The notes beneath the pieces are model-generated. The model saw nothing but the letters and a program-made list of their open reading frames with translations, ran no database searches and was not told the origin of the DNA. Below, in pieces: positions 1-64,000 of a stretch of DNA of 64,000 nt. The DNA comes from Methanohalophilus sp. RSK (GTDB taxonomy: Archaea > Halobacteriota > Methanosarcinia > Methanosarcinales > Methanosarcinaceae): assembly GCF_003722075.1 (NCBI RefSeq), contig NZ_RDSK01000013.1, positions 124,001 through 188,000 on the forward strand, written 5' to 3'. Every line of letters begins with the position of its first letter. Position 1 is the stretch's first letter. A program made the position numbers and the translations under genes.

Positions 1-2
1 TT

Positions 3-395
3 CTATCCACTTTCCTGGGCCATCTCACTGTGGGAGATGTCATGTCGGAGAACGTATCGACTCTCCATGAAGGGTGCACGCTGGAAGAGGCGGCACAATT
101 AATGATTTTGAAAAATGCAACACATATTCCGATTCTGGCAGCAAGTGGCCGTATTACGGGTATAGTGACTTCCTGGGATATCACAAGGGCTGTTGCTAAT
201 AAAACAAGTTCCATCGAAAACATATTGTCACGGGAAATTTTGACATCCCATCCGGATGAAAATGTTTCAAGTGCAGCTCTTGTAATGGAAGATCATGCAA
301 TCTCAGCCCTTCCCGTGGTTGATGACAGAGGTTGTCTTGTGGGAATCCTTTCCAGTGATACCATCAGTGCAATGGTGGGAAGGGGTGCAAAGTGA
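3..395 (+). CDS. CBS-domain protein (5' end outside window)
   Basis: The reading frame is open from the first bases of the window, so the start lies upstream. A GTG at 30 is available but sits inside the conserved T-V-G-D-V-M-S opening of a CBS unit and is unlikely to be the start. What is visible is a pair of CBS motifs (roughly residues 1-55 and 62-118 of the visible part), each with the typical 'H-I-P-I/A-L-P-V-V-D-D-R-G..VGI.S..D' pattern. CBS pairs bind adenosyl ligands and usually regulate an attached domain. Which domain is attached cannot be seen here. The gene ends 24 bp before the convergent priL stop. Confidence 0.85.
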   Translation, partial: LSTFLGHLTVGDVMSENVSTLHEGCTLEEAAQLMILKNATHIPILAASGRITGIVTSWDITRAVANKTSSIENILSREILTSHPDENVSSAALVMEDHAISALPVVDDRGCLVGILSSDTISAMVGRGAK

Positions 396-419
396 GACGA
401 GTGCTGTGATTTATACCGG

Positions 420-1475
420 TTACTCTGTCCCTTTCTTTTCTTTTGTATTTGCAGGCTTTTTGAATTTCTTCTTATACCACATTTTCCTGCGGTAATAGTT
501 CAGGGGATGGTTGATTCTCTTGCAGAGGTCATCGGTCCCATGACAGTTGCCGTAGGTCTTCATGGTGCTGCATGAGGGAGGAGTATATTTTGTACCTGAG
601 GATCCGGCAATATGTTCAATCTGGTAGCGTGTTTTTTCTTCATCAAAATCCGGGGATACATTGAACATGTTGATTATATCATCCACAGTCATGCCAATAC
701 CTGTCAAAAAGGAAGTCATTGCAAAACGCATTGAATGAGCAAGGTTTACCCCTGTACGAACATTATTGATGGCATAATTGATGCAGGGAGGGAACAGTTT
801 ACTGTCTACTTCTCCTGTCTGTCCATTTTCAATATCACCTTTCTTTTGCTGGAGTAGTTCCTTCAATCTTGATAGTGCGCCTGAACAATCTGTACAGGTT
901 TTTTCGGGAACTTTGAGGGGCAGGCCTTCATGAATATTTTTTTTTATTGCTTCCTGCAACAATCGGGCAAAATCTTTTCTTTCAACAAAAACGTTGCCAT
1001 GTACCATTCTCTGGTTTATCAGTTTCCACTCAATTGCTTTGAGGGTTGTGGAATATTTCAAGAAATCCGCAAAATGTAAATGGAAGCCTCTTTCGTGCTG
1101 CTTGGCATGGATTCCGAATTCTTCTCCTATTTCCCTGAGAAAAAAATCTTCTCTCTCTAACAGCAGGGAATATGCAGCTTCGGCTTCAGCATGAGAATAT
1201 TTACGGTTAAGGTAGGGATCGTTCAGGCAGGATACGAGTATTCTTGCATAAGGGTAGGAAAGAAGTTCTGTGAGTACCCGTCCCTCATCTGTATTTGTAA
1301 GGGAGGGTTTACTGATGCCCGAGGTAAGAGACTGGATTAATCTTTCCTCACCCCTGAGTCTGGCTGATTGGAACGCCCTTGAATTTATAAGGCGGTCCAG
1401 ATCAAAATCCAGTTCTCCGACATATTGCGAAGCGGCGGATGTAAAGGGGTACAGTGCAAGTTCTGCCCTTTCCAT
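420..1475 (-). CDS. priL: DNA primase large subunit PriL
   Basis: Regulatory large subunit of the archaeal two-subunit primase; with PriS it makes the RNA/DNA primers for replication. The protein has 351 residues, normal for the family. The C-terminal half holds the 4Fe-4S cysteines: one in P-P-C-I-N (about residue 230), then S-C-S-T-M, G-N-C-H and D-L-C-K-R, followed by the conserved H-P-L-N-Y-Y. The start lies 3 bp after the pcn stop, so the two are almost certainly co-transcribed. The very basic C-terminal tail (YKKKFKKP...) is typical of such subunits. The small subunit is not in the window. Confidence 0.93.
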   Translation of the reverse strand: MERAELALYPFTSAASQYVGELDFDLDRLINSRAFQSARLRGEERLIQSLTSGISKPSLTNTDEGRVLTELLSYPYARILVSCLNDPYLNRKYSHAEAEAAYSLLLEREDFFLREIGEEFGIHAKQHERGFHLHFADFLKYSTTLKAIEWKLINQRMVHGNVFVERKDFARLLQEAIKKNIHEGLPLKVPEKTCTDCSGALSRLKELLQQKKGDIENGQTGEVDSKLFPPCINYAINNVRTGVNLAHSMRFAMTSFLTGIGMTVDDIINMFNVSPDFDEEKTRYQIEHIAGSSGTKYTPPSCSTMKTYGNCHGTDDLCKRINHPLNYYRRKMWYKKKFKKPANTKEKKGTE

Positions 1476-1478
1476 AAT

Positions 1479-2216
1479 TTACTCAGACTCTATTCTGGGG
1501 GCCAGCAGATATCCGACCTTACCCCTTCCACCTGCAATTTCAAAATTGATCTTGATAGGGAAATCATTACCTATCTGGAGGGTTACCTCATTGGATTTTG
1601 AGGCAGGTTTTGCGATGTCAGAAAGGTAATCCAGGGAAAATAATGATCGTGCAGGTCCCGGAGTGATGCTTATCAGTTCATCACGGGGCATTTCCTGACG
1701 CATACGATCCGTGTCGCCTTCTGCTTCCAGGAAGAAGGTTTCTCCTTCAACTCCCATTGACATATGGTCACTTATTTTCTCGGCTGCTTTTATGGTCCTG
1801 CTGAATCCTTTACCGTTCACAACGATCTCTGCAGGCAGTTCAAGCTGGGGGATCCTGGGTTCTGCGCGGATTGTAGATGGGTCAAGCAATGTAAGTGTAT
1901 ATGATATTCCGCCAATGCTTATGGAGAGTTTCCTGGAATCCTCTTCCAGTTTCATCCTCACTTTGTCCGTTTTTTCTGCGACACCCAATATGTCCAGTAC
2001 TCTTGTAAGATCTAAGCCAATCTCGCTTTCCTCTGCCTGGTATTCATCAAAGGCATCAGCCTGAAGTTCAAAGCTGACCATGGCAACGTTGGCCGGGTCC
2101 ACAGCTTTCACGCCTATACCTTCGGGTGAGATGTGTACTCGGGCTTCGTCAACCAATACAGATAATGATTCAATGGAATCTTTCAGAAGTGATGCATCAA
2201 TTGTTGCCTCTAACAT
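1479..2216 (-). CDS. pcn: DNA polymerase sliding clamp (PCNA)
   Basis: Homotrimeric clamp that tethers replicative polymerase, ligase, FEN1 and RFC-loaded factors to DNA. It has 245 residues, the standard archaeal length. The N-terminal domain runs to about residue 115, then the interdomain connector near L-D-P-S-T-I-R, then the second domain ending in L-L-A-P-R-I. A purine-rich ribosome site (GGCGGAGC) lies just upstream of the ATG, and a TATA-like TTATATAA on the minus strand lies near 2269-2277. It is followed at 3 bp by priL and preceded by tfs, a replication/transcription cluster common in Euryarchaeota. Its partner RfcL, with a PIP box, is at 11742-13223. Confidence 0.95.
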   Translation of the reverse strand: MLEATIDASLLKDSIESLSVLVDEARVHISPEGIGVKAVDPANVAMVSFELQADAFDEYQAEESEIGLDLTRVLDILGVAEKTDKVRMKLEEDSRKLSISIGGISYTLTLLDPSTIRAEPRIPQLELPAEIVVNGKGFSRTIKAAEKISDHMSMGVEGETFFLEAEGDTDRMRQEMPRDELISITPGPARSLFSLDYLSDIAKPASKSNEVTLQIGNDFPIKINFEIAGGRGKVGYLLAPRIESE

Positions 2217-2299
2217 TTTGTCGCTCCGCCTGATTATATTAAAATCTGAAAATCATTATACGCGACAGGTTATATAAGTTTTTATTTTGTCGGAGGATA

Positions 2300-2614
2300 T
2301 CAGTCATATTCTCTCCAGGTATAACTGCATTTTGTACATTTAAAGAACCTGGTCTCCGATTCATCTGCCGAACGTAGTTGTCGCATCCACCAGTATGCTT
2401 TGTTATTTCCACATTCCGGACACTGGACAAGTGTTGTAGGTAACCCTTCATCGACATTTTCCTCAAGCACTGTAACCTCACGTTCATCACGTTTGGTTTT
2501 CGAAACCATATTTTCTGCGCCTTCTTCCCTGCTTTTCTCATATCCACATTTGCGACACTTAAGGTCCCCGTCTCTGGGAAACATCATACTCTTACATTTT
2601 GGACAAAATTCCAT
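2300..2614 (-). CDS. tfs: Transcription factor S (TFIIS/RPB9-like cleavage factor)
   Basis: Induces transcript cleavage in backtracked archaeal RNA polymerase. The start is set at 2614, giving M-E-F-C-P-K-C; an upstream ATG at 2635 only adds seven residues with no family match. There are two zinc ribbons: N-terminal C-P-K-C...C-R-K-C (residues 4-24) and C-terminal C-P-E-C...C-T-K-C (about 64-96), with the [11 protein letters not shown] segment carrying the catalytic acidic pair. The length is 104 residues, as expected. The start overlaps the end of the upstream nudix gene by 23 bp, so they are co-transcribed. Confidence 0.93.
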
Positions 2615-3008
2615 CAATATCATCTCCTGCATCATTTAAGATCCGCTGGTGGTCAAAAGCGAGCTCGGGCAGGTTGTTGGGCTTAAAACATCCAACGTCT
2701 GCAGCATCTGTATCTGCCTTTGGTTCGCCTTTGCCTACTGCAAGGTAGGCCACGGATACTGTGTGGCCCCTGGGATCACGGGAAGGGTCTGAATATACAC
2801 CAACCAATTTGAGTATTTCGATTAGAAGCCCCGTTTCCTCCCTTACTTCTCTCTTTACCGCTTCTTCTGTGGTTTCACCAATCTCTACAAAACCACCCGG
2901 CAGGGCAAACGATCCTCTGTACGGTTCATTTTTCCTTTTAATAAGTACTATCTTCCCGTTTAATATGATTACGCCATCAACTGTTAGTAGGGGTGTTTTC
3001 GGTCTCAT
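2592..3008 (-). CDS. Nudix hydrolase (ADP-ribose pyrophosphatase-like)
   Basis: A 138-residue protein with a complete Nudix box at about residues 38-60 (G-G-F-V-E-I-G-E-T ... R-E-V-R-E-E-T-G), which binds Mg2+ and hydrolyses nucleoside diphosphates linked to another moiety. The residues after the box ([13 protein letters not shown]) resemble the ADP-ribose pyrophosphatase / NADH pyrophosphatase branch, but the substrate cannot be fixed from sequence. It is the first gene of a probable nudix-tfs-pcn-priL operon. The promoter is shared face to face with artA; a TAATATAG-like box lies about 30 bp upstream. Confidence 0.9.
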
Positions 3009-3073
3009 TCTGACAAAACCTTAATAGGATAGATACTATATTAAGATTGGATACTTATTAAGGTGCTTCCAAA

Positions 3074-3895
3074 ATGACAGACTACATTTTATTGATAGCA
3101 ATAGGATTAATGATTCTTTCAGCTATTCTTCCCGGTAAATTATCCTATCGTAAACTGATAGGCGCTTTTGGATGGATTACTTTTGGTGTGCACTGGGCTT
3201 ACCAGCCAATCCATTACATGGAAATTAACGATTATTTCAATGTATTCCTTACAATAATGATTGCCTGCTTCTGTCTTATGATGGCTTACTCGATGGTAGA
3301 TGAATACAGATCAAAGACCCTGCCGGTTGCGAATCTGGATATCACTTCAATGGTGACCAGCGCGACTGCAATAGGTTCGCTATTTTATTTTCCTTTTGCT
3401 CAGTTGCCTTCACTTAATTACTGGATTATTGCTACCGTTACGGATAACATCACCTGGGTTCTTGGTGTTCTGGGCTATCAAGTTACTCAGGATTCCTGGT
3501 ACCTGATATCCTACAACGGCTATACAGTGGAGATCATCCTTGCCTGCACTGCTATTGAAAGTATTGCCCTTTTTAGCGGCCTTATCGTTTCTGTCAAGGC
3601 GCCCGCTTCTAAATTGTTCCAGGCATTTATGGTTTCAGTACCGGTTATCTATATACTGAATATTTTTCGTGATGTTTTTGTAATTATAGCTTATGGGGAG
3701 CAATGGTTTGGAGCAGAAAGTTTTGAGATAGCCCATCATATGATTGCCAAGATGGGTTCGGCGGTAGCCCTCTTTGTAATTGGCTATGCTGTTTTGAAGA
3801 TTCTTCCCCAGCTCTTCGATCTGATTGATGGACTTGTGTCCCTTTCAAGATTCAGGTTAAAGGACATTATTGATAAAATTGCAGGAAACAGGTAA
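3074..3895 (+). CDS. artA: Archaeosortase A-like transpeptidase
   Basis: Polytopic membrane cysteine protease/transpeptidase of the exosortase-archaeosortase superfamily, which cleaves C-terminal sorting signals (PGF-CTERM type) so that surface proteins can be lipid-anchored. The protein has 273 residues and about seven hydrophobic segments. The catalytic signature is visible: Cys158 in I-L-A-C-T-A-I-E-S, Arg199 in N-I-F-R-D-V-F and a His pair at 221-222 taking the third conserved position. Directly followed, without a gap, by phosphatidylserine decarboxylase and synthase genes. In Haloferax volcanii homologues of all three genes have been linked to processing of archaeosortase substrates, so the operon probably works as a unit. 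No PGF-CTERM substrate is encoded nearby. Confidence 0.85.
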   Translation: MTDYILLIAIGLMILSAILPGKLSYRKLIGAFGWITFGVHWAYQPIHYMEINDYFNVFLTIMIACFCLMMAYSMVDEYRSKTLPVANLDITSMVTSATAIGSLFYFPFAQLPSLNYWIIATVTDNITWVLGVLGYQVTQDSWYLISYNGYTVEIILACTAIESIALFSGLIVSVKAPASKLFQAFMVSVPVIYILNIFRDVFVIIAYGEQWFGAESFEIAHHMIAKMGSAVALFVIGYAVLKILPQLFDLIDGLVSLSRFRLKDIIDKIAGNR

Positions 3896-4597
3896 ATGCT
3901 TGCAAAAGGTTCTCATAGCTGGGTTTTTACGACCTCATTGCTCACAATTGCAATGGGGTTTATGTATGTAACTTCGCGATTGCAGATATTTAACGTTCAA
4001 TCTATGCTGGATATGCCCCTGCTGGGCGGAAATACTTTATTTTTGAGCCAGTTTTCCGTCTGGCAAATATTCCTCTACTCCACTTTTGGGTTTGGTTTGC
4101 TGACAGTATTTTTTGTTTTCTTTTTCCGCGATCCTAAGCGGGATTCCCTTCTCTGTAAAAGCTGTATCATTGCCCCGGCCGATGGTAAAATTTCGGATAT
4201 CAGGGGGCGCAAGGTTTGCATTTTCATGAACCTTAACAATGTTCATGTCAATCGCGCTCCTTTTTGCGGTAAAGTTTTATCTGTAAAACACTTTAAAGGA
4301 AGCTATCTGCCGGCATTTACCAAGGATTCCTCACGCAATGAGAGAACAAATATCCTGCTGCAGACATCCGTAGGAAAAATTGAAGTAACCCAGATAGCCG
4401 GTTTCCTGGCACGCCGGATAGTTACCTATGTGGAGGAAGGGGATGAAATCCTGCAGGGAGAAAAGATTGGAATAATACGGCTGGGATCCCGGGTGGATGT
4501 TACTATCCCTGAAGGATTTGATATTTGTGTCAGTAAAGGGGATAAGGTGTATGCAGGCGATACCAAAATTGCAAAAACCCCACATCATGAGAGGTAA
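3896..4597 (+). CDS. pssD: Phosphatidylserine (archaetidylserine) decarboxylase
   Basis: Pyruvoyl-dependent decarboxylase that turns archaetidylserine into archaetidylethanolamine. The ATG follows the artA stop codon directly (TAA-ATG). The protein has 233 residues. Two N-terminal membrane segments (about 10-27 and 55-78) are followed by the conserved A-P-A-D-G-K motif, N-N-V-H-V-N-R and the self-cleavage site L-G-S at Gly197-Ser198, where the pyruvoyl group forms. It ends 3 bp before the synthase gene. Length and motif order match the short archaeal/bacterial PSD-like class. Confidence 0.88.
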   Translation: MLAKGSHSWVFTTSLLTIAMGFMYVTSRLQIFNVQSMLDMPLLGGNTLFLSQFSVWQIFLYSTFGFGLLTVFFVFFFRDPKRDSLLCKSCIIAPADGKISDIRGRKVCIFMNLNNVHVNRAPFCGKVLSVKHFKGSYLPAFTKDSSRNERTNILLQTSVGKIEVTQIAGFLARRIVTYVEEGDEILQGEKIGIIRLGSRVDVTIPEGFDICVSKGDKVYAGDTKIAKTPHHER

Positions 4598-4600
4598 TGG

Positions 4601-5284
4601 ATGGATATCTTCAAAGATCTGGTCCTGCCGGACATAATGACATTAACAAACGCTGTTTTCGGACTTTTAGCTATCTTCGCGGCCTTTAGTGGACAGATTG
4701 AGCTGGGTTTTGTTTTTGTGCTGGTCGCTGCTGTAGCCGATGGGATGGATGGTTATCTGGCACGTACTATTAGCCAGGGCCCGATGGGGGAATTCCTTGA
4801 TTCCCTTGCAGATGCTGTTTCTTTCGGAGTGGCCCCGGCATGCCTGATCTTTTTAGATATATCAGGTACCCTGCGATACGCAGCGGGTGTTTTTGCCTGC
4901 ATGTATCTGGTATGTGGGATATTGCGACTTGCCCGCTTCAACACTAAGAAAAAAACTATCCTGGATTTTGAAGGTTTGCCAATCACGGCTTCTGCTGTGG
5001 TTTTATCATCCTATGCCCTGCTTGCCCCCCGGTATATCTATAGCTGGGTAATCTTCGGCCTGGTCGTGCTGTTGTGCTATCTAATGATCAGTGATCATCC
5101 TTATCCCAAACTTCGCGGTCCCAGGGCCATGGGTGCTGTATCAATACTCTTTTTCTCAACAATACTGTCCTATTTCCTGCTTAATTCCTATATGTGGATA
5201 TTCTCCACGATTTTGTTTTTGTCCCTGATGCTGTATCTGGAATCTCCGATCATGAGGATTCCCAGGCAGTATTATGAAAAATGA
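4601..5284 (+). CDS. pssA: CDP-alcohol phosphatidyltransferase, archaetidylserine synthase type
   Basis: Membrane enzyme that joins L-serine to a CDP-activated archaeal lipid. The catalytic signature D-x2-D-G-x2-A-R-x8-G-x3-D-x3-D is complete (Asp47, Asp50, Gly51, Ala54-Arg55, Gly63, Asp67, Asp71). About eight transmembrane segments follow in 227 residues. The serine specificity is inferred from the neighbouring decarboxylase, which needs archaetidylserine. Last gene of the artA-pssD-pssA operon; it converges on clpB with a 32-bp gap holding an A-rich run. A second enzyme of the same superfamily is at 43999-44610. Confidence 0.87.
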   Translation: MDIFKDLVLPDIMTLTNAVFGLLAIFAAFSGQIELGFVFVLVAAVADGMDGYLARTISQGPMGEFLDSLADAVSFGVAPACLIFLDISGTLRYAAGVFACMYLVCGILRLARFNTKKKTILDFEGLPITASAVVLSSYALLAPRYIYSWVIFGLVVLLCYLMISDHPYPKLRGPRAMGAVSILFFSTILSYFLLNSYMWIFSTILFLSLMLYLESPIMRIPRQYYEK

Positions 5285-5316
5285 GTTCAATTAGTTCTAA
5301 AAAAGAAAAAGGGAGA

Positions 5317-7926
5317 TTATGTATGTTCTTCTCCCTTTCTGACCTCGAAGTTAAGGCCTTGCTCATCGGCATCGACAACAACAGTATCGGATTCCATCAC
5401 CTCTCCACTGACAATACGTTTGCCTACCGCGGTTTCAAGTTCGTTCTGGATGACTCTTTTCAGTGGTCTCGCACCGTATGTCTCACTGTAACCTGCATCC
5501 CCAAGGTATTTCTTCGCCCGGTCGGTGATTTCAAGATCGATCCTGCGCTCTTTGAGCCTCTGCACGAGGTCCTCTATCTTGATGTCCACGATGTATGTCA
5601 GCTGGTCCTTGGTGAGGGCGCGGAATATGGCGATCTCGTCGATACGGTTGAGGAATTCCGGCCTGAAGTGTTTGGTGAGTTCGTTCATGGCCGTCTCCTG
5701 CATCTTGTTGTAGGCAACTCCTTCTTCAAGTTTGGAGATGGCGTAATCCACACAGATATTGGAGGTCATGATCACGATCGTATTCTTGAAATCCACAGTC
5801 CTGCCCTTTGAATCGGTCAATCTACCGTCATCGAGCAACTGGAGCATGATATTGAATACATCGTGATGGGCTTTTTCGATCTCATCAAACAGGACTACCG
5901 AATAGGGATTCCTGCGTACGGCTTCGGTAAGCTGGCCCCCTTCCTCATGGCCGATGTATCCCGGCGGAGCACCGATAAGCCTTGCAACTGTATGTTTTTC
6001 CATGTACTCGGACATATCAATGCGGATCATATGATCTTCGCTATCGAAAAGCTCGGTTGCAAGGGCTTTGGCGAGTTCGGTCTTACCCACACCGGTAGGT
6101 CCCAGGAAGATGAAACTGCCGATTGGCCTACGAGGGTCCTTGATTCCCGCCTGGGCACGGATCACAGCATCTGAAACGGCTTTTACTGCCTCGTTCTGGC
6201 CGATCACTCTTTCATGCAGGCGATCCTCCAGATGCACCAGTTTTTCCCTTTCTCCTTCCATGAGTTTGGTAACCGGGATTCTGGTCCACTCGCTTACTAC
6301 ATGTGCAATATCTTCCTCGTCCACCTCTTCCTTGAGAAGCATATTGGTTTGCTTTTCCTTCAGACGATTTTCCTCTTCCTCATATTCATGCTGGAGGGGG
6401 ACCAGAGTGCCGTATTTCAGGCGGGATGCCTTTTCAAAATCGCCTTCTGTCTCTGCCAGTTCCAGCTGGGTCTTGGTATCATCGATCTGCTCTTTGAGGT
6501 TGTTCAGTTTTGCAATAGTGGCCTTCTCGTTTTCCCAGCGAGTGCGCATTGCGTCAGATTCGGCCCGGATTTCTGAAATCTCTTTCTCCAGGCTCTGCAG
6601 CCTTTCCTTTGAAGCAGCATCCTTTTCCTTTTTCAGGGCTTCCTTCTCTATCTCAAGTTGCATCAGTTTCCTGTCAGCTTCATCCAGACTGGCCGGTTTG
6701 CTGTCGATGGCAGTCTTCACCTTGGATGCTGCCTCATCCAGCAGGTCTATGGCTTTGTCAGGCAGGAATCGGTCCGAGATATACCGATCACTCAAGACAG
6801 CAGCTGCTACAAGGGCACTATCCTTGAGCCTTACTCCGTGATGAACCTCATATTTCTCTTTCAGACCCCTCAAAATAGAGATTGTGTTCTCAACATCCGG
6901 AGCATTCACCATCACTGGCATGAACCTGCGCTCCAGGGCTGCATCCTTCTCGATGTGTTTCCGGTATTCATCAAGGGTAGTTGCACCTATACAGTGCAGT
7001 TCCCCCCTGGCCAGCATAGGTTTGAGCAGGTTGCCTGCATCCATTGCACCTTCAGTGGCTCCTGCTCCTACAATGGTATGCAATTCATCGATGAACAGTA
7101 TAATCTGGCCTTCAGATTCAGCTACTTCCTTCAGGACTGCCTTGAGCCTTTCCTCAAATTCTCCCCGGAACTTGGCTCCTGCAACCAGTGAACCCATGTC
7201 CAGGGCCACTATACGTTTATTCTTCATTGCATCGGGGACATCCTTTTTTGCAATACGCTGTGCCAGTCCTTCTACAATGGCAGTCTTACCCACACCTGCC
7301 TCTCCGATCAGTACCGGGTTATTCTTCCTGCGGCGGGACAGAATTTCTATCGTATGCCTGATCTCATGATCCCTGCCGATTACGGGGTCAAGTTTACCCT
7401 GGTTGGCAAGTTCTGTAAAATCGATGCCGTATTTTTCCAGAGGTTCATACGTATCCTCCGGGTTTTCTGATGTCACTCTGCGATTCCCCCTGATTTCCTT
7501 GATCGCCTGGTTCAGGCGCTCTTCATCTGCTCCGAATTCCTCGAGCAGTTCCTTGCTGTAACTCCCCCTTTCCCGGGCCAGGGCTACCAGTATATGCTCT
7601 ACACTGGTATATTCATCATTCATCTTACTCGCAAGGGATGCAGCATTATCCAGTACCCGGATGGCTTTCTGGGTGAAGTAGACATTCTCGCTTCCCGGAC
7701 CTGATACCTGCCCAAGCCCTGACATGTGTTTTTCGAGTTGTTCTTTAACCATTGCACTGGAAATGTTCATCTTGTCGAGCAAAGAAGGCACAAGTCCTTC
7801 CCTTTGTTCCAGAAGGGAAAGGAATAGATGCTCCGAATCAATCTGCTGATGATAATATCTTGCAGCAATGGTTCGGGAATTTTGTATTGCCTCCTGGGCT
7901 TTCTGTGTGAAATTATTCAGGTCCAT
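5317..7926 (-). CDS. clpB: ATP-dependent disaggregase ClpB
   Basis: Hexameric AAA+ chaperone that pulls polypeptides out of aggregates. It has 869 residues, full length. Order: Clp-N repeats (1-145), first AAA+ module with Walker A G-E-A-G-V-G-K-T and sensor/Arg-finger region, long coiled-coil M domain (about 410-530), second AAA+ module with G-P-T-G-V-G-K-T-E and L-F-D-E-I-E-K-A, then the C-terminal domain. In archaea clpB is patchy and generally seen as acquired from bacteria. The ribosome site GGAGG is 7 nt before the ATG and a TATA-like AGTATAAAG lies near 7963-7971. An unusual leader and a divergent regulator are upstream. One variation is T-S-N-I-C-V where T-S-N-[IL]-G-S is usual. Confidence 0.95.
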
Positions 7927-8014
7927 ACTGATCCTCCATTATTTAATTCAATATTTCAGGGCTTTATACTTTTGGAGTGTTTTTCTGAAGACATTCCCCC
8001 CGAAGTGTAATGCC

Positions 8015-8130
8015 TCAAAAAAAAGCCCTGCAAGATAGCAGGGCTTGCTCCTTGCCATCAGATTATAATGGCAGGTGCGTTTTCATCTTTTTCCTCCTGA
8101 CCTTTTTCAGACTAACCCGGTCAGTACGGA
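8015..8130 (-). ncRNA. Possible short leader transcript with mini-ORF and terminator-like hairpin
   Basis: Read on the minus strand: a GGAGG ribosome site (8093-8097), a 6-nt spacer, then ATG at 8086 and a seven-codon frame M-K-T-H-L-P-L-stop ending at 8063. A 6-bp hairpin (8053-8058 with 8068-8073) overlaps the end of that frame. Next is a 9-bp hairpin A-A-G-C-C-C-T-G-C / G-C-A-G-G-G-C-T-T (8038-8046 with 8023-8031, 6-nt loop) running directly into eight T residues. This resembles an attenuator or a small RNA with an intrinsic terminator. clpB appears to have its own TATA box downstream. That it is transcribed is inferred. Confidence 0.4.
8023..8046 (-). terminator. Hairpin plus T-run (intrinsic-type terminator)
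   Basis: Perfect 9-bp stem with a 6-nt loop followed on the minus strand by a run of T. Archaeal termination usually needs only the U-tract, so such a complete bacterial-type structure is unusual. It sits about 95 bp upstream of the clpB start codon. Confidence 0.6.
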
Positions 8131-8186
8131 ATCTTAAGGGCGAGCCTATTATTTAAACTTTTTGTTTTTTATGGATTTTATATGCT

Positions 8187-8211
8187 TTTTGTAGATATCA
8201 TATCTACAAAA
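8187..8211. promoter_or_regulatory. 25-bp perfect palindrome, probable operator
   Basis: Twelve-base arms (TTTTGTAGATAT and its complement) flank a single central C. It ends 43 bp before the start of the HTH gene and just ahead of a TATA-like TTTTATATACT (8220-8230). This placement suggests an autoregulatory operator, possibly serving also the minus-strand leader of clpB. Which protein binds is inferred. Confidence 0.6.
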
Positions 8212-8253
8212 CACAGTTATTTTTATATACTATTATTCTGTAAATCATCTCTT

Positions 8254-8661
8254 ATGAGCCGGCAGATTATTCTGGTAAATCTGGAAAAACCCAGGGAAAA
8301 GGACCCTGAAAAGGATTTACACTGGTTATGTAATAGCTTTGGCCTGTCTTCGGGAAGGGATATAGAAAACACGGCAAACCAGATCGTAATGACTTTGCTT
8401 GATAACATTGCCGAGAATGAACGTGTTTCATCTGAAATGATAGCTGAGGCTCTTGGCATTAATCTCTCCCGTGTTAATCACCATGTAAGGAATCTGGTAA
8501 AGGCAGGACTTGTTTACCGTGAAAAACGTCTGCTTTATCTAAGGGGGGGAAGCCTGAAGGCAGCAGTACATGAAATGCGCAAAGACTCCGAGCGCATGTT
8601 TGATGAACTGGAAACCATCGCTTCGGAGATTGACAGGCAAAAAGGTATCAGGAACCGTTAA
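8254..8661 (+). CDS. Winged-helix transcriptional regulator, ArsR/heat-shock-regulator-like
   Basis: A 135-residue DNA-binding protein. The ATG at 8254 (M-S-R-Q-I-I) is preferred; an in-frame upstream start at 8182 would run through the palindrome and the promoter. The winged helix spans about residues 45-100 (S-S-E-M-I-A-E-A-L-G-I-N ... V-N-H-H-V-R-N-L-V-K-A-G-L-V), followed by a helical tail E-M-R-K-D-S-E-R-M-F-D-E-L-E-T-I-A. That tail resembles archaeal heat-shock repressors of the ArsR superfamily, which fits its divergent position next to clpB. It converges on the KaiC-like gene, the two stop codons overlapping by 2 bp. The heat-shock role is an inference. Confidence 0.75.
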   Translation: MSRQIILVNLEKPREKDPEKDLHWLCNSFGLSSGRDIENTANQIVMTLLDNIAENERVSSEMIAEALGINLSRVNHHVRNLVKAGLVYREKRLLYLRGGSLKAAVHEMRKDSERMFDELETIASEIDRQKGIRNR

Positions 8662-9419
8662 AGTATACGTTTTGTTGTATCCAGTTTAATTCCTTCTTTT
8701 CCTATATAATAAGGCAGGAAATTATCCGGCGCAATGGAGCCGTAGAGTTTTCTGATAAATATTGTTCTCTGTACATTGAAACTCCTCTCTTCCACCTGAA
8801 GTTCAATCACAGTATCACAAACCTGTTTTAATGTGTTTTCCACAGTTGTCCCGTGCATTCCTTTGGTAATGTGGAGAAAGTTGACCGATTTATTTATGTC
8901 CCCTCTCTTTGATAGCGATTCAATAGCTTCAACTACAGGATCCATGCCTGCCAGGCGTATAAAGTATGATAGTGAATAAACAATGGTGCGGCATTTTTTC
9001 TCGGATTCGTTTTCGGTGATTTCCGATAACATTTCTCCAAGTATAGGATTTATGTCCGTATCCCTCAGGTACTTATTGTAAAGTTCATCTTCACGTCCCT
9101 GCTCACGATATTTGTGGACATCAATAATATTGATATTTTTGCCGATATGCGGATATATATTCATCCCGAAACGGGCCATATTTGAATTTATCATTTCCGG
9201 TCTTTGTTCACTGTCAAAAAACAGGACATATTCATTGTTTTCGATTCCACCGTATGCAAATTGTTGTACAAAAAGAGACGATCCCGCCCCGGGTTCTGCC
9301 ATCAGGAGTACTGTAGTTCCTTCTGCTATACCACCTTCCAGATAATTATCAAGCCCCTCTATGCCACTGGGAATCATTCCTGATTGATGTGTTGAGAAAG
9401 TACTGTCTTCCATCCCCAT
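8658..9419 (-). CDS. KaiC/RadA-like ATPase-fold protein with degenerate Walker A
   Basis: A 253-residue protein of the KaiC/RecA superfamily. The family opening S-G-I-E-G-L-D-N-Y-L-E-G-G-I is clear at about residues 17-30. The P-loop reads A-E-P-G-A-G-S-S, with Ser in place of the invariant Lys, so ATP hydrolysis is doubtful. A Walker-B-like strand (Y-V-L-F-F-D-S-E) and the family's 'S-L-S-Y-F-I-R-L' strand follow. Similar single-domain KaiC-like proteins in methanogens often have regulatory roles. The neighbours (HTH gene, ABC ATPase) do not define its function. The ribosome site GGAGG lies 5-6 nt upstream of the ATG. Confidence 0.75.
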   Translation of the reverse strand: MGMEDSTFSTHQSGMIPSGIEGLDNYLEGGIAEGTTVLLMAEPGAGSSLFVQQFAYGGIENNEYVLFFDSEQRPEMINSNMARFGMNIYPHIGKNINIIDVHKYREQGREDELYNKYLRDTDINPILGEMLSEITENESEKKCRTIVYSLSYFIRLAGMDPVVEAIESLSKRGDINKSVNFLHITKGMHGTTVENTLKQVCDTVIELQVEERSFNVQRTIFIRKLYGSIAPDNFLPYYIGKEGIKLDTTKRIL

Positions 9420-9539
9420 ATCATTTCCTCCATAGGTTAGTATATTTTTATATGGATATATATCTTAGGATATCTGTGTATAGCAGGATATATAGTCCAG
9501 AAAAAATTTATGAATTATTCAAATGTTGTTGTGTAATAC

Positions 9540-10334
9540 ATGGAAAAGAAAAATGTAAAACCAATGATAATTGAAATGGAAAATGTCACAGTTTGCAAAA
9601 ATGGCAACAGATTGCTGGACAATTTCTCTCTTAAAATAAAAAATGGGGAAAATGTTGCGATTATAGGTCCTAATGGAGCGGGAAAATCCTCTTTTATCAA
9701 AACGGTTACAGGAGATCTACGTCCTCTTCATTCTGAAAAGACGATTGTCCGCTTATTTGGAAAAGAACGCTGGGACATTTTCGGATTGCGCAACAAAATG
9801 GGTATAATAAGCGGTGACTTGCAGGACGAATATATGCGTAATATTCCGGGAATCGAGGTGGTGGTATCCGGGTTTTTTAGCAGTATAGGCCTGTATCGCA
9901 ATCATACTATTACCGGGGATATGAAAAGGCGGGCCCATGATGTGCTAGGCTTTCTTGGTATTGAGCATCTTGCCTCACGTCCCATAAACGAAATGTCAAC
10001 AGGTCAGGCTCGCAGGCTACTGATTGCCAGGGCACTTGTGCATGACCCGGATGTACTGATACTGGATGAACCTACAAACAGCTTAGATCTCAGGGCACGG
10101 CATATTTTCAGGCAGTCCATGCGCACTATTGCTTCAAAAGGTAAAAACATAATTCTTGTGACACATAATCTCGAAGACCTGATTCCTGAAATTGACAGGG
10201 TGGTCCTGCTCAGTGAAGGAAGGGTATACAGGGACGGGCCAACGGCTGAAATATTAACTGCAGAAAACCTGTCTGATATATTTGGAATACAGCTGCAGGT
10301 TTTCTCTAAGGATGGTTACTATCATGCCTGGTGA
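9540..10334 (+). CDS. ABC transporter ATP-binding protein (orphan)
   Basis: A 264-residue ATPase with Walker A G-P-N-G-A-G-K-S-S (about residue 43), Q-loop region, an ABC signature variant M-S-T-G-Q-A-R-R, Walker B L-I-L-D-E-P and the switch His in V-T-H-N-L. The pattern is close to the iron-siderophore/molybdate and YlmA-like import ATPases. No permease or binding protein lies next to it: the flanking genes are a KaiC-like protein and, convergent with no gap, a disulfide reductase. The promoter region 9441-9500 carries three GGATAT repeats. Substrate unknown. Confidence 0.85.
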   Translation: MEKKNVKPMIIEMENVTVCKNGNRLLDNFSLKIKNGENVAIIGPNGAGKSSFIKTVTGDLRPLHSEKTIVRLFGKERWDIFGLRNKMGIISGDLQDEYMRNIPGIEVVVSGFFSSIGLYRNHTITGDMKRRAHDVLGFLGIEHLASRPINEMSTGQARRLLIARALVHDPDVLILDEPTNSLDLRARHIFRQSMRTIASKGKNIILVTHNLEDLIPEIDRVVLLSEGRVYRDGPTAEILTAENLSDIFGIQLQVFSKDGYYHAW

Positions 10335-11678
10335 TTATCCACGTATCATGAACTGTACTTCTGAACTGACTGTGGGGAAGACATAAACCACTCTCTTGAA
10401 CTCGGAAAGCGTCAATCCGAGCCTTATTGCCATTGCAAAGAGATTAATTACTTCTTCTGAATGAGACCCCAGTAGGTGGGCGCCTGCAATTTTTTGGCTT
10501 TCTTTTTCTATGATAACCTTTGAGGCCGCATAGTTTTCCGACAGGCGCCTGCTGTTATACCAAGGGCTGCGGTCATGAATGAGGACTTCATACCTGTCAG
10601 TAGATTCGGACAGGCTAACACCTACACTTGAGAGGGGAGGAAGGGTAAATACCGTGGAAGGAATGCCGGTATAATCCACTGTCTTGACATTTCCTTTTAT
10701 CATATTGTCTGCTGCAGTAGTTCCCTGCAAACTTGCAACAGGAGTTAAAGGAGCTCCGGGCTTTACACAATCTCCGGCTGCATATACGTAAGGGTTGGAG
10801 ATACTTTGCATGTACTCATTTGTCTCCACGAACCCGTCATTGGTTTCAACATTCCCTTTTTCAAGTTCCATGCCTTCAAGGGCTGCAATCCTACCGGAAC
10901 CATTGACTACAAGATCACATTCGATCCGGGATTCTTTGCCCTCGCTATCTCTGGTCTTCACAGTAAATCCTGCAGAAGTACTTTCAACAGAGCTGACCGA
11001 GACACCGGTATTGACATTTATGCCGGCTTCTTCGGAAGCCTTTACCAGCAATTTGACCATATCCCTGTCAAAGTGTTTGAGCACTTCACTTCTTTGCAAA
11101 ATAGTTACCTGGCTTCCTGCCCGGGCAGCGATATGGGCAAATTCGAACGAAATATATCCACCGCCCACAAAAACAATTCTACCGGGCAATTCATCGAGAT
11201 TGAGAAATTGCTCACTTGTTACCAGGTTTTCTTTGCCTTTGATTCCAATTTTTCGGGGCACTGAGCCGGGTGCAATCAGAATGTGTTTGGCCTTAAGGAC
11301 TGTATCTGCTATTTTCACTTCGTTTTGAGAAACAAATTTTGCTCCCCCGTGGTAGGTGTCAATATCCATATTTTTGAACTTTTCTTCCTTGTTTTTGGGG
11401 AAATTTTCCACAAACGTTTGCTTAAAGTCCATTAACTTACTCCAGTCCACGGAAGACTGTGGCATGATTCCCAGTTTGTTGAAACGATTAACCTGTTCAA
11501 CGGTTTCTGCAACACCCACAAGTACTTTCTTTGGCACACATCCCCGAAGTGCACATGTCCCGCCATATTCCCTGATATCTGTAATCGCGATTTTCATACC
11601 TGCCGCAGCTGCCTTGTTCGCACAAACAGTGCCTGCTACGCCTGTCCCAATGATGATAATGTCATATTCTCTGGCCAT
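10335..11678 (-). CDS. Pyridine nucleotide-disulfide oxidoreductase (class I, Lpd/glutathione reductase-like)
   Basis: FAD enzyme of about 447 residues. The start at 11678 (M-A-R-E-Y-D-I-I-I-I-G) is preferred over the ATG three codons upstream. It has the N-terminal FAD-binding G-T-G-V-A-G, then the redox-active cysteine pair in C-A-L-R-G-C-V-P-K-K, a second dinucleotide-binding motif (V-G-G-G-Y-I-S-F-E), the A-A-G-D-C FAD motif and a dimerisation domain. Lpd and glutathione reductase carry H-P-T-x-S-E near the C terminus; here it reads V-F-P-T-V-S-S-E, so the catalytic His is replaced by Phe. It is therefore probably not a standard lipoamide dehydrogenase. There are no 2-oxoacid dehydrogenase genes nearby. 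Confidence 0.82.
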   Translation of the reverse strand: MAREYDIIIIGTGVAGTVCANKAAAAGMKIAITDIREYGGTCALRGCVPKKVLVGVAETVEQVNRFNKLGIMPQSSVDWSKLMDFKQTFVENFPKNKEEKFKNMDIDTYHGGAKFVSQNEVKIADTVLKAKHILIAPGSVPRKIGIKGKENLVTSEQFLNLDELPGRIVFVGGGYISFEFAHIAARAGSQVTILQRSEVLKHFDRDMVKLLVKASEEAGINVNTGVSVSSVESTSAGFTVKTRDSEGKESRIECDLVVNGSGRIAALEGMELEKGNVETNDGFVETNEYMQSISNPYVYAAGDCVKPGAPLTPVASLQGTTAADNMIKGNVKTVDYTGIPSTVFTLPPLSSVGVSLSESTDRYEVLIHDRSPWYNSRRLSENYAASKVIIEKESQKIAGAHLLGSHSEEVINLFAMAIRLGLTLSEFKRVVYVFPTVSSEVQFMIRG

Positions 11679-11741
11679 TTCCTTCAACTCTTAGGGGAAA
11701 ATTAGGCGGTTGGAAGATAAATGGCTATCGCAAATATAAGT

Positions 11742-13223
11742 TTAAAAATCAAAAAGAGTCTTCTGGGATTTGGCAGGTTTTGGATTATCCTTTTCCTTTC
11801 CGTCCATTTGATTTTCTTCTGCAGGGTCTTTTCCTTCTGAAAACATGGAATCAAGGGTTGACTGTCCCCTGTCTTTTTCAGGAGCATGCATGAATACGTC
11901 GATATCTTCATCTTCCTTTTCATGCATCATTTCCCGGGAAGCATCATAGATTTTCTGGATTTTCTTGGTCACCCTTTTGCTTTCCGTCAGGTAAGCAATC
12001 TCATCTACATCTAGTTCAAGAGAATATGCTGCATCAACTGCATAGTCCTCGTTTTTGAGCAAAAGGCCATACATCCGAAGCAGGTCTATACGACAATCCC
12101 GGATTGGTTCATTGCAATGTAAGCCCACTTTTGCAGCTATGTTATCCCTCATGTTTCGTTTGGAGCGCAGTTGGCCCATACGTCTCCACATGGATGGGGG
12201 TTGTAACTTGCGGAAACCGGAATGAGAGTGTTTCTTTGCCACTGCCGTTCCTCCGCTTAACAGAAATCCGGCATATCTCCAGAGTCCGTAGTTCTGCCGC
12301 AATCGTACCCTGCCAAGATATGTATCAGCTCTTGAAAGGTTGTGATAGGCTGCTGTTATGTCTTCACTTAGTTTTTCATCCTTGTTCAGATACTGGTTGG
12401 GCAGGTTCTCGTCTACCCACTGAATAAGGTCTTCAGGTGTTTCGTCCAGGGAAAAAGTTGCCCTGTAGGCTTCAATCGGCTCTCTGCCTTTGAACACTTT
12501 GGTAAGTACTTTGAAAATAGATTCCTTTGTATCCCTTTCGGCTGTGGTGACATCCACAACTTCTATCTCTTTTTTATCAGTTGCTGTTGCCTGCAAATCT
12601 TTTATGGCACTTCTGAGGTCACCGCCTGTATTTTCAGCGATTTTTTCCAGCACGCCTGTGCCACACATTATCCCTTCCATTTTGCATATCTTTTTCAAAG
12701 CAGGCAGGATGGAACGCTGGGGGATGGAATTGAATTTTATGTTCACACAATGAGAACGCAGGGTTGATGAGAGAGCATACAGGTCATTGGCGATGAGTAT
12801 AATGGGTTGATTGGATTTCTTGATCACATTCGTAATGGCGCGGGTCCCACCCCTGTCGGCCGATCCGTGCATATTATCTGCTTCATCAAGTATTATGAGG
12901 CGCTTCTGTATCCCCGTAAGTGTACTCATGCGTGAAGCAGAACCAGCCACTTTCTCGATAATTCCGGCAGTCCGCTGGTCACTGGCGTTCATCTCGATAA
13001 TTTCCCACCCCATCTCGTTTCCCAGGGCATGGGCAGCTGATGTCTTTCCAACACCGGCAGGTCCACTCAATATGACTGCTTTTTTTTCAGGAACTCCGTG
13101 CTCCCATTCTTCTTTCCAGTCACGGAGGGCCTGCAGGGGTTTATTGTTCCCCACAACATCTGCCAGTTTGGTAGGACGGTATTTTTCTGCCCAATCTTGC
13201 GCTATTGTCATCTGTGACCTCAC
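11742..13223 (-). CDS. rfcL: Replication factor C large subunit (clamp loader)
   Basis: AAA+ subunit of the archaeal clamp loader that opens PCNA. It has 493 residues and no intein. Walker A is G-P-A-G-V-G-K-T (about residues 50-57) and Walker B I-L-D-E-A-D; the RFC collar follows, then an acidic, low-complexity C-terminal tail. The tail ends in Q-K-T-L-F-D-F, a textbook PCNA-interacting box at the very C terminus, and a second Q-S-T-L-D-S-M-F-like element lies about 40 residues earlier. The clamp itself is at 1479-2216; the small subunit is not in the window. Divergent from mtxX with a 64-bp gap. Confidence 0.95.
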   Translation of the reverse strand: MRSQMTIAQDWAEKYRPTKLADVVGNNKPLQALRDWKEEWEHGVPEKKAVILSGPAGVGKTSAAHALGNEMGWEIIEMNASDQRTAGIIEKVAGSASRMSTLTGIQKRLIILDEADNMHGSADRGGTRAITNVIKKSNQPIILIANDLYALSSTLRSHCVNIKFNSIPQRSILPALKKICKMEGIMCGTGVLEKIAENTGGDLRSAIKDLQATATDKKEIEVVDVTTAERDTKESIFKVLTKVFKGREPIEAYRATFSLDETPEDLIQWVDENLPNQYLNKDEKLSEDITAAYHNLSRADTYLGRVRLRQNYGLWRYAGFLLSGGTAVAKKHSHSGFRKLQPPSMWRRMGQLRSKRNMRDNIAAKVGLHCNEPIRDCRIDLLRMYGLLLKNEDYAVDAAYSLELDVDEIAYLTESKRVTKKIQKIYDASREMMHEKEDEDIDVFMHAPEKDRGQSTLDSMFSEGKDPAEENQMDGKEKDNPKPAKSQKTLFDF

Positions 13224-13287
13224 CTACATTAAAGCGAAAACTAATTAATAATTGTGTTGTTTGTTGATTGTTTAACTTTGCATATTA

Positions 13288-14142
13288 ATGAGGGTGCCCA
13301 TGCAGAAAAAGACAGACGGATTGCTGGATATCATACGTACAAGGGCTCTTGATAATTGTCCCCGGGTTGCACTGGGTGTGCGCAATCCTACTTCCAAACT
13401 GATCCAGAGTGCAGAAAAAGCCCAGGTTGAAGGCTATGCCCGGGTGGTTCTTGTAGGCGACCAGCGTGATATATCGGCGATCGGAACAAACCTTGAAGTG
13501 ATTGACACCCCACAACCGGAAGAAGTTCTCGGCAGTCTGCTTGCATCCGGGGACGTTGATGCGGCTGTAAGAGGTACGGCAAAAGCCTCAGGCACCCTGT
13601 CTCACCTCAAAGAGGTACTCGGCATTGAGAAATTATACAGGGTTGCTTTCCTGCTAACTCATGACAATAATCCTTTTTTCCTTGCACCTGTGGGTATTGA
13701 TGAAGGCCACTCCCTTTCCGATAAAATCGAGCTTGTACAAAGAAGTGCTGCCTATATCCGCAGGTTTGGTATTGAACCTGAAGTTGGAATCCTGTCCGGA
13801 GGGCGTATGGGAGATCTTGGTCGTGATGAGCGTGTGGATCGCACCCTGGCAGATGCGGATTTCCTGGCAAACCGGTTAAATGATGCAGGAATCGGTGCGA
13901 AACATTACACGATCCTTGTAGAGGATGCCATCAGGGAATCTAATTTTATCCTTGCCCCGGATGGCATATCAGGCAATCTTATCTTCCGCTCACTTGTATT
14001 TCTGGGTGGGGGCAATGGAATTGGGGCACCCGTACTCATGGACAGGCATGTATTTATTGACACATCCCGCGTGGGCGGCCATTATACCCTGGCCATAATG
14101 CTTGCCGCAGCTCTTGTTTCCAACAAAAGGGAGGTTGTATAA
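13288..14142 (+). CDS. mtxX: Methanogenesis marker protein 4 / MtxX
   Basis: A 284-residue protein of the MtxX family (methanogen marker 4), related in fold to phosphotransacetylase-like enzymes (V-A-L-G-V-R-N-P near the start, central A-G-I-G-A-K-H-Y, C-terminal V-F-I-D-T-S-R-V-G-G-H-Y). Its reaction is not established. It is first in a tight cluster with an MtrA-like and an MtrH-like gene, the arrangement named mtxXAH in Methanosarcina. The start at 13288 would be nearly leaderless; an in-frame ATG at 13300 is the alternative. The ribosome site for the next gene lies inside its last codons. Confidence 0.85.
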   Translation: MRVPMQKKTDGLLDIIRTRALDNCPRVALGVRNPTSKLIQSAEKAQVEGYARVVLVGDQRDISAIGTNLEVIDTPQPEEVLGSLLASGDVDAAVRGTAKASGTLSHLKEVLGIEKLYRVAFLLTHDNNPFFLAPVGIDEGHSLSDKIELVQRSAAYIRRFGIEPEVGILSGGRMGDLGRDERVDRTLADADFLANRLNDAGIGAKHYTILVEDAIRESNFILAPDGISGNLIFRSLVFLGGGNGIGAPVLMDRHVFIDTSRVGGHYTLAIMLAAALVSNKREVV

Positions 14143-14143
14143 G

Positions 14144-14728
14144 TTGGATACAGTTTCAGAAAAATGGCCTGTTACAAAAGGGGATTTCAGTGCAGGCAAT
14201 CCCAAATCGTGTATTGCCGTGGTAACCCTTGCAAGTTCGATGCCTTTGTTAAAAAAAGCAGCGATCTGGGGTAGTTGCAAAACGGAAAACTTGGGGGCTG
14301 AGAAAGTTGTAATGAATGTTGTATCCAACTGTAATATCAGGTACGTGCTTCTCTGTGGTGCTGAATCCCGGGGCCATCTTGCCGGGCAGACCCTGAAAGC
14401 CCTTTACGAAAACGGTATTGATGAAGATGGCAGGATTCTGGGTTCAGAGGGGGCGATTCCCTTTATTGAGAACCTGGAAATTGAAACCATTCAGCGTTTC
14501 CGGCAACAGGTGGAACTTATAGACCGTGTCGGGCTTACTGATCTTGATGAAATATGCTCGATTGTTAACAATTATCATGATTCGGAGAAACCCTTTGAAG
14601 CTTCTCCGATATCCTTTAGAAAAGCTGTCAGGAAATATCAGGCACCAGAATCCATCGGTGCTGATGTACTTATCAGTGAAAAAGTGGTTATGGATGCTTT
14701 TTCCGGTGTAATTTACGAGATTGCTTGA
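14144..14728 (+). CDS. mtxA: MtrA-like corrinoid protein lacking the membrane anchor (MtxA)
   Basis: Homologue of the corrinoid subunit MtrA of the methyl-H4MPT:coenzyme M methyltransferase. The start is taken as TTG at 14144, one base after the mtxX stop, because a strong GGGAGGT lies 8 nt upstream; this gives 194 residues. The corrinoid region is conserved: G-S-C-K-T-E-N-L-G-A-E-K, then S-N-C-N-I-R-Y-V-L-L-C-G and S-R-G-H-L-A-G-Q, whose His is the expected cobalt ligand. Canonical MtrA ends in a transmembrane helix; this protein ends at Y-E-I-A without one, so it should be soluble. Probably takes a methyl group delivered by the adjacent MtrH homologue. Confidence 0.82.
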   Translation: MDTVSEKWPVTKGDFSAGNPKSCIAVVTLASSMPLLKKAAIWGSCKTENLGAEKVVMNVVSNCNIRYVLLCGAESRGHLAGQTLKALYENGIDEDGRILGSEGAIPFIENLEIETIQRFRQQVELIDRVGLTDLDEICSIVNNYHDSEKPFEASPISFRKAVRKYQAPESIGADVLISEKVVMDAFSGVIYEIA

Positions 14729-14737
14729 GGTTTTCAA

Positions 14738-15670
14738 ATGTTCAGGTTCCAAAAAGAGCAAAAAATTGCCAATATTGCCGGTGTGAAAATTGGAGGAAAT
14801 CCCGGTGAACTGCCCACAGCCCTTGCAGGCACAATATTCTACGAAGGACATGATATCGTGGAGGATGCGAATGAAGGGCTGTTTGATCGCAAAATAGCAG
14901 AGGACCTGCTCAATTCCCAGCGTGCATCATCTGATGAAACCGGTAATCTCTGCCTGGTGCACATATTCGGCAATACAGAACAAGCCCTACGCAACTATAT
15001 TGACTTTGTCAGTGAGATTACGGATTCTCCTTTCCTTATCGATTCCCCCGACCCGCTGGCCCGGATGGCTGTGGCAGAATATGTGAGCGAGATCGGCCTG
15101 GGGGACAGGGCAGTCTATAATTCCATAAATATGACAATCGGTGAAAAGGAGCGCAAGGTGTTAAAAGATTCAGATATAGACAGTTCCATAGTTCTGGGTT
15201 TCAATGCCATGGATTCAGGTTTCAAAGGCAGGATGCAACTTCTGGAGTCCGGTACTTCTTCAATGGATAAAGGCCTGATCGATATTGCTCTGGAATGTGG
15301 GATGTGCAATATACTGATTGATCCGGGGATAACTCCTATGGGCAATGGTTCCGGGGTCAGCCTGAGGATTACGCTGGCAGCCAAGGCAAAATGGGGATTG
15401 CCGGTAGGGTCGGGAATTCACAACGCTCCTTCTTCCTGGGAATGGCTCAGGGAAAAAAAGAAACACGATCCCCTTGTGTTTAAGATGTGTGATATCGCAT
15501 CTGCTGTAATGCAGCAGGTTGCAGCCGGAAATTTTGTACTTTACGGCCCCATTGAGAATGCACCTTACATATTCCCGGTGGCTGCGATGTCAGATATCAT
15601 GATCTATGAATCGGCCGAAGAATTTGAAATAGAACCTGCTTCTTCCCATCCATTTAACAGGTTGGTCTGA
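14738..15670 (+). CDS. mtxH: MtrH-like methyltransferase subunit (MtxH)
   Basis: A 310-residue TIM-barrel methyltransferase of the MtrH family, which in the Mtr complex moves a methyl group from tetrahydro(methano/sarcina)pterin to the corrinoid of MtrA. Recognisable features are the N-terminal G-V-K-I-G-G-N-P-G-E-L-P-T and G-T-I-F-Y-E-G-H motifs, F-L-I-D-S-P, Y-N-S-I-N and D-P-G-I-T-P-M-G-N-G-S-G. Length and motifs are complete. It is 9 bp after the MtrA-like gene. None of the other Mtr subunits (B-G) is here, so this is a separate soluble methyltransferase system, not the energy-conserving complex. The methyl donor is unknown. Confidence 0.88.
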   Translation: MFRFQKEQKIANIAGVKIGGNPGELPTALAGTIFYEGHDIVEDANEGLFDRKIAEDLLNSQRASSDETGNLCLVHIFGNTEQALRNYIDFVSEITDSPFLIDSPDPLARMAVAEYVSEIGLGDRAVYNSINMTIGEKERKVLKDSDIDSSIVLGFNAMDSGFKGRMQLLESGTSSMDKGLIDIALECGMCNILIDPGITPMGNGSGVSLRITLAAKAKWGLPVGSGIHNAPSSWEWLREKKKHDPLVFKMCDIASAVMQQVAAGNFVLYGPIENAPYIFPVAAMSDIMIYESAEEFEIEPASSHPFNRLV

Positions 15671-15721
15671 TTATATTATTTTGTACATAAATCAATGGTC
15701 TATACTAATGAAGGGATTCAT

Positions 15722-16291
15722 ATGAGACAATTGAAAATTGACATTCCTGATAACCTCTTTGCGAAACTGGAATTGATGCCGGATAGTGACAATTTTATAC
15801 GCAGTTTGCTCGAAGAAGCCCTTGATCCTGAAAAGACAATCGATGATCCAGGCTTGATGGCTCAAAAACTCATGTCAATTGAAAACAGATTGAAATCCAT
15901 TGAGGACCACATAGCAGGCACTTCCTCGACAGATCCAGTCCCTCCTTCTTCTGTGGCCGATACTTTATCTTCGGATGAAAAACCTGTAGGGGCTTCAAAC
16001 CCTGAATCCGGCGAAGTTGGTGAACAGGATAATGATCCGTTCTATACTAAAATGAAAAGGATAAGGAATAATGAAAAAGTGATCTCCGTGGACGAAGCGC
16101 CTTCTCCTCTTAAACAGAGTATACTCCAGTATCTTCCTGATGGTATGATAATTAAAAAGCAAGTTCTTATAAGCCTGCTTTCGGTGCGCTATCCGAAAGA
16201 TGAAGTTGAAAATAGTATTGAAGATATGAGCGGGGAAGGTACCATCTCCATTCTGGATAAAGAAGACGGCACCTGCGTTCAACGTAGCTGA
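15722..16291 (+). CDS. Hypothetical protein with ribbon-helix-helix-like N terminus
   Basis: Not recognised as a named family. The ATG at 15722 is preferred because GAAGGGA lies 8 nt upstream; an ATG at 15695 is in frame. The 189 residues fall into three parts: residues 1-45 (R-Q-L-K-I-D-I-P-D-N-L-F-A-K-L ... F-I-R-S-L-L-E-E-A-L), which look like a ribbon-helix-helix or short helical dimerisation unit; a serine/proline-rich acidic linker (about 75-110); and a C-terminal 60-residue helical module that resembles a winged helix (Q-Y-L-P-D-G-M-I-I-K-K-Q-V-L-I-S-L-L). A DNA-binding role is possible. The gene is convergent with ilvD. Confidence 0.65.
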   Translation: MRQLKIDIPDNLFAKLELMPDSDNFIRSLLEEALDPEKTIDDPGLMAQKLMSIENRLKSIEDHIAGTSSTDPVPPSSVADTLSSDEKPVGASNPESGEVGEQDNDPFYTKMKRIRNNEKVISVDEAPSPLKQSILQYLPDGMIIKKQVLISLLSVRYPKDEVENSIEDMSGEGTISILDKEDGTCVQRS

Positions 16292-17953
16292 TTATTCCCT
16301 GATAGCGCCCTTGTTGGCAGAACTTACGGACTTCCTGTAACGGGCAAGATAGCCTTTTACTTCTTTGACAAGGGGTTTGAAATTTTCTTTTCTTTTCTGC
16401 ATCTCTTCTTTATCGATAAGAATCTCCAGTTTTCTTGCAGGGATATCGATCTCTATCATGTCCCCTTCTTCGATAAGGCCAATTGGTCCGCCTTCCATGG
16501 CTTCCGGGGATATATGACCGATACAGGGCCCCCTGGTTCCACCGGAGAATCTGCCATCTGTGATGAGGGCAACTGAATCGGCAAGTCCCATACCTGCAAT
16601 TGCCGAAGTTGGGGAGAGCATCTCCCTCATTCCGGGGCCGCCCTTGGGGCCTTCATAACGGATTACTACAACATCCCCGGGTTTGATGTCATTATCAAGG
16701 ATTGCATGCATGGCTCCCTCCTCGCTTTCAAAGACTCTTGCAGGGCCCTTGTGCTGCATCATTTCGGGCTCAACAGCTGCCTGTTTGACCACCCCTCCTT
16801 CCGGGGCGAGATTCCCCTTCAATATTGCCAGTCCACCTTCCTGATGGAGGGGGTTTTCAAGGGTCTGGATAATCTTCTTATTTATGGCAGGATTTATGAT
16901 CACGTATTCGTCGATATTTTCTCCAACTGTCTTTCCGGTGATAGTTTTTTCTCCGGGGTTGAGTTTTGATTTCAATCTCTGCATTATTGCATGCACACCA
17001 CCGGCTCTTTCAAAGTCGATCATGTGATATTTGCCACCCGGTCTCAATCCGATGAGGTGTGGGATTGAGCGACCCAGACGATCAAATGTATCCAGGGGCA
17101 GTTCCATATCGAATGCATGGGCAATAGCCGGCAGGTGCAGGGCTGTGTTGGTACTCCCGCCTACCGCCATGTCGACCATGATCGCATTCTCAAAAGATTT
17201 CAGACTGACCACCTTGCGTGCTGACAACCCTTCATCCACCATTGCCACGATACGTTCTCCGGATTCCTTGGCGATGTGGATCTTTTTGGCATCTACCGCA
17301 TGGGCTGTGGCACAGCCGGGCAGGCTAAGTCCCAGCGCTTCGGTCATACATGCCATTGTATTGGCGGTAAACATCCCGGCACATGACCCGGCACCCGCAC
17401 AGGATACATTTTCCAGTACCTTCAGCTGTTCGGCTGTGGCTTTGCCGGTGCGGTGTTCCCCGATTCCCTCAAATACAGAGACCAGGTCCCGTGGCTCGTC
17501 TCCCGAAAAACCGGGTAGCATAGGTCCTCCTGTTACGACGATAGTCGGAATGTCCAGTCTGCCGGCAGCCATGAGGTGGCCGGGTGTGATTTTATCACAT
17601 GAGGTAATCATGACCATGCCGTCCAGACGGTGGCCTTCGAGCATGAGTTCGATCGAATCCTCGATAACTTCCCTGCTGGGGAGGGAATATTTCATTCCTT
17701 CATGTCCCATTGCAATACCGTCACATATGCCTATGGTATTGAATTCAAAAGGCACTCCGCCAGCATTGCGTATGCCTGCTTTGACGGCTTCGGATACTTT
17801 ATCAAGATGAATATGACCGGGTACAACTTCGGTCCAGGAATTTACCACCGCGATAAACGGTTTTTCCATTTCTGAATCGGTTACTCCTGTAGCTCTGAGG
17901 AGGGAACGGTTGGGTGCCCTCTCTGTCCCTTTTTTGATACTGTCACTTCTCAT
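16292..17953 (-). CDS. ilvD: Dihydroxy-acid dehydratase
   Basis: Iron-sulphur dehydratase of valine/isoleucine (and pantothenate) synthesis, converting 2,3-dihydroxy acids to 2-keto acids. The start M-R-S-D-S-I-K-K-G at 17953 gives 553 residues, the normal archaeal size; an in-frame start 27 nt upstream adds non-conserved residues. Cluster cysteines are seen in [20 protein letters not shown] and [13 protein letters not shown]. No other ilv genes flank it. It stops directly against the stop of the preceding hypothetical gene (convergent, no gap). Confidence 0.95.
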
Positions 17954-18044
17954 GTGGAAACCTCTGGATATGTACTCCATATTTATGAATCATTAAATAT
18001 AAGTAAGCTTTCTGTTTGTCCTTATAGGAAGGTCCACGATATCC

Positions 18045-19580
18045 ATGAAAATTGCAATCATAGACGGTTATGTTGACGAACCCGCATGTTTCGGAGTTCC
18101 TCCTTATATTTCTCCCTACATACGCTATATAGCGGGAGCCCTGGTTGAGCGTGGTATCGGTCAGGACGATATATCCTATTTTACAATAGACGGTATCAGG
18201 AACAGTAAACGGGAAGACCTTGCCCTGCTTGGTCGGGCTGATCTTGTGGTTATCTTATCGGGAATGACCGTCCCCGGTAAGTACCTGCGCTCCTCACCCA
18301 TCACCCTGAAGGAAATCGAATACTTGTGCAGGGCTGCTTCGGGTGTGAAGGTGATCGGTGGCCCTATACGCCTGGGCTACAGCAGTGAAGGGGGCATGGC
18401 AGCGTCAACCCTTGAAATGGCTGATGAAAATGTATTTGTTGCAAGACAGGACATCGAGGCATTTGTACATGATATAATTGGCCCCGGCCCTTGCATCGAG
18501 GACCCTGATAATGTTGAACACCGGATGCGTACGGTTGGGGAGATTGGCAGATGGGCCTGCAAGGGTGTCTTTATAATCAGGAGGCATCCGGATTTCCCGA
18601 ATATAATGTGTGAGATGGAAACCTATCGCGGATGTGGCAGGGTTACTCACTGTTCTTTTTGTACTGAATTTTTTTATGGCCCATCAACCTACCGTCCCGT
18701 GGAGGAGGTCGTTGCTGAAGCCGCCAGTCTTTACAGGGAAGGTGCCCTGTATTTCCGCCTGGGTCGCCAGCCTGATCTTTTCACCTATCATGCAGTGGAT
18801 TGCGGGGATCCTCTCCCGAGGCCAGATCCGCAGGCGCTTGAATCCCTGTACTCGGGAATCCGGAAAGTGGCTCCGGGGCTGGAGGTACTGCATATGGACA
18901 ATGCCAATCCGGCCACTATAGCCACCTATCCGGATGAATGTAGTAAAATAATGAAGACCATTTTGAAATATCATACACCCGGGGATGTAGCAGCCATGGG
19001 TATGGAAAGTGCCGATCCCGCTGTAATCAGGGCCAACAATCTCAAAGCAATGCCAGATGATGTATTTGAAGCTGTAAAATTGATGAATGATATTGGAAGC
19101 ATAAGAGGCTCCAATGGTCTTTCACATCTGCTTCCCGGACTTAATTTTGTCCACGGTCTTGCAGGAGAAACAAAGAAAACCTTCGGATTGAATTACGATT
19201 TTTTGAAGAATATCCTGGATAATGATCTGTTGGTGCGCAGGATAAACATTCGTCAGGTTATGCCTTTTAGTGGTACTCCCGCAGCAGAACAGGAGTTACC
19301 CGTGACAAAAAACCGGAAAATGTTTTTGAGATACAAGGAAAAGGTCCGCAAGGATATTGATTTACCTATGCTGAAGAGGGTCGTGCCCGAGGGAACTGTA
19401 CTTAAGGATGTGCTTTGTGAAGTATGGGGGGAGGGTTCGGTGGGTACCTTTGGCAGGCAGATGGGTTCCTATCCGATACTTGTAGGTATCTCAGAAAAAC
19501 TTCCCCTGGGTGAATTTGTTGATGTGAGGGTAACAGGTCACGGTTTCAGGTCCATTTCAGCAACAGTGGTTCGTGAATGA
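18045..19580 (+). CDS. Radical SAM protein with C-terminal TRAM-like domain
   Basis: A 511-residue radical SAM enzyme of unknown substrate. The N-terminal 160 residues have the look of a B12-binding-like Rossmann domain (V-V-I-L-S-G-M-T-V-P-G-K, K-V-I-G-G-P-I-R). The cluster motif around residues 195-207 is E-T-Y-R-G-C-G-R-V-T-H-C-S-F-C, so the three cysteines are spaced C-x5-C-x2-C rather than the usual C-x3-C-x2-C. The catalytic barrel follows (G-M-E-S-A-D-P-A-V). The last 65 residues (G-T-V-L-K-D-V-L-C-E-V-W ... V-D-V-R-V-T-G-H-G) resemble an OB/TRAM fold as in methylthiotransferases, suggesting an RNA or macromolecular substrate. This protein type is mostly known from methanogens. Confidence 0.8.
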   Translation: MKIAIIDGYVDEPACFGVPPYISPYIRYIAGALVERGIGQDDISYFTIDGIRNSKREDLALLGRADLVVILSGMTVPGKYLRSSPITLKEIEYLCRAASGVKVIGGPIRLGYSSEGGMAASTLEMADENVFVARQDIEAFVHDIIGPGPCIEDPDNVEHRMRTVGEIGRWACKGVFIIRRHPDFPNIMCEMETYRGCGRVTHCSFCTEFFYGPSTYRPVEEVVAEAASLYREGALYFRLGRQPDLFTYHAVDCGDPLPRPDPQALESLYSGIRKVAPGLEVLHMDNANPATIATYPDECSKIMKTILKYHTPGDVAAMGMESADPAVIRANNLKAMPDDVFEAVKLMNDIGSIRGSNGLSHLLPGLNFVHGLAGETKKTFGLNYDFLKNILDNDLLVRRINIRQVMPFSGTPAAEQELPVTKNRKMFLRYKEKVRKDIDLPMLKRVVPEGTVLKDVLCEVWGEGSVGTFGRQMGSYPILVGISEKLPLGEFVDVRVTGHGFRSISATVVRE

Positions 19581-19614
19581 CAAGTTTTATCATTAATAAT
19601 AAATTAGTCGTAGC

Positions 19615-20145
19615 ATGAGAAAACTACTATTTATTTTAGCACTTACCGCAATTCTTCTCATAAGTGGCTGCTCGACTTCTGCTGAAGTTGCAGAGGAAGG
19701 AGACAATGTCACTGTGGATTATGTTGGTGAGTTTGAAAACGGTACGGTATTCGATACTTCCATAGAAGAAGTTGCTCTGGAAGCGGGTATACACAACCCT
19801 GCCAGAACATACGAACCCCTGGGTTTCACGCTGGGAGGCAAGGGTATGATCAAAGGTTTTGACAGTGCAGTGCAGGGAATGGCTGTCGGGGAACAAAAGA
19901 CAGTGGAGCTTCCACCTGAACAGGCATATGGTCCCTACAAAGAAGAACTTGTCAGGGCAGTACCCCTTGATGATTTACCCAATAAAACGACACCATACCA
20001 AATAGGCGACCGGCTTTCAACCGCTTATGGTCAGCAGGTAGTTATTGTCGATGTTAATGACACCGCAGCAATGATTGATTTCAATCATCCTATGGCCGGT
20101 GAAACACTAAGATTTAATATTACGCTGGTTTCCATAGAAGAATAA
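19615..20145 (+). CDS. FKBP-type peptidyl-prolyl isomerase, lipoprotein
   Basis: A 176-residue FKBP-type prolyl isomerase carried on the outside of the membrane. A signal peptide with lipobox L-I-S-G-C (Cys19) is followed by a Ser/Glu linker and the FKBP core: D-Y-V-G-E-F-E-N-G-T-V-F-D-T-S, then G-M-I-K-G-F-D-S-A-V-Q-G-M-A-V-G-E and E-Q-A-Y-G-P-Y. The insert-in-flap domain typical of archaeal long FKBPs follows, and the last strand reads F-N-I-T-L-V-S-I. It should fold exported proteins. It starts 34 bp after the radical SAM gene and may share its transcript. Confidence 0.9.
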   Translation: MRKLLFILALTAILLISGCSTSAEVAEEGDNVTVDYVGEFENGTVFDTSIEEVALEAGIHNPARTYEPLGFTLGGKGMIKGFDSAVQGMAVGEQKTVELPPEQAYGPYKEELVRAVPLDDLPNKTTPYQIGDRLSTAYGQQVVIVDVNDTAAMIDFNHPMAGETLRFNITLVSIEE

Positions 20146-20201
20146 AAGTAATATTAAATGATTGAATATCCGCTCAGGATACTCAATCTCTCTTTTTCAA
20201 A

Positions 20202-21362
20202 TTAACCATAATCAGGGTTTAATATATTTTCCTGTATTATGGACCCACTTTTTATTGTCAGGTCCGGCCAGACCTTTACATTGGAATGGACCGTCGAATT
20301 ATTCCCGATATTTACCCTTGGTCCGATTACGGTCCCGTTTTCCAGGCTGCAGTTTTGGCCAATCACGGTATTGTTATCAATCACAGTACCCGAAGTGTTA
20401 CAATTATTTCCTATGGTCACATCATTGAATATGTAGGATGAAAGGACCCTGCAGCCGTCCTTGATGACACAGTTAGAACCAATCGTCGTATATGGGCCGA
20501 TCAGGACATTGTCACCTATTGTTGTGTTCTCACCGAGCACCACTGGCCCCACAACTGCGGTGTTGGAACCGATTACCACATTGTTTCCGATTTTGAGGGG
20601 TCCGTTTATACGGGAATCCTTTGTGTTGAAGTGACCTTCAATAGTTGTTCCCGGCATAGATTCAAGCATCCAGCGCTGTGCCTGGCGATAGGCTGCCGGA
20701 TTGCCCACATCGGTCCAGTGCCCTCGCACAAGCAAACCATTGATCCTTCTGTCTTCTGCCATCAGTGCTGGGAATAGGTCCTTGGCAAAATCGTAGGGCT
20801 GGTTTTCCGGTATCCACTTGAAGATTTCCGGATCACACATGTATATACCCGTGCTTGCAAGATTGCTGAATATTTCTCCCGGCCCGGGTTTTTCAAGGAA
20901 TCGATTTATCCGGTTGTTCACATCCATATCCGCGATACCGAATTCCCGTGGATCATCTATGGATAGCAGACCAATAGTAATGATTGCGTCATTGTGCTCA
21001 TGGAACCTGTATATAGTACGGAGTTCAAGATCCATGACGTGGTCGCCCCCCACTACCAGGAATGGTTCATCGCAGAGATACTTCTCGGCGTTCTTCACAC
21101 CTCCTGCAGTACCCAGTTTTTTCTCCTCGTACACATATTCCACATGGACACCGAACATGCTACCGTCACCCAGTTCCTCCCGGATCTTATCACCCATGAA
21201 GCCCAGGGTGACAATTATCTCAGTGAATCCTTCTTTTGCAAGATGTTCCACAAGATGTACCACTGACGCCTTGTTGATGATTGGAATATTTGGTTTTGGT
21301 CTGTCAAAAGTTAAAGGCCTAAGTCGGGTCCCCTTTCCTCCACACATAATACAGGCTTTCAT
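20202..21362 (-). CDS. Sugar-1-phosphate nucleotidyltransferase with left-handed beta-helix
   Basis: A 386-residue NDP-sugar pyrophosphorylase making activated sugars for glycosylation or surface polymers. The N-terminal catalytic domain starts with G-G-K-G-T-R-L-R-P-L-T (nucleotide/phosphate binding), then P-K-P-N-I-P-I, the L-G-T-A-G-G motif and V-V-G-G-D-H-V-M-D. From about residue 245 a long series of hexapeptide turns (I-G-N-N-V-V, I-G-S-N-T-A, I-G-D-N-V-L) forms a left-handed beta-helix. Closest in pattern to archaeal glucose-1-phosphate thymidylyl- or mannose-1-phosphate guanylyltransferases. The exact sugar and nucleotide cannot be read off. Confidence 0.85.
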   Translation of the reverse strand: MKACIMCGGKGTRLRPLTFDRPKPNIPIINKASVVHLVEHLAKEGFTEIIVTLGFMGDKIREELGDGSMFGVHVEYVYEEKKLGTAGGVKNAEKYLCDEPFLVVGGDHVMDLELRTIYRFHEHNDAIITIGLLSIDDPREFGIADMDVNNRINRFLEKPGPGEIFSNLASTGIYMCDPEIFKWIPENQPYDFAKDLFPALMAEDRRINGLLVRGHWTDVGNPAAYRQAQRWMLESMPGTTIEGHFNTKDSRINGPLKIGNNVVIGSNTAVVGPVVLGENTTIGDNVLIGPYTTIGSNCVIKDGCRVLSSYIFNDVTIGNNCNTSGTVIDNNTVIGQNCSLENGTVIGPRVNIGNNSTVHSNVKVWPDLTIKSGSIIQENILNPDYG

Positions 21363-21403
21363 GTATAGGAATGATATTTTTTATGACTTAAAATTGTACC
21401 GAT

Positions 21404-21787
21404 TTACATTTTCTTGATATCGTTTTCATTTTCCACTATGATCTCCGGTTCTCCCTTATATTCATCCACTTCTCCCTTTATCCTTAATTTATCCCCGACA
21501 GTTATCCGTGAATCTATATTCATTGCACCGTTATCTTCCGGTATAAATACAGTCAACAAATCGGAATTATAATCTATCTGAAGAATCAGGTGATTTCCAT
21601 TAAATGTGGTTTCTTTACTGTAGAGGGTTCCTTCGATTGTCACAGTTTTCCCTACTTCTGTAGAATCTGTTAAGGGCTGCTCACCTGTTTTGTTAAAAGA
21701 GTTGGGAAAATAGGTGATATATGCTACAGCCAGCGATAATATCGCCATTGTCAGCAAAATTGCAATTACCTTTTCTTCTTTCTCCAT
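21404..21787 (-). CDS. Membrane-anchored OB-fold protein
   Basis: A 127-residue protein with one N-terminal membrane segment (about residues 7-25) and an extracytoplasmic domain that looks like an OB-fold: V-G-K-T-V-T-I-E-G-T-L-Y, then L-I-L-Q-I-D-Y, L-T-V-F-I-P-E and V-G-D-K-L-R-I-K-G-E-V-D-E-Y-K-G-E-P-E-I. This pattern is shared by secreted nucleic-acid-binding-like domains common in Methanosarcinales. No catalytic residues can be named. It sits between the nucleotidyltransferase and the insertion element; the promoter lies in the gap at 21788-21840. Confidence 0.7.
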   Translation of the reverse strand: MEKEEKVIAILLTMAILSLAVAYITYFPNSFNKTGEQPLTDSTEVGKTVTIEGTLYSKETTFNGNHLILQIDYNSDLLTVFIPEDNGAMNIDSRITVGDKLRIKGEVDEYKGEPEIIVENENDIKKM

Positions 21788-21969
21788 ACTAATCCCAGTT
21801 TATTTAACTATGTTCGACCAATGTGTGTAATCTAGAAATATTTTTGTATCGGTAATTAGTCTTTTATAAACAGAGCGTAAACCCCCCACGTCTTTAGCAT
21901 CGCATTAAATCGGAGATTTTATGGGAGTTTCATTTCTTTAAAATGAAACATAGGGGATGTAAGCGTCCA

Positions 21970-22061
21970 TTATCCCTGATTCCTTATGTATTCTAATGCC
22001 GCTTCCGTGCTAATATTTCCAATGGTACTACAAAAAGTATCCATCATTCTAGGGCACACCT
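21970..22061 (-). pseudogene. tnpA: tnpA (Y1 transposase) C-terminal remnant
   Basis: On the minus strand about 26 codons can be read ending in a TAA at 21970-21972: M-M-D-T-F-C-S-T-I-G-N-I-S-T-E-A-A-L-E-Y-I-R-N-Q-G. The pattern (W/R-x-x-x-F-V-x-T-x-G-N-V-S-x-E-x-x-x-x-Y-I-x-x-Q) is the usual C-terminal end of IS200/IS605 TnpA. The upstream part with the HUH motif and catalytic Tyr is gone; the tnpB promoter region follows at once. The element is therefore not able to move on its own. Confidence 0.6.
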
Positions 22062-22106
22062 CATTAACTTAAACTATAAATACAGTTAACTTTAATATAT
22101 ATTTGA

Positions 22107-23228
22107 ATGTTAAGTGCTTACAAATATAGAATGTATCCTACAAAAGAGCAGGAAGAGAAGTTCTTTCAACACTTCGGTGCATGTAGATTCATCTATAATT
22201 GGGCTTTAGAACAGAAAATCAAATCCTATGAACAGGATGGAAAATCAATCTCAAGGTTTGACCTGAACAAAGGGATTACAATATTAAAGAGAGACGGAGA
22301 GCACGAATGGCTCAAAGACGTTAATTCTCAGTCATTGCAGGGTGCTACTCTCAATCTCGATAATGCCTTTACACGATTTTTCAGAGAGAATAGGAGTTTT
22401 CCTAAGTTTAAATCAAAGAAAAACCCAGTACAGGCTTACAGTGTTCCTCAGAATTACAAGGTTGATTTTGAGAATAATAAGATATACATTCCGAAAATAG
22501 GTAGCGTCAAAACTATTTTGCACCGTCACTATGGAGATGGAGACCTGAAAACCGCTACAGTATCACGCACATCTACCGGAAAATACTACATTAGTATTCT
22601 TGTAGATGATAGTCGGAAAATCCCAGAAAAAGCGGAGATTTCTGAAAATAATACCGTAGGAGTAGATGTAGGCATTAAGGACTTTGCCATCACGTCAAAT
22701 GGTAACAAAATCGATAATCCAAGACACCTTAAAAACTCAATGAAGCGTCTTAAAGTTCTATCAAAACGCCTCTCTCGAAAACAGAAAGGATCAAAAAATA
22801 GAAAAAAAGCACGTCAAAAAATAGCCAAAATATACGAAAAAATAAGCAACCAAAGACACGATTTCCAGCATAAGGTTTCGACAAAGCTCATTAGTGAGAA
22901 CCAAGCAGTAGCATTAGAAACTCTTAATGTGTCCGGTATGCTCAAAAACCACAATCTTGCCCAACATATAGCCGATGCATCGTGGTCTTCCTTTGTAACA
23001 AAACTCGAATACAAAGCAGAATGGTACGGATAAACAATTCTCCGTATCGGACAGTTCGAGCCATCTACTAAAATATGCAATGTCTGTGGGTATCATAACA
23101 AAAACATTACACTTGCAGACCGTAAATGGCAATGTCCTTATTGTGGTGCATCCCATGACAGAGATGTCAATGCTGCAATCAACATTAAGAAGTTTGCCTT
23201 AAATAAACAGAATTTGATAGATATTTGA
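22107..23228 (+). pseudogene. tnpB: tnpB (RNA-guided nuclease, IS605 family) with in-frame stop
   Basis: TnpB is an RNA-guided DNA endonuclease, ancestor of Cas12. The frame from 22107 reads a typical TnpB start ([11 protein letters not shown]) with the RuvC-I Asp in [10 protein letters not shown] and RuvC-II Glu in V-A-L-E-T-L-N-V. At 23031-23033 a TAA interrupts W-Y-G. The same frame continues with the missing part: I-G-Q-F-E-P-S-T-K, C-N-V-C ... C-P-Y-C zinc ribbon and the RuvC-III motif D-R-D-V-N-A-A, ending at 23228. A single base change (AAA to TAA) explains this. The codon is TAA, so pyrrolysine read-through (TAG) does not apply. Confidence 0.88.
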
Positions 23229-23325
23229 AGCACCGTAGGGACTACGGGGAGAGCCTGTGGACTTGTGAACATAAGTTCAAAGAATGAAGCAGGAAGCACC
23301 TGAGTCTTTAGCTCAGGTGTAGTTC
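23229..23325 (+). ncRNA. Candidate TnpB-associated guide RNA scaffold (omega RNA / right end)
   Basis: Downstream of the tnpB frame, two stems can be drawn: CCGTAG / CTACGG (23233-23247, 3-nt loop) and CACCTGAG / CTCAGGTG (23297-23319, 7-nt loop). In IS605 elements the guide RNA overlaps the tnpB 3' end and right end, with the guide taken from the flanking DNA. Here the flank would be the 5' region of the photolyase gene. Expression is not shown. Confidence 0.5.
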
Positions 23326-23352
23326 ACGTGATAGGAGATAAAATTCCCTCTG

Positions 23353-24132
23353 ATGGCAAATACTGGAAGGATTCACTGGCTCAATGAGGGGCCTATTGGA
23401 AGGGGAACATACGTACTCTACTGGATGCAATCTTCCCAGCGTGTGGAGTATAATCATGCACTGGAATTTGCTATACAGCAGGCAAATGAAATGGATTTGC
23501 CTTTGTTGGTTCTATTCTGCCTGACAGAATATCCTGAAGTTAACCTGCGGCATTATACATTCATGTTTGAAGGTCTGGTCCAAACAAAAGAATCCCTGGA
23601 AAAACTGGGAATACAATTTGTAATGTTGAAGGGAAATCCAGTTGATGTTGTCCATGAGTTTGCCCGGGATGCAAGCCTGTTGATTACCGATCAGGATTAC
23701 CAGAAATTACAACGCCGCTGGCGTGTGAATCTTGCCGCATTGATTTCCTGTCCTTTTGCGCAGGTGGAAAGTAATGTTATAGTGCCGGTGGAAACTGTTT
23801 CCGATAAGGAGGAATGGTCGGCAGCCACCCTGCGTAAGAAAATCCATAAACATCTTGATGAATTCATGCACTCCTTTGAATTATCCACTCTGGCCAATTC
23901 ATCCCTCTCAATTGATGTGGACTCTCTGGATCCGAATGATTTTGAACAGATCTTGAAAAGTATGGATATTGACATGAATGTAAAGCCCTCTCCGGCATAT
24001 AAAGGGGGAATTCATCAGGCCAGAAAAAAACTGTCCGATTTTATATCAGGCAGACTGGGAGATTATGCTGAAAAACGTAATGACCCAAACCTTGATTTCC
24101 TTTCTCGAGATATTGAATCTTCAATAAAATGA
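23353..24132 (+). pseudogene. phr: Class II CPD photolyase, C-terminally truncated
   Basis: The 259 residues match the N-terminal alpha/beta domain and linker of class II cyclobutane-dimer photolyases: V-L-Y-W-M-Q-S-S-Q-R, N-H-A-L-E-F-A-I, T-D-Q-D-Y, R-R-W-R and E-S-N-V-I-V-P-V. Class II enzymes have about 450-470 residues. The frame follows the family up to Y-A-E-K-R-N-D-P-N-L-D and then ends after twelve unrelated residues, just before the expected S-N-L-S-P-Y-L-H-F-G-Q. The whole FAD-binding domain is missing and no continuation is seen in another frame before the tRNA at 24231. It should not repair DNA. An IS remnant occupies its promoter. Confidence 0.8.
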
Positions 24133-24230
24133 TAGTATCGGTTACAAAGTAAATGAAATTACATCTGGAAAAATAAGTTTGGTAAGGTTCAACCTATAGC
24201 ACTAAGCCAGAAAAGATATCAAAATTATGG

Positions 24231-24304
24231 TGGACCGGTCGGGATTCGAACCCGAGGCCTCTACCATGCCAAGGTAGCGATCTTCCGAGCTGATCTACCG
24301 GCCC
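24231..24304 (-). tRNA. tRNA-Ala (GGC)
   Basis: Complete cloverleaf on the minus strand. The acceptor stem GGGCCGG pairs with CCGGTCC and includes the G3-U70 pair that defines alanine. The anticodon stem CTACC/GGTAG holds loop TTGGCAT, anticodon GGC; the T-arm is CTCGG GTTCGAA-type. The CCA end is encoded (24228-24230 on the plus strand as TGG). Confidence 0.95.
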
Positions 24305-24470
24305 ATATTTGCAATTCACAGTTGCAATCATTATTAATAAACCTATCGCCAATTTTGCTTTGCATCACTATTATTTTCTTACCTTGAATACCGGTTTTGG
24401 ATTTTTATGGGAAACACTTAAAGCAGCAAACATCACATCTTTTTATAATCATTATGGAGGAGTGGAAAAG

Positions 24471-24905
24471 ATGCCAGAATTAGCAGTAGTATACTTGAGT
24501 ACTCAGGGGAATACCAAAAAGATGGCTGAGGCCATAGCTGAAGGTGCCAGGACAAGGCACGTTGAAGTAAAGGTGGACAGTTTTTTCGAATGGGATCCTG
24601 CAGAAGCCGCTTCTGCCGATGCGATTGCTGTGGGCTCATCCACATTTGACTATGCCATGCATCCGCCAATTTCTAAATTTATTGATAAAATGGTGCAATT
24701 TGGGGTAGAGGGAAAAACCGGTGCTGCTTTTGGTTCTTATGGCTGGAGTGGGGAAGCCCCTGTCCAGATAGCAAACAAACTACGTAAAGCAGGAATGGAA
24801 GTTATAGACCCAGTACTGAGAATCCAGTATGCTCCAAATGAAAAGGATCTTCTGGAATGCAACAGGCTTGGCAAAGACCTGGCCGAGAAATTGAAAAGAA
24901 AGTGA
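24471..24905 (+). CDS. Flavodoxin-like FMN protein
   Basis: A 144-residue flavodoxin. The ATG at 24471 is chosen because GGAGGAG is just upstream; a longer in-frame start at 24309 would begin inside the tRNA-proximal region. The FMN phosphate loop is S-T-Q-G-N-T-K-K-M (residues 9-17), followed by G-S-S-T-F-D-Y-A and G-S-Y-G-W-S-G-E-A-P, the pattern seen in the flavodoxin domain of F420H2 oxidase (FprA) and in short methanogen flavodoxins. It probably serves as an electron carrier. Monocistronic, with T-rich DNA upstream. Confidence 0.88.
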   Translation: MPELAVVYLSTQGNTKKMAEAIAEGARTRHVEVKVDSFFEWDPAEAASADAIAVGSSTFDYAMHPPISKFIDKMVQFGVEGKTGAAFGSYGWSGEAPVQIANKLRKAGMEVIDPVLRIQYAPNEKDLLECNRLGKDLAEKLKRK

Positions 24906-25007
24906 TGTGATTGGCTAAAAAAGCAAAATCTTTATAATCCACCTATTGTATGAATTCATTTTCCGGATGCATTCCATTATTTCTATTTTTATAAAGGGAA
25001 ATAAAGA

Positions 25008-26325
25008 TCAATTTTCGCAAAGCTGGAGATTTGTGGGTATTGTGAAAGTAAAGGTGCTGTCTTTATTAATTTCACTTTCAACCCATATATCGCCATTATG
25101 TGCTTCTATGAGGTTTTGGGCAATAGTGAGTCCAAGTCCCAAACCATCATATTTGCGAGTTGTTGAACCATCAAGTTGTACAAAGGGTAGAAACAGTCTG
25201 CTCTTATCTTCCTGGGATATGCCGATACCTGTATCCTTTATGCTAATCTCAATATAATCATTTATTTTTCTTGCTGTTAGCGAAACAGAACCATTTTGGG
25301 GTGTGAAAGTAATGGCGTTTTCAGTAAGATTATATAATGTTTGTTTCAGCTTTTCCCTATCTCCATTTATGATTTCTAAATCCGGATCTACATCAAATGC
25401 CAATTTAATTTTCTTTGAGTCAGCACGAGGCCTTAAGGCCTCTTCAATGTCTTTTATAGCTTCTAATATATTGAATGGTCGGGCATGAATCTCTGTTTTT
25501 CGCAGGTCAATGTCTGCGATACTTAGAATGTCATTAAAAACCTTTAATAAATGGTCACCACTTTTAAGTACTATTTTGAGATATTTCAATTGATTTTCAG
25601 TTAAAGGTTCAGAATCACGATTGTCAATCAGTATACGGGAAAAGCCTATGATTGAATTTAAAGGTGTTCTGAGTTCATGACTTGCATTTCTTAAAAACTC
25701 AGTCTTTGCTTTATTGGCGTTTTCTGCAGCAATTTTGCCGTCTATTATTGCATTTTCTGCCTCTTTGTATTTGGTGATGTCCATAGCAGATCCCATAATT
25801 CCAAGAGGTTTATCGTCCTTATCCAGTACTAAATTTGCTGACAGTAGTGAAGGGAATTCTGTCCCATCTTTTTTGACACATTTTACTTCTCCCTCCCACA
25901 TTCCTTCTGAAATCAAAGTTTGTACGATTTCTCTTGTCCTTTTTTCCCTCTTGAAAAAATCAAAAATAGTTTTTCCAGAGACATCCCTTTTATCATCGTA
26001 TCCCCATAAATTAAGAAAAGCGTTATTTACATCAATAAATTTACATTTCATATCTATAAAACCTATCGGATTGATTGATTGATTTTTCGACAGCGTTTTC
26101 TTTTATTAAAATGTCTTTTTCCATTTTGCTGGAATTGATCAGTACTTTGAATGCTAAAATTGTAAACACAAATAGGTAAATCAGGACAGATGTAATGGTA
26201 GCTATGAACTCGTACAGGGATAAGTTCACATTGTAATATAAGATTGAAAATATAATTATGATTAGTACGGTGAATATCCCATACGTGAGGAATACAATTG
26301 ATCTTAATATATTTTTATTGTACAC
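25008..26325 (-). pseudogene. PAS-domain membrane histidine kinase, split by a frame break at (AATC)4
   Basis: Two minus-strand frames make one kinase. The first (26325-26041) has two membrane helices and a linker and stops after Y-R-Y-E-M. The second (through 25008) has the end of a PAS domain (W-G-Y-D-D ... D-I-T-K), the phospho-acceptor box S-H-E-L-R-T-P-L and a HATPase_c domain (N-A-I-T-F-T, D-T-G-I-G-I, G-L-G-L-G-L). The frames differ by one base. The break is in four AATC units (26069-26084). With three units the frame reads S-I-N-P-I-G-F-I-D-M-K and joins both parts into about 438 residues. It could be a phase-variable gene in the off state, a true pseudogene or a sequencing error. No response regulator is adjacent. 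Confidence 0.85.
26069..26084. repeat. Tetranucleotide repeat (GATT)4
   Basis: Four perfect GATT units on the plus strand (AATC on the coding strand) at the point where the kinase reading frame is lost. Removal of one unit, or addition of two, restores the frame. Confidence 0.9.
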
Positions 26326-26509
26326 AATTTAGGTTTAGGTTAGTTACTTAAAAAAGTATCTCCGGTGCACAGTTGGGCCGTTTCCCTGTTCATATCGGGA
26401 TTTTTGGTTTGTTCATTAAATCTGGTTTATTATGAAGCTAATTAGCCGAAACATTAAAGTACAAGGGTGTGTATTTGAGTGGTTGCGCGATGACAAATCG
26501 TGTACCAAT

Positions 26510-26583
26510 GGGCCCGTAGCTTAGCCAGGTTGAGCGCACGGCTGATAACCGTGAGGTCCTGCGTTCGAATCGCAGCGGGCCCA
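26510..26583 (+). tRNA. tRNA-Ile (GAT)
   Basis: Acceptor stem GGGCCCG/CGGGCCC, D-arm with AGCTTAGCCAGGTTGAGC, anticodon stem ACGG/CCGT with loop CTGATAA (anticodon GAT), T-arm CTGCG-TTCGAAT-CGCAG and discriminator A. The CCA end is encoded at 26584-26586. Confidence 0.95.
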
Positions 26584-26712
26584 CCATCATATCTGTTTTT
26601 GTACATTTTTGTCTTCTGCTGAATCTATTGTGGGGTGTCCATACTTCCATAACTTTATATATTGAAGGGATAATATAAATATTAAGTACATATATGAATA
26701 TTATATACTCTG

Positions 26713-27123
26713 ATGAACGCTCCATTCAAATTAATCGGTGTTTCCATGGAAGAAGATGAATTATTTTCAATGAATGAAAATCAAAGAGAAATTGCAAAGC
26801 TGCTAAGGAGGCTACACCTTTCAAAACCGATTGCAAGGACACTTGCTTGTCTTTCATGTGGTGAAGAAGTTTCCTCCCGCAAAATAGAATCAATGTCACA
26901 GTTAAGGCAACCGGAAGTTAGCATTGCTATGAATTTCCTCTTGAAGAAAAAAGGCTGGGTTGAATTTGAGGAAATAAAACGCAATGAAGGGAAGGGAAGG
27001 CCTATCAAAGTGTATAAGCTTGCAGTGCCCATGGATTCCATTATTGAAAGTATAGAACATGAAATTCTTTCAGAGAACCAGATTCTACTGGAAAATATAA
27101 ATCGCCTCAAAGAATTCTCTTGA
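26713..27123 (+). CDS. Predicted winged-helix transcriptional regulator
   Basis: A 136-residue protein (an in-frame start at 26746, M-E-E-D-E-L-F, is possible). It contains a TrmB/MarR-like winged helix: L-S-K-P-I-A-R-T-L-A-C-L (about 36-47), E-E-V-S-S-R-K-I-E-S-M-S-Q-L-R-Q-P-E-V-S-I-A-M-N-F-L (recognition helix) and a basic wing G-K-G-R-P-I-K-V-Y-K-L. A C-terminal helix, E-H-E-I-L-S-E-N-Q-I-L-L-E-N, may mediate dimerisation. Predicted regulators of this type are frequent in Methanosarcinales. AT-rich DNA with several TATA-like boxes lies upstream. Its target is unknown. Confidence 0.75.
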   Translation: MNAPFKLIGVSMEEDELFSMNENQREIAKLLRRLHLSKPIARTLACLSCGEEVSSRKIESMSQLRQPEVSIAMNFLLKKKGWVEFEEIKRNEGKGRPIKVYKLAVPMDSIIESIEHEILSENQILLENINRLKEFS

Positions 27124-27210
27124 TTAGGCATTTATTTTTCATTTGATTCTTTATTAGTTTCCCATTTTGGAATATATATTAGATATTCGTCTCATATTTC
27201 TGCTCAATTT

Positions 27211-27402
27211 ATGTGCCCCAACTGCCAGGTGCAGTATGACCGTTATCAGCCCGTTATAGAAAAGGAGTTTGGCGAGAAGTATGATATGGTGCATATGAAC
27301 ATTGCCCAATTCACCGCTCTGGCACTGGGTGGCGATCCTCTCAAGGTTTGTGGCTTCCAGACCCATTCGGTTGACCTGACTGATTTCCTGGAGACTCTTT
27401 GA
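27211..27402 (+). pseudogene. HdrB-like C-terminal fragment (CCG domain)
   Basis: The 63 codons start M-C-P-N-C-Q-V-Q-Y-D-R-Y, the C-x2-C end of a second CCG (cysteine-rich) domain, and continue N-I-A-Q-F-T-A-L-A-L-G as in heterodisulfide reductase subunit B, where this domain helps bind the non-cubane iron-sulphur clusters. A full HdrB has about 290-300 residues; everything before this point is missing and no related sequence is seen upstream. It is most likely a gene relic. A TATA-like AATATATATTA at 27171-27181 would allow a leaderless transcript from the ATG, so a short expressed protein cannot be excluded. Confidence 0.65.
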
Positions 27403-27482
27403 TTATCGGAAAAGATTATTGTGCATAACATCTATACAGGGTAAAAACGTATTTTTCTCAAGAATCTCACAGGTGTTTAATT

Positions 27483-28724
27483 TTGACTACTATCAGCGAA
27501 AAAATATTCAGCCGGGCAGTCGGCAAAGAGGCAAAGGCCAATGATTTTGTGATAGCTGATATTGATTATGCAATGGCCCACGACGGTACCAGCATTCTGG
27601 CAGTCCGTTCTTTCCGCCAGATGGAAGTTGAAAAGGTCTGGGATCCTTCACGTATAGTGATCCCCTTTGATCACCTGGCACCAGCGAATTCCGATACTAC
27701 GGCAGGTCTGCAGCAGGATATCAGGGGATGGGTGCGTCAGCAGGGCATAAACAATTTCTATGATATTGGTAACGGTATCTGCCATCAGGTATTGCCTGAG
27801 AAGGGTTTTGCAATGCCGGGCAAGTTGATTGTGGGTGCTGATTCCCATTCCTGTACATATGGTGCCTTTGGAGCCTTCGGTACGGGTGTAGGGGCAACGG
27901 ACATGGCCGAAATATTCGCATCCGGCAAGCTCTGGTTCCGTGTACCGGAATCCATTAAGGTTGCAGCTGAAGGAAAACTTGGCGACAGGGTTTATGCCAA
28001 GGACCTCACCCTCAAGATAATCGGGGAGGTGACCGCTTCAGGGGCGACCTACAAAGCGGTTGAATTCTATGGTAATGCCATAGAGGATCTTTCCATGGCA
28101 GGCAGGATGACCCTTTCCAACATGGCTATTGAAATGGGTGCCAAGGCGGGTATAGTACCTCCCGATGCCACGACCTTTGAATACCTGAAAGACAGGGCGG
28201 TCAGTGATTATGAACCTGCTTATTCGGATGAGAATGCAGATTATGTGGGCGAATATCACATTGATGTGAACTCCCTTGAACCGCAGGTTGCCTGTCCCCA
28301 TGAGGTGGACAACGTTTGTGGTGTGTCCGAAATTGCAGGCAAAAAACTCGATCAGGCATTTATCGGTACCTGTACCAATGGCCGACTGGAGGACCTTGAG
28401 GCTGCAGCAGAAGTGCTGGAAGGCAACGAGGTTGCGGTCAGGACGATTATAATACCGGCTTCCAGACAGATAATGAAGGAAGCCGCGAGAAAAGGATTAA
28501 TAGAGATTTTCCTCGATGCAGGCGCTACCATGGGTACTCCGGGATGCGGTCCATGTCTGGGTGGTCACATGGGGGTTATTGGTGAAGGTGAAGTATGTAT
28601 TTCCACTGCAAACCGCAACTTCCGGGGTCGTATGGGTACAGGTGGCTACATCTATCTTGCTTCCCCGGCAACGGTTGCCGCTTCGGCTATAAAAGGTGAG
28701 ATTGCCGATGCGCGTAATGTATGA
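27483..28724 (+). CDS. 3-isopropylmalate dehydratase / homoaconitase large subunit
   Basis: Aconitase-family large subunit of 413 residues, the short archaeal form. The start is a TTG at 27483 with AGGTG upstream. Motifs: [18 protein letters not shown], and the 4Fe-4S cysteines in G-T-C-T-N-G-R and [10 protein letters not shown]. Methanogens carry two such subunits, LeuC (leucine) and AksD (coenzyme B chain, 2-oxosuberate); they are too similar to separate without a tree. The small subunit is not adjacent, which is common. Confidence 0.9.
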
Positions 28725-28733
28725 GATGGTACA

Positions 28734-28940
28734 ATGGAAGAAATAAACAGGGATAAACTGAAACATTTGTTTGGACACTGGATCGAACACAACGAAAACC
28801 ATTGTGATAGTTTTGAAAAATGGATTCCCCAACTTGAGGATGCGGGATTCCAGCAGGCTGCAGAATACGTTTCTGCTGCCTCTTCTGAAATGGAACAATC
28901 AACAGATATGTTGAGAAAAGCACTGGAATCCCTTGAGTAA
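28734..28940 (+). CDS. Small conserved protein, unknown function
   Basis: A 68-residue acidic helical protein starting 9 bp after the dehydratase gene and probably co-transcribed. Features: H-L-F-G-H-W-I-E-H-N-E-N-H (several His and acidic residues at 11-23, a possible metal-binding cluster) and two amphipathic helices ending in L-R-K-A-L-E-S-L. I recall similar short proteins in methanogens, but do not recognise a characterised function. Confidence 0.7.
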   Translation: MEEINRDKLKHLFGHWIEHNENHCDSFEKWIPQLEDAGFQQAAEYVSAASSEMEQSTDMLRKALESLE

Positions 28941-28942
28941 CT

Positions 28943-29395
28943 TCAAGGGATTACCATTACCGCAGTTTTTGCATGCCTGAGAACCTTTTCAGAAACGCTT
29001 CCCATAAGATAGCGCTCCAGGCCTGTACGTCCCAGTGAGCCCATAACTATAATGTCTATTTCATTTTCTTTTGCAAAATCCAGTATTTCTTCTGCGGGGT
29101 TGCCTGTCAAAAGAGCTGTATCAATCGCTACTCCCTGAGGGTTTCCCTGTTCTTCCACATATTGGAGGGCTTCCTGTCCTTCCCTCTTTATGTCTTCGTG
29201 GGGGATGTCAAAATTTGTGATTCTTGCTCCATAAGGAAGGGTTTTTGATGAAAGTTCTTTCATTACATGTACTGCAAATACCTTTGCTCCATAGGTTTTT
29301 GCCAGCCCGATTCCTTCTGAAGCTGCCTTTTTGGAGTGTTCAGATCCATCTGTTGCAATTAATATCGTTTTAACGTTATTCATTAGATTCCCCAT
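28943..29395 (-). CDS. Universal stress protein (UspA family)
   Basis: A 150-residue ATP-binding stress protein. The N-terminal strand I-L-I-A-T-D-G-S-E-H-S-K-K-A-A and the C-terminal nucleotide motif G-S-L-G-R-T-G-L-E-R-Y-L-M-G-S-V (G-x2-G-x9-G-S type) are intact, pointing to the ATP-binding subgroup. Convergent with the small gene before it (2-bp gap). An in-frame ATG four codons in (29383) has a weak GGGG upstream and may be the true start. Confidence 0.92.
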   Translation of the reverse strand: MGNLMNNVKTILIATDGSEHSKKAASEGIGLAKTYGAKVFAVHVMKELSSKTLPYGARITNFDIPHEDIKREGQEALQYVEEQGNPQGVAIDTALLTGNPAEEILDFAKENEIDIIVMGSLGRTGLERYLMGSVSEKVLRHAKTAVMVIP

Positions 29396-29439
29396 TATAT
29401 AACATGAAGGGAGGTTATATTAACATTTGGAAAGGCTCC

Positions 29440-29628
29440 TCATTCATATATCTTCGAGTAAAGGTATGTTCCAAGCACATAACCCAGCAATGCTACAATC
29501 AGGGTCCCGGGGGCATAAACAGGAATATTGCCGCCCGCCATGTGAAATATCAGGTTGACTGTGGCAACATATATCATTACTGTAGCAATCAACACTATAA
29601 TCTGGAATATCCCTTTTTCAGGTGGCAT
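29440..29628 (-). CDS. Small two-helix membrane protein
   Basis: 62 residues with two hydrophobic segments (about 8-27 and 38-57), joined by a loop with G-G-N-I-P-V-Y-A-P-G. No family recognised. It is upstream of and co-directional with the UspA gene. Confidence 0.5.
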   Translation of the reverse strand: MPPEKGIFQIIVLIATVMIYVATVNLIFHMAGGNIPVYAPGTLIVALLGYVLGTYLYSKIYE

Positions 29629-29852
29629 GTTTGTTCACTATATTAATATTTGAAATCTGCCTATTCATTATTTGCGGTGCTGTCTGCTTATAGGCGTTTT
29701 CCTGCAGAGGTGATTAACGCCGTTACGGACCTTTTTCTTATTCAGGTTGCAGTACTTCTAATATTCTTGTTACGATAGCCGTACTTAATTTGATTTATAT
29801 AGGGCTGGCATCCAATATCAGTACTGTAATAATATTGCAACAGGCGATTGTC

Positions 29853-31043
29853 ATGAAAGAAAGAGTACTGATACTTGGAGCCGGTTATGCGGGCGCGGTG
29901 ATTGCAAACACACTGGCCCGTGAGTTCAGGCGTAAAATTGCAAAGGATGAACTTGAAATTACAGTGCTTGACAGGAACGATATGGGAGTAAACCAGGGTG
30001 GTTTTACTTTCCTGCCCTTTGGGTTATACACCCCTGAGGACTTGGTCAGGCCCCGGAAAGAATCGCTGAGTCCCAGAATAAAGAGTCATTTTGGGGATCA
30101 GGGTGAAGTCACGGATATTGACCTGAACAGGCAGCAGATAACGGTCAAATCCGGTACAAAATATTCCTATGATCATCTTGTGATTGCAATGGGTGCAAGA
30201 CCGGATGCTTCCGGTGTGCCGGGTCTTGAAGATGATCTAAATACATTCTATACATCTATGGATGATGCCCTGGAAGTAGGGGAGATTATTAGCAATTTCA
30301 AAGGTGGCAGGATAGTGGTTTCGGTTTCCAGAATGCCTATACCATGCCCCGGAGCGCCGGTAAAATTCTCCTTTTTGCTGGAGAGTTACCTGAGAGATAT
30401 ACGCAATATCAGGGATGATGTGCAGCTGACACTTCTGTGGCCCATGGAACCAATAGGTCCGCCGGAGTTTAACAAACTGGTTACCGGCCGCCTTGAAGAA
30501 AAAGGAATTGAGGCTATCAGGCAGTTCCAGCTTGGCAAGGTTGATGCTTCAAACAAGATGGTGGAATCTACAGACGGCAGACAGGAAAACTATGACCTGC
30601 TTATCACAGTTCCTCCCCACAAGCCACAACAGGCTGTACTGGATTCGGGTCTTACGGATGAGAAAGGTTGGATCCCTGCGGATAAAACAACATTGCAGTA
30701 TCGTGGTCCGGTTGGGGATAAGGATAATGTGTATGTTGTGGGGGACAATGGTCCGGCCGACATCCTGAAAACAGGAATAGGTGCGCACTATCAGGCACAG
30801 GTGGTATCCCACAACCTGATCAATACGATCAATGGCAACAATATCAAGTCAAAGTACAAGGGGGAGACCGGTTGCCCGATAATCACGGATATGGCCTCTG
30901 ATGCCCATGCCGGTAGAGCATACATTGCAACCTGGAGTTACAAGAACCCTCCCGAGTCGTTCGATACCACTCAGCTTGGCTGGTATCTGTACCGGATGTA
31001 TTACTACCTGCACTGGGACATGAGTATTAAGGCATTGATGTGA
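29853..31043 (+). CDS. Sulfide:quinone oxidoreductase-like flavoprotein
   Basis: FAD oxidoreductase of 396 residues. The ATG at 29853 (M-K-E-R-V-L-I-L-G-A-G-Y-A-G) is preferred over one at 29790, which lies within the TATA region. Motifs: N-terminal G-x-G-x2-G, A-M-G-A-R-P, a Cys in P-I-P-C-P-G-A-P near residue 163 and a second Cys in G-E-T-G-C-P. Two of the three SQR redox cysteines are thus present. The C-terminal L-H-W-D-M-S-I-K-A resembles the membrane-binding amphipathic helix. It is followed at 10 bp by a DUF1641 gene, a pairing seen in several archaea and bacteria. The electron acceptor in a methanogen (methanophenazine?) is open. Confidence 0.82.
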   Translation: MKERVLILGAGYAGAVIANTLAREFRRKIAKDELEITVLDRNDMGVNQGGFTFLPFGLYTPEDLVRPRKESLSPRIKSHFGDQGEVTDIDLNRQQITVKSGTKYSYDHLVIAMGARPDASGVPGLEDDLNTFYTSMDDALEVGEIISNFKGGRIVVSVSRMPIPCPGAPVKFSFLLESYLRDIRNIRDDVQLTLLWPMEPIGPPEFNKLVTGRLEEKGIEAIRQFQLGKVDASNKMVESTDGRQENYDLLITVPPHKPQQAVLDSGLTDEKGWIPADKTTLQYRGPVGDKDNVYVVGDNGPADILKTGIGAHYQAQVVSHNLINTINGNNIKSKYKGETGCPIITDMASDAHAGRAYIATWSYKNPPESFDTTQLGWYLYRMYYYLHWDMSIKALM

Positions 31044-31053
31044 GGTGATTGGT

Positions 31054-31419
31054 ATGGCTGAAGATATAGAGAATGTTAATATAGGAATGACACAGGCAGA
31101 CATCGACGCCTTCCTGGATATTGTCAGGACTGCCCGTATCATGCAGAGTTACTTAAATGATGAGACGGTCCACGGTGTTGCGAATGTGATGACTCCCATG
31201 CTAAAACTGCTCAACGGAGTTGCCAGTACCGATCTTGTGGATGTACTGGAAAGGAGTATGCAGGACCCGGGTATGGACCGGGCTTTGATGAACCCGCCAA
31301 AGGTGGGGATGTATGGTGCACTTCGTGAGATGGGAGATGAGGACTTCCAGAAAGGGCTGGGGATAGCCATTGAATTCTTAAAAGCTCTTGGCAGGGCCTC
31401 GGAGGATATAGGAGACTAA
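31054..31419 (+). CDS. DUF1641 family protein, partner of the SQR-like enzyme
   Basis: A 121-residue helical protein; the ATG at 31054 (M-A-E-D-I-E-N) has GAGGTGATT upstream. The core V-M-T-P-M-L-K-L-L-N-G-V, L-V-D-V-L-E-R and G-M-Y-G-A-L-R-E-M-G-D-E-D-F-Q-K-G-L-G matches DUF1641, small proteins coded next to SQR-like or formate dehydrogenase genes. A subunit or assembly role is inferred. A long pyrimidine stretch with T-runs (31430-31465) after the stop probably ends the transcript. Confidence 0.8.
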   Translation: MAEDIENVNIGMTQADIDAFLDIVRTARIMQSYLNDETVHGVANVMTPMLKLLNGVASTDLVDVLERSMQDPGMDRALMNPPKVGMYGALREMGDEDFQKGLGIAIEFLKALGRASEDIGD

Positions 31420-31524
31420 TTTCCCGCTTTTTCCTGTTTTCCTCCTTTCTTTTTTTACTTCAATTCTGCTTTTCCACCACAACCTTTATGCTTGCTGCCT
31501 TACTAATTTCTTTTAAGGTGTTTT

Positions 31525-32142
31525 ATGCATTTAGCCAAAGACAGGGACATTGGCCGTGTGGCCTGTTGCAAGGAGGCTATCGATGCTTCCCGGGCAATCT
31601 ATGACAGTTTCTCACTGCTGGATTATTTCCATGACTGCGAATTTGCAATGCAGTCCCGCCGTTTTACATGGGGGAGTGCTGTGGCTTATGCATATGATGC
31701 CAGGGATGCTATCTACATATTGCTTCTTTTTTCCCGCCAGCAAAACAGGGGGCACGGCCACAGATTGGTCAATTGCATCATTGAGCATGCCCGGTATAAG
31801 GGGTACAGTCGTGTTTATGTGACTACTTCCTATAGATCTCCACACCACTACGCTGCCGGCAGGTTCTATGTTTCATGTGGTTTCCGGATGATCGGCTCGG
31901 ATGAGGGACATATGTATTATGGACTGGATGTCAATGCAGCTCCTGTATTTCACTGCCCGGACACTCCAATCCCCTCTCTGAAATTTGAATATCTTTTGTC
32001 AGATTTTTTACTTATTGGAATGGCACTGGTGTTTGATATTTTGAGCAGGGATATAGGGGAGCCAAAGGTTGTACAAAAGTTGAGGAAGGTAATCGGGGAG
32101 AAAGAGAAAAGATGCTTTTTGAAAAAGGGGGATATGTATTAA
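31525..32142 (+). CDS. GNAT-family N-acetyltransferase with C-terminal extension
   Basis: 205 residues. The acetyl-CoA-binding region is visible at about 70-115: I-L-L-L-F-S-R-Q-Q-N-R-G-H-G-H-R-L (Q/R-x2-G-x-G/A), then A-R-Y-K-G-Y-S-R-V-Y-V-T-T-S-Y and A-A-G-R-F-Y-V-S-C-G-F. The extra 60 residues at the C terminus contain a hydrophobic stretch (L-L-S-D-F-L-L-I-G-M-A-L-V-F) and a basic tail. Substrate unknown. A TATA box is not obvious. Convergent with the cupin gene. Confidence 0.78.
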   Translation: MHLAKDRDIGRVACCKEAIDASRAIYDSFSLLDYFHDCEFAMQSRRFTWGSAVAYAYDARDAIYILLLFSRQQNRGHGHRLVNCIIEHARYKGYSRVYVTTSYRSPHHYAAGRFYVSCGFRMIGSDEGHMYYGLDVNAAPVFHCPDTPIPSLKFEYLLSDFLLIGMALVFDILSRDIGEPKVVQKLRKVIGEKEKRCFLKKGDMY

Positions 32143-32188
32143 AACATCGTCTCCTTCATGAATTTGCCCAAGGAACAAAATAAGAATA

Positions 32189-32698
32189 TTATTCTCTTGT
32201 CAATGATTCAATTAACTCCCTGTGCTGGGGGAATCTTTCCAGTAATTCGTCTTTCTTATGCAGTGTGAAGTCCTCAAATTCAAAACCCGGCGCAACCGTA
32301 CATCCCACCAACGAATAGTCATATTTGGGACTGTCACACACTGTTGCACCAAAGACTGAACCTGCAGGGACAATACCCTGTGGAACCTCACCGTTTAATA
32401 TGTCATTTCCAAGATGGATCGATTCATAAACGCCATCTGGATGTATCATGTGTATGTCAATGGGTGCCCCGTTGTAAAAATGCCAGATTTCTTCCTGTTT
32501 TATTGTGTGGAGGGCTGAAAATTCATCTTGTTTTAATAAAAAGTAGATTGCCGTGGAAAATGCATGATCCAGGGTAAATCTGCCTGGGAGATATTTGTGC
32601 TTGATCGTTTCCCCGGATCTGTAAGTTTCTTTAAAATACCCACCCTCGGGGTGCTTGCTCATATTAAGGTATTTTATAATTTCATCAGCGTTGGTCAT
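32189..32698 (-). CDS. Cupin-fold protein (DUF985)
   Basis: The start is set at 32698 (M-T-N-A-D-E-I) because GGAGGATACC directly precedes it; a longer frame would run into the CRISPR array. 169 residues of the cupin_5/DUF985 type: H-P-E-G-G-Y-F-K-E-T-Y-R-S, S-T-A-I-Y-F-L-L, E-I-W-H-F-Y-N-G-A-P and V-G-C-T-V-A-P-G-F-E-F-E-D-F. Function unknown; the family is a sugar-isomerase-like beta barrel. It lies at the trailer end of the CRISPR array. Confidence 0.88.
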   Translation of the reverse strand: MTNADEIIKYLNMSKHPEGGYFKETYRSGETIKHKYLPGRFTLDHAFSTAIYFLLKQDEFSALHTIKQEEIWHFYNGAPIDIHMIHPDGVYESIHLGNDILNGEVPQGIVPAGSVFGATVCDSPKYDYSLVGCTVAPGFEFEDFTLHKKDELLERFPQHRELIESLTRE

Positions 32699-32738
32699 GG
32701 TATCCTCCTGTTTTAATGTAATAATCTTTCCATGTATA

Positions 32739-33804
32739 TGTTTCATCCCCACATGTGTGGGGAACTCATCAAGCCCACCAGCAGAGTTCTCAAAGGTTTC
32801 GGTTCATCCCCACATGTGTGGGGAACTCATCAAGCGCTGCATTATATTCTTCCGCATCCGCGGTTCATCCCCACATGTGTGGGGAACTCTTGTTTTTTCG
32901 GATAATTCCACCATCTGTGTTCGGTTCATCCCCACATGTGTGGGGAACTCTATATTACAAGAAAAGTATAAAAAGTATCATACGGTTCATCCCCACATGT
33001 GTGGGGAACTCATATAGTATTCGATGTGGAAGATTTCGGAAAACGGTTCATCCCCACATGTGTGGGGAACTCTGCTCGCAACCTGAGGTTAATTTGCATG
33101 AAATCGGTTCATCCCCACATGTGTGGGGAACTCGCCGATTGGAACTGCATCAAATTGCTGGAGTGCGGTTCATCCCCACATGTGTGGGGAACTCTATTGT
33201 AGTATTTTCAATTCGAACAGTAGCCCCGGTTCATCCCCACATGTGTGGGGAACTCTTCGCCGAACAAACTCATAATGGTAAAGCATTCGGTTCATCCCCA
33301 CATGTGTGGGGAACTCATGTGAGAACTGTTGACGTTGACGGCAACACACGGTTCATCCCCACATGTGTGGGGAACTCCAATACAGAAATGGCACTTACGG
33401 AAACACCCTCGGTTCATCCCCACATGTGTGGGGAACTCATTTTTGCAGGTTTTCACGTACCATGTTAATGCGGTTCATCCCCACATGTGTGGGGAACTCC
33501 ACAATCGCTTTCTTCCTTCCTGTCTGGAACTCGGTTCATCCCCACATGTGTGGGGAACTCTGTCCCCATTTACCATATGAAGTATTTAAAAACGGTTCAT
33601 CCCCACATGTGTGGGGAACTCATCAAACCCAAAAACCAGAACGGTATTAAAATCGGTTCATCCCCACATGTGTGGGGAACTCATTCTGCAGCTGACTACC
33701 TCAACCAGATAGCCCGGTTCATCCCCACATGTGTGGGGAACTCTACGGTTACCTCTGTGTTTGATGTATAATCATCGGTTCATCCCCACATGTGTGGGGA
33801 ACTC
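32739..33804 (-). CRISPR. Type I-E CRISPR array, 18 repeats and 17 spacers
   Basis: 29-bp repeats with exactly 32-bp spacers, period 61, from 32739 to 33804. On the plus strand each repeat begins CGGTTCATCCCC and ends TGTGGGGAACTC; on the transcribed minus strand it begins GAGTTCCCCACAC and ends GGGATGAACCG, the classical type I-E layout with a CCCCACA/TGTGGGG hairpin and an ATGAACCG-type 5' handle. Only the left-most repeat is altered (bases 1 and 3 on the plus strand), marking that side as the old, trailer end. The leader is on the right next to cas2. All spacers differ, showing active past acquisition. Confidence 0.98.
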
Positions 33805-33925
33805 TGTTTCTTATTTATTTGGAAAGGCGGAAGTCAGATTCCTACAGTAGTAAGAATTCTGAAAATTCTTATCAATGTTCCTGATTGGATTTTCCTATAA
33901 GCCACATGTATCATCTCAATACAAG
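33805..33925 (-). promoter_or_regulatory. CRISPR leader
   Basis: 121-bp AT-rich stretch between the last (newest) repeat and the cas2 stop. It holds an inverted repeat AAGAATT-CTGAA-AATTCTT (33852-33870), centred about 57 bp from the array. Type I-E adaptation in Escherichia coli needs IHF bending of the leader; archaea lack IHF, so another factor must act here, and the palindrome is a candidate site. Confidence 0.7.
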
Positions 33926-35099
<1,174 letters not shown>

Positions 35100-35111
35100 C
35101 GAAATCACCAT

Positions 35112-35789
35112 TTAACTAACCGGTCGTACAAGAAGCAAACCACAGCCAAAACCTTTGGCAGGACCAATTCCACTAAAAAGGGCCTGTTTAAACAATTCCG
35201 GTTCAGTAACTGTTAAAATTCCGGTAAAATCGATAGTATTGAAGCTGACGTGATGTTTACCACTTGGTTTGTAGAATTTATGGTTCCGATAACCATCGGC
35301 ACGTACTTTATCGGTATTTATTGAAAAACCATTCTTTTCAGCCTTCTTCTGCAGCCATTCAACACCTTTAGCCTGGACAATTTCTGAGATATCAGGATAG
35401 ACAGCATTTCCTTTGTTTTCATTTTTAATACGAAACTTTTCATCCATGACCACATCATGTCGATGTTGTTTTCCTTTTTCATCTCTTTTTGAAACGATTG
35501 GATTTGCACGAAGAGAAAAGGAGAGGTTCTGGCCGGACTTTAATACTGGATCGTATTCCTTTACATCGATGTCCCACAAAGAAGATTCATCTCTCGGCTT
35601 CCTTTCAGAAACAAAGTAAAAAGTTGGCAATTTTCCGTCCGATTCCTGACGGTACAAAAAACTCCTTTTATCGTCAGCACCTCTTGAAAACAAAGGCCAT
35701 ACCAATCGGTGAATGTTGTAACTGTTTCCCATATTTTTCCACAGGGTTTTATTTGAAACTGCAGTTGGAAGCAATCTTGCTCTACTCAT
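35112..35789 (-). CDS. cas6e: crRNA endonuclease Cas6e (CasE)
   Basis: Processes the precursor crRNA at the base of the repeat hairpin. The start at 35789 (M-S-R-A-R-L-L-P) gives an ATGA overlap with the cas5e stop; an ATG two codons upstream is in frame. 225 residues. The catalytic His near residue 27 is in Y-N-I-H-R-L-V-W, and the C-terminal glycine-rich loop reads G-I-G-P-A-K-G-F-G-C-G-L-L. Size and motifs are those of CasE/Cse3. Confidence 0.95.
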   Translation of the reverse strand: MSRARLLPTAVSNKTLWKNMGNSYNIHRLVWPLFSRGADDKRSFLYRQESDGKLPTFYFVSERKPRDESSLWDIDVKEYDPVLKSGQNLSFSLRANPIVSKRDEKGKQHRHDVVMDEKFRIKNENKGNAVYPDISEIVQAKGVEWLQKKAEKNGFSINTDKVRADGYRNHKFYKPSGKHHVSFNTIDFTGILTVTEPELFKQALFSGIGPAKGFGCGLLLVRPVS

Positions 35790-36532
35790 ATACATGCATC
35801 ATTCCCCCAATCAACCATCGAATAGTACTCCTTCCTGTCTGAGAATTGCCACCTTTTACGGCTCAATACCTTGTCACGTCGGGAAATACTATGTTGGAAT
35901 GTGATATCTTCGTCAGGATCATCCCAATAGAACCTGCAAACACCATCCTTGATTATATTTCTAACAAAATCTTCATCTTTAAACTCAGCATTTGCAAGTG
36001 CTTCTTTCATATTAGTACCGGATACTATCATTGGGTCAAGAGGAAGGGATAAAGGACATGATTTTCTTCCTAGGTACATAGAAAATGAAGGCTTTTTTAG
36101 ACCGTTGCCAATCATTTCAAGAGAATATGGCGGATTATCAGTTCTGGAAGAAAGAATCACAGTATAGAGCCCGTCACAATAGTAGTCTCGTGTCGAAAGA
36201 ATGGTATTTAATTCATACTTGGAAACAGCAAGTTCATCTTTTCTTGTTAAAAAGTTCTTCTTATTTCTCCCTTTACCAGAAGCAGGAACCTGAGATGTGT
36301 GATAATCACGAAGCATAACTCCTGAAGAGTTTATAAGAACTCCATAATGATAAGCAGAAGCCAACTCAAGTTGTCTTTCTTCTTCTTCCCTCCGAATACC
36401 CAGGGCTGCTCCCAACAGACCAAAGATTGCTGATTTTGAAGGGTGGTCAAAACTAGGTCTATAAGGACCTACTGCAATGTCACCCCATGAAGCCATTGAA
36501 CCATATAACCGGAAAATCAAATAATCTTTCAC
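35786..36532 (-). CDS. cas5e: Cascade subunit Cas5e (CasD)
   Basis: 248-residue RAMP protein that caps the 5' handle of the crRNA in Cascade. The start is GTG at 36532 with GGAG about 9 nt upstream. Family signs: L-I-F-R-L-Y-G-S-M-A-S-W-G, R-P-S-F-D-H-P-S-K-S-A-I-F-G-L-L-G-A-A-L-G and Y-L-G-R-K-S-C-P. Ends overlapping cas6e by 4 bp. Confidence 0.95.
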   Translation of the reverse strand: MKDYLIFRLYGSMASWGDIAVGPYRPSFDHPSKSAIFGLLGAALGIRREEEERQLELASAYHYGVLINSSGVMLRDYHTSQVPASGKGRNKKNFLTRKDELAVSKYELNTILSTRDYYCDGLYTVILSSRTDNPPYSLEMIGNGLKKPSFSMYLGRKSCPLSLPLDPMIVSGTNMKEALANAEFKDEDFVRNIIKDGVCRFYWDDPDEDITFQHSISRRDKVLSRKRWQFSDRKEYYSMVDWGNDACI

Positions 36533-36552
36533 CCCAACCGACTCCTTTCTGC

Positions 36553-37659
36553 TTAACTGCTTACAAAATTCAGCATTTCTTTCAAACTACCTTCTCCGGT
36601 ATAGACATTCATATCCAGGCTGTTTTCGCAGCAGTCACCATACACCTTTTTCATCTTTTCATTTGTTTGCTTGAGAGAATCGATAGCATTTATCAACATG
36701 CTTCTCCCCTTGACAGGCTCTAAATACGAAACAGAGAGTGAACGTGGTTGTTGATTTCCCTTCTCTATCATCATGTATGAAGCATATGCTCTCGAAGCAA
36801 AACTATTCTGTTTACCTGTGGGAGAAACTGTTGCCATTGCTTCCACTAAAGCACATAATGCCTTATTTGTAAGTTCCTTGTCTCCGCCAAGATTGTTTTC
36901 AAGAAGTTCCCGATCGACACAAACATAAGTATAGAACAAACCGGAAGCGAATTCTGTTTCACCAAGATGTCCTGAACCCATATCTTCCTCTCCTTTATTC
37001 AGATCATCTACGGCTGTGAAAAAATCATCTTCAACTGCAACTTCGTTAGCCGTAATGGCATGAGAAACTTGCACCGAAGCTTCAGTATTGAAATTGGTAT
37101 TGGATGCAAGCATACGTCCGAACATAGCAATATCTACAGCAGTGTGTTCTTTTCTCAAAAGATTAAGGTCATCTTTAGAAGGATCGCTATTATTTGATGA
37201 TATTTTAGTTATAAGCTGATCAATCGCAGATATCTCTTCCGAACTGAAATGTGCCAACTGTTCTATTTCGAGACCAACTAAGGAATCATCACTATCTTTT
37301 TTGGATTTACCAAAAACACCGGCTATCGATTTGGACCACTTTTTCGCCTCTTTTTCAGAAATAATTGAATTGGTTGGTGATGCATCGTTATTGTTATTCA
37401 GTACATCTGCCAAACTAACACCAGTTGTCAATGCTCTAAAAATATTGACACCCATGCTTTTTGTGCGAACGCCAATATGATTACCAAGACTTTCTTTGAA
37501 GATATCTGATGTCCTCCAGGCTCGTTTAAGGCTCTGTGAAGAAACCCTGAGTCTTTGAGTTCCACCCATAACAGCCGTCTTTGGTCTTCCCAAATCATCG
37601 CGGTTCAAATTGGATGGGGGATACGATACGAGTGTGTGTATTTGTACAAATTTTGTCAT
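36553..37659 (-). CDS. cas7e: Cascade backbone subunit Cas7e (CasC)
   Basis: Forms the six-subunit backbone along the crRNA. The start is set at 37659 (M-T-K-F-V-Q-I-H-T-L-V-S-Y-P-P-S-N-L-N-R-D-D), the standard family start, preceded by GGAGAGAATAAG; the longer frame upstream overlaps cas11e. 368 residues. Typical segments: G-G-T-Q-R-L-R-V-S-S-Q-S-L-K-R-A-W-R, then F-G-R-M-L-A and S-F-A-S-R-A-Y-A. Confidence 0.96.
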   Translation of the reverse strand: MTKFVQIHTLVSYPPSNLNRDDLGRPKTAVMGGTQRLRVSSQSLKRAWRTSDIFKESLGNHIGVRTKSMGVNIFRALTTGVSLADVLNNNNDASPTNSIISEKEAKKWSKSIAGVFGKSKKDSDDSLVGLEIEQLAHFSSEEISAIDQLITKISSNNSDPSKDDLNLLRKEHTAVDIAMFGRMLASNTNFNTEASVQVSHAITANEVAVEDDFFTAVDDLNKGEEDMGSGHLGETEFASGLFYTYVCVDRELLENNLGGDKELTNKALCALVEAMATVSPTGKQNSFASRAYASYMMIEKGNQQPRSLSVSYLEPVKGRSMLINAIDSLKQTNEKMKKVYGDCCENSLDMNVYTGEGSLKEMLNFVSS

Positions 37660-37678
37660 CTTATTCTCTCCTAATTTT

Positions 37679-38182
37679 TTAACTTTTAGTTCCAGGTGCC
37701 TTTTCATAGTAACTGTAAGCCCATTCTTTCCTTGTAATATCATTCCACCAGTAGAGGCTGTTTGCAAGATTGCAGACATTGACATTTCCATTCATTAACT
37801 TAACAATTCGAACAATCGAACTGAACAATTTCTCCTTGTCCTTGATTTTTAACAGTCTTTTAAACCGTAATCCACTAACCTGTGCATTTGAACCATCTTT
37901 GACACTTGCCATTTGGGCTGCAAACGATTCTCCGGACTGATTATTTTTTACATGAACTAATACTCCGGCAATTAATGCAACAGAGTCTCGATTTCCAAAT
38001 CCGAGCTTGTTCAAACTCAACCACAATTTGTGATAAGCAGGATTAAACACCACTTCCACAGTGTTGTGGCATCTGCGAAGATCTGCCCGATCTCCCCGGT
38101 TATTGTCCAAATCCCTCCACCATGTTAGTAAAGCCTGGCATGATTCTGGATTTTTTTCCAACGAACTTTTTGTAATTCCCAA
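37679..38182 (-). CDS. cas11e: Cascade small subunit Cas11e (CasB/Cse2)
   Basis: 167-residue helical small subunit that stabilises the R-loop. The start is a TTG at 38182 with AAAGGTGA upstream. Characteristic features are W-W-R-D-L-D-N-N-R-G-D-R-A-D-L-R-R-C and, near the C terminus, L-Y-W-W-N-D. It lies between cas8e and cas7e as in other I-E operons. Confidence 0.92.
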   Translation of the reverse strand: MGITKSSLEKNPESCQALLTWWRDLDNNRGDRADLRRCHNTVEVVFNPAYHKLWLSLNKLGFGNRDSVALIAGVLVHVKNNQSGESFAAQMASVKDGSNAQVSGLRFKRLLKIKDKEKLFSSIVRIVKLMNGNVNVCNLANSLYWWNDITRKEWAYSYYEKAPGTKS

Positions 38183-38220
38183 TTTTCATCACCTTTTAAG
38201 CACAATTATTATTCACAATC

Positions 38221-39825
38221 TTATTTTTCCGATTTCTTCGGTAATCCAAGTGTTTCTCTTATCTTTTTGCCACCTTTTGAATTGTATTTTCTAAGATTTC
38301 TGCGAGCTAGCACTATTCTTTCTGGGTCAACAACATTAAATTGTGTGGATTGGGAATATTCATCAAATAATTTTTCAGATGCTTTTGATAAAATTCTTAT
38401 CCATTTTATTTTCAGTTCCAATGCATCAGAATCATGATCAAGTTCAACAATCAGTTTGTTAAGAATATTGTAAAAATCAGATTCTGTATCCTGACAGAAT
38501 CTAGAATCAATCCAATTATCAAAAAGACGATATTTTTTCTTATCTTTTAGTTGTTCTTCACTGTATAATGCTTTTTTGATGCAACTGTAAGTATTGTTTC
38601 CAATAATTTCAGCAGTTTTAACTAATTGGGATACAATAGACTCATATTTCTGTTTAATATGATCGGGAACATTGAATAAAGGCATAATACTTTCATACCA
38701 GCAACGAGCCTTCATATTATTGAAATCATAACCGAATGCCCATAGTTGAGAAGAACGTTGGAATACATCGTCCAAATTTGTCAAATCTAACTGTTTCTCT
38801 ACAAATCGTTCAAAAGACAAAGAAGGATGCTGCCCATTCTCGGGGTCATTCTGAACCAGACCCAGCCAGTGGCGATAGGTTATGCCACCCGGCCCCGGGT
38901 GGAGTGGTATAATAGCATCTTTTGTTTCACGATGCGGACTCAAAACATGGCACCAACCCCCTTCATAGTTTATTCCATGATTCTTTGTAGTATAATGGGA
39001 AACAAGTCTGTCAGTCTCACAACCGCAGATGTCACAAAAGCCTTCCTTGAGATTGTCGAAATCAATACTGATTCTACGCGGCATTCCCCAATACATCTGT
39101 TTGGGATTTACATTCATTGGAGTTGTTTCTGTTCCTTTTTCTTCACTTGTACGGCTGGGTCCCATCCACGGATAAATATCACTTATTGCATTTTGACCGA
39201 CATCGCCTAACCTTTCAAAATTATCTTCGGGAATAACATTCAACCAAATTGTTTGCCACAGATTATTTCCCAAAACTAGAGTAGTCAAAGGACCACCACC
39301 TCTAAGTGAAGTGCGGTGACCCTGCCCACCTGAGGGAGCATTTAATTGTAAATTGAACAATGCAGTTGCACAACAAGAAAAACACATTTGTGTCACTGTA
39401 TCTCTCTTTAGAAAATGGTCTGCGTTATTATCAATTGTGTTACTGCCTGGCATTTCCATAAGAAACGCGTCTACCCTATTTTCGGTCCCTTCAAATAGCT
39501 CATAATCCTGCATAAAACGTTCATTTTCCCCGTCTAGATTGAAAATATGAGAAACATTTACAAACGTCTCTAAAAATTTATCAGGGGTTGGTGGTTCTGT
39601 AATGTGTTTTCTCCATTCTCTTTCGTTTTTAGGAGACATAGTAGTTTGTACCAATCCAATCAGAAATTGGATCAAAGAACCATTAAAATCAGGGCGGGGT
39701 GCATCCAGAGAAACTATGGGATTCGAATCTAATTTGTCAGTAATCTCCCATGGAGCTATCTGTTCCTTTTTACCATCCTGCCTACTTACCCATATCCATT
39801 TTTCATGAATCAAATTAAATACCAT
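38221..39825 (-). CDS. cas8e: Cascade large subunit Cas8e (CasA/Cse1)
   Basis: 534-residue large subunit that reads the PAM and recruits Cas3. N-terminal F-N-L-I-H-E-K-W-I-W-V is the usual Cse1 start. The loop region A-P-S-G-G-Q-G-H-R-T-S-L-R-G-G-G-P-L-T-T-L and a zinc-binding C-x2-C pair (D-I-C-G-C-E-T) are present. The C-terminal part is a four-helix bundle. Ends 38 bp before cas11e. Confidence 0.95.
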   Translation of the reverse strand: MVFNLIHEKWIWVSRQDGKKEQIAPWEITDKLDSNPIVSLDAPRPDFNGSLIQFLIGLVQTTMSPKNEREWRKHITEPPTPDKFLETFVNVSHIFNLDGENERFMQDYELFEGTENRVDAFLMEMPGSNTIDNNADHFLKRDTVTQMCFSCCATALFNLQLNAPSGGQGHRTSLRGGGPLTTLVLGNNLWQTIWLNVIPEDNFERLGDVGQNAISDIYPWMGPSRTSEEKGTETTPMNVNPKQMYWGMPRRISIDFDNLKEGFCDICGCETDRLVSHYTTKNHGINYEGGWCHVLSPHRETKDAIIPLHPGPGGITYRHWLGLVQNDPENGQHPSLSFERFVEKQLDLTNLDDVFQRSSQLWAFGYDFNNMKARCWYESIMPLFNVPDHIKQKYESIVSQLVKTAEIIGNNTYSCIKKALYSEEQLKDKKKYRLFDNWIDSRFCQDTESDFYNILNKLIVELDHDSDALELKIKWIRILSKASEKLFDEYSQSTQFNVVDPERIVLARRNLRKYNSKGGKKIRETLGLPKKSEK

Positions 39826-39838
39826 AGTATTACCTTCT

Positions 39839-42592
39839 TCATTCCTTATTTATACATAGACCAAACTCCGAATTGTAAACTAATCGGACTTGTCTGTTGT
39901 ATTTGTCTTTTGCAGTACCCTTCCAATTAGTTCCGTCATCCGAGAACACAGGAATTAATATACTCCACTTACCCTTGTCATTCATCGAATCCTGAACTTT
40001 TTGCACCAACTCATTAACTTCCTTCCCATAATCATCTGGGTACCTGATACGGCCACCACTAACACTTAACTGGCTCAGTTCCCATGAAAAAGTATCAGAT
40101 TTTACCATCGGAACAAATATTCCATCTTCAAACCGTGCAAGGCGAATGTTCACCGATTCACCAAGACGAGTTGGAGTTACAACGTCATCCAGCCACTGAG
40201 TACCTGAACGCTCATAACCCTGTGAAAAATTTAAAGACTTGAAATTAGCCATGGATGTTTGCGCCATTGCATCCCCATAGGCACGTTCATCAAGAACTTT
40301 CAATTCTGAAGGAACTTTGATGCCGGCATCTTTGCCAAAAACACCCTCTATGAAATATCGACTTTCATCTGGTATACAGAACTTTCCACTTTCTGCAAGC
40401 AAATTTGCAGTAAGCCACAATTGTCCGTGAGATTGGTAAACATATGCTCCTTTAGGGAACATGTCCGAATACCAGTCTACTGAAATCTCCCCGTCCAATT
40501 TTGGAGACAGGATTCCTAGAAGTGGAGTGCCACGTTCATCAAGGTCACTTAGAGCACCGTTTCTGTCACGACAGTGGCGTTGTAAACGACCGGCTCTCTG
40601 AAAAATCAGATCAATTGGAGCAAGATCAGTAACCATGTAGTCAAAATCTATATCCAAAGACTGTTCTACTACCTGTGTTGCTATTAGCACTTTGCCCTTA
40701 CGTTTCTGAATATCACTTTCTTTTCCGAATGTCTTAAGAACATCATCTTCTATTTTCAAACGATCTCCCATTACATATCTTGCATGGAAAAGGATTACAG
40801 AATCTTTCCCCAATTCAGATACAAGTGTATCGTATGCTTTAATCGCATCATCAACAGTGTTACGAATCCAGCAACAACACTTCCTTTCAATAGAACATTT
40901 TACAAGTCTTTCTCTGACTGATGGCTCATCATTGAAAAATTCAACATTGACAGTACGTTCTGTACCCACACGGGGTTCTATTTGATTTTCCGAAAGACCG
41001 TTTTCGCAAACATGTGTTGCAAGAGGATATTTTTCACTGTAAATGCTATTTCTCGGACAAGCGAGGCCACGGCAAAAATGCGATGCTAATTCCTGGCGAT
41101 GTTTTATCGGTAGTGTAGCGGAGAGAAGAATTGCACTGCCTCCCAATGAAGCATGGAATTCTAAAAGACTGCACAACAATTTATGCATGTACGGATCATA
41201 TGCATGAACTTCATCAACTATCAGAACATTGCGTGATAAACCCATTAATCTTAGCGATTGATGGTTTGAAGGAAGGATTCCCATTAAAGCTTGGTCAATA
41301 GTACCTACACCAATATCAGCAAGTAAAGCTTTTTTGCGATTATCAGCTACCCATGCAGAGCATTGGAAGGAAACAGTAGTATCTTCTGACGAAGCGTTTC
41401 CATAATTACTACTCTCGTGAACTTCAGTACCAATAGATTCACGGAAAAGATCCGATAGATGACGTTGGGCGTGCGCTAGTATTAGTGAAGGGAAGGTATC
41501 ATATTCGTACAATTTATTGTAGGAATTCATTAGCCTTTCATACATTGCATTAGAAGTTGCCATTGTAGGCAATCCTAAATAAATTCCGTTTGCAATACCT
41601 CTTGCCATTATTCGATGAGCCAAACACAAAGCAGCTTCCGTTTTGCCACTGCCTGTAGAATCTTCCAATATGAAGAGTTGGGCATTATCGGCAATGGGAC
41701 AATTGGAAATGTGATTTTGCATCGGACTTGGAACATCGATTTTGGGAAAGAGGATATCCATTCCAGTACTATGTGAAACCGTTGAAGGTAAAATACCTGA
41801 ATTATTCATCGCTTTTTCTGCTGAAGGTAAAGCGTATTTCTCCCAGTATTCTTCTAGTGGAAGAGGTTTCGATAAATAATTAAAATATGTATTTGAAGAA
41901 CCAATCCAATCACTCACTATTACAATGCCTGCAAGCAACCATGAAGTATTTTTGAATGCAGTTTCCAAATCATCAAATTCATATTCATAGCCCTCAGGTC
42001 CAGAGAGATCTTTGAAAGCATCTTTCAGTAAAAAAGATGATACTTTCTTTACAAATGAACTTGCCATTACGAGGTCTTCTTGAATAAATAATTCATTTTG
42101 ATCGACTGCAAGTCCATTGTTCATATATGGTTTTGGAGGGTTTCCATGATGCCCTGTTACTGATTTAATCCATGGAAGTATAAGATCGTTCCAATCAAAT
42201 GAATCAAAGGTGCTTTTGTCCAGACAAAGCCAGTTCTCATCCCACGCGTTTTGCCAGATCATCTTCCAGAGGTAAAAACCCATGCTATCATGTCGGAGAT
42301 TATAACTTCTGTTACTATCATGTCCTCTTAAAGACACTAATAAATCGGGTTGAAGATTTTGAAATCTTTCTGAGAATTTACCCAGATCGTGGATTGAAAG
42401 ATAGAATGAAATCAACGAGATGATTTGTTCATCGTTTAGTGGAATATGCTCTTTGAATTTCTGTAACAATAGCTTGTCGTCTTTCAAAAGGATGGTTCCA
42501 ACCGCAGCAACATCCAGACAATGGTAAACAAGTAAATGATAATCAAGATTATCGCCCTCTGATGATAGGGATTTCCCCCAATTGAAATACAT
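39839..42592 (-). CDS. cas3: CRISPR helicase-nuclease Cas3 (HD + SF2)
   Basis: 917-residue effector nuclease. The N-terminal HD nuclease shows H-D-L-G-K (about 68), G-H-H-G-N-P-P and S-D-W-I-G. The helicase shows Walker A S-T-G-S-G-K-T-E, the box I-V-D-E-V-H-A-Y, S-A-T-L-P, and motif VI F-Q-R-A-G-R-L-Q-R-H. All key residues are intact. First gene of the cas operon. The ATG at 42592 has no close ribosome site; a strong GGAGAGG lies 31 bp upstream and is followed after 7 nt by an in-frame ATC that opens the plausible peptide A-D-K-V-E-N-L. Confidence 0.96.
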   Translation of the reverse strand: MYFNWGKSLSSEGDNLDYHLLVYHCLDVAAVGTILLKDDKLLLQKFKEHIPLNDEQIISLISFYLSIHDLGKFSERFQNLQPDLLVSLRGHDSNRSYNLRHDSMGFYLWKMIWQNAWDENWLCLDKSTFDSFDWNDLILPWIKSVTGHHGNPPKPYMNNGLAVDQNELFIQEDLVMASSFVKKVSSFLLKDAFKDLSGPEGYEYEFDDLETAFKNTSWLLAGIVIVSDWIGSSNTYFNYLSKPLPLEEYWEKYALPSAEKAMNNSGILPSTVSHSTGMDILFPKIDVPSPMQNHISNCPIADNAQLFILEDSTGSGKTEAALCLAHRIMARGIANGIYLGLPTMATSNAMYERLMNSYNKLYEYDTFPSLILAHAQRHLSDLFRESIGTEVHESSNYGNASSEDTTVSFQCSAWVADNRKKALLADIGVGTIDQALMGILPSNHQSLRLMGLSRNVLIVDEVHAYDPYMHKLLCSLLEFHASLGGSAILLSATLPIKHRQELASHFCRGLACPRNSIYSEKYPLATHVCENGLSENQIEPRVGTERTVNVEFFNDEPSVRERLVKCSIERKCCCWIRNTVDDAIKAYDTLVSELGKDSVILFHARYVMGDRLKIEDDVLKTFGKESDIQKRKGKVLIATQVVEQSLDIDFDYMVTDLAPIDLIFQRAGRLQRHCRDRNGALSDLDERGTPLLGILSPKLDGEISVDWYSDMFPKGAYVYQSHGQLWLTANLLAESGKFCIPDESRYFIEGVFGKDAGIKVPSELKVLDERAYGDAMAQTSMANFKSLNFSQGYERSGTQWLDDVVTPTRLGESVNIRLARFEDGIFVPMVKSDTFSWELSQLSVSGGRIRYPDDYGKEVNELVQKVQDSMNDKGKWSILIPVFSDDGTNWKGTAKDKYNRQVRLVYNSEFGLCINKE

Positions 42593-43242
42593 TAGGTTCT
42601 CAACTTTGTCAGCGATGGTCCAACCTCTCCTTTTGTTGCTACAAGACTATTGTAATTGAGCTCCGTTTTTTGTACTCTCCAATTAAATTAAAGTAATTTC
42701 ATCAGAAATCCCACCCTATAAATAACTATTGAAATAATTCGATTTGATAGGCAATAGAATTACTTGTTCTGAAATTATCTTCTTATACATTCTTTTCAAT
42801 TATTCTCTAAGATTATAGACATCTCAAAACGATGATCAAGATGTCCTTGAGTGCTTGATGATGTATAAATATCGACAAGTGAATGTTGAATTATCCAAAA
42901 ATTAGAAAGAAATTTTCCTAAACAATTTCAGCAACCACTCGATACATATCTGTAAGTGTTATTTGTCAAGATCTTTGCCGAATTTGTAGGCCAGTATATT
43001 CAACTGGTCCATGTATTTGAGTATTCGAGGATCCGACAAACCTTCCGCATACAGGACTTTAACAAATTCAAAAATCAGATCTTTATTTCTCTGTGAATAT
43101 TATGCATTAATAATTCTTCTTTCTGCAGTTTTCCACTTGTCTTTTATGATTATAAAAGTCTATACCTAATACCTTCTTTTATTTGGATAAATAGTCCAAG
43201 AAACCTATGTGAAAGTATTAGGGCTTGTTACTGGTAGTAGAA
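42593..43242. other. Intergenic region upstream of cas3
   Basis: 650 bp of AT-rich DNA. It contains the cas operon leader (a TATA-like TTATTTATAGG on the minus strand near 42714-42724 and the GGAGAGG ribosome site at 42624-42630) and, further right, a degraded tyrosine-recombinase gene (listed separately) reading away from tRNA-Thr. Nothing else is recognisable between 42730 and 42950. Confidence 0.75.
42959..43151 (-). pseudogene. Tyrosine recombinase (XerC/D-like integrase) N-terminal remnant
   Basis: The minus strand from about 43151 reads K-D-K-W-K-T-A-E-R-R-I-I-N-A, an in-frame TAA, then Y-S-Q-R-N-K-D-L-I-F-E-F-V-K-V-L, G-L-S-D-P-R-I-L-K-Y-M and Y-K-F-G-K-D-L-D-K before a final stop at 42959. 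This is the pattern of the N-terminal SAM-like DNA-binding domain of archaeal phage-type integrases. The catalytic domain is missing. It follows the 3' end of tRNA-Thr by about 90 bp in the same orientation, the usual layout of an integrated element. Confidence 0.6.
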
Positions 43243-43316
43243 AGCCCCGGGCGTGATTTGAACACGCGACCTAGTGATTACAAGTCACTCGCTCTGCCAG
43301 GCTGAGCCACCGAGGC
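43243..43316 (-). tRNA. tRNA-Thr (TGT)
   Basis: Minus strand. Acceptor GCCTCGG with CCGGGGC (one T-G pair), D-arm GGCTCAGCCTGGCAGAGC, anticodon stem AGTGA/TCACT with loop CTTGTAA (anticodon TGT), T-arm GCGTG-TTCAAAT-CACGC, discriminator T. No CCA is encoded. An integrase remnant lies just past its 3' end. Confidence 0.95.
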
Positions 43317-43395
43317 GCTTATGGTATCGAATGCAACCCATAGATATCATAATGGCACATAAATTTTATGGCTGGTTGCGCTATATCTAACTCCT

Positions 43396-43953
43396 ATGTG
43401 GCAGGAAATGGCAAGAATCGGGAAAAAACTCGTGGATCACGGGCTGGTTGAGTCCCATTTTGGAAATATAAGCGTACGTCGGGGCAACAGCATGGTGATC
43501 ACCCGCAGCGGATGCCCGCTAGACGAAATATGTGCGGAGAATGTGGTGGAGGTGCCCATCCATACCACCTGTGAATTTGACAGCCTTGCCTCGTCGGAAA
43601 CCCGGGTGCATCGGCGTATCTACCAGGAGACTGATGCCGGATGCATCGTGCACGGCCACTGCCCCTTTGCCGTAGTCATGTCACTGCTGGACGAGAAGGG
43701 GCACATCGAACCACTGGACAGTGAAGGTGTATGTTTTCTCGGGCCTGTGCCTATTGTGGAAGGCAGTATAGGCAGCGAAGAACTTGCCGCAAACTCCGCT
43801 GCGGCCCTGGCAGAATCCGATGGGGTTATTGTCAAAAGCCACGGCACCATATCTACAGGAAAAACTCTGGACCGGGCATATATCAACACCACCCAGATAG
43901 AGCACACATGCAAGGTACGCTATTACTACGATCTTGCTAAAAGTTCGTTGTGA
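43396..43953 (+). CDS. Class II aldolase (L-fuculose-1-phosphate aldolase-like)
   Basis: 185-residue zinc-dependent class II aldolase/adducin-type protein. Motifs: F-G-N-I-S-V-R-R (phosphate binding), catalytic Glu in S-S-E-T-R-V-H-R, zinc ligands in V-H-G-H-C-P-F-A and K-S-H-G-T. In methanogens a homologue (MJ1418 type) makes lactaldehyde, a precursor for coenzyme F420 side-chain synthesis; that role is plausible here. The start is close to a TATA-like CATAAATTTTATG, so the mRNA may be nearly leaderless. Confidence 0.85.
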   Translation: MWQEMARIGKKLVDHGLVESHFGNISVRRGNSMVITRSGCPLDEICAENVVEVPIHTTCEFDSLASSETRVHRRIYQETDAGCIVHGHCPFAVVMSLLDEKGHIEPLDSEGVCFLGPVPIVEGSIGSEELAANSAAALAESDGVIVKSHGTISTGKTLDRAYINTTQIEHTCKVRYYYDLAKSSL

Positions 43954-43998
43954 AAGTAAAAGATTAAATCATGGAAGGACAACTAAGGGGACTATACA

Positions 43999-44610
43999 AT
44001 GACCCTGGACCGCTTCAGGCCTGTTTTTGCAGGCCCCATCTCTAGACTCGCAAAGATATTTGCAGACACGGGCATAACCCCCAACCAGGTAACACTTGCT
44101 TCCCTGCTTTTTTCCGCAGCCGCAGGGCTGTGCTATGCCCTGGGGGAGACCAACAATTTTCTGATAGGTGCGGCACTTATATTTGTAGTCCTCAACTCCC
44201 TGTTTGACGCACTGGACGGTAGCATGGCCCGCTATCTTCACACAAGTAGCAAAGCCGGGGATTTCCTTGATCATGTGGTTGATCGCTATGCAGATGTCTT
44301 TATTGTCGGTGGCCTGATCTTCGGGGAATATGCAGGCTGGGGTATCGGCCTGTTCACAATGGTGGGCATCCTTCTGACAAGTTATCTCGGTACCCAGGCC
44401 CAGGCATTATCCATCGGTCGCTTCTATGGTGGGATTATGGGCAGGGCGGATCGTCTCGTACTGGTCATAGTCGCATCGCTTTTACACATAATTTATCCGT
44501 ATGCTATATTTGGTTACACCCTGCTTGGCTGGTCTCTTATCCTTATGGGCATCGCTTCCCATGTAACCGCCCTGCAGCGTATACATTTTATCCGCACACG
44601 TCTGGGTTGA
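43999..44610 (+). CDS. CDP-alcohol phosphatidyltransferase, archaetidylinositol phosphate synthase type
   Basis: 203-residue membrane transferase. The catalytic motif is complete: D-A-L-D-G-S-M-A-R, eight residues, then G-D-F-L-D-H-V-V-D. The N terminus R-F-R-P-V-F-A-G-P-I and I-T-P-N-Q-V-T, and the short length, fit archaetidylinositol phosphate synthase, which uses CDP-archaeol and inositol-1-phosphate. About six membrane helices. It follows the aldolase gene by 45 bp. Confidence 0.82.
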   Translation: MTLDRFRPVFAGPISRLAKIFADTGITPNQVTLASLLFSAAAGLCYALGETNNFLIGAALIFVVLNSLFDALDGSMARYLHTSSKAGDFLDHVVDRYADVFIVGGLIFGEYAGWGIGLFTMVGILLTSYLGTQAQALSIGRFYGGIMGRADRLVLVIVASLLHIIYPYAIFGYTLLGWSLILMGIASHVTALQRIHFIRTRLG

Positions 44611-44654
44611 AACAGACGCATGATTTAAATTACTCCCTGTAATTGGTTGTCCTC

Positions 44655-45083
44655 ATGAAAAAATACGAATACATCGAACATACCGCAGATGCGAGGTTCA
44701 AAGCCTTTGGCAAAACCGCAGAAGAAGCCTTCGCAAATGCCGCACAGGCAATGTTCAACGTTATGATAGATACGTCCGGCATTAATCCACAGATTACCGA
44801 GTATATTGAATTGCAGGCACCTGATCTGGAAAACCTTCTTGTGGACTGGCTTTCTGAACTTCTTTATCTCTTTGAAGTTAATATGGTTGTGTTCAGTAGC
44901 TTTGAGGTATTTGCTATTGAAAAGGAAGGCGATGAATACCTCCTTTCAGCAAAAGCAGAGGGGGAGCCTCTGGATCTTAAAAAACACATATTTGACACCG
45001 AAGTCAAAGCGGTAACATATAATGACCTTGGTGTACAAATTACATCACAAGGAGTTACGGTACGTATTACAGTGGATACATGA
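44655..45083 (+). CDS. Archease (RtcB activator)
   Basis: 142 residues from the ATG at 44655 (M-K-K-Y-E-Y-I-E-H-T-A-D). Archease speeds the guanylylation of the RNA ligase RtcB. Metal-binding acidic residues lie in E-H-T-A-D-A-R-F and at the C-terminal V-T-V-R-I-T-V-D. Also seen are N-L-L-V-D-W-L-S-E-L-L-Y and L-K-K-H-I-F-D-T-E-V-K-A-V-T-Y. The stop overlaps the rtcB start (ATGA), so they are translated together. Confidence 0.94.
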   Translation: MKKYEYIEHTADARFKAFGKTAEEAFANAAQAMFNVMIDTSGINPQITEYIELQAPDLENLLVDWLSELLYLFEVNMVVFSSFEVFAIEKEGDEYLLSAKAEGEPLDLKKHIFDTEVKAVTYNDLGVQITSQGVTVRITVDT

Positions 45084-46561
45084 AAAGGGGATTTGATAGG
45101 ATGGATACAGAAGGACCAGAAATAGAAGGACTTGAACGGATAGACAATGATATATGGCAAATTCCCACGGGCTACAAACCCGGGATGAGGGTACCGGGCA
45201 GGATATATCTTTCAGATAAATTGTTCACCAATCTGGAAAAGGAAGCAGTGGACCAGGTAGCCAATGTGGCCACGCTGCCAGGAATACAGAAATTCTCAAT
45301 GGCAATGCCCGATGCCCATGTAGGATATGGTTTCCCCATTGGGGGAGTTGCTGCTTTTGATGCCGAGGAAGGTGTCATCAGTCCCGGAGGCGTGGGCTTT
45401 GACATCAACTGCGGTGTGCGCCTGATCAGGTCCAATCTGGAAAAATCCGATGTAGACGGCAAAGTCAATGACCTGCTGGATTCCCTTTTCAAAGCCGTAC
45501 CTTCGGGTGTGGGTTCCAAAAGCCGGATACGGGCGTCGGAAAGTGAACTTGAAGCCATATTCACCAATGGCTCCCGCTGGGCTGTGGAGCAGGGCTATGG
45601 TGTAGAAGCTGATCTCACCCACTGTGAGGGTGAAGGGTGCATTGAAGGGGGTGACCCTGCACAGGTCAGTGCCAAAGCCCGCAAAAGGGGCAGGCCCCAG
45701 CTTGGAACCCTGGGAAGCGGCAATCATTTCCTGGAATTGCAGTATGTGGATGAGATATATGATCCGGTCGCAGCTGAAGCTTTTAACCTCAAACAGGGCC
45801 AGCTTACTTTCATGGTCCATTGCGGGTCCAGGGGTGCGGGTCATCAGGTATGCACCGATCACCTGCGCCATCTCACCCGTGCAGTGCAGAAATACAAAAT
45901 AGACCTGCCTGACAAACAGCTTGCCTGTGCACCGGCACAATCAGAAGAAGCACAGGCCTATTTCGGTGCAATGGCCTCAGCAGCCAACTATGCCTGGACC
46001 AACCGGCAGATCATAATGCACCACTGTCGTGAAGTGTTCGAACAACAAATGAAAATGGATTCGGATGAACTGGGTCTGGATCTGGTCTATGACGTGGCTC
46101 ACAATGTCGCCAAACTGGAAGAACATAATGTAAACGGTGGAAAAAAACAGGTCTATGTACACCGTAAGGGTGCCACCCGTGCATTTCCTGCAGGCCATCC
46201 CGATGTCCCGCAGGCTTACAGGGATGTAGGTCAGCCGGTACTTATCCCGGGCAGTATGGGTACTCCTTCCTATGTGCTCTGCGGTAAGCAGGCAGCAATG
46301 GATGTATCCTTTGGAAGCGCCTGCCATGGTGCCGGCAGGGTAATGAGTCGCTCCGGTGCGAAACGCACCTTCAGGGGAGAACAAATCCAAAAAGACCTTA
46401 GTGGCCAGGGCATCTCTGTCAAGGCAGCTCATCCTTCGGTCATTGCCGAGGAAGCACCAGGGGTTTACAAATCCAGCAGTGAGGTTGTGGATGTTGTACA
46501 CAGGCTTGGTATTGCAGGTAAGGTCGCAAAACTCATGCCTCTGGGTGTTGTAAAAGGTTAA
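45080..46561 (+). CDS. rtcB: RNA-splicing ligase RtcB
   Basis: tRNA-splicing ligase joining 2',3'-cyclic phosphate to 5'-OH ends using GTP and Mn2+. 493 residues and no intein. Motifs: D-I-N-C-G-V-R (Mn-binding Cys), L-G-S-G-N-H-F-L-E, H-C-G-S-R-G-A-G-H-Q, A-H-N-V-A-K, P-G-S-M-G-T-P-S-Y and A-C-H-G-A-G-R with the GMP-accepting His. The start overlaps archease by 4 bp; an in-frame ATG at 45101 (M-D-T-E-G-P) agrees with shorter homologues. A strong RNA-like fold lies 14 bp after the stop. Confidence 0.95.
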   Translation: MKRGFDRMDTEGPEIEGLERIDNDIWQIPTGYKPGMRVPGRIYLSDKLFTNLEKEAVDQVANVATLPGIQKFSMAMPDAHVGYGFPIGGVAAFDAEEGVISPGGVGFDINCGVRLIRSNLEKSDVDGKVNDLLDSLFKAVPSGVGSKSRIRASESELEAIFTNGSRWAVEQGYGVEADLTHCEGEGCIEGGDPAQVSAKARKRGRPQLGTLGSGNHFLELQYVDEIYDPVAAEAFNLKQGQLTFMVHCGSRGAGHQVCTDHLRHLTRAVQKYKIDLPDKQLACAPAQSEEAQAYFGAMASAANYAWTNRQIIMHHCREVFEQQMKMDSDELGLDLVYDVAHNVAKLEEHNVNGGKKQVYVHRKGATRAFPAGHPDVPQAYRDVGQPVLIPGSMGTPSYVLCGKQAAMDVSFGSACHGAGRVMSRSGAKRTFRGEQIQKDLSGQGISVKAAHPSVIAEEAPGVYKSSSEVVDVVHRLGIAGKVAKLMPLGVVKG

Positions 46562-46574
46562 AATTGAGAGAATA

Positions 46575-46666
46575 TGAGGAAGGGAACACATTGTTTGAGG
46601 GGATGAATGGTTTTGCTTGGTTACAGTAATTCTGTATTAAACCATATGACAGGTTCCGCTTCCTCA
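46575..46666 (+). ncRNA. Candidate structured RNA downstream of rtcB
   Basis: Three nested stems: outer TGAGGAAG-GGAAC (46575-46587) with GTTCC-G-CTTCCTCA (46653-46666), 13 pairs and one bulged G; middle ATGGTTT (46607-46613) with AAACCAT (46639-46645); inner TACAG/CTGTA (46622-46636) with a 5-nt loop. In the single-stranded part between outer and middle stems is the motif TGAGGGGATGAATGG (46596-46610), found twice more at 60859 and 60893. It could be the 3' UTR of rtcB or an independent RNA. The function is unknown. Confidence 0.5.
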
Positions 46667-46753
46667 CATTCCAATGGGTGACTATAATATTTAAAATGTT
46701 TGATTAATCCCCATGTATTCACCGCTACTCATTTAATGTCCGAATGCTTTTTT

Positions 46754-47233
46754 ATGGCCATGACAAAAGAGGAATCACGTATTAAACAGGTCCGCACCAT
46801 GGCTGATTACCAGTTCGGCAAAGGATGTGGGAACATTCTCTTTTCCGGTGACATCACATTTAAGCTGTCCCGTACAAAAAGGATCAGGCAGATCTTTTCC
46901 GAAGGAAGACGTATGGCAACTGTGCGTGCCAGGGACGGAATGTTCACTTTGAGTATTGAGGGAGCCTCGCTGATCCATTCCCATCTTCCAGCACCAGGCT
47001 ATCGCGTGATGATGTGTGAGGATGCAATCCCCTTTGTCTCAAAAGGCAAAACTGCTTTTGCCAAGCATGTGGAGGACATAGACACTGGTCTGCGGGCAGG
47101 GGATGAAGTTTTGCTTGTGGATAAACAGGACAATCTTATTGCTACGGGCCAGTTACTCCTTGCTCCTGAAGAAGTTCTTGCCATGCAGAACGGCCCGGCT
47201 GTTGATGTCAGGGTTGGTGTGGATAGCAGCTGA
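46754..47233 (+). CDS. PUA-domain RNA-binding protein
   Basis: 159 residues from the ATG at 46754 (M-A-M-T-K-E-E-S); an in-frame ATG at 46736 is the alternative. The N-terminal half (Q-F-G-K-G-C-G-N-I-L-F, R-T-K-R-I-R-Q) and the C-terminal PUA domain (P-G-Y-R-V-M-M, I-P-F-V-S-K-G-K-T-A-F-A-K-H, G-D-E-V-L-L-V-D, I-A-T-G-Q-L-L-L) match the stand-alone archaeal proteins related to the C-terminal part of archaeosine tRNA-guanine transglycosylase. A tRNA-binding role is likely. A TATA-like ACTATAATATT lies about 60 bp upstream. Confidence 0.8.
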   Translation: MAMTKEESRIKQVRTMADYQFGKGCGNILFSGDITFKLSRTKRIRQIFSEGRRMATVRARDGMFTLSIEGASLIHSHLPAPGYRVMMCEDAIPFVSKGKTAFAKHVEDIDTGLRAGDEVLLVDKQDNLIATGQLLLAPEEVLAMQNGPAVDVRVGVDSS

Positions 47234-47366
47234 TATGTAGTTGCAATCAAAATCTAAATATATATTCAACAAATAACCATGTAAGTTATATTGTACTTCC
47301 TCAGAAGGTGAAACTATCGAAGAAGACCAGCTCCTGAAAACCTTTGTAATTCCTCCAAATACTAAA

Positions 47367-48212
47367 ATGGAAGAACATAATATTGTTCTGGATGAGGATA
47401 TTATAGTAGGGAACCATTCCGATATACGCTATGGTATAATTGCTGATTCGGTGATAATCGGAGAAAGGGTATCGGTATCAGGTGATGTACTTGCCAGGTC
47501 TGATATTCGTATAGACATCTGGTCAAAAATCGGTGGCAATGTGCGTTGTGGCGAAAATGCCTATATAGGCGAGTTTGTGAATATAGATGGCAAACTTTTC
47601 GTCAATGGAGATCTTGATGTTGGTAATGATATAAAGATCAACAGAGGCTTTGAAGCTCATGGCTGGATAGTTGTTCGTAATCCTGTGCCTGTAATCACTT
47701 ACATTTTCCTCTATATCTCCGAACTTTTACGTATGGGTAAGGGTGAAGAAGTAGAAAAGGCAATGAGTGAATTCTTTGAAGAGGAAGCAAAAGAGATCAG
47801 TTATGGTGCTATGGTAGTTCCCAACGGATCTCGTATATCTGCAGACTCTATCAGGGTTCCTGGCGCGGCCACCATAGGAGATAGCTGCAGACTCGTAGGT
47901 AATATAAGGGCTGAATCTTTGGAAATGGGCGGTGCTACTACTTTGTATGGAAGTATCAGGACCGCCAGTGATATTGAGATCGGTGAAAATAATGCCATCC
48001 ACGGTAACATTGTCTCCCGGGGCAGGGTTGTGGTAGGTAAAGGTACGCATATACTGGGAGAAATCAATGCTTACTCTATCAGGATTCATGAGGATTCAAG
48101 GGTTGATGGCGTGATGCGAGCCACCGGTGGCACTACATTCATACGTGAGGAAGAAGAGGTCGCCCGGGACAGGGAACTGATAAAACTGGACATAGCAGAC
48201 CAACCACAGTAA
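47367..48212 (+). CDS. Beta-helix (hexapeptide/bactofilin-like) protein
   Basis: 281 residues from the ATG. Two sets of short beta-helix turns (for example I-G-E-R-V-S-V-S-G-D-V-L-A-R and I-G-D-S-C-R-L-V-G-N-I) flank a central insert with a hydrophobic, possibly membrane-associated stretch (V-P-V-I-T-Y-I-F-L-Y-I) and an acidic helix. It resembles polymer-forming bactofilin/hexapeptide proteins; no catalytic residues can be named. The frame stays open 18 codons further upstream with a plausible peptide (E-E-D-Q-L-L-K-T-F-V-I-P-P-N-T-K) after GAAGGTGA, but at the expected start there is ATC, not ATG. Confidence 0.75.
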   Translation: MEEHNIVLDEDIIVGNHSDIRYGIIADSVIIGERVSVSGDVLARSDIRIDIWSKIGGNVRCGENAYIGEFVNIDGKLFVNGDLDVGNDIKINRGFEAHGWIVVRNPVPVITYIFLYISELLRMGKGEEVEKAMSEFFEEEAKEISYGAMVVPNGSRISADSIRVPGAATIGDSCRLVGNIRAESLEMGGATTLYGSIRTASDIEIGENNAIHGNIVSRGRVVVGKGTHILGEINAYSIRIHEDSRVDGVMRATGGTTFIREEEEVARDRELIKLDIADQPQ

Positions 48213-48226
48213 AAAGGTGTTCTTTT

Positions 48227-49390
48227 TTGAGTGAAACTACTGAGATTTATAACTCTATTGTAGAGAAAGATTCAAAATACGTTATGCAAAACTACGGTCG
48301 TTATCCTATCGCACTGGATAAAGGAGCAGGGGCTCTTGTGTGGGATACTGCCGGCAAACAGTATATCGATTGCGTTGCAGGAATAGCCGTAAACAACGTG
48401 GGACATTGTCATCCTGAAGTTGTTAAAGCGATACAGGAGCAGGCAGGCAAACTCATCCATGTATCCAATCTCTATTATACTGATGTACAGGCCGAGCTTG
48501 CAGAAAAACTGTCACAGGTTACCGGCCTGGATCGCCTGTTCTTCTGCAATTCCGGCACAGAGGCTGTAGAAGCTGCCATGAAACTGGCCCGGGCCCACTC
48601 AGGTAAAAAGAACTTCGTGGCCGCAGAAGGTTCATTCCACGGCAGGACTATGGGTGCCCTTGCGGTAACTTCCAAAGAGGCTTACAGGAAACCCTTTGAA
48701 CCTCTCCCCGGCAGGGTTGATTTTGTACCTTACGATAATTCACCGGCGATTGCAGATGTCATTGATTCGGATACAGCAGCGGTAATCGTGGAACCCATCC
48801 AGGGGGAGGGTGGTGTCAATGTTCCTTCCTCAACTTACCTTAAAGAAGTCCGGGAAATCTGTGATGAGACCGGTACCCTGTTGATATTCGATGAGGTGCA
48901 GACTGGTTTCGGGCGTACGGGCAAGTGGTTCTGTAAGGATCATTTCAATGTGGCCCCGGATATAATGACAATGGCCAAAGCACTTGGAGGCGGATTTCCC
49001 ATGGGTGCCATTGCAAGCAGGGAAGGCATTGTTTTCCAGAAGGGCCAGCATGCCGCAACCTTTGGTGGAGGTCCTCTTGCCTGTGCAGCAGCCCTGGCAT
49101 CCATTAATGCAATTGAAAAGGAAGGACTCGTGGAACGCTCCCGCATGATGGGTGAGTATTTCGTGAAGAAACTGGAAGGTTTAAACCGTGAGGATTTCCT
49201 GGAAATCCGGGGTAAAGGATTGATGATTGGTGTGCATGTGAAGGACTCCTGCGCAGAAATGGTAACTGCGGGCCTTGAGAAAGGTGTTTTGCTTAATTGC
49301 ACAGCAGGCAACATCATGCGTATGGTACCTCCGCTTGTCATAACCGAAGAACAGGTTGATTCGGTGGTGGATGTAATTGGCAAGTTATGA
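48227..49390 (+). CDS. argD: Acetylornithine aminotransferase
   Basis: PLP-dependent class III aminotransferase of arginine synthesis. 387 residues, start TTG at 48227 with AAGGTG upstream. Motifs: [39 protein letters not shown] and the PLP lysine in [11 protein letters not shown] role in lysine synthesis (LysJ/DapC-type) is possible too. The end overlaps hisC by 14 bp. Confidence 0.93.
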
Positions 49391-50462
49391 ACTGGTAAAA
49401 CCTGAGATCAGGTCGATAGCTCCCTATGTGCCGGGTAAATCGATTGGCGGGATCGCTGAAAAATATAATCTGGAAAGTGATTCGATTATCAAACTCGGCT
49501 CAAACGAAAATCCCCTGGGTCCTTCCCCGGCAGCAGTCAGTGCCCTGCAGGAAGCTGCCGCCACTGTGAATATTTACCCATCGGCAGATGCCAGGGAACT
49601 TGTGGATGCAATATCTGCTTATGTTGGTATGCCACAGGCCAATATTGTGGCATCCGGTCCGGGTATGGATGGTTTGCTTGACGGCCTGATGAGAATGCTC
49701 ATATCTGCGGAATCGGAAGTTGTGATTACAACTCCCACTTTTTCCTACTACGAGATTGCTGCAACTGCATGTGGTGCAAAACCGGTATTTGTGAAACGCA
49801 ATGAAAAATTTGACTTGGATATTGACAGGGTGATTGCTGAAGTTAATGAAAAAACAAAAGTAGTATTCATCTGCTCCCCCAACAACCCTTCAGGCAATGT
49901 CACTGCTGAAAAAGAACTGCGCAGGTTGCTGGATTCGGTTGAGTGCCTGGTTTTTGTGGACGAGGCCTATGTGGAGTTTGCAGGATCAGATATTGCATCT
50001 CTAGTAGGGGAATATGATAATCTTGTTGTTGGCAGGACCTTTTCCAAAGCCTTTGGGCTGGCAGGTTTGAGACTTGGCTACGGCATAATGCCTGCCTGGC
50101 TTAAGGTCGAATATATGAAAGCTGCTACTCCCTTCAATGTAAGTGCACCGGCTGTTGCAGCAGGTATTGCTGCCCTTTCGGACAAAGAGCATCTGGAGGC
50201 CAGCCAACAGATGGTAATCGAGGGTCGTAAATATTTGCAGGCAAACCTGCCTTTTAAAGTATATGAGTCACAGGCTAATTTTATACTTGTGGACGTTGCC
50301 CCCTATGGTGCAAAGGATGTATGCGACCACCTGTTGCGCAGGGGGGTTATTGTCAGGGATTGTACTTCTTTCCGTGATGCAGGAAATTCTTTAATCAGAG
50401 TCACTGTAGGTACAAAAGAACAAAATGAAAGAGTTGTGGAAGGCTTTTCGACCTATTTATGA
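49377..50462 (+). CDS. hisC: Histidinol-phosphate aminotransferase
   Basis: 361-residue class I/II aminotransferase. The start is TTG at 49377, inside the argD end, with GGTGG upstream. Motifs: [27 protein letters not shown] and the PLP lysine in [16 protein letters not shown]. Full length. Other his genes are not in the window. It converges on the mptD gene with a 6-bp overlap. Confidence 0.94.
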
Positions 50463-50819
50463 GAGGCTTTCTACCTCATTTATTTCCATAAGTGGGTAAT
50501 CCAGTTCTTTGTTGTAGGCCATAGATGCCCGGATTCTGGTATCTCCATGGATTACTTTCAGGTCCACTGTCAACATTTTTCCTTCAAGTTCACAGTATCC
50601 GAATTCACCATTTAATTTTGCGGCTATCATATCCCTGTTTATATTTACATTGATCTCTTCAACAAAAGGCTGTACAGAAATACTTTCAGCAATGGCTTTT
50701 TCCAGGCTATCCACATTTTGCAGGTTAAGGGGTGAACCCGTGAACTGGTGATAGAGGGCTCCCAGTTTGATCCCTGCCTCAAAAGCAGCTATTTGTGCAT
50801 TTTCAGGTCTTTTTTCCAT
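50457..50819 (-). CDS. mptD: Archaeal dihydroneopterin aldolase (MptD type)
   Basis: 120 residues of the archaeal dihydroneopterin aldolase family (formerly DUF372), which makes 6-hydroxymethyl-dihydropterin for tetrahydromethanopterin/sarcinapterin. The N-terminal [18 protein letters not shown] is the family hallmark, and [10 protein letters not shown] lies in the central part. Overlaps hisC tail to tail by 6 bp. Assignment rests on pattern memory of the family, not on a search. Confidence 0.78.
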
Positions 50820-50921
50820 GATTAATGGGATGGCAGGGTGTTATTTATATTTGTGGATGGGGCACATTTTACATAGTGTCAGGTATAATGTGGTATGGTT
50901 ACAAAATAAGGAGTATATTGT

Positions 50922-51413
50922 ATGAGTACGCTTGAAAACCTTGAAGGAGCATTTGCCGGCGAATCCATGGCAAACCGGAAGTATCTGGCCTTTGCAAAAA
51001 AAGCTGATGACGAAGGCTACCCTCAGATTGCAAAATTGTTCAGGGCTGCTGCAGCAGCTGAGACTGTTCATGCCCACAACCATCTGGGAATTATGAATGG
51101 TATTAAGAGCACAGAGGAAAACCTCAGGGAGGCCATTGAGGGAGAAACCTATGAGTTTGAGAAAATGTATCCAGAATTCATAACACAGGCAAAAGATGAA
51201 GGTAATGGTAAGGCTGCCTGGAGTTTTGATGTTGCCAATCAGGTAGAAGCAATTCATGCCGAACTTTACAAGAAAGCCCTTGATAATGCGGGCAACAATG
51301 AAGAGGTTGAGTATTACGTATGTGAAGTTTGTGGTAATACTGTGGAAAACGGTGCACCGGATGTATGTCCGATTTGTGGAGCCCCATCTTCTAAGTTCAA
51401 AAAAATTGATTAA
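50922..51413 (+). CDS. rbr: Rubrerythrin
   Basis: 163-residue peroxide-reducing iron protein. The four-helix diiron domain carries E-G-A-F-A-G-E-S-M-A-N, A-A-A-A-E-T-V-H-A-H and the second E-x2-H region (Q-V-E-A-I-H-A-E-L-Y). The C-terminal rubredoxin-like domain holds C-E-V-C-G ... C-P-I-C-G. GGAGTATATT lies just before the ATG. A common oxygen-defence gene in methanogens. Confidence 0.95.
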   Translation: MSTLENLEGAFAGESMANRKYLAFAKKADDEGYPQIAKLFRAAAAAETVHAHNHLGIMNGIKSTEENLREAIEGETYEFEKMYPEFITQAKDEGNGKAAWSFDVANQVEAIHAELYKKALDNAGNNEEVEYYVCEVCGNTVENGAPDVCPICGAPSSKFKKID

Positions 51414-51415
51414 AG

Positions 51416-51450
51416 TGTCCTGTTGGGTAGGACATATTCTCTTATTTTTT
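51416..51450 (+). terminator. Hairpin terminator after rubrerythrin
   Basis: TGTCCT / AGGACA stem (51416-51434, 7-nt loop) directly after the stop codon, followed by the T-rich stretch TATTCTCTTATTTTTT. Confidence 0.6.
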
Positions 51451-51583
51451 ATTTATTGCTGCTACCTGTTGGTTTAGGTGCGGCCATTTTATTTATTCTA
51501 ATTAATATACAGCATTTTATGTACACCAATTGTATATTCATTGCCATATTTATTATCCCTATGATCATGGCAAATTACAGGTA

Positions 51584-52879
51584 ATGGAATCTGGAAGGTA
51601 TTCTTTTACCAGCGTTGTATTTTATTCTATTATTTCAGTGGTTTTGTTTTGTGTGCTGGCAACTTCTCCGGCTTCAGCGGACTGGGGGCAGAATGAGGTG
51701 GAAGTGAATTCTGTCTATGAAGTCGGCTCAGGGTTTGTCCATGTCACAAAAGAGATCACTTTCACCAACAAGGATGAAAATACCCGTTACTGGCAGGGAT
51801 TTTACTCTTCATTAAATTATCCTGTTCCTCCGGATCATTCGAATCTTTCTTCCTATGACGATTCTTCTGAAGTGGGGTTCAAAAAAGCTGAAGATGGCGG
51901 AGAGTATTACATTTTCACATTCAATGAGGATGTGTGGTATGGGGATAGTTACACTTTCACACTGGAATACGATGTCCGGACAGATCCCATCTATACTACT
52001 TTCACAATTACGGAACAATCAGATACTGGAACTGTGGAACTCATTGTCCCTGATGACTATGAAACATATCTGGAAGATGTGGGTTATGGAAAAGAAAATC
52101 TACACGATCATACGGTTTATACGTTTGGCAACGCAAGTTTTCAGGAATTTCCCTTGAGGATTGATTGTGTAAAAACAGTGGACATTATGGTTGCCAGTGA
52201 AGTTGTTTCCCTGGGAGACAGGAATGTCAACATCAGTGTGGAATACCGGAAAGGAAATGATGAATGGGCGCAGGATGTGCTGGAAAAAACGGCTACATAT
52301 CTTCCCTTGCTGGAGGATGTCTGGGGAGTACCTTTTCCGGGCAAATCGGATCTTATAATCAGGGAATCTTCCGTCGCAGAAACGAAGGGTTATGATGGTT
52401 TCAATTATGGTGATGGTACAATATCCCTTCTACATTCAGCAGGGGACCGTGTGCTGATACACGAACTTTGTCACAGCTGGACCCATGCATGTAATTTTGA
52501 GCAACTCTGGATGCATGAAGGTTATGCCAACCTGTATACTTTCCTGGTATTAAAACAAACAAATCCTAAAAAGGCCCTGGCTATGAAATCCGAACTTGAG
52601 GGGGATTATGACAAAAAAGAACACCAGTTTGCATGGGCTCTTGATGGTTGGTCGATTCCGGATGAGTATAACACTTCCAGCTCAGAAAGGATTGGCTATG
52701 GTTACAGTAAATCTTTTGTTTTCGTATCGGATGTTTATGAAAAAGTTGGTTTTGAAAGAATGCAAATTGCCAACAGGAAGTTGCTGGCCGCCGGTAAGGT
52801 GAATACTTCTGGTCATATTTCAATAATAGAATCGGTTTCAGGCAAGGATTTCGATAATATGTATTCTAATTTTGTCTGA
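51584..52879 (+). CDS. Secreted gluzincin-type (M1-like) metallopeptidase
   Basis: 431 residues from the ATG at 51584 (M-E-S-G-R-Y-S). An N-terminal hydrophobic segment ending in P-A-S-A-D suggests export. An N-terminal beta-sandwich (about 35-190) is followed by a peptidase domain with H-E-L-C-H and, fifteen residues on, the Glu in L-W-M-H-E-G-Y-A-N-L, a gluzincin layout close to M1 but with a spacer four residues shorter. A downstream Tyr-rich Y-G-Y-S-K-S-F could supply the transition-state Tyr. A surface or cell-wall peptidase is likely. A capC/capB-like pair follows at 180 bp. Confidence 0.78.
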   Translation: MESGRYSFTSVVFYSIISVVLFCVLATSPASADWGQNEVEVNSVYEVGSGFVHVTKEITFTNKDENTRYWQGFYSSLNYPVPPDHSNLSSYDDSSEVGFKKAEDGGEYYIFTFNEDVWYGDSYTFTLEYDVRTDPIYTTFTITEQSDTGTVELIVPDDYETYLEDVGYGKENLHDHTVYTFGNASFQEFPLRIDCVKTVDIMVASEVVSLGDRNVNISVEYRKGNDEWAQDVLEKTATYLPLLEDVWGVPFPGKSDLIIRESSVAETKGYDGFNYGDGTISLLHSAGDRVLIHELCHSWTHACNFEQLWMHEGYANLYTFLVLKQTNPKKALAMKSELEGDYDKKEHQFAWALDGWSIPDEYNTSSSERIGYGYSKSFVFVSDVYEKVGFERMQIANRKLLAAGKVNTSGHISIIESVSGKDFDNMYSNFV

Positions 52880-53059
52880 TAGAGATTTCCGATTAACTCC
52901 CTTCTCATGCATATTGCATGGATGTTTTATGGTTGGCTTTGCGAGTCCGTTTGAGGGTTACTTTTGCTCCCTTTCAATTGAATTGTATCTTCTTATCTCT
53001 CTACTGTCTTCATTAATCGCCTGATAAAACTAATATATATTTAACGCAATCTATTATCT

Positions 53060-54223
53060 ATGCTCATTGCGGTGATCTTGGCGATAATTGGAATTCTGGA
53101 AGTAATCATATTGACCCAGTTGTTTGGTTACCGTTTAGGGGGAGTGATTGTTGTTCCTGTGCTTGCTATCTATGCATGCAAAAATTTTCTGATGTTGCCG
53201 TTATTCATCGTAGGTGTCATTATTGCTTACATAGGCCTGCTCTATTTGCAGAAGAACACCATGATCTATGGAAGGAATGAACTTGTTGCAACATTACTGA
53301 TAGGTTCGGTATTCCCAGTCCTGGGTCTTTTTTATCTAAAAGGGATTGGCTACGATTTTACTGATGTCGTCTTCTTTGGCAGTATTCTTCCCGGCCTGGC
53401 GGCTTATAATTATTCCCGTATAAAGCCTCAGTACAGGGTTGCGGATATATTGACTTCTATCGGTATTTTCCTTGGGCTGGTCATAGCAGCCTGGGTTCTG
53501 ATCAATCCATTTGTAGCTGAAACCATTGGCAGTCTCACCCCGCCAATTCTTTTCAGCCCCACATCAGATATAGCTTTATTAAAACAGGTTGCAGTGGATG
53601 TTTATCCTGCCTCTTCCATAATGAACCGTTTTTCTGCTTTTATCCTGTTCATTGTATCTCTGGCACTTTCGGAAATCGTCAGGCAATCCTATGGAATTCG
53701 TGTAGGTGTGGTTTCAATGGCCATCCTGGCAATCTTCAGTCTGGAAAACAAGTGGTTCCTGATGCTTTACTTTTTCAATCTGATTGCTTCTTTCATAGGT
53801 ATAACTATAATCCAGAAAGCAACCCTGCTTTACGGAAGAAATCTCATAGGGCTTGGAACTTCTATCTCCCTGGCGTTAACACTTCCTTTTGTATTCATTT
53901 TCCCGGTATCCCGTGGTTTGTCCATCTTTTTTTTGGGGTTGATTGCCGGTCTTAATGCCTATAATCTGCATGTCACTCCTCCGGCTGAGAGGAAATTGTT
54001 CATTCCTCTACAGGTATCCATTCTGGCTCCTCTCCTAATTCTGGCTGCCGTATTGGGAGAAGGCCAGCAAGGGGGATTGTTCAATGAGTTGGGAATCTAT
54101 CAGGTATTTCTGGTCTTTTTGGCCTTTGCTATATCAATAGCCTTTGTGAAAATCAACTGGGTAGGCAAACCCCTGGAAAAAAATGTATGGGATGCTTCCC
54201 TGTTTTCGGAGGGGGATGAATGA
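53060..54223 (+). CDS. CapC/PgsC-like polytopic membrane protein
   Basis: 387 residues with about 11-12 membrane helices. Two tandem halves are homologous: both contain a block G-Y-R-L-G-G-V-I-V-V-P-V-L-A-I-Y / G-I-R-V-G-V-V-S-M-A-I-L-A-I-F and later Y-G-R-N-E-L / Y-G-R-N-L-I. This resembles CapC/PgsC of poly-gamma-glutamate synthesis, in doubled form. The stop overlaps the next gene's ATGA, which encodes a CapB/PgsB-like ligase, and this supports the call. TATA-like TAATATATATTTAA at about 53030-53042. Confidence 0.72.
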   Translation: MLIAVILAIIGILEVIILTQLFGYRLGGVIVVPVLAIYACKNFLMLPLFIVGVIIAYIGLLYLQKNTMIYGRNELVATLLIGSVFPVLGLFYLKGIGYDFTDVVFFGSILPGLAAYNYSRIKPQYRVADILTSIGIFLGLVIAAWVLINPFVAETIGSLTPPILFSPTSDIALLKQVAVDVYPASSIMNRFSAFILFIVSLALSEIVRQSYGIRVGVVSMAILAIFSLENKWFLMLYFFNLIASFIGITIIQKATLLYGRNLIGLGTSISLALTLPFVFIFPVSRGLSIFFLGLIAGLNAYNLHVTPPAERKLFIPLQVSILAPLLILAAVLGEGQQGGLFNELGIYQVFLVFLAFAISIAFVKINWVGKPLEKNVWDASLFSEGDE

Positions 54224-55815
54224 GGCGGGCTATTTATGAGATATATAACAAAAATGGTAAATGGACCTGGAGATTGCGCAGCGATGAAGACATTCTTGCT
54301 TACAGTGGTAAAACGTTCTCCATGTCTTCCGATGCCTGGTGGGAAGTCGATAGGGTGCGTGCCCTGGCAGCAAAACTGGCAGGGGTAAACGCTTATGGGG
54401 ATGTACCTCTGAATAATATTCCTTCCATGGAAGTTGCCCATGCCGATGCAGAGGATTGGCAATTGACATTCTGTTCCGGCAACACGCTTGCATGTAGTGC
54501 CAAACACTTTGAGTTATCCGAAGAAGCGGAAAAAATGCGCCGCTCATTGTTAGTGGACATGATGGGTGCAGAAAAAATCTTTGTAATGGATGAAAGTGAT
54601 GAGCTGCTGACCATCAAAGTGGGAGAACGCAGTCCTCTGAAATGCTTTAAATGTTTCCTTAAAAGAGGTACTAAGCATCGTTCTCTGCTGGAAATGACGG
54701 ATATCCGTATCGATGTTGTCGGGATTCGTGGTAAGTCTTCTACGGTTAGTCGTCTTTCTGAGATACTAACAAGACGGGGTTATAATACACTGGCTAAGGT
54801 TACCGGCAATCGTCCCCATCTTATAATTAATGGTTATGCAATACCGATTGAACGTTTGGGTCCAAATGTTATGTTGTATGAAAACATCCACGGATACAGG
54901 GAATTTGTGCCTGTAATCGAGTCCTATACTCCTGATGAACGACAGGATGTTGCCATTATTGAAAACCAGGCTATAACTGAATACACCACAAGGATGGTTA
55001 ATGAGATTTTCGTGAAACCGCGTATTATCATGATCACCAATGTGCGACAGGACCATCTCTCCACCCTGGGCAGGGATAAGCGTGAGATTGCAAGGTCCTT
55101 TGCCCGCTCAGTTCCAAGAAATACTGTGGTTATTAACTGTGAACAGAATCCCGTATTGCAGGATTATATGAAAAAAGAGATTGAAAAACGTGGAGCAACT
55201 GCAATAAATGTACAAATTCCGGAGGTTCACAGGGGACTGCTTGGTGCTGAAACGGTTTATGGATTGAATTATGTGCTTGCTGAAGTTGGCAGTGACCCTA
55301 TCCCTGATGGCGAGTTGGATTCCTACCTGCAGTCAATGCAACCTCGCTGGGTTGAACTTGAGTCGGGTGTACTTTTTAATGCGGCTGAGGTGAATGATGT
55401 GGAAAGTACGGAAATGATACGTCAACAGCTTGCAGGTAAAGAGAAGATTCTTCCCTTTGTTTACCTGCGGGATGAAAGGAGGGGCAGGTCATATTCATTT
55501 GTGAAATATCTCAACCATCTTTTTGAGAAAGGATACATTGATGAGGTTTTCATGGGTGGCCGCACCACAAAGGCGTTTGCCAGGAATATCAGGGCACCTA
55601 TCCGTCAATTCAGCGCCGATGCGGATGCAGGGGAAGTGCTCGATGAGATGGTCGGGGTAGGACTGCCTGTAATCCTTATGGGTAATACTGTGGATGAGTT
55701 CATGAGGCAGATTGAGATTGAGATCTCAAAACGGGTTGTTGCAGGAGAGAATGTGCATTATTCTCCAGAAGTTGATACCCTGGAGGAAGTCAGTTCGATT
55801 GCTTCTAACCATTGA
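54220..55815 (+). CDS. CapB/PgsB-like Mur-ligase family enzyme
   Basis: 531 residues. The ATP-binding loop V-G-I-R-G-K-S-S-T-V-S-R is at about residue 167, followed by N-V-R-Q-D-H-L-S-T-L-G, typical of the CapB/PgsB poly-gamma-glutamate synthase (a Mur ligase relative that adds glutamate by its side-chain carboxyl). The first 160 residues are an extra domain I do not recognise (Y-N-K-N-G-K-W-T-W-R-L, S-D-A-W-W-E-V-D). It overlaps the membrane partner by 4 bp. A gamma-glutamyl surface polymer or osmolyte would make sense in a salt-adapted archaeon; that is an inference. Confidence 0.75.
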   Translation: MRRAIYEIYNKNGKWTWRLRSDEDILAYSGKTFSMSSDAWWEVDRVRALAAKLAGVNAYGDVPLNNIPSMEVAHADAEDWQLTFCSGNTLACSAKHFELSEEAEKMRRSLLVDMMGAEKIFVMDESDELLTIKVGERSPLKCFKCFLKRGTKHRSLLEMTDIRIDVVGIRGKSSTVSRLSEILTRRGYNTLAKVTGNRPHLIINGYAIPIERLGPNVMLYENIHGYREFVPVIESYTPDERQDVAIIENQAITEYTTRMVNEIFVKPRIIMITNVRQDHLSTLGRDKREIARSFARSVPRNTVVINCEQNPVLQDYMKKEIEKRGATAINVQIPEVHRGLLGAETVYGLNYVLAEVGSDPIPDGELDSYLQSMQPRWVELESGVLFNAAEVNDVESTEMIRQQLAGKEKILPFVYLRDERRGRSYSFVKYLNHLFEKGYIDEVFMGGRTTKAFARNIRAPIRQFSADADAGEVLDEMVGVGLPVILMGNTVDEFMRQIEIEISKRVVAGENVHYSPEVDTLEEVSSIASNH

Positions 55816-55896
55816 ATCTCTCATCTGGCCTTTACGGGTGTATTTTTCAAAATTCAGGTTTGGAAATTCTCATAGGTAATATCAAGAGCGGGCTTT

Positions 55897-56553
55897 TCAA
55901 ACCTCGCTCTCGATTTTTACATAGATGCAGTCTGCCATTTCCCTGTCAACCGCATAACGTGTATGTTCCAGGTCGAAAACATAGGATGGATATGACTGTA
56001 CAAGTCCTATGGGCATGCTGGGCAATACTCCCATTGACATGATTTTTTGTAGTCTTTCTTCATCCTTGATGTCAAAATATGCAACCTTGCCCTGTTGGCC
56101 ATTGCTCAGGGTTGAGAGGGGGGCAACGACCCTTTCTATTCTGTCTTTGGCTTTTCTGCAACACTCTCCTTCAGGAATATTTCTTCCGTGGGGGCATGTT
56201 CTGGGATGGCCCAGGAGGGTGCATATTTTGTCATCTATGCCCCTATGGAGTACATGCTCGAATTCACAGGCAGCATTGTGGATGTACCTGCCCTTTGTGT
56301 CAAGCACGTCTACAAGCAAACGTTCGGCAAGCCGGTGTCTTCTGACTACATTTCTGCCGTTTTCAATTCCTTTCTGGTTGAGAATTACATTGTTGCCCTG
56401 AAGGGTGATGTTTTTCTTCTCTATGAGTTCGAGTATTTCGGCTGATTCTTTTTCCATCCCGAGTGTATCCAGTGGAACTGACTCCATTCCCTTTTCTTCT
56501 GTACATACCCACATTCTCTCAACAATCTCTTCTGCATCGTTACTAATTTTCAC
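55897..56553 (-). CDS. DtxR/MntR-type metal-dependent regulator with FeoA-like domain
   Basis: 218 residues, start GTG at 56553 (sharing GTGA with the zinc-ribbon gene's stop). The order is: N-terminal winged helix (about 5-65), dimerisation and metal-binding helices with H-N-A-A-C-E-F-E-H and T-C-P-H-G-R-N-I-P, then an SH3/FeoA-like domain (G-K-V-A-Y-F-D-I-K ... L-P-S-M-P-I-G-L ... D-C-I-Y-V-K-I). This is the layout of archaeal iron/manganese repressors. It is the last gene of the feoB operon. Two palindromes in front of feoB (58757-58795) are its probable targets. Confidence 0.88.
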   Translation of the reverse strand: MKISNDAEEIVERMWVCTEEKGMESVPLDTLGMEKESAEILELIEKKNITLQGNNVILNQKGIENGRNVVRRHRLAERLLVDVLDTKGRYIHNAACEFEHVLHRGIDDKICTLLGHPRTCPHGRNIPEGECCRKAKDRIERVVAPLSTLSNGQQGKVAYFDIKDEERLQKIMSMGVLPSMPIGLVQSYPSYVFDLEHTRYAVDREMADCIYVKIESEV

Positions 56554-56714
56554 TTGAATACACCTCTTAGCAATTTTTCCAGTTTTGTTTCTTTAGGTAT
56601 CTCGTATTCACAGTTTGGGCATTTCTGCATGTTGCATGAATGCAGTTTACCGCATCCTGAACATGTGGATTTGTCGGGTTTATCGAATTCGAATCCACAA
56701 AATGGGCATTTCAT
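56550..56714 (-). CDS. Small zinc-ribbon protein in the feo operon
   Basis: 54 residues, too short for routine gene calling. It begins M-K-C-P-F-C-G-F-E-F and has three cysteine pairs, C-P-F-C, C-S-G-C and C-P-N-C, plus an extra Cys in H-S-C-N-M. It overlaps the feoB 3' end by 4 bp (ATGA) and the regulator start by 4 bp (GTGA), so all three genes are translated as a unit. It takes the place where bacteria have FeoC; a role in Fe-dependent control or assembly of FeoB is an inference. Confidence 0.8.
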   Translation of the reverse strand: MKCPFCGFEFDKPDKSTCSGCGKLHSCNMQKCPNCEYEIPKETKLEKLLRGVFK

Positions 56715-58743
56715 AGTACCACTCCGAAATAATTGAGAAGATAATTTACTACAAAACCAACAACAAATGCACCTGGGAATATGAAGGCTGCCATTGCAAA
56801 GGCTGTTTTTAGGCCCCTTTCCTTTACTGTCATCATGAACTGGGCTATGCAGGGCATAAACAGGGTCAGTGTAATAGCAGCCACCACAATGTTAACTCCG
56901 GTCAACATTCCTGCATTATACATATCGAAAAGACCCGCCGCACCAAAGTCCCTTCTGAAGAATCCGAACAGGAACATGACTCCTGCCTCCGCGGGCAAAC
57001 CGATCCACTGTGATGGGTATGCCAGCAATCTCACAGCAATATCGAACAGGCCTATAAGCCTTCCAATCCATATCACTACACTGGCTATTACAAATAGTGG
57101 CAATACTTCAAGGAAATACCACTGCATCCTTGAGTATGTTTTTATAGCGACATTGGATATTTTAGGCAGGCGTAGGGGTGGCATTTCTACAAAGAAGTTT
57201 GGTTTTTCTCCGGACATGACTTTTGATGCCAGAAATCCTATGAGTATCAATTCCAAAAATACCACAATGGCCCATATGAACAATGCTTTTGAGCTGAAGG
57301 ACAGCACACCGAGGATTACACCAAGCTGTGCGGAGCAGGGAATGGCAAGTGCAAGGAGCATGCTTGCTATAATTCGTTCACGTTTAGTTTCTAGGGTGCG
57401 GGTGACCATTGTCGCCATGGTAACACAGCCAAATCCCAGTACCATGGGGATTACTGCTCTTCCGCTGAGGCCAATCTTCTTGAATAGTCTGTCAATGAGC
57501 ATGGCAAGCCTGGGCAGGTATCCTGTGTCTTCTATTATCGAGAATACGATGAAGAAATCTCCCACAGGGGCATTATCAGTGCGATAGCATAGGTGATTGC
57601 CTGGGTCAGTATCCCATATTCTCCTACAAACAGATCCTGGATGACTGGATAGGGTACAAAAGCATTGAAATTAGCAATAACCCATGGATTGATTTGTTCG
57701 CCAAAAAGTGTTCCTTCTAGGTAATCAACCACCGTTCCTGCTGCAAATACTCCTACGAATTTGTAAAGACCGAAATATAGTATCAGGAAGAGTATTGGTA
57801 TGCCTGTAATTGGCCGGATCAGAAGTTTGTCTATTTGCTTACTCAGGCTGTTCTCTTTTTTGGACTGTTTTTCACCTGCTGGCTTTTTCCGATCTTCCTG
57901 CTGTGTCATTACAGAATCAACAATTTCGTTGACATTATCCTGCTTATTGACTGCGATTTTCAGGTTAAGTGGCTCGCTGTATTCAGTCTCAATGTCACTA
58001 ACTATCTTGCTTATGCGTGCCGGCTCTTCCTCCTTCTGTTTGATTTTTTCAAAGGCTACCAAATCCTTCTGGAGCAGAAGTTGTGCAAGGGTTCTTTTTG
58101 ATATGGAGTATTCGGACTTGAGGGCAGAAGCTGTTTTCTCAATTGCAGATTCGATTTCTTCGCCGTAATTTGGAACGAAATAATTTAGAGTGGGTTTGTA
58201 GTTGGCGATGGTTTCTTCCAGCTCTTTCAACCCTCTGCCTGCGGTTGAGACTGTGCTAACGACTGGAATTCCCAGCCTTTTTGCAAGTCTTTGGGTATCA
58301 ATCTCCACTCCTCTTTCTTCCGCCTCATCCATCATATTGAGTACAAGTATAAGAGGTACGTCTGCTTCAATTAACTGGATTGTAAGGGGCAGCATCCGCC
58401 TCAGGTTTTTTGCATCCACTACATGGATGTATACATGGGCATCTTCATCAAAGACGTATTTCTGGGACACCCTTTCCTCTTCTGTAATAGGCAACATAGA
58501 GTACATTCCGGGAGTATCTATTATCTCGTACTCTTTTCCTGCGACCTTTCCATCTCCTTTGCTAATCTCTACCGTGGTTCCGGGATAGTTGGAAACTATG
58601 GTATAGCTGTTCGAGAAATGGTTGAAGAGGACACTTTTCCCAACATTCGGGTTGCCCACAAGCACTATCTTTTCAAGTCCATTTGATGGAGTTTCCGATG
58701 TCTGGCAGCATTTGCCTCTTGTTTTCAGCGATGGCAGTTTCAT
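56711..58743 (-). pseudogene. feoB: Ferrous iron transporter FeoB with a 1-nt frameshift
   Basis: Two overlapping minus-strand frames form one FeoB of about 680 residues. The first (58743-57535) holds the G-protein domain: G-N-P-N-V-G-K-S-V, N-Y-P-G-T-T-V-E, D-T-P-G-M-Y and N-M-M-D, then the spacer and the first membrane part up to A-L-I-M-P-L. The second (57565-56711) continues G-D-F-F-I-V-F-S-I-I-E-D-T-G-Y-L-P-R, the expected next FeoB segment, with the remaining helices. At 57555-57565 the coding strand reads CCCCTGTGGGAGAT; one more G would give P-L-V-G-D and restore the frame. It could be a real loss of function, an assembly error or recoding; all other parts look intact. Confidence 0.88.
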
Positions 58744-59051
58744 ATTGTTCTCTCTTTTAGGGCTTCCTAATTTAGAGTTTCTTAGGGTGCCCTAATATAT
58801 AATATTTGTGCATGAGAGGAGGTAAATACTATACAAAAACCAGATAATTATTTTTCAGAATTTTATATTTGTACAGGGATAAAATCGATATTTTCCTACT
58901 GGTGATATCTCTATGCTGTACCATCTCACAACGGGCGGGCATTCAAAATCTTGTAAATGCCCTTTGGAAAAGTTTTGAAATAATCGGATGCATTTATAAA
59001 AAGTACAAAATCAAATAGTAAGGAGTAATTTTGTAGAAAAGCGTGAATAGA
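58744..59051. other. Intergenic region upstream of feoB
   Basis: 308 bp. The left 60 bp hold the feoB promoter and the two operators. The rest is AT-rich; one inverted repeat GGGCATT...AATGCCC (58937-58962) may form a hairpin. No reading frame with a ribosome site was found. Confidence 0.7.
58757..58795 (-). promoter_or_regulatory. Twin DtxR-type operators in the feoB promoter
   Basis: Two palindromes, TTAGG-GCTT-CCTAA (58757-58770) and TTAGGG-TG-CCCTAA (58782-58795), start 25 bp apart. The distal one touches a TATA-like AATATTATATA on the minus strand (58795-58806); the other lies between the TATA box and the ATG at 58743. This fits iron-dependent repression by the DtxR-type regulator at the end of the operon. 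Confidence 0.78.
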
Positions 59052-59126
59052 TGCTCCGATCGGGATTCGAACCCGAGTCACAGGAGTGAGAGTCCTGTAT
59101 GATTGGCCGTGCTACACTATCGGAGC
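59052..59126 (-). tRNA. tRNA-Glu (CTC)
   Basis: Minus strand. Acceptor GCTCCGA/TCGGAGC, D-arm TAGTGTAGCACGGCCAATCA, anticodon stem CAGGA/TCCTG with loop CTCTCAC (anticodon CTC), T-arm CTCGG-GTTCGAATC-CCGAT type, discriminator A. No CCA is encoded. Confidence 0.93.
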
Positions 59127-59197
59127 GCATTGGCATGAGGGCACAATTCTAAAGCAATTTATGTTATATTAAGCTTTTGTAAAAACAAGAAGCGGGG

Positions 59198-60424
59198 TTA
59201 GGCAAACATCCCGCTTGCTGTGTTCTGTTCTTCTTCAGTTGTCACCTTGTTGAAGGCTTCTGTCATATCCTTCATGGTAATCTGTTCGCCCCTGCGACGC
59301 AGGACAAACATCCCTGCCTCCTTGACAATGATCTTGAGGTCTGCTCCACTCAGGCCGTCGGCCATCCTGGCAAGTTTGGTCATATCCACATCATCTGCAA
59401 TATTCATGTGTCGGGTGTGTATTTTGAGGATATCCTCGCGCGCTTTTTCATCGGGTATTGGTATTTCAATAACCCTGTCAAACCTTCCTGGGCGAAGAAG
59501 TGCGGGGTCAAGCAGGTCAATACGGTTTGTGGCCGCTATGATCTTGACCTGGCCGCTTGGCTCGAATCCATCCATCTCGGACAACAATTGCAGCATTGTA
59601 CGATTTACTTCTGCAGAACCTGTGGTGCCGTCATGGGTACGCATTCCGCCCACGGCATCAATTTCATCAATAAACAGTATGCACGGGGATTTATCCCGGG
59701 CCATCTGGAACACATCTTTCACAAGCCTTGCTCCTTCTCCGATGAATTTCTGGACCAGGTCCGAACCGGACATACGTATGAAACTTGCATGTGCACGGGA
59801 TGCCACTGCTTTGGCAATCAGTGTTTTTCCTGTTCCAGGGTCACCGTACATAAGGACGCCGGATGGGGGTTCGATACCGATCTTATCGAATAGTTCGGGT
59901 TCGGTAAGGGGCATCTCTACGGATTCGATTACCTCGTTGAGGACGTCATCCAGTCCGCCTATCATATCATAATCTACATCAGGGGAATTGATGACTTCCA
60001 TTATCTGGGCGCGCATGTCGGTTGCTTTACGCATTATTGATACAATGGAAAATGCAGCATTGATGGATACTCGCACACCTGGTTCGATTTCATCCTTGAA
60101 TTCTGCGGGTATCTGTGTAACGACTTCCTGATTGTTGCCATGCTGGCGGATAAGTGCCATATCATCTTCTGTTTCCATGACAGTTGCAATGAAAAGGGGG
60201 GGTGATGTAATACGCTCGAGTTGTTCCTTGAGTTTTTCCATTTCCTCGAGGTAGTTGTTTGCCAGCATATTTGCTTCAAGAAGCTTTGCTCTCATAGATT
60301 CACTCTGGACTCTTAGTTCCTCATTTTCCTTTTTGAGTGATTCGATCTCAGAGTCCATCTCCTCTGCAGTATCAACAGTGTTATTGGTATTTTCAATAGG
60401 AGTATTTGCAGTTGCATCGGACAT
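59198..60424 (-). CDS. pan: Proteasome-activating nucleotidase (PAN)
   Basis: 408-residue AAA+ unfoldase that feeds the 20S proteasome. Coiled coil at about 20-72, OB domain to about 150, then AAA+ with G-D-P-G-T-G-K-T, L-F-I-D-E-I-D-A-V-G and the second-region-of-homology arginines in R-P-G-R-F-D-R. PANs usually end in a hydrophobic-Tyr-X tail that opens the proteasome gate. This one ends ...G-M-F-A, so Phe stands where Tyr is usual. TATA-like TTTATATT lies about 25-30 bp upstream of the start region. Confidence 0.95.
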   Translation of the reverse strand: MSDATANTPIENTNNTVDTAEEMDSEIESLKKENEELRVQSESMRAKLLEANMLANNYLEEMEKLKEQLERITSPPLFIATVMETEDDMALIRQHGNNQEVVTQIPAEFKDEIEPGVRVSINAAFSIVSIMRKATDMRAQIMEVINSPDVDYDMIGGLDDVLNEVIESVEMPLTEPELFDKIGIEPPSGVLMYGDPGTGKTLIAKAVASRAHASFIRMSGSDLVQKFIGEGARLVKDVFQMARDKSPCILFIDEIDAVGGMRTHDGTTGSAEVNRTMLQLLSEMDGFEPSGQVKIIAATNRIDLLDPALLRPGRFDRVIEIPIPDEKAREDILKIHTRHMNIADDVDMTKLARMADGLSGADLKIIVKEAGMFVLRRRGEQITMKDMTEAFNKVTTEEEQNTASGMFA

Positions 60425-60927
60425 AATGCGTCCCTATGCATATCATCGAATATAAATCCACTCCTGTTTTCAGGTATTATCTGGGCGTGTTTTATGTATT
60501 TTCACCTATGTTTTTATGACTCTTATCTGTGTTTTTGCACCTATTGTCCTCCTATATGGCCTGTTTCACACTTCTATACAGATAAAAACAAACCCCTTTA
60601 TTTCCATTGGAGCAAAAGGCGAGTTTTAGTAATATTTATATCACATTGTTCTCTTTGCTTGTTGTGAATAAGATGAAATATGAATTTTTAAATTGTTTAG
60701 TTTTATTTTATTGTTTTTCACAAGTAAAAAACAGTTTAAAACAAATATATAACAAAAGACTTATATATGATCTTATCATACCATATATTGCATATAATGG
60801 ATGTGTGAAACTGTAATAACGATTCACAATTCGATCTAAACAATGCAAACCATAAATCTGAGGGGATGAATGGCTTTGCACTCCATTACATCTGAGGGGA
60901 TGAATGGATTTATGCAGAGGCTAAAAG
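60425..60927. other. Intergenic region between pan and the winged-helix gene
   Basis: 503 bp, very AT-rich, with several TATA-like boxes (for example near 60746 and 60766). It contains a tandem copy of a 15-nt motif (60859 and 60893) in a predicted hairpin just before the next gene, implying a long 5' UTR. A 69-codon frame at 60607-60816 has no ribosome site and a composition like its surroundings, so it is not called. Confidence 0.7.
60851..60914 (+). promoter_or_regulatory. 5'-leader hairpin with two copies of TGAGGGGATGAATGG
   Basis: The outer stem CATAAATC/GATTTATG (60851-60858 with 60907-60914) encloses two copies of the motif (60859-60873, 60893-60907) and an inner AATGG/CCATT hairpin. 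The second copy ends 20 bp before the start codon of the next gene. A third copy lies in the RNA-like fold after rtcB. Probably a cis-acting RNA element; the ligand or partner is unknown. Confidence 0.5.
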
Positions 60928-61668
60928 ATGAAGATTCGACTCGAGTTATTCGATGATGATGACAACGAGGTTGCCAGAGTTCAATTTGAAGGAGATACTT
61001 GGCAGAATCGCTCGATCCAGTTTATCAACATGTTTGGTGAGTCGCAACCTCCATCGGAAGAATCTTCATCTTTTAACCTTTCTTCACAATCACAAAACAG
61101 TCGTGAAGTAAACACACCTTCACATTCCGGTGCTCAATATCCACCACAACAGCAGGTTCCACCACAGATGGTCCCTCCAAATTATCCGCCTATGCCTGCA
61201 CAACATTACTATAATCCAATGTATTACCCACCGGTTTACTACCCGTCGATGATGCCACAACCACTACCTCCCATGCAACCCACCACCCCGGCACCATCGA
61301 TGTCCCAGCCACCTCAAGTCCAGCAAGGACAGCAAAGTGGTAGTGTAAACCGGTCCTTTCCTTCTCAACAGGTGAATAAATCAAAATCAGATCCTTCGTT
61401 GACAATAAGTGAAAGACTTGAATTGTTCCTGAAATACGAGTTTCCACGTATGTGGGGTACTTCACAGGAAATACAGCATCAGTATGAGCAGGTGTATGGG
61501 CCAATCAAACTAAGCACGGTGTCCACATACCTTTCCCGGATGTACCGTAAAGATCTTCTCCAGAGGCGGGGCAATCGCACCAACCGGGAGTATCTCTATG
61601 TGGGTGATATGGAAGAACAATCTTCAGTTCATCAGTCCTTTTCTCCGGGTTACATTCAGAGGACATGA
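60928..61668 (+). CDS. Winged-helix protein with Pro/Gln/Tyr-rich linker
   Basis: 246 residues in three parts. The N-terminal 40 residues (R-L-E-L-F-D-D-D-D-N-E-V-A-R-V-Q-F-E-G-D) look like a small beta domain. Residues 40-150 are low complexity, rich in Pro, Gln, Ser, Tyr and Met. The C-terminal 70 residues form a winged helix (L-E-L-F-L-K-Y-E-F-P-R-M-W ... I-K-L-S-T-V-S-T-Y-L-S-R-M-Y-R-K-D-L-L-Q-R-R-G). Long disordered linkers of this kind are rare in archaeal regulators. No named family recognised; DNA binding is likely. The gene has an unusual structured leader. Confidence 0.75.
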   Translation: MKIRLELFDDDDNEVARVQFEGDTWQNRSIQFINMFGESQPPSEESSSFNLSSQSQNSREVNTPSHSGAQYPPQQQVPPQMVPPNYPPMPAQHYYNPMYYPPVYYPSMMPQPLPPMQPTTPAPSMSQPPQVQQGQQSGSVNRSFPSQQVNKSKSDPSLTISERLELFLKYEFPRMWGTSQEIQHQYEQVYGPIKLSTVSTYLSRMYRKDLLQRRGNRTNREYLYVGDMEEQSSVHQSFSPGYIQRT

Positions 61669-61698
61669 TATTTAATATCTGAATCCTTATTTTATCTC

Positions 61699-61947
61699 AT
61701 GAACTCAGCAGAAAAATCTATAACAAAGGGTTTCGTGCTGACTGCAATTGGGTTTTTTCTATTGTTTTTAGGTTTTATTACAAAATCGATTTATGAAAAC
61801 GGAGGTCAATCCGAATTTGGCGGGCTTGTATTGATAGGCCCTATTCCAATTGTGATAGGTTCTTCTGAAGGTGTTTCCTATTCAATGCTTTTATTAGGAC
61901 TTTTAATATTTGTGATCTACATTTTGTTATGGAGGGTTAACCGTTGA
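61699..61947 (+). CDS. DUF131 membrane protein (first copy)
   Basis: 82 residues with two membrane helices (about 11-29 and 58-77) around the conserved loop G-G-L-V-L-I-G-P-I-P-I-V-I-G-S. This matches the small archaeal DUF131 family of unknown function. The stop overlaps the next gene by 4 bp. Confidence 0.85.
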   Translation: MNSAEKSITKGFVLTAIGFFLLFLGFITKSIYENGGQSEFGGLVLIGPIPIVIGSSEGVSYSMLLLGLLIFVIYILLWRVNR

Positions 61948-62255
61948 TCGGGGATATACTCGTTTACGGGGGGATGGCCCTTATTGGGCTTGGTATTTTC
62001 CTGATAGTACGGGGTATCCGTGAACAACACGCCTTTCACAAAAAACAGCCCTTATCACAGACAAGTGGTGGTGTGAATGGAGTCCATACAGGTGATGAAG
62101 GCAATTCTTCACGTATCGATGTCAGAAGTGGAGGAGTGATCATGGTCGGCCCCTTGCCGATAATTTTTGGCTCAGACAGCAACACCTCGAAAAAGGCGAT
62201 GGTGCTTGCCATCATTCTGGTGCTGATTTACCTTTTGGTGGTAATATTGGTATAA
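61944..62255 (+). CDS. DUF131 membrane protein (second copy)
   Basis: 103 residues, start TTG at 61944. Same plan as the preceding gene: helix, loop with G-G-V-I-M-V-G-P-L-P-I-I-F-G-S, helix. The loop before the motif is longer and polar. The two are evidently a tandem pair of paralogues that may form a complex. uvrB follows at 34 bp. Confidence 0.85.
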   Translation: MIGDILVYGGMALIGLGIFLIVRGIREQHAFHKKQPLSQTSGGVNGVHTGDEGNSSRIDVRSGGVIMVGPLPIIFGSDSNTSKKAMVLAIILVLIYLLVVILV

Positions 62256-62289
62256 TTATATACGTTTTCACAACAGATAGGATGTTAGT

Positions 62290-64000
62290 ATGCCGGAGTT
62301 TGAACTTGTATCAAACTACAGTCCCCGTGGTGACCAGCCACAGGCGATCGATAATCTTTCGAATGGTATAAACGGTGGTTTCAGGCACCAGACACTGCTG
62401 GGTGTGACCGGATCTGGTAAGACCTTCACAATGGCAAATGTCATTCAAAATGTGCAGAGGCCTACCCTTGTAATTGCTCATAACAAAACCCTTGCAGCCC
62501 AGTTGTTTTCAGAATTCCGCGACTTTTTCCCGGACAACGCGGTGGAATATTTTGTCAGTTATTACGATTATTACCAGCCTGAGGCTTATCTTCCCACAAC
62601 TGATACCTATATTGAAAAGGATTCTTCCATCAATGAAGAGATAGATCGGTTGAGGTTGTCTGCCACCAAGTCGCTTATGGAACGCAGGGATGTAATTGTC
62701 GTGTCCAGTGTGTCATGCATCTATAACCTGGGTTCGCCCAGGGAATGGCAGGAAATGTCCCTTTTCCTGAAACCGGGGGATGAGGTTGACAGGAGCTGGA
62801 TATTCGGTAAACTTGTAGATATCCAGTATGAAAGGAATGATGTGGAATTCACCCAGGGTACTTTCCGTGCCCGTGGGGACACTGTTGAGATTTTTCCGGC
62901 GCAGGATAATGTAGCAGTGCGGGTAGAGATGTTCGGGGATGAGATTGACAGGATTTCCTATTTTGAACCCCTGACCGGCAAGGTTGTACGTGAAGTGGAG
63001 GATGATATGCAGGTTGTAATATATCCTGCCAAGCATTTTGTTATGCCCCAGTCACAGATTGATCGTGCCCTTGTATCAATCGATGAGGAATTGAAGGATA
63101 CAGTTGCCGAATTTGAAAAACAGGGTCAATTACTGGAAGCCCAGCGTATAATGCAACGCACAAGGTTTGATATCGAAATGATAGAAGAGCTTGGGTATTG
63201 CAGCGGTATTGAAAATTATTCCCGTCATTTTGACGGCCGCAAACCAGGCGAGGCTCCTTCTTCATTGCTGGATTTCTTCCCGGATGATTATTTGCTCATC
63301 ATCGACGAATCCCATGTGACTATCCCGCAGATAGGAGGGATGCATAACGGGGATCGGGCACGCAAAAAATCTCTCATTGAATATGGGTTCCGTCTGCCTT
63401 CTGCCTATGACAACCGCCCTCTGAATTACGGGGAATTCGAGGAGAGGATCAATCAGGCTGTTTATATTTCCGCCACACCTGCGGATTATGAACTGGGACT
63501 GAGCGATCAGGTGGTGGAGCAGATCATTCGTCCCACCGGGCTGGTTGATCCTCCGGTACAGGTCAGGCCTGTGGCAAATCAAATTGATGACCTGATGGAA
63601 GAAGTCCGGAAGGTGTCGGATAAAGGTTACAGGACCCTTGTGACAACCCTGACAAAGAAAATGGCCGAGGACCTGACTGACTACCTGCTGGAGATGGGTA
63701 TCAGGGTGCGCTATATGCATTCGGACATCGATACCCTGGAGCGGGCCGAGATCGTGCGGGAGTTGCGTAAGGGTACCTTTGATGTGCTTGTGGGGATTAA
63801 CCTGTTGCGTGAAGGGTTGGACATTCCCGAGGTCGCCCTTGTGGCAATACTTGATGCCGACAAGGAAGGTTTCCTGCGTTCGGAACGCTCTCTCATCCAG
63901 ACCATAGGCCGGGCTTCGCGGAATGTGGATGCTTATGCTATTATGTATGCGGACAGGATTACCGGTTCAATGTCCCGTGCAATGGGTGAGATGGAAAGGA
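62290..64000 (+). CDS. uvrB: Excinuclease ABC subunit B (3' end outside window)
   Basis: DNA-damage-verifying helicase of nucleotide excision repair, a bacterial-type system found in many mesophilic methanogens. The ATG at 62290 opens [17 protein letters not shown]. Visible are Walker A G-V-T-G-S-G-K-T, the beta-hairpin [16 protein letters not shown], and helicase motifs [11 protein letters not shown] and Q-T-I-G-R-A-S-R. About 570 codons are in the window; the C-terminal UvrC-binding part is cut off by the window edge. Confidence 0.96.

Follow-up and report, generated by a model that had tools for sequence, protein, structure and literature searches.

Methanohalophilus sp. RSK, whose source is the Kebrit Deep in the Red Sea and whose genome is a SPAdes assembly of Illumina MiSeq reads (PMC6491703), carries a gene for a membrane-PAS-histidine kinase that is split over two reading frames. 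We analyzed this gene in a stretch of 64,000 nucleotides of contig NZ_RDSK01000013.1, which we call the window. Coordinates refer to the window unless a genome handle is given, and the features are collected in Table 1.

Table 1. Features of the split kinase gene and its surroundings in the RSK window.
Feature	Position	Strand	Basis
Membrane-PAS-histidine-kinase gene, frame-split	25008-26325	-	Sequence and ORF list
Upstream fragment: 94 aa from a GTG start, with two hydrophobic (membrane) stretches and a linker	26041-26325	-	ORF list
Perfect (AATC)4 tract, one unit more than in the G005 orthologue; site of the frame break	26069-26084	-	Sequence, relatives
Downstream open frame: PAS (PF13426), HisKA (PF00512), HATPase_c (PF02518)	25008-26102	-	Pfam and ORF list
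Overlap (11 bases) of upstream stop (TAA 26043-26041) and downstream ATG (26051-26049)	26041-26051	-	Sequence, ORF list
IS605-type OrfB (TnpB-like) element	21868-23327
Site of the missing hdr-like stretch (~3.7 kb)	27194-27210
ORF of the HdrB-like C-terminal remnant	27211-27402	+
CRISPR-like array	32742-33809

The upstream fragment is collinear with the start of an intact frame of 438 codons in two sister species (96% identity to G005 and 87% to G002), runs out of frame past the AATC tract and terminates at the TAA listed in Table 1. The downstream frame lies one base out of phase with it and has its first ATG at 26051, from which a protein of 347 aa would be made; it shares 95% identity with G005 and 91% with G002. 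Its PAS_9, HisKA and HATPase_c domains all score above the Pfam cut-off, the motifs HELRTP, NLTENA, DTGIGI and GLGLGL are present, and all four of H, N, G1 and G2 are preserved. By its domains and motifs, the RSK gene is a PAS sensor histidine kinase of the HisKA/HATPase_c type. A single continuous frame that includes the membrane part is found in G005 and G002, whereas in RSK it is split at the tract; apart from this break, the whole gene contains no further stops or indels. ORF list, Pfam and motifs thus agree with the sequence-only reading, which had described a membrane part and a PAS-kinase part, both intact, in frames one base apart. Promoter and terminator scans around the kinase gene gave nothing above chance, with a sigma-70 model that is not applicable to archaea.

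The AATC tract and the ancestral frame

The frame break falls exactly on the perfect (AATC)4 tract, as had been noticed from the letters alone. An exact-pattern search of the genome (1,969,036 bases in 18 contigs) finds this tract as the sole copy. In the 207-kb contig that carries it, it is the one tetranucleotide run of at least four units, against none in 20 third-order Markov simulations (about 4.1 Mb). Since the simulations never gave a four-unit run, the tract exceeds what the base composition would give by chance. Tetranucleotide runs of at least three units are not enriched in the same contig (3 observed versus 3.65 expected under the third-order Markov model). The general repeat survey covers this contig, and the whole genome was covered by exact-pattern searches for the AATC and CTAA motifs only.

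The sister species G005 and G002 both encode an uninterrupted orthologue of 438 aa across the junction. At the site of the RSK break, G005 carries exactly (AATC)3, while G002 has a site of the same length as G005 with a T to G change in the first unit; the residues at the junction of these intact proteins read VEKSINPIGFI and VEKAINPIGFI, respectively. The expectation that three units would join the two frames is thereby borne out by a natural sequence. More distant orthologues (G003, genus g3) are likewise open across the junction, and a scan of the loci compared revealed no tetranucleotide run of at least four units in them. A scan of genome contigs for near relatives returned distant kinases only, from a collection that may omit near records. 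With G005 and G002 in frame and G005 at three units, the relatives show that the RSK lineage gained one AATC unit. The in-frame state is ancestral and the broken frame derived. Among the genomes compared, the unit gain is limited to RSK, and the counts by species (4 in RSK, 3 in G005, a degenerate site of the same length in G002) amount to one change between species.

Distribution of the kinase gene in the genus

The presence of the kinase gene in Methanohalophilus is patchy. The syntenic site of G004 has the flavodoxin and tRNA neighbors and no kinase; that of G006 has the tRNA neighbors and lacks both the kinase and the flavodoxin gene. A search with the N-terminal part found no orthologue in G001 and G007. 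A tree built from the flanking DNA together with an additional locus has the form (RSK,(G005,G006),(G002,G004)). Because G004 and G006 fall in different clades and the gene is present in RSK, G005 and G002, this topology suggests that the kinase was probably lost separately at least twice, in G006 and in G004; gain by transfer is the alternative account of the same patchy presence. On this distribution, the kinase is part of the accessory genome of Methanohalophilus.

Substitutions after the break

Substitutions in the RSK lineage were polarized with G002 as outgroup, which yields small counts in which a few codons carry more than one change. Upstream of the tract, RSK accumulated 0 nonsynonymous and 3 synonymous changes, and downstream of it 13 and 12, respectively. 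The nonsynonymous share after the break is higher than in the flanking genes of the same lineage (13:12 versus 68:163, Fisher p = 0.039). The comparison with the G005 branch over the same downstream part is not significant (13:12 versus 6:10, p = 0.52). At the same time, neutrality along the whole RSK branch is disfavored, as there are fewer nonsynonymous changes than the neutral expectation (P 0.004-0.03 for kappa 1-4), and an inactivation would thus have come late in its history.

Scored against a profile of homologues, the downstream part reaches 527 bits in RSK, 532 in G005 and 515 in G002, which rules out an advanced decay of the kinase domain. Only one derived change in RSK, from G to D within GKGSTF, affects a nearly invariant site, and a similar change is present in G002. 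The signs expected of a pseudogene are mixed: there is no extra stop or indel, and the 13:12 ratio lies over that of the neighbors and under neutrality. Since the motifs are intact and decay is not advanced, either the frame was broken recently or its downstream part keeps a role. The lack of clear decay downstream and the non-significant comparison with the sister branch would also suit a gene that is still switching on, or a split gene that remains functional.

Interpretation of the frameshift

We consider it likely that the RSK allele is an accessory sensor kinase whose frame was shifted recently by the slippage of one unit, and not a built-in on/off switch. The ancestor would have been a full-length PAS sensor histidine kinase with two transmembrane segments, as in G005 and G002, in which replication slippage presumably added one AATC unit (from three to four) at the junction of linker and PAS domain. 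From the sequenced allele, the full-length membrane kinase would not be produced, although internal initiation might still give some soluble PAS-kinase. The mutation was probably tolerated, given the place of the gene in the accessory genome, as a recent loss of function, with a low and unselected rate of reversion being possible. What had been proposed from the sequence alone stands in part: an intact kinase is broken by an extra AATC unit, for which slippage is the natural cause, but the contingency device does not follow from it. Ordinary strain-specific slippage pseudogenes share with RSK a short repeat that has grown by one unit, intact orthologues in sister lineages and a dispensable gene, and the sole observed distinction of RSK is that its tract is unusually regular for this genome.

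A first alternative is gene fission, in which translation of the four-unit allele would restart at ATG 26051 and yield a soluble PAS-histidine kinase that still functions, with a changed localization and without abolishing the kinase. The 11-base overlap of this ATG with the end of the upstream frame could in principle be the place of such re-initiation, and both the intact catalytic motifs and the departure of the RSK branch from neutrality after the break are in its favor. However, the PAS domain starts upstream of the ATG, so that the PAS_9 match begins at profile position 10 and not at 4, and no clear Shine-Dalgarno sequence was seen upstream of it. Nonsynonymous changes make up a larger share than in the neighboring genes, and a late frameshift predicts the identical substitution pattern. 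We regard a fission as improbable.

A second alternative, about as improbable, sees in the tract a contingency switch, with the kinase ON at three units and OFF at four through slipped-strand mispairing, in the manner of tetranucleotide tracts in Haemophilus. It accords with a perfect tract that lies in the coding region exactly on the frame break and is longer than chance would give, with the in-frame three-unit form in G005 and with the intact downstream domains. Against it, four units fall below the tetranucleotide cut-off of at least five used in a bacterial phasome survey in Neisseria (PMC5953494), which also cites De Bolle et al. (2000) for longer tracts switching more often. None of the orthologues carries an expanded tract, the 207-kb contig holds no more tetranucleotide runs of at least three units than expected, and G004 and G006 lack the gene at the syntenic position; the observations amount to a single unit gain in a single lineage. 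The claim that the tract is a contingency locus is thus unsupported, and we hold such a switch to be quite unlikely.

Comparison with established systems is instructive. The tetranucleotide contingency loci of Haemophilus influenzae resemble the RSK locus in having a tetranucleotide unit in a coding frame, where a change of one unit shifts the frame (PMC2651432). That survey applied a lower repeat threshold than the Neisseria survey and found 12-14 tetranucleotide tracts per genome, each of them within an ORF, with variation between strains, whereas the RSK contig holds a single four-unit tract and the relatives of RSK form no length series. In Bordetella pertussis, a two-component sensor gene is, as in RSK, inactivated by a frameshift in phase variation (Stibitz et al. 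1989, as cited in PMC11868660). In that account, switching was observed and the regulon is known, while RSK is an archaeon with a tetranucleotide unit in which a single OFF allele is seen. The Bordetella gene is reportedly bvgS, and the repeat is said to be a C tract. A limited keyword search of open papers turned up no methanogen with repeat-based phase variation and no archaeal regulator subject to it; homopolymer tracts in archaeal genes are covered by PMC2831843. If it were a true switch, the RSK tract would add methanogens to the organisms with repeat-based phase variation of regulators and be an unusual archaeal example. As it is, it marks a break specific to one lineage, in a single one of the many sensor kinases of Methanohalophilus, and cautions that a single short tract in a single genome is insufficient to call a contingency locus.

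A sequencing or assembly error, with three units and an intact kinase in the true RSK genome, would suit a draft assembly of 18 contigs and a frame otherwise free of stops and indels, but it looks unlikely, and indeed the least probable of these accounts, as the MiSeq reads assembled with SPAdes are long relative to the tract and whole-unit errors in a tract of 16 bases are untypical of Illumina MiSeq.

Other repeats and neighboring features

A long tetranucleotide tract within the genus, (CTAA)9, occurs in G002 (C1:1875733-1875768, L108). At the same site, RSK and G004 have CTAACTAA and G005 has CTAACTA, only about two units in each of the three. The tract starts at, and overlaps, the stop codon of a gene for a metallophosphoesterase-like protein, and a thioredoxin-like gene follows downstream (both named from their sequences). 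Due to this position, changes in unit number would alter spacing and not frame, and the tract could vary operon spacing in Methanohalophilus. The contrast between (AATC)4 and this nine-unit tract is useful for surveys of archaeal contingency loci.

Near the kinase gene, a stretch of about 3.7 kb that is present in G005, G002 and G004 is missing in RSK. In G005, it encodes HdrA-, HdrC- and HdrB-like proteins (named from sequence), and the RSK deletion leaves an HdrB-like C-terminal remnant. G006 has the same deletion junction as RSK, yet the flank tree places it with G005, which rules out G006 as the sister of RSK on account of the shared deletion. The flanks of the IS605-type element in RSK are adjacent to each other in G005, G002 and G004. 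The CRISPR-like array has repeats of about 29 bases with a period of 61 bases, and a lone repeat matching it is found in G006 (L063:8804-8836), where neighboring genes are missing.

Elsewhere, another PAS sensor kinase frame (G000:C15:68675-70396, L093) contains an in-frame TAG at 69518-69520 of that contig. A relative in G005 (C1:810527-811519) also has one TAG, and the codon in the L093 kinase could be read as pyrrolysine or be a shared nonsense codon.
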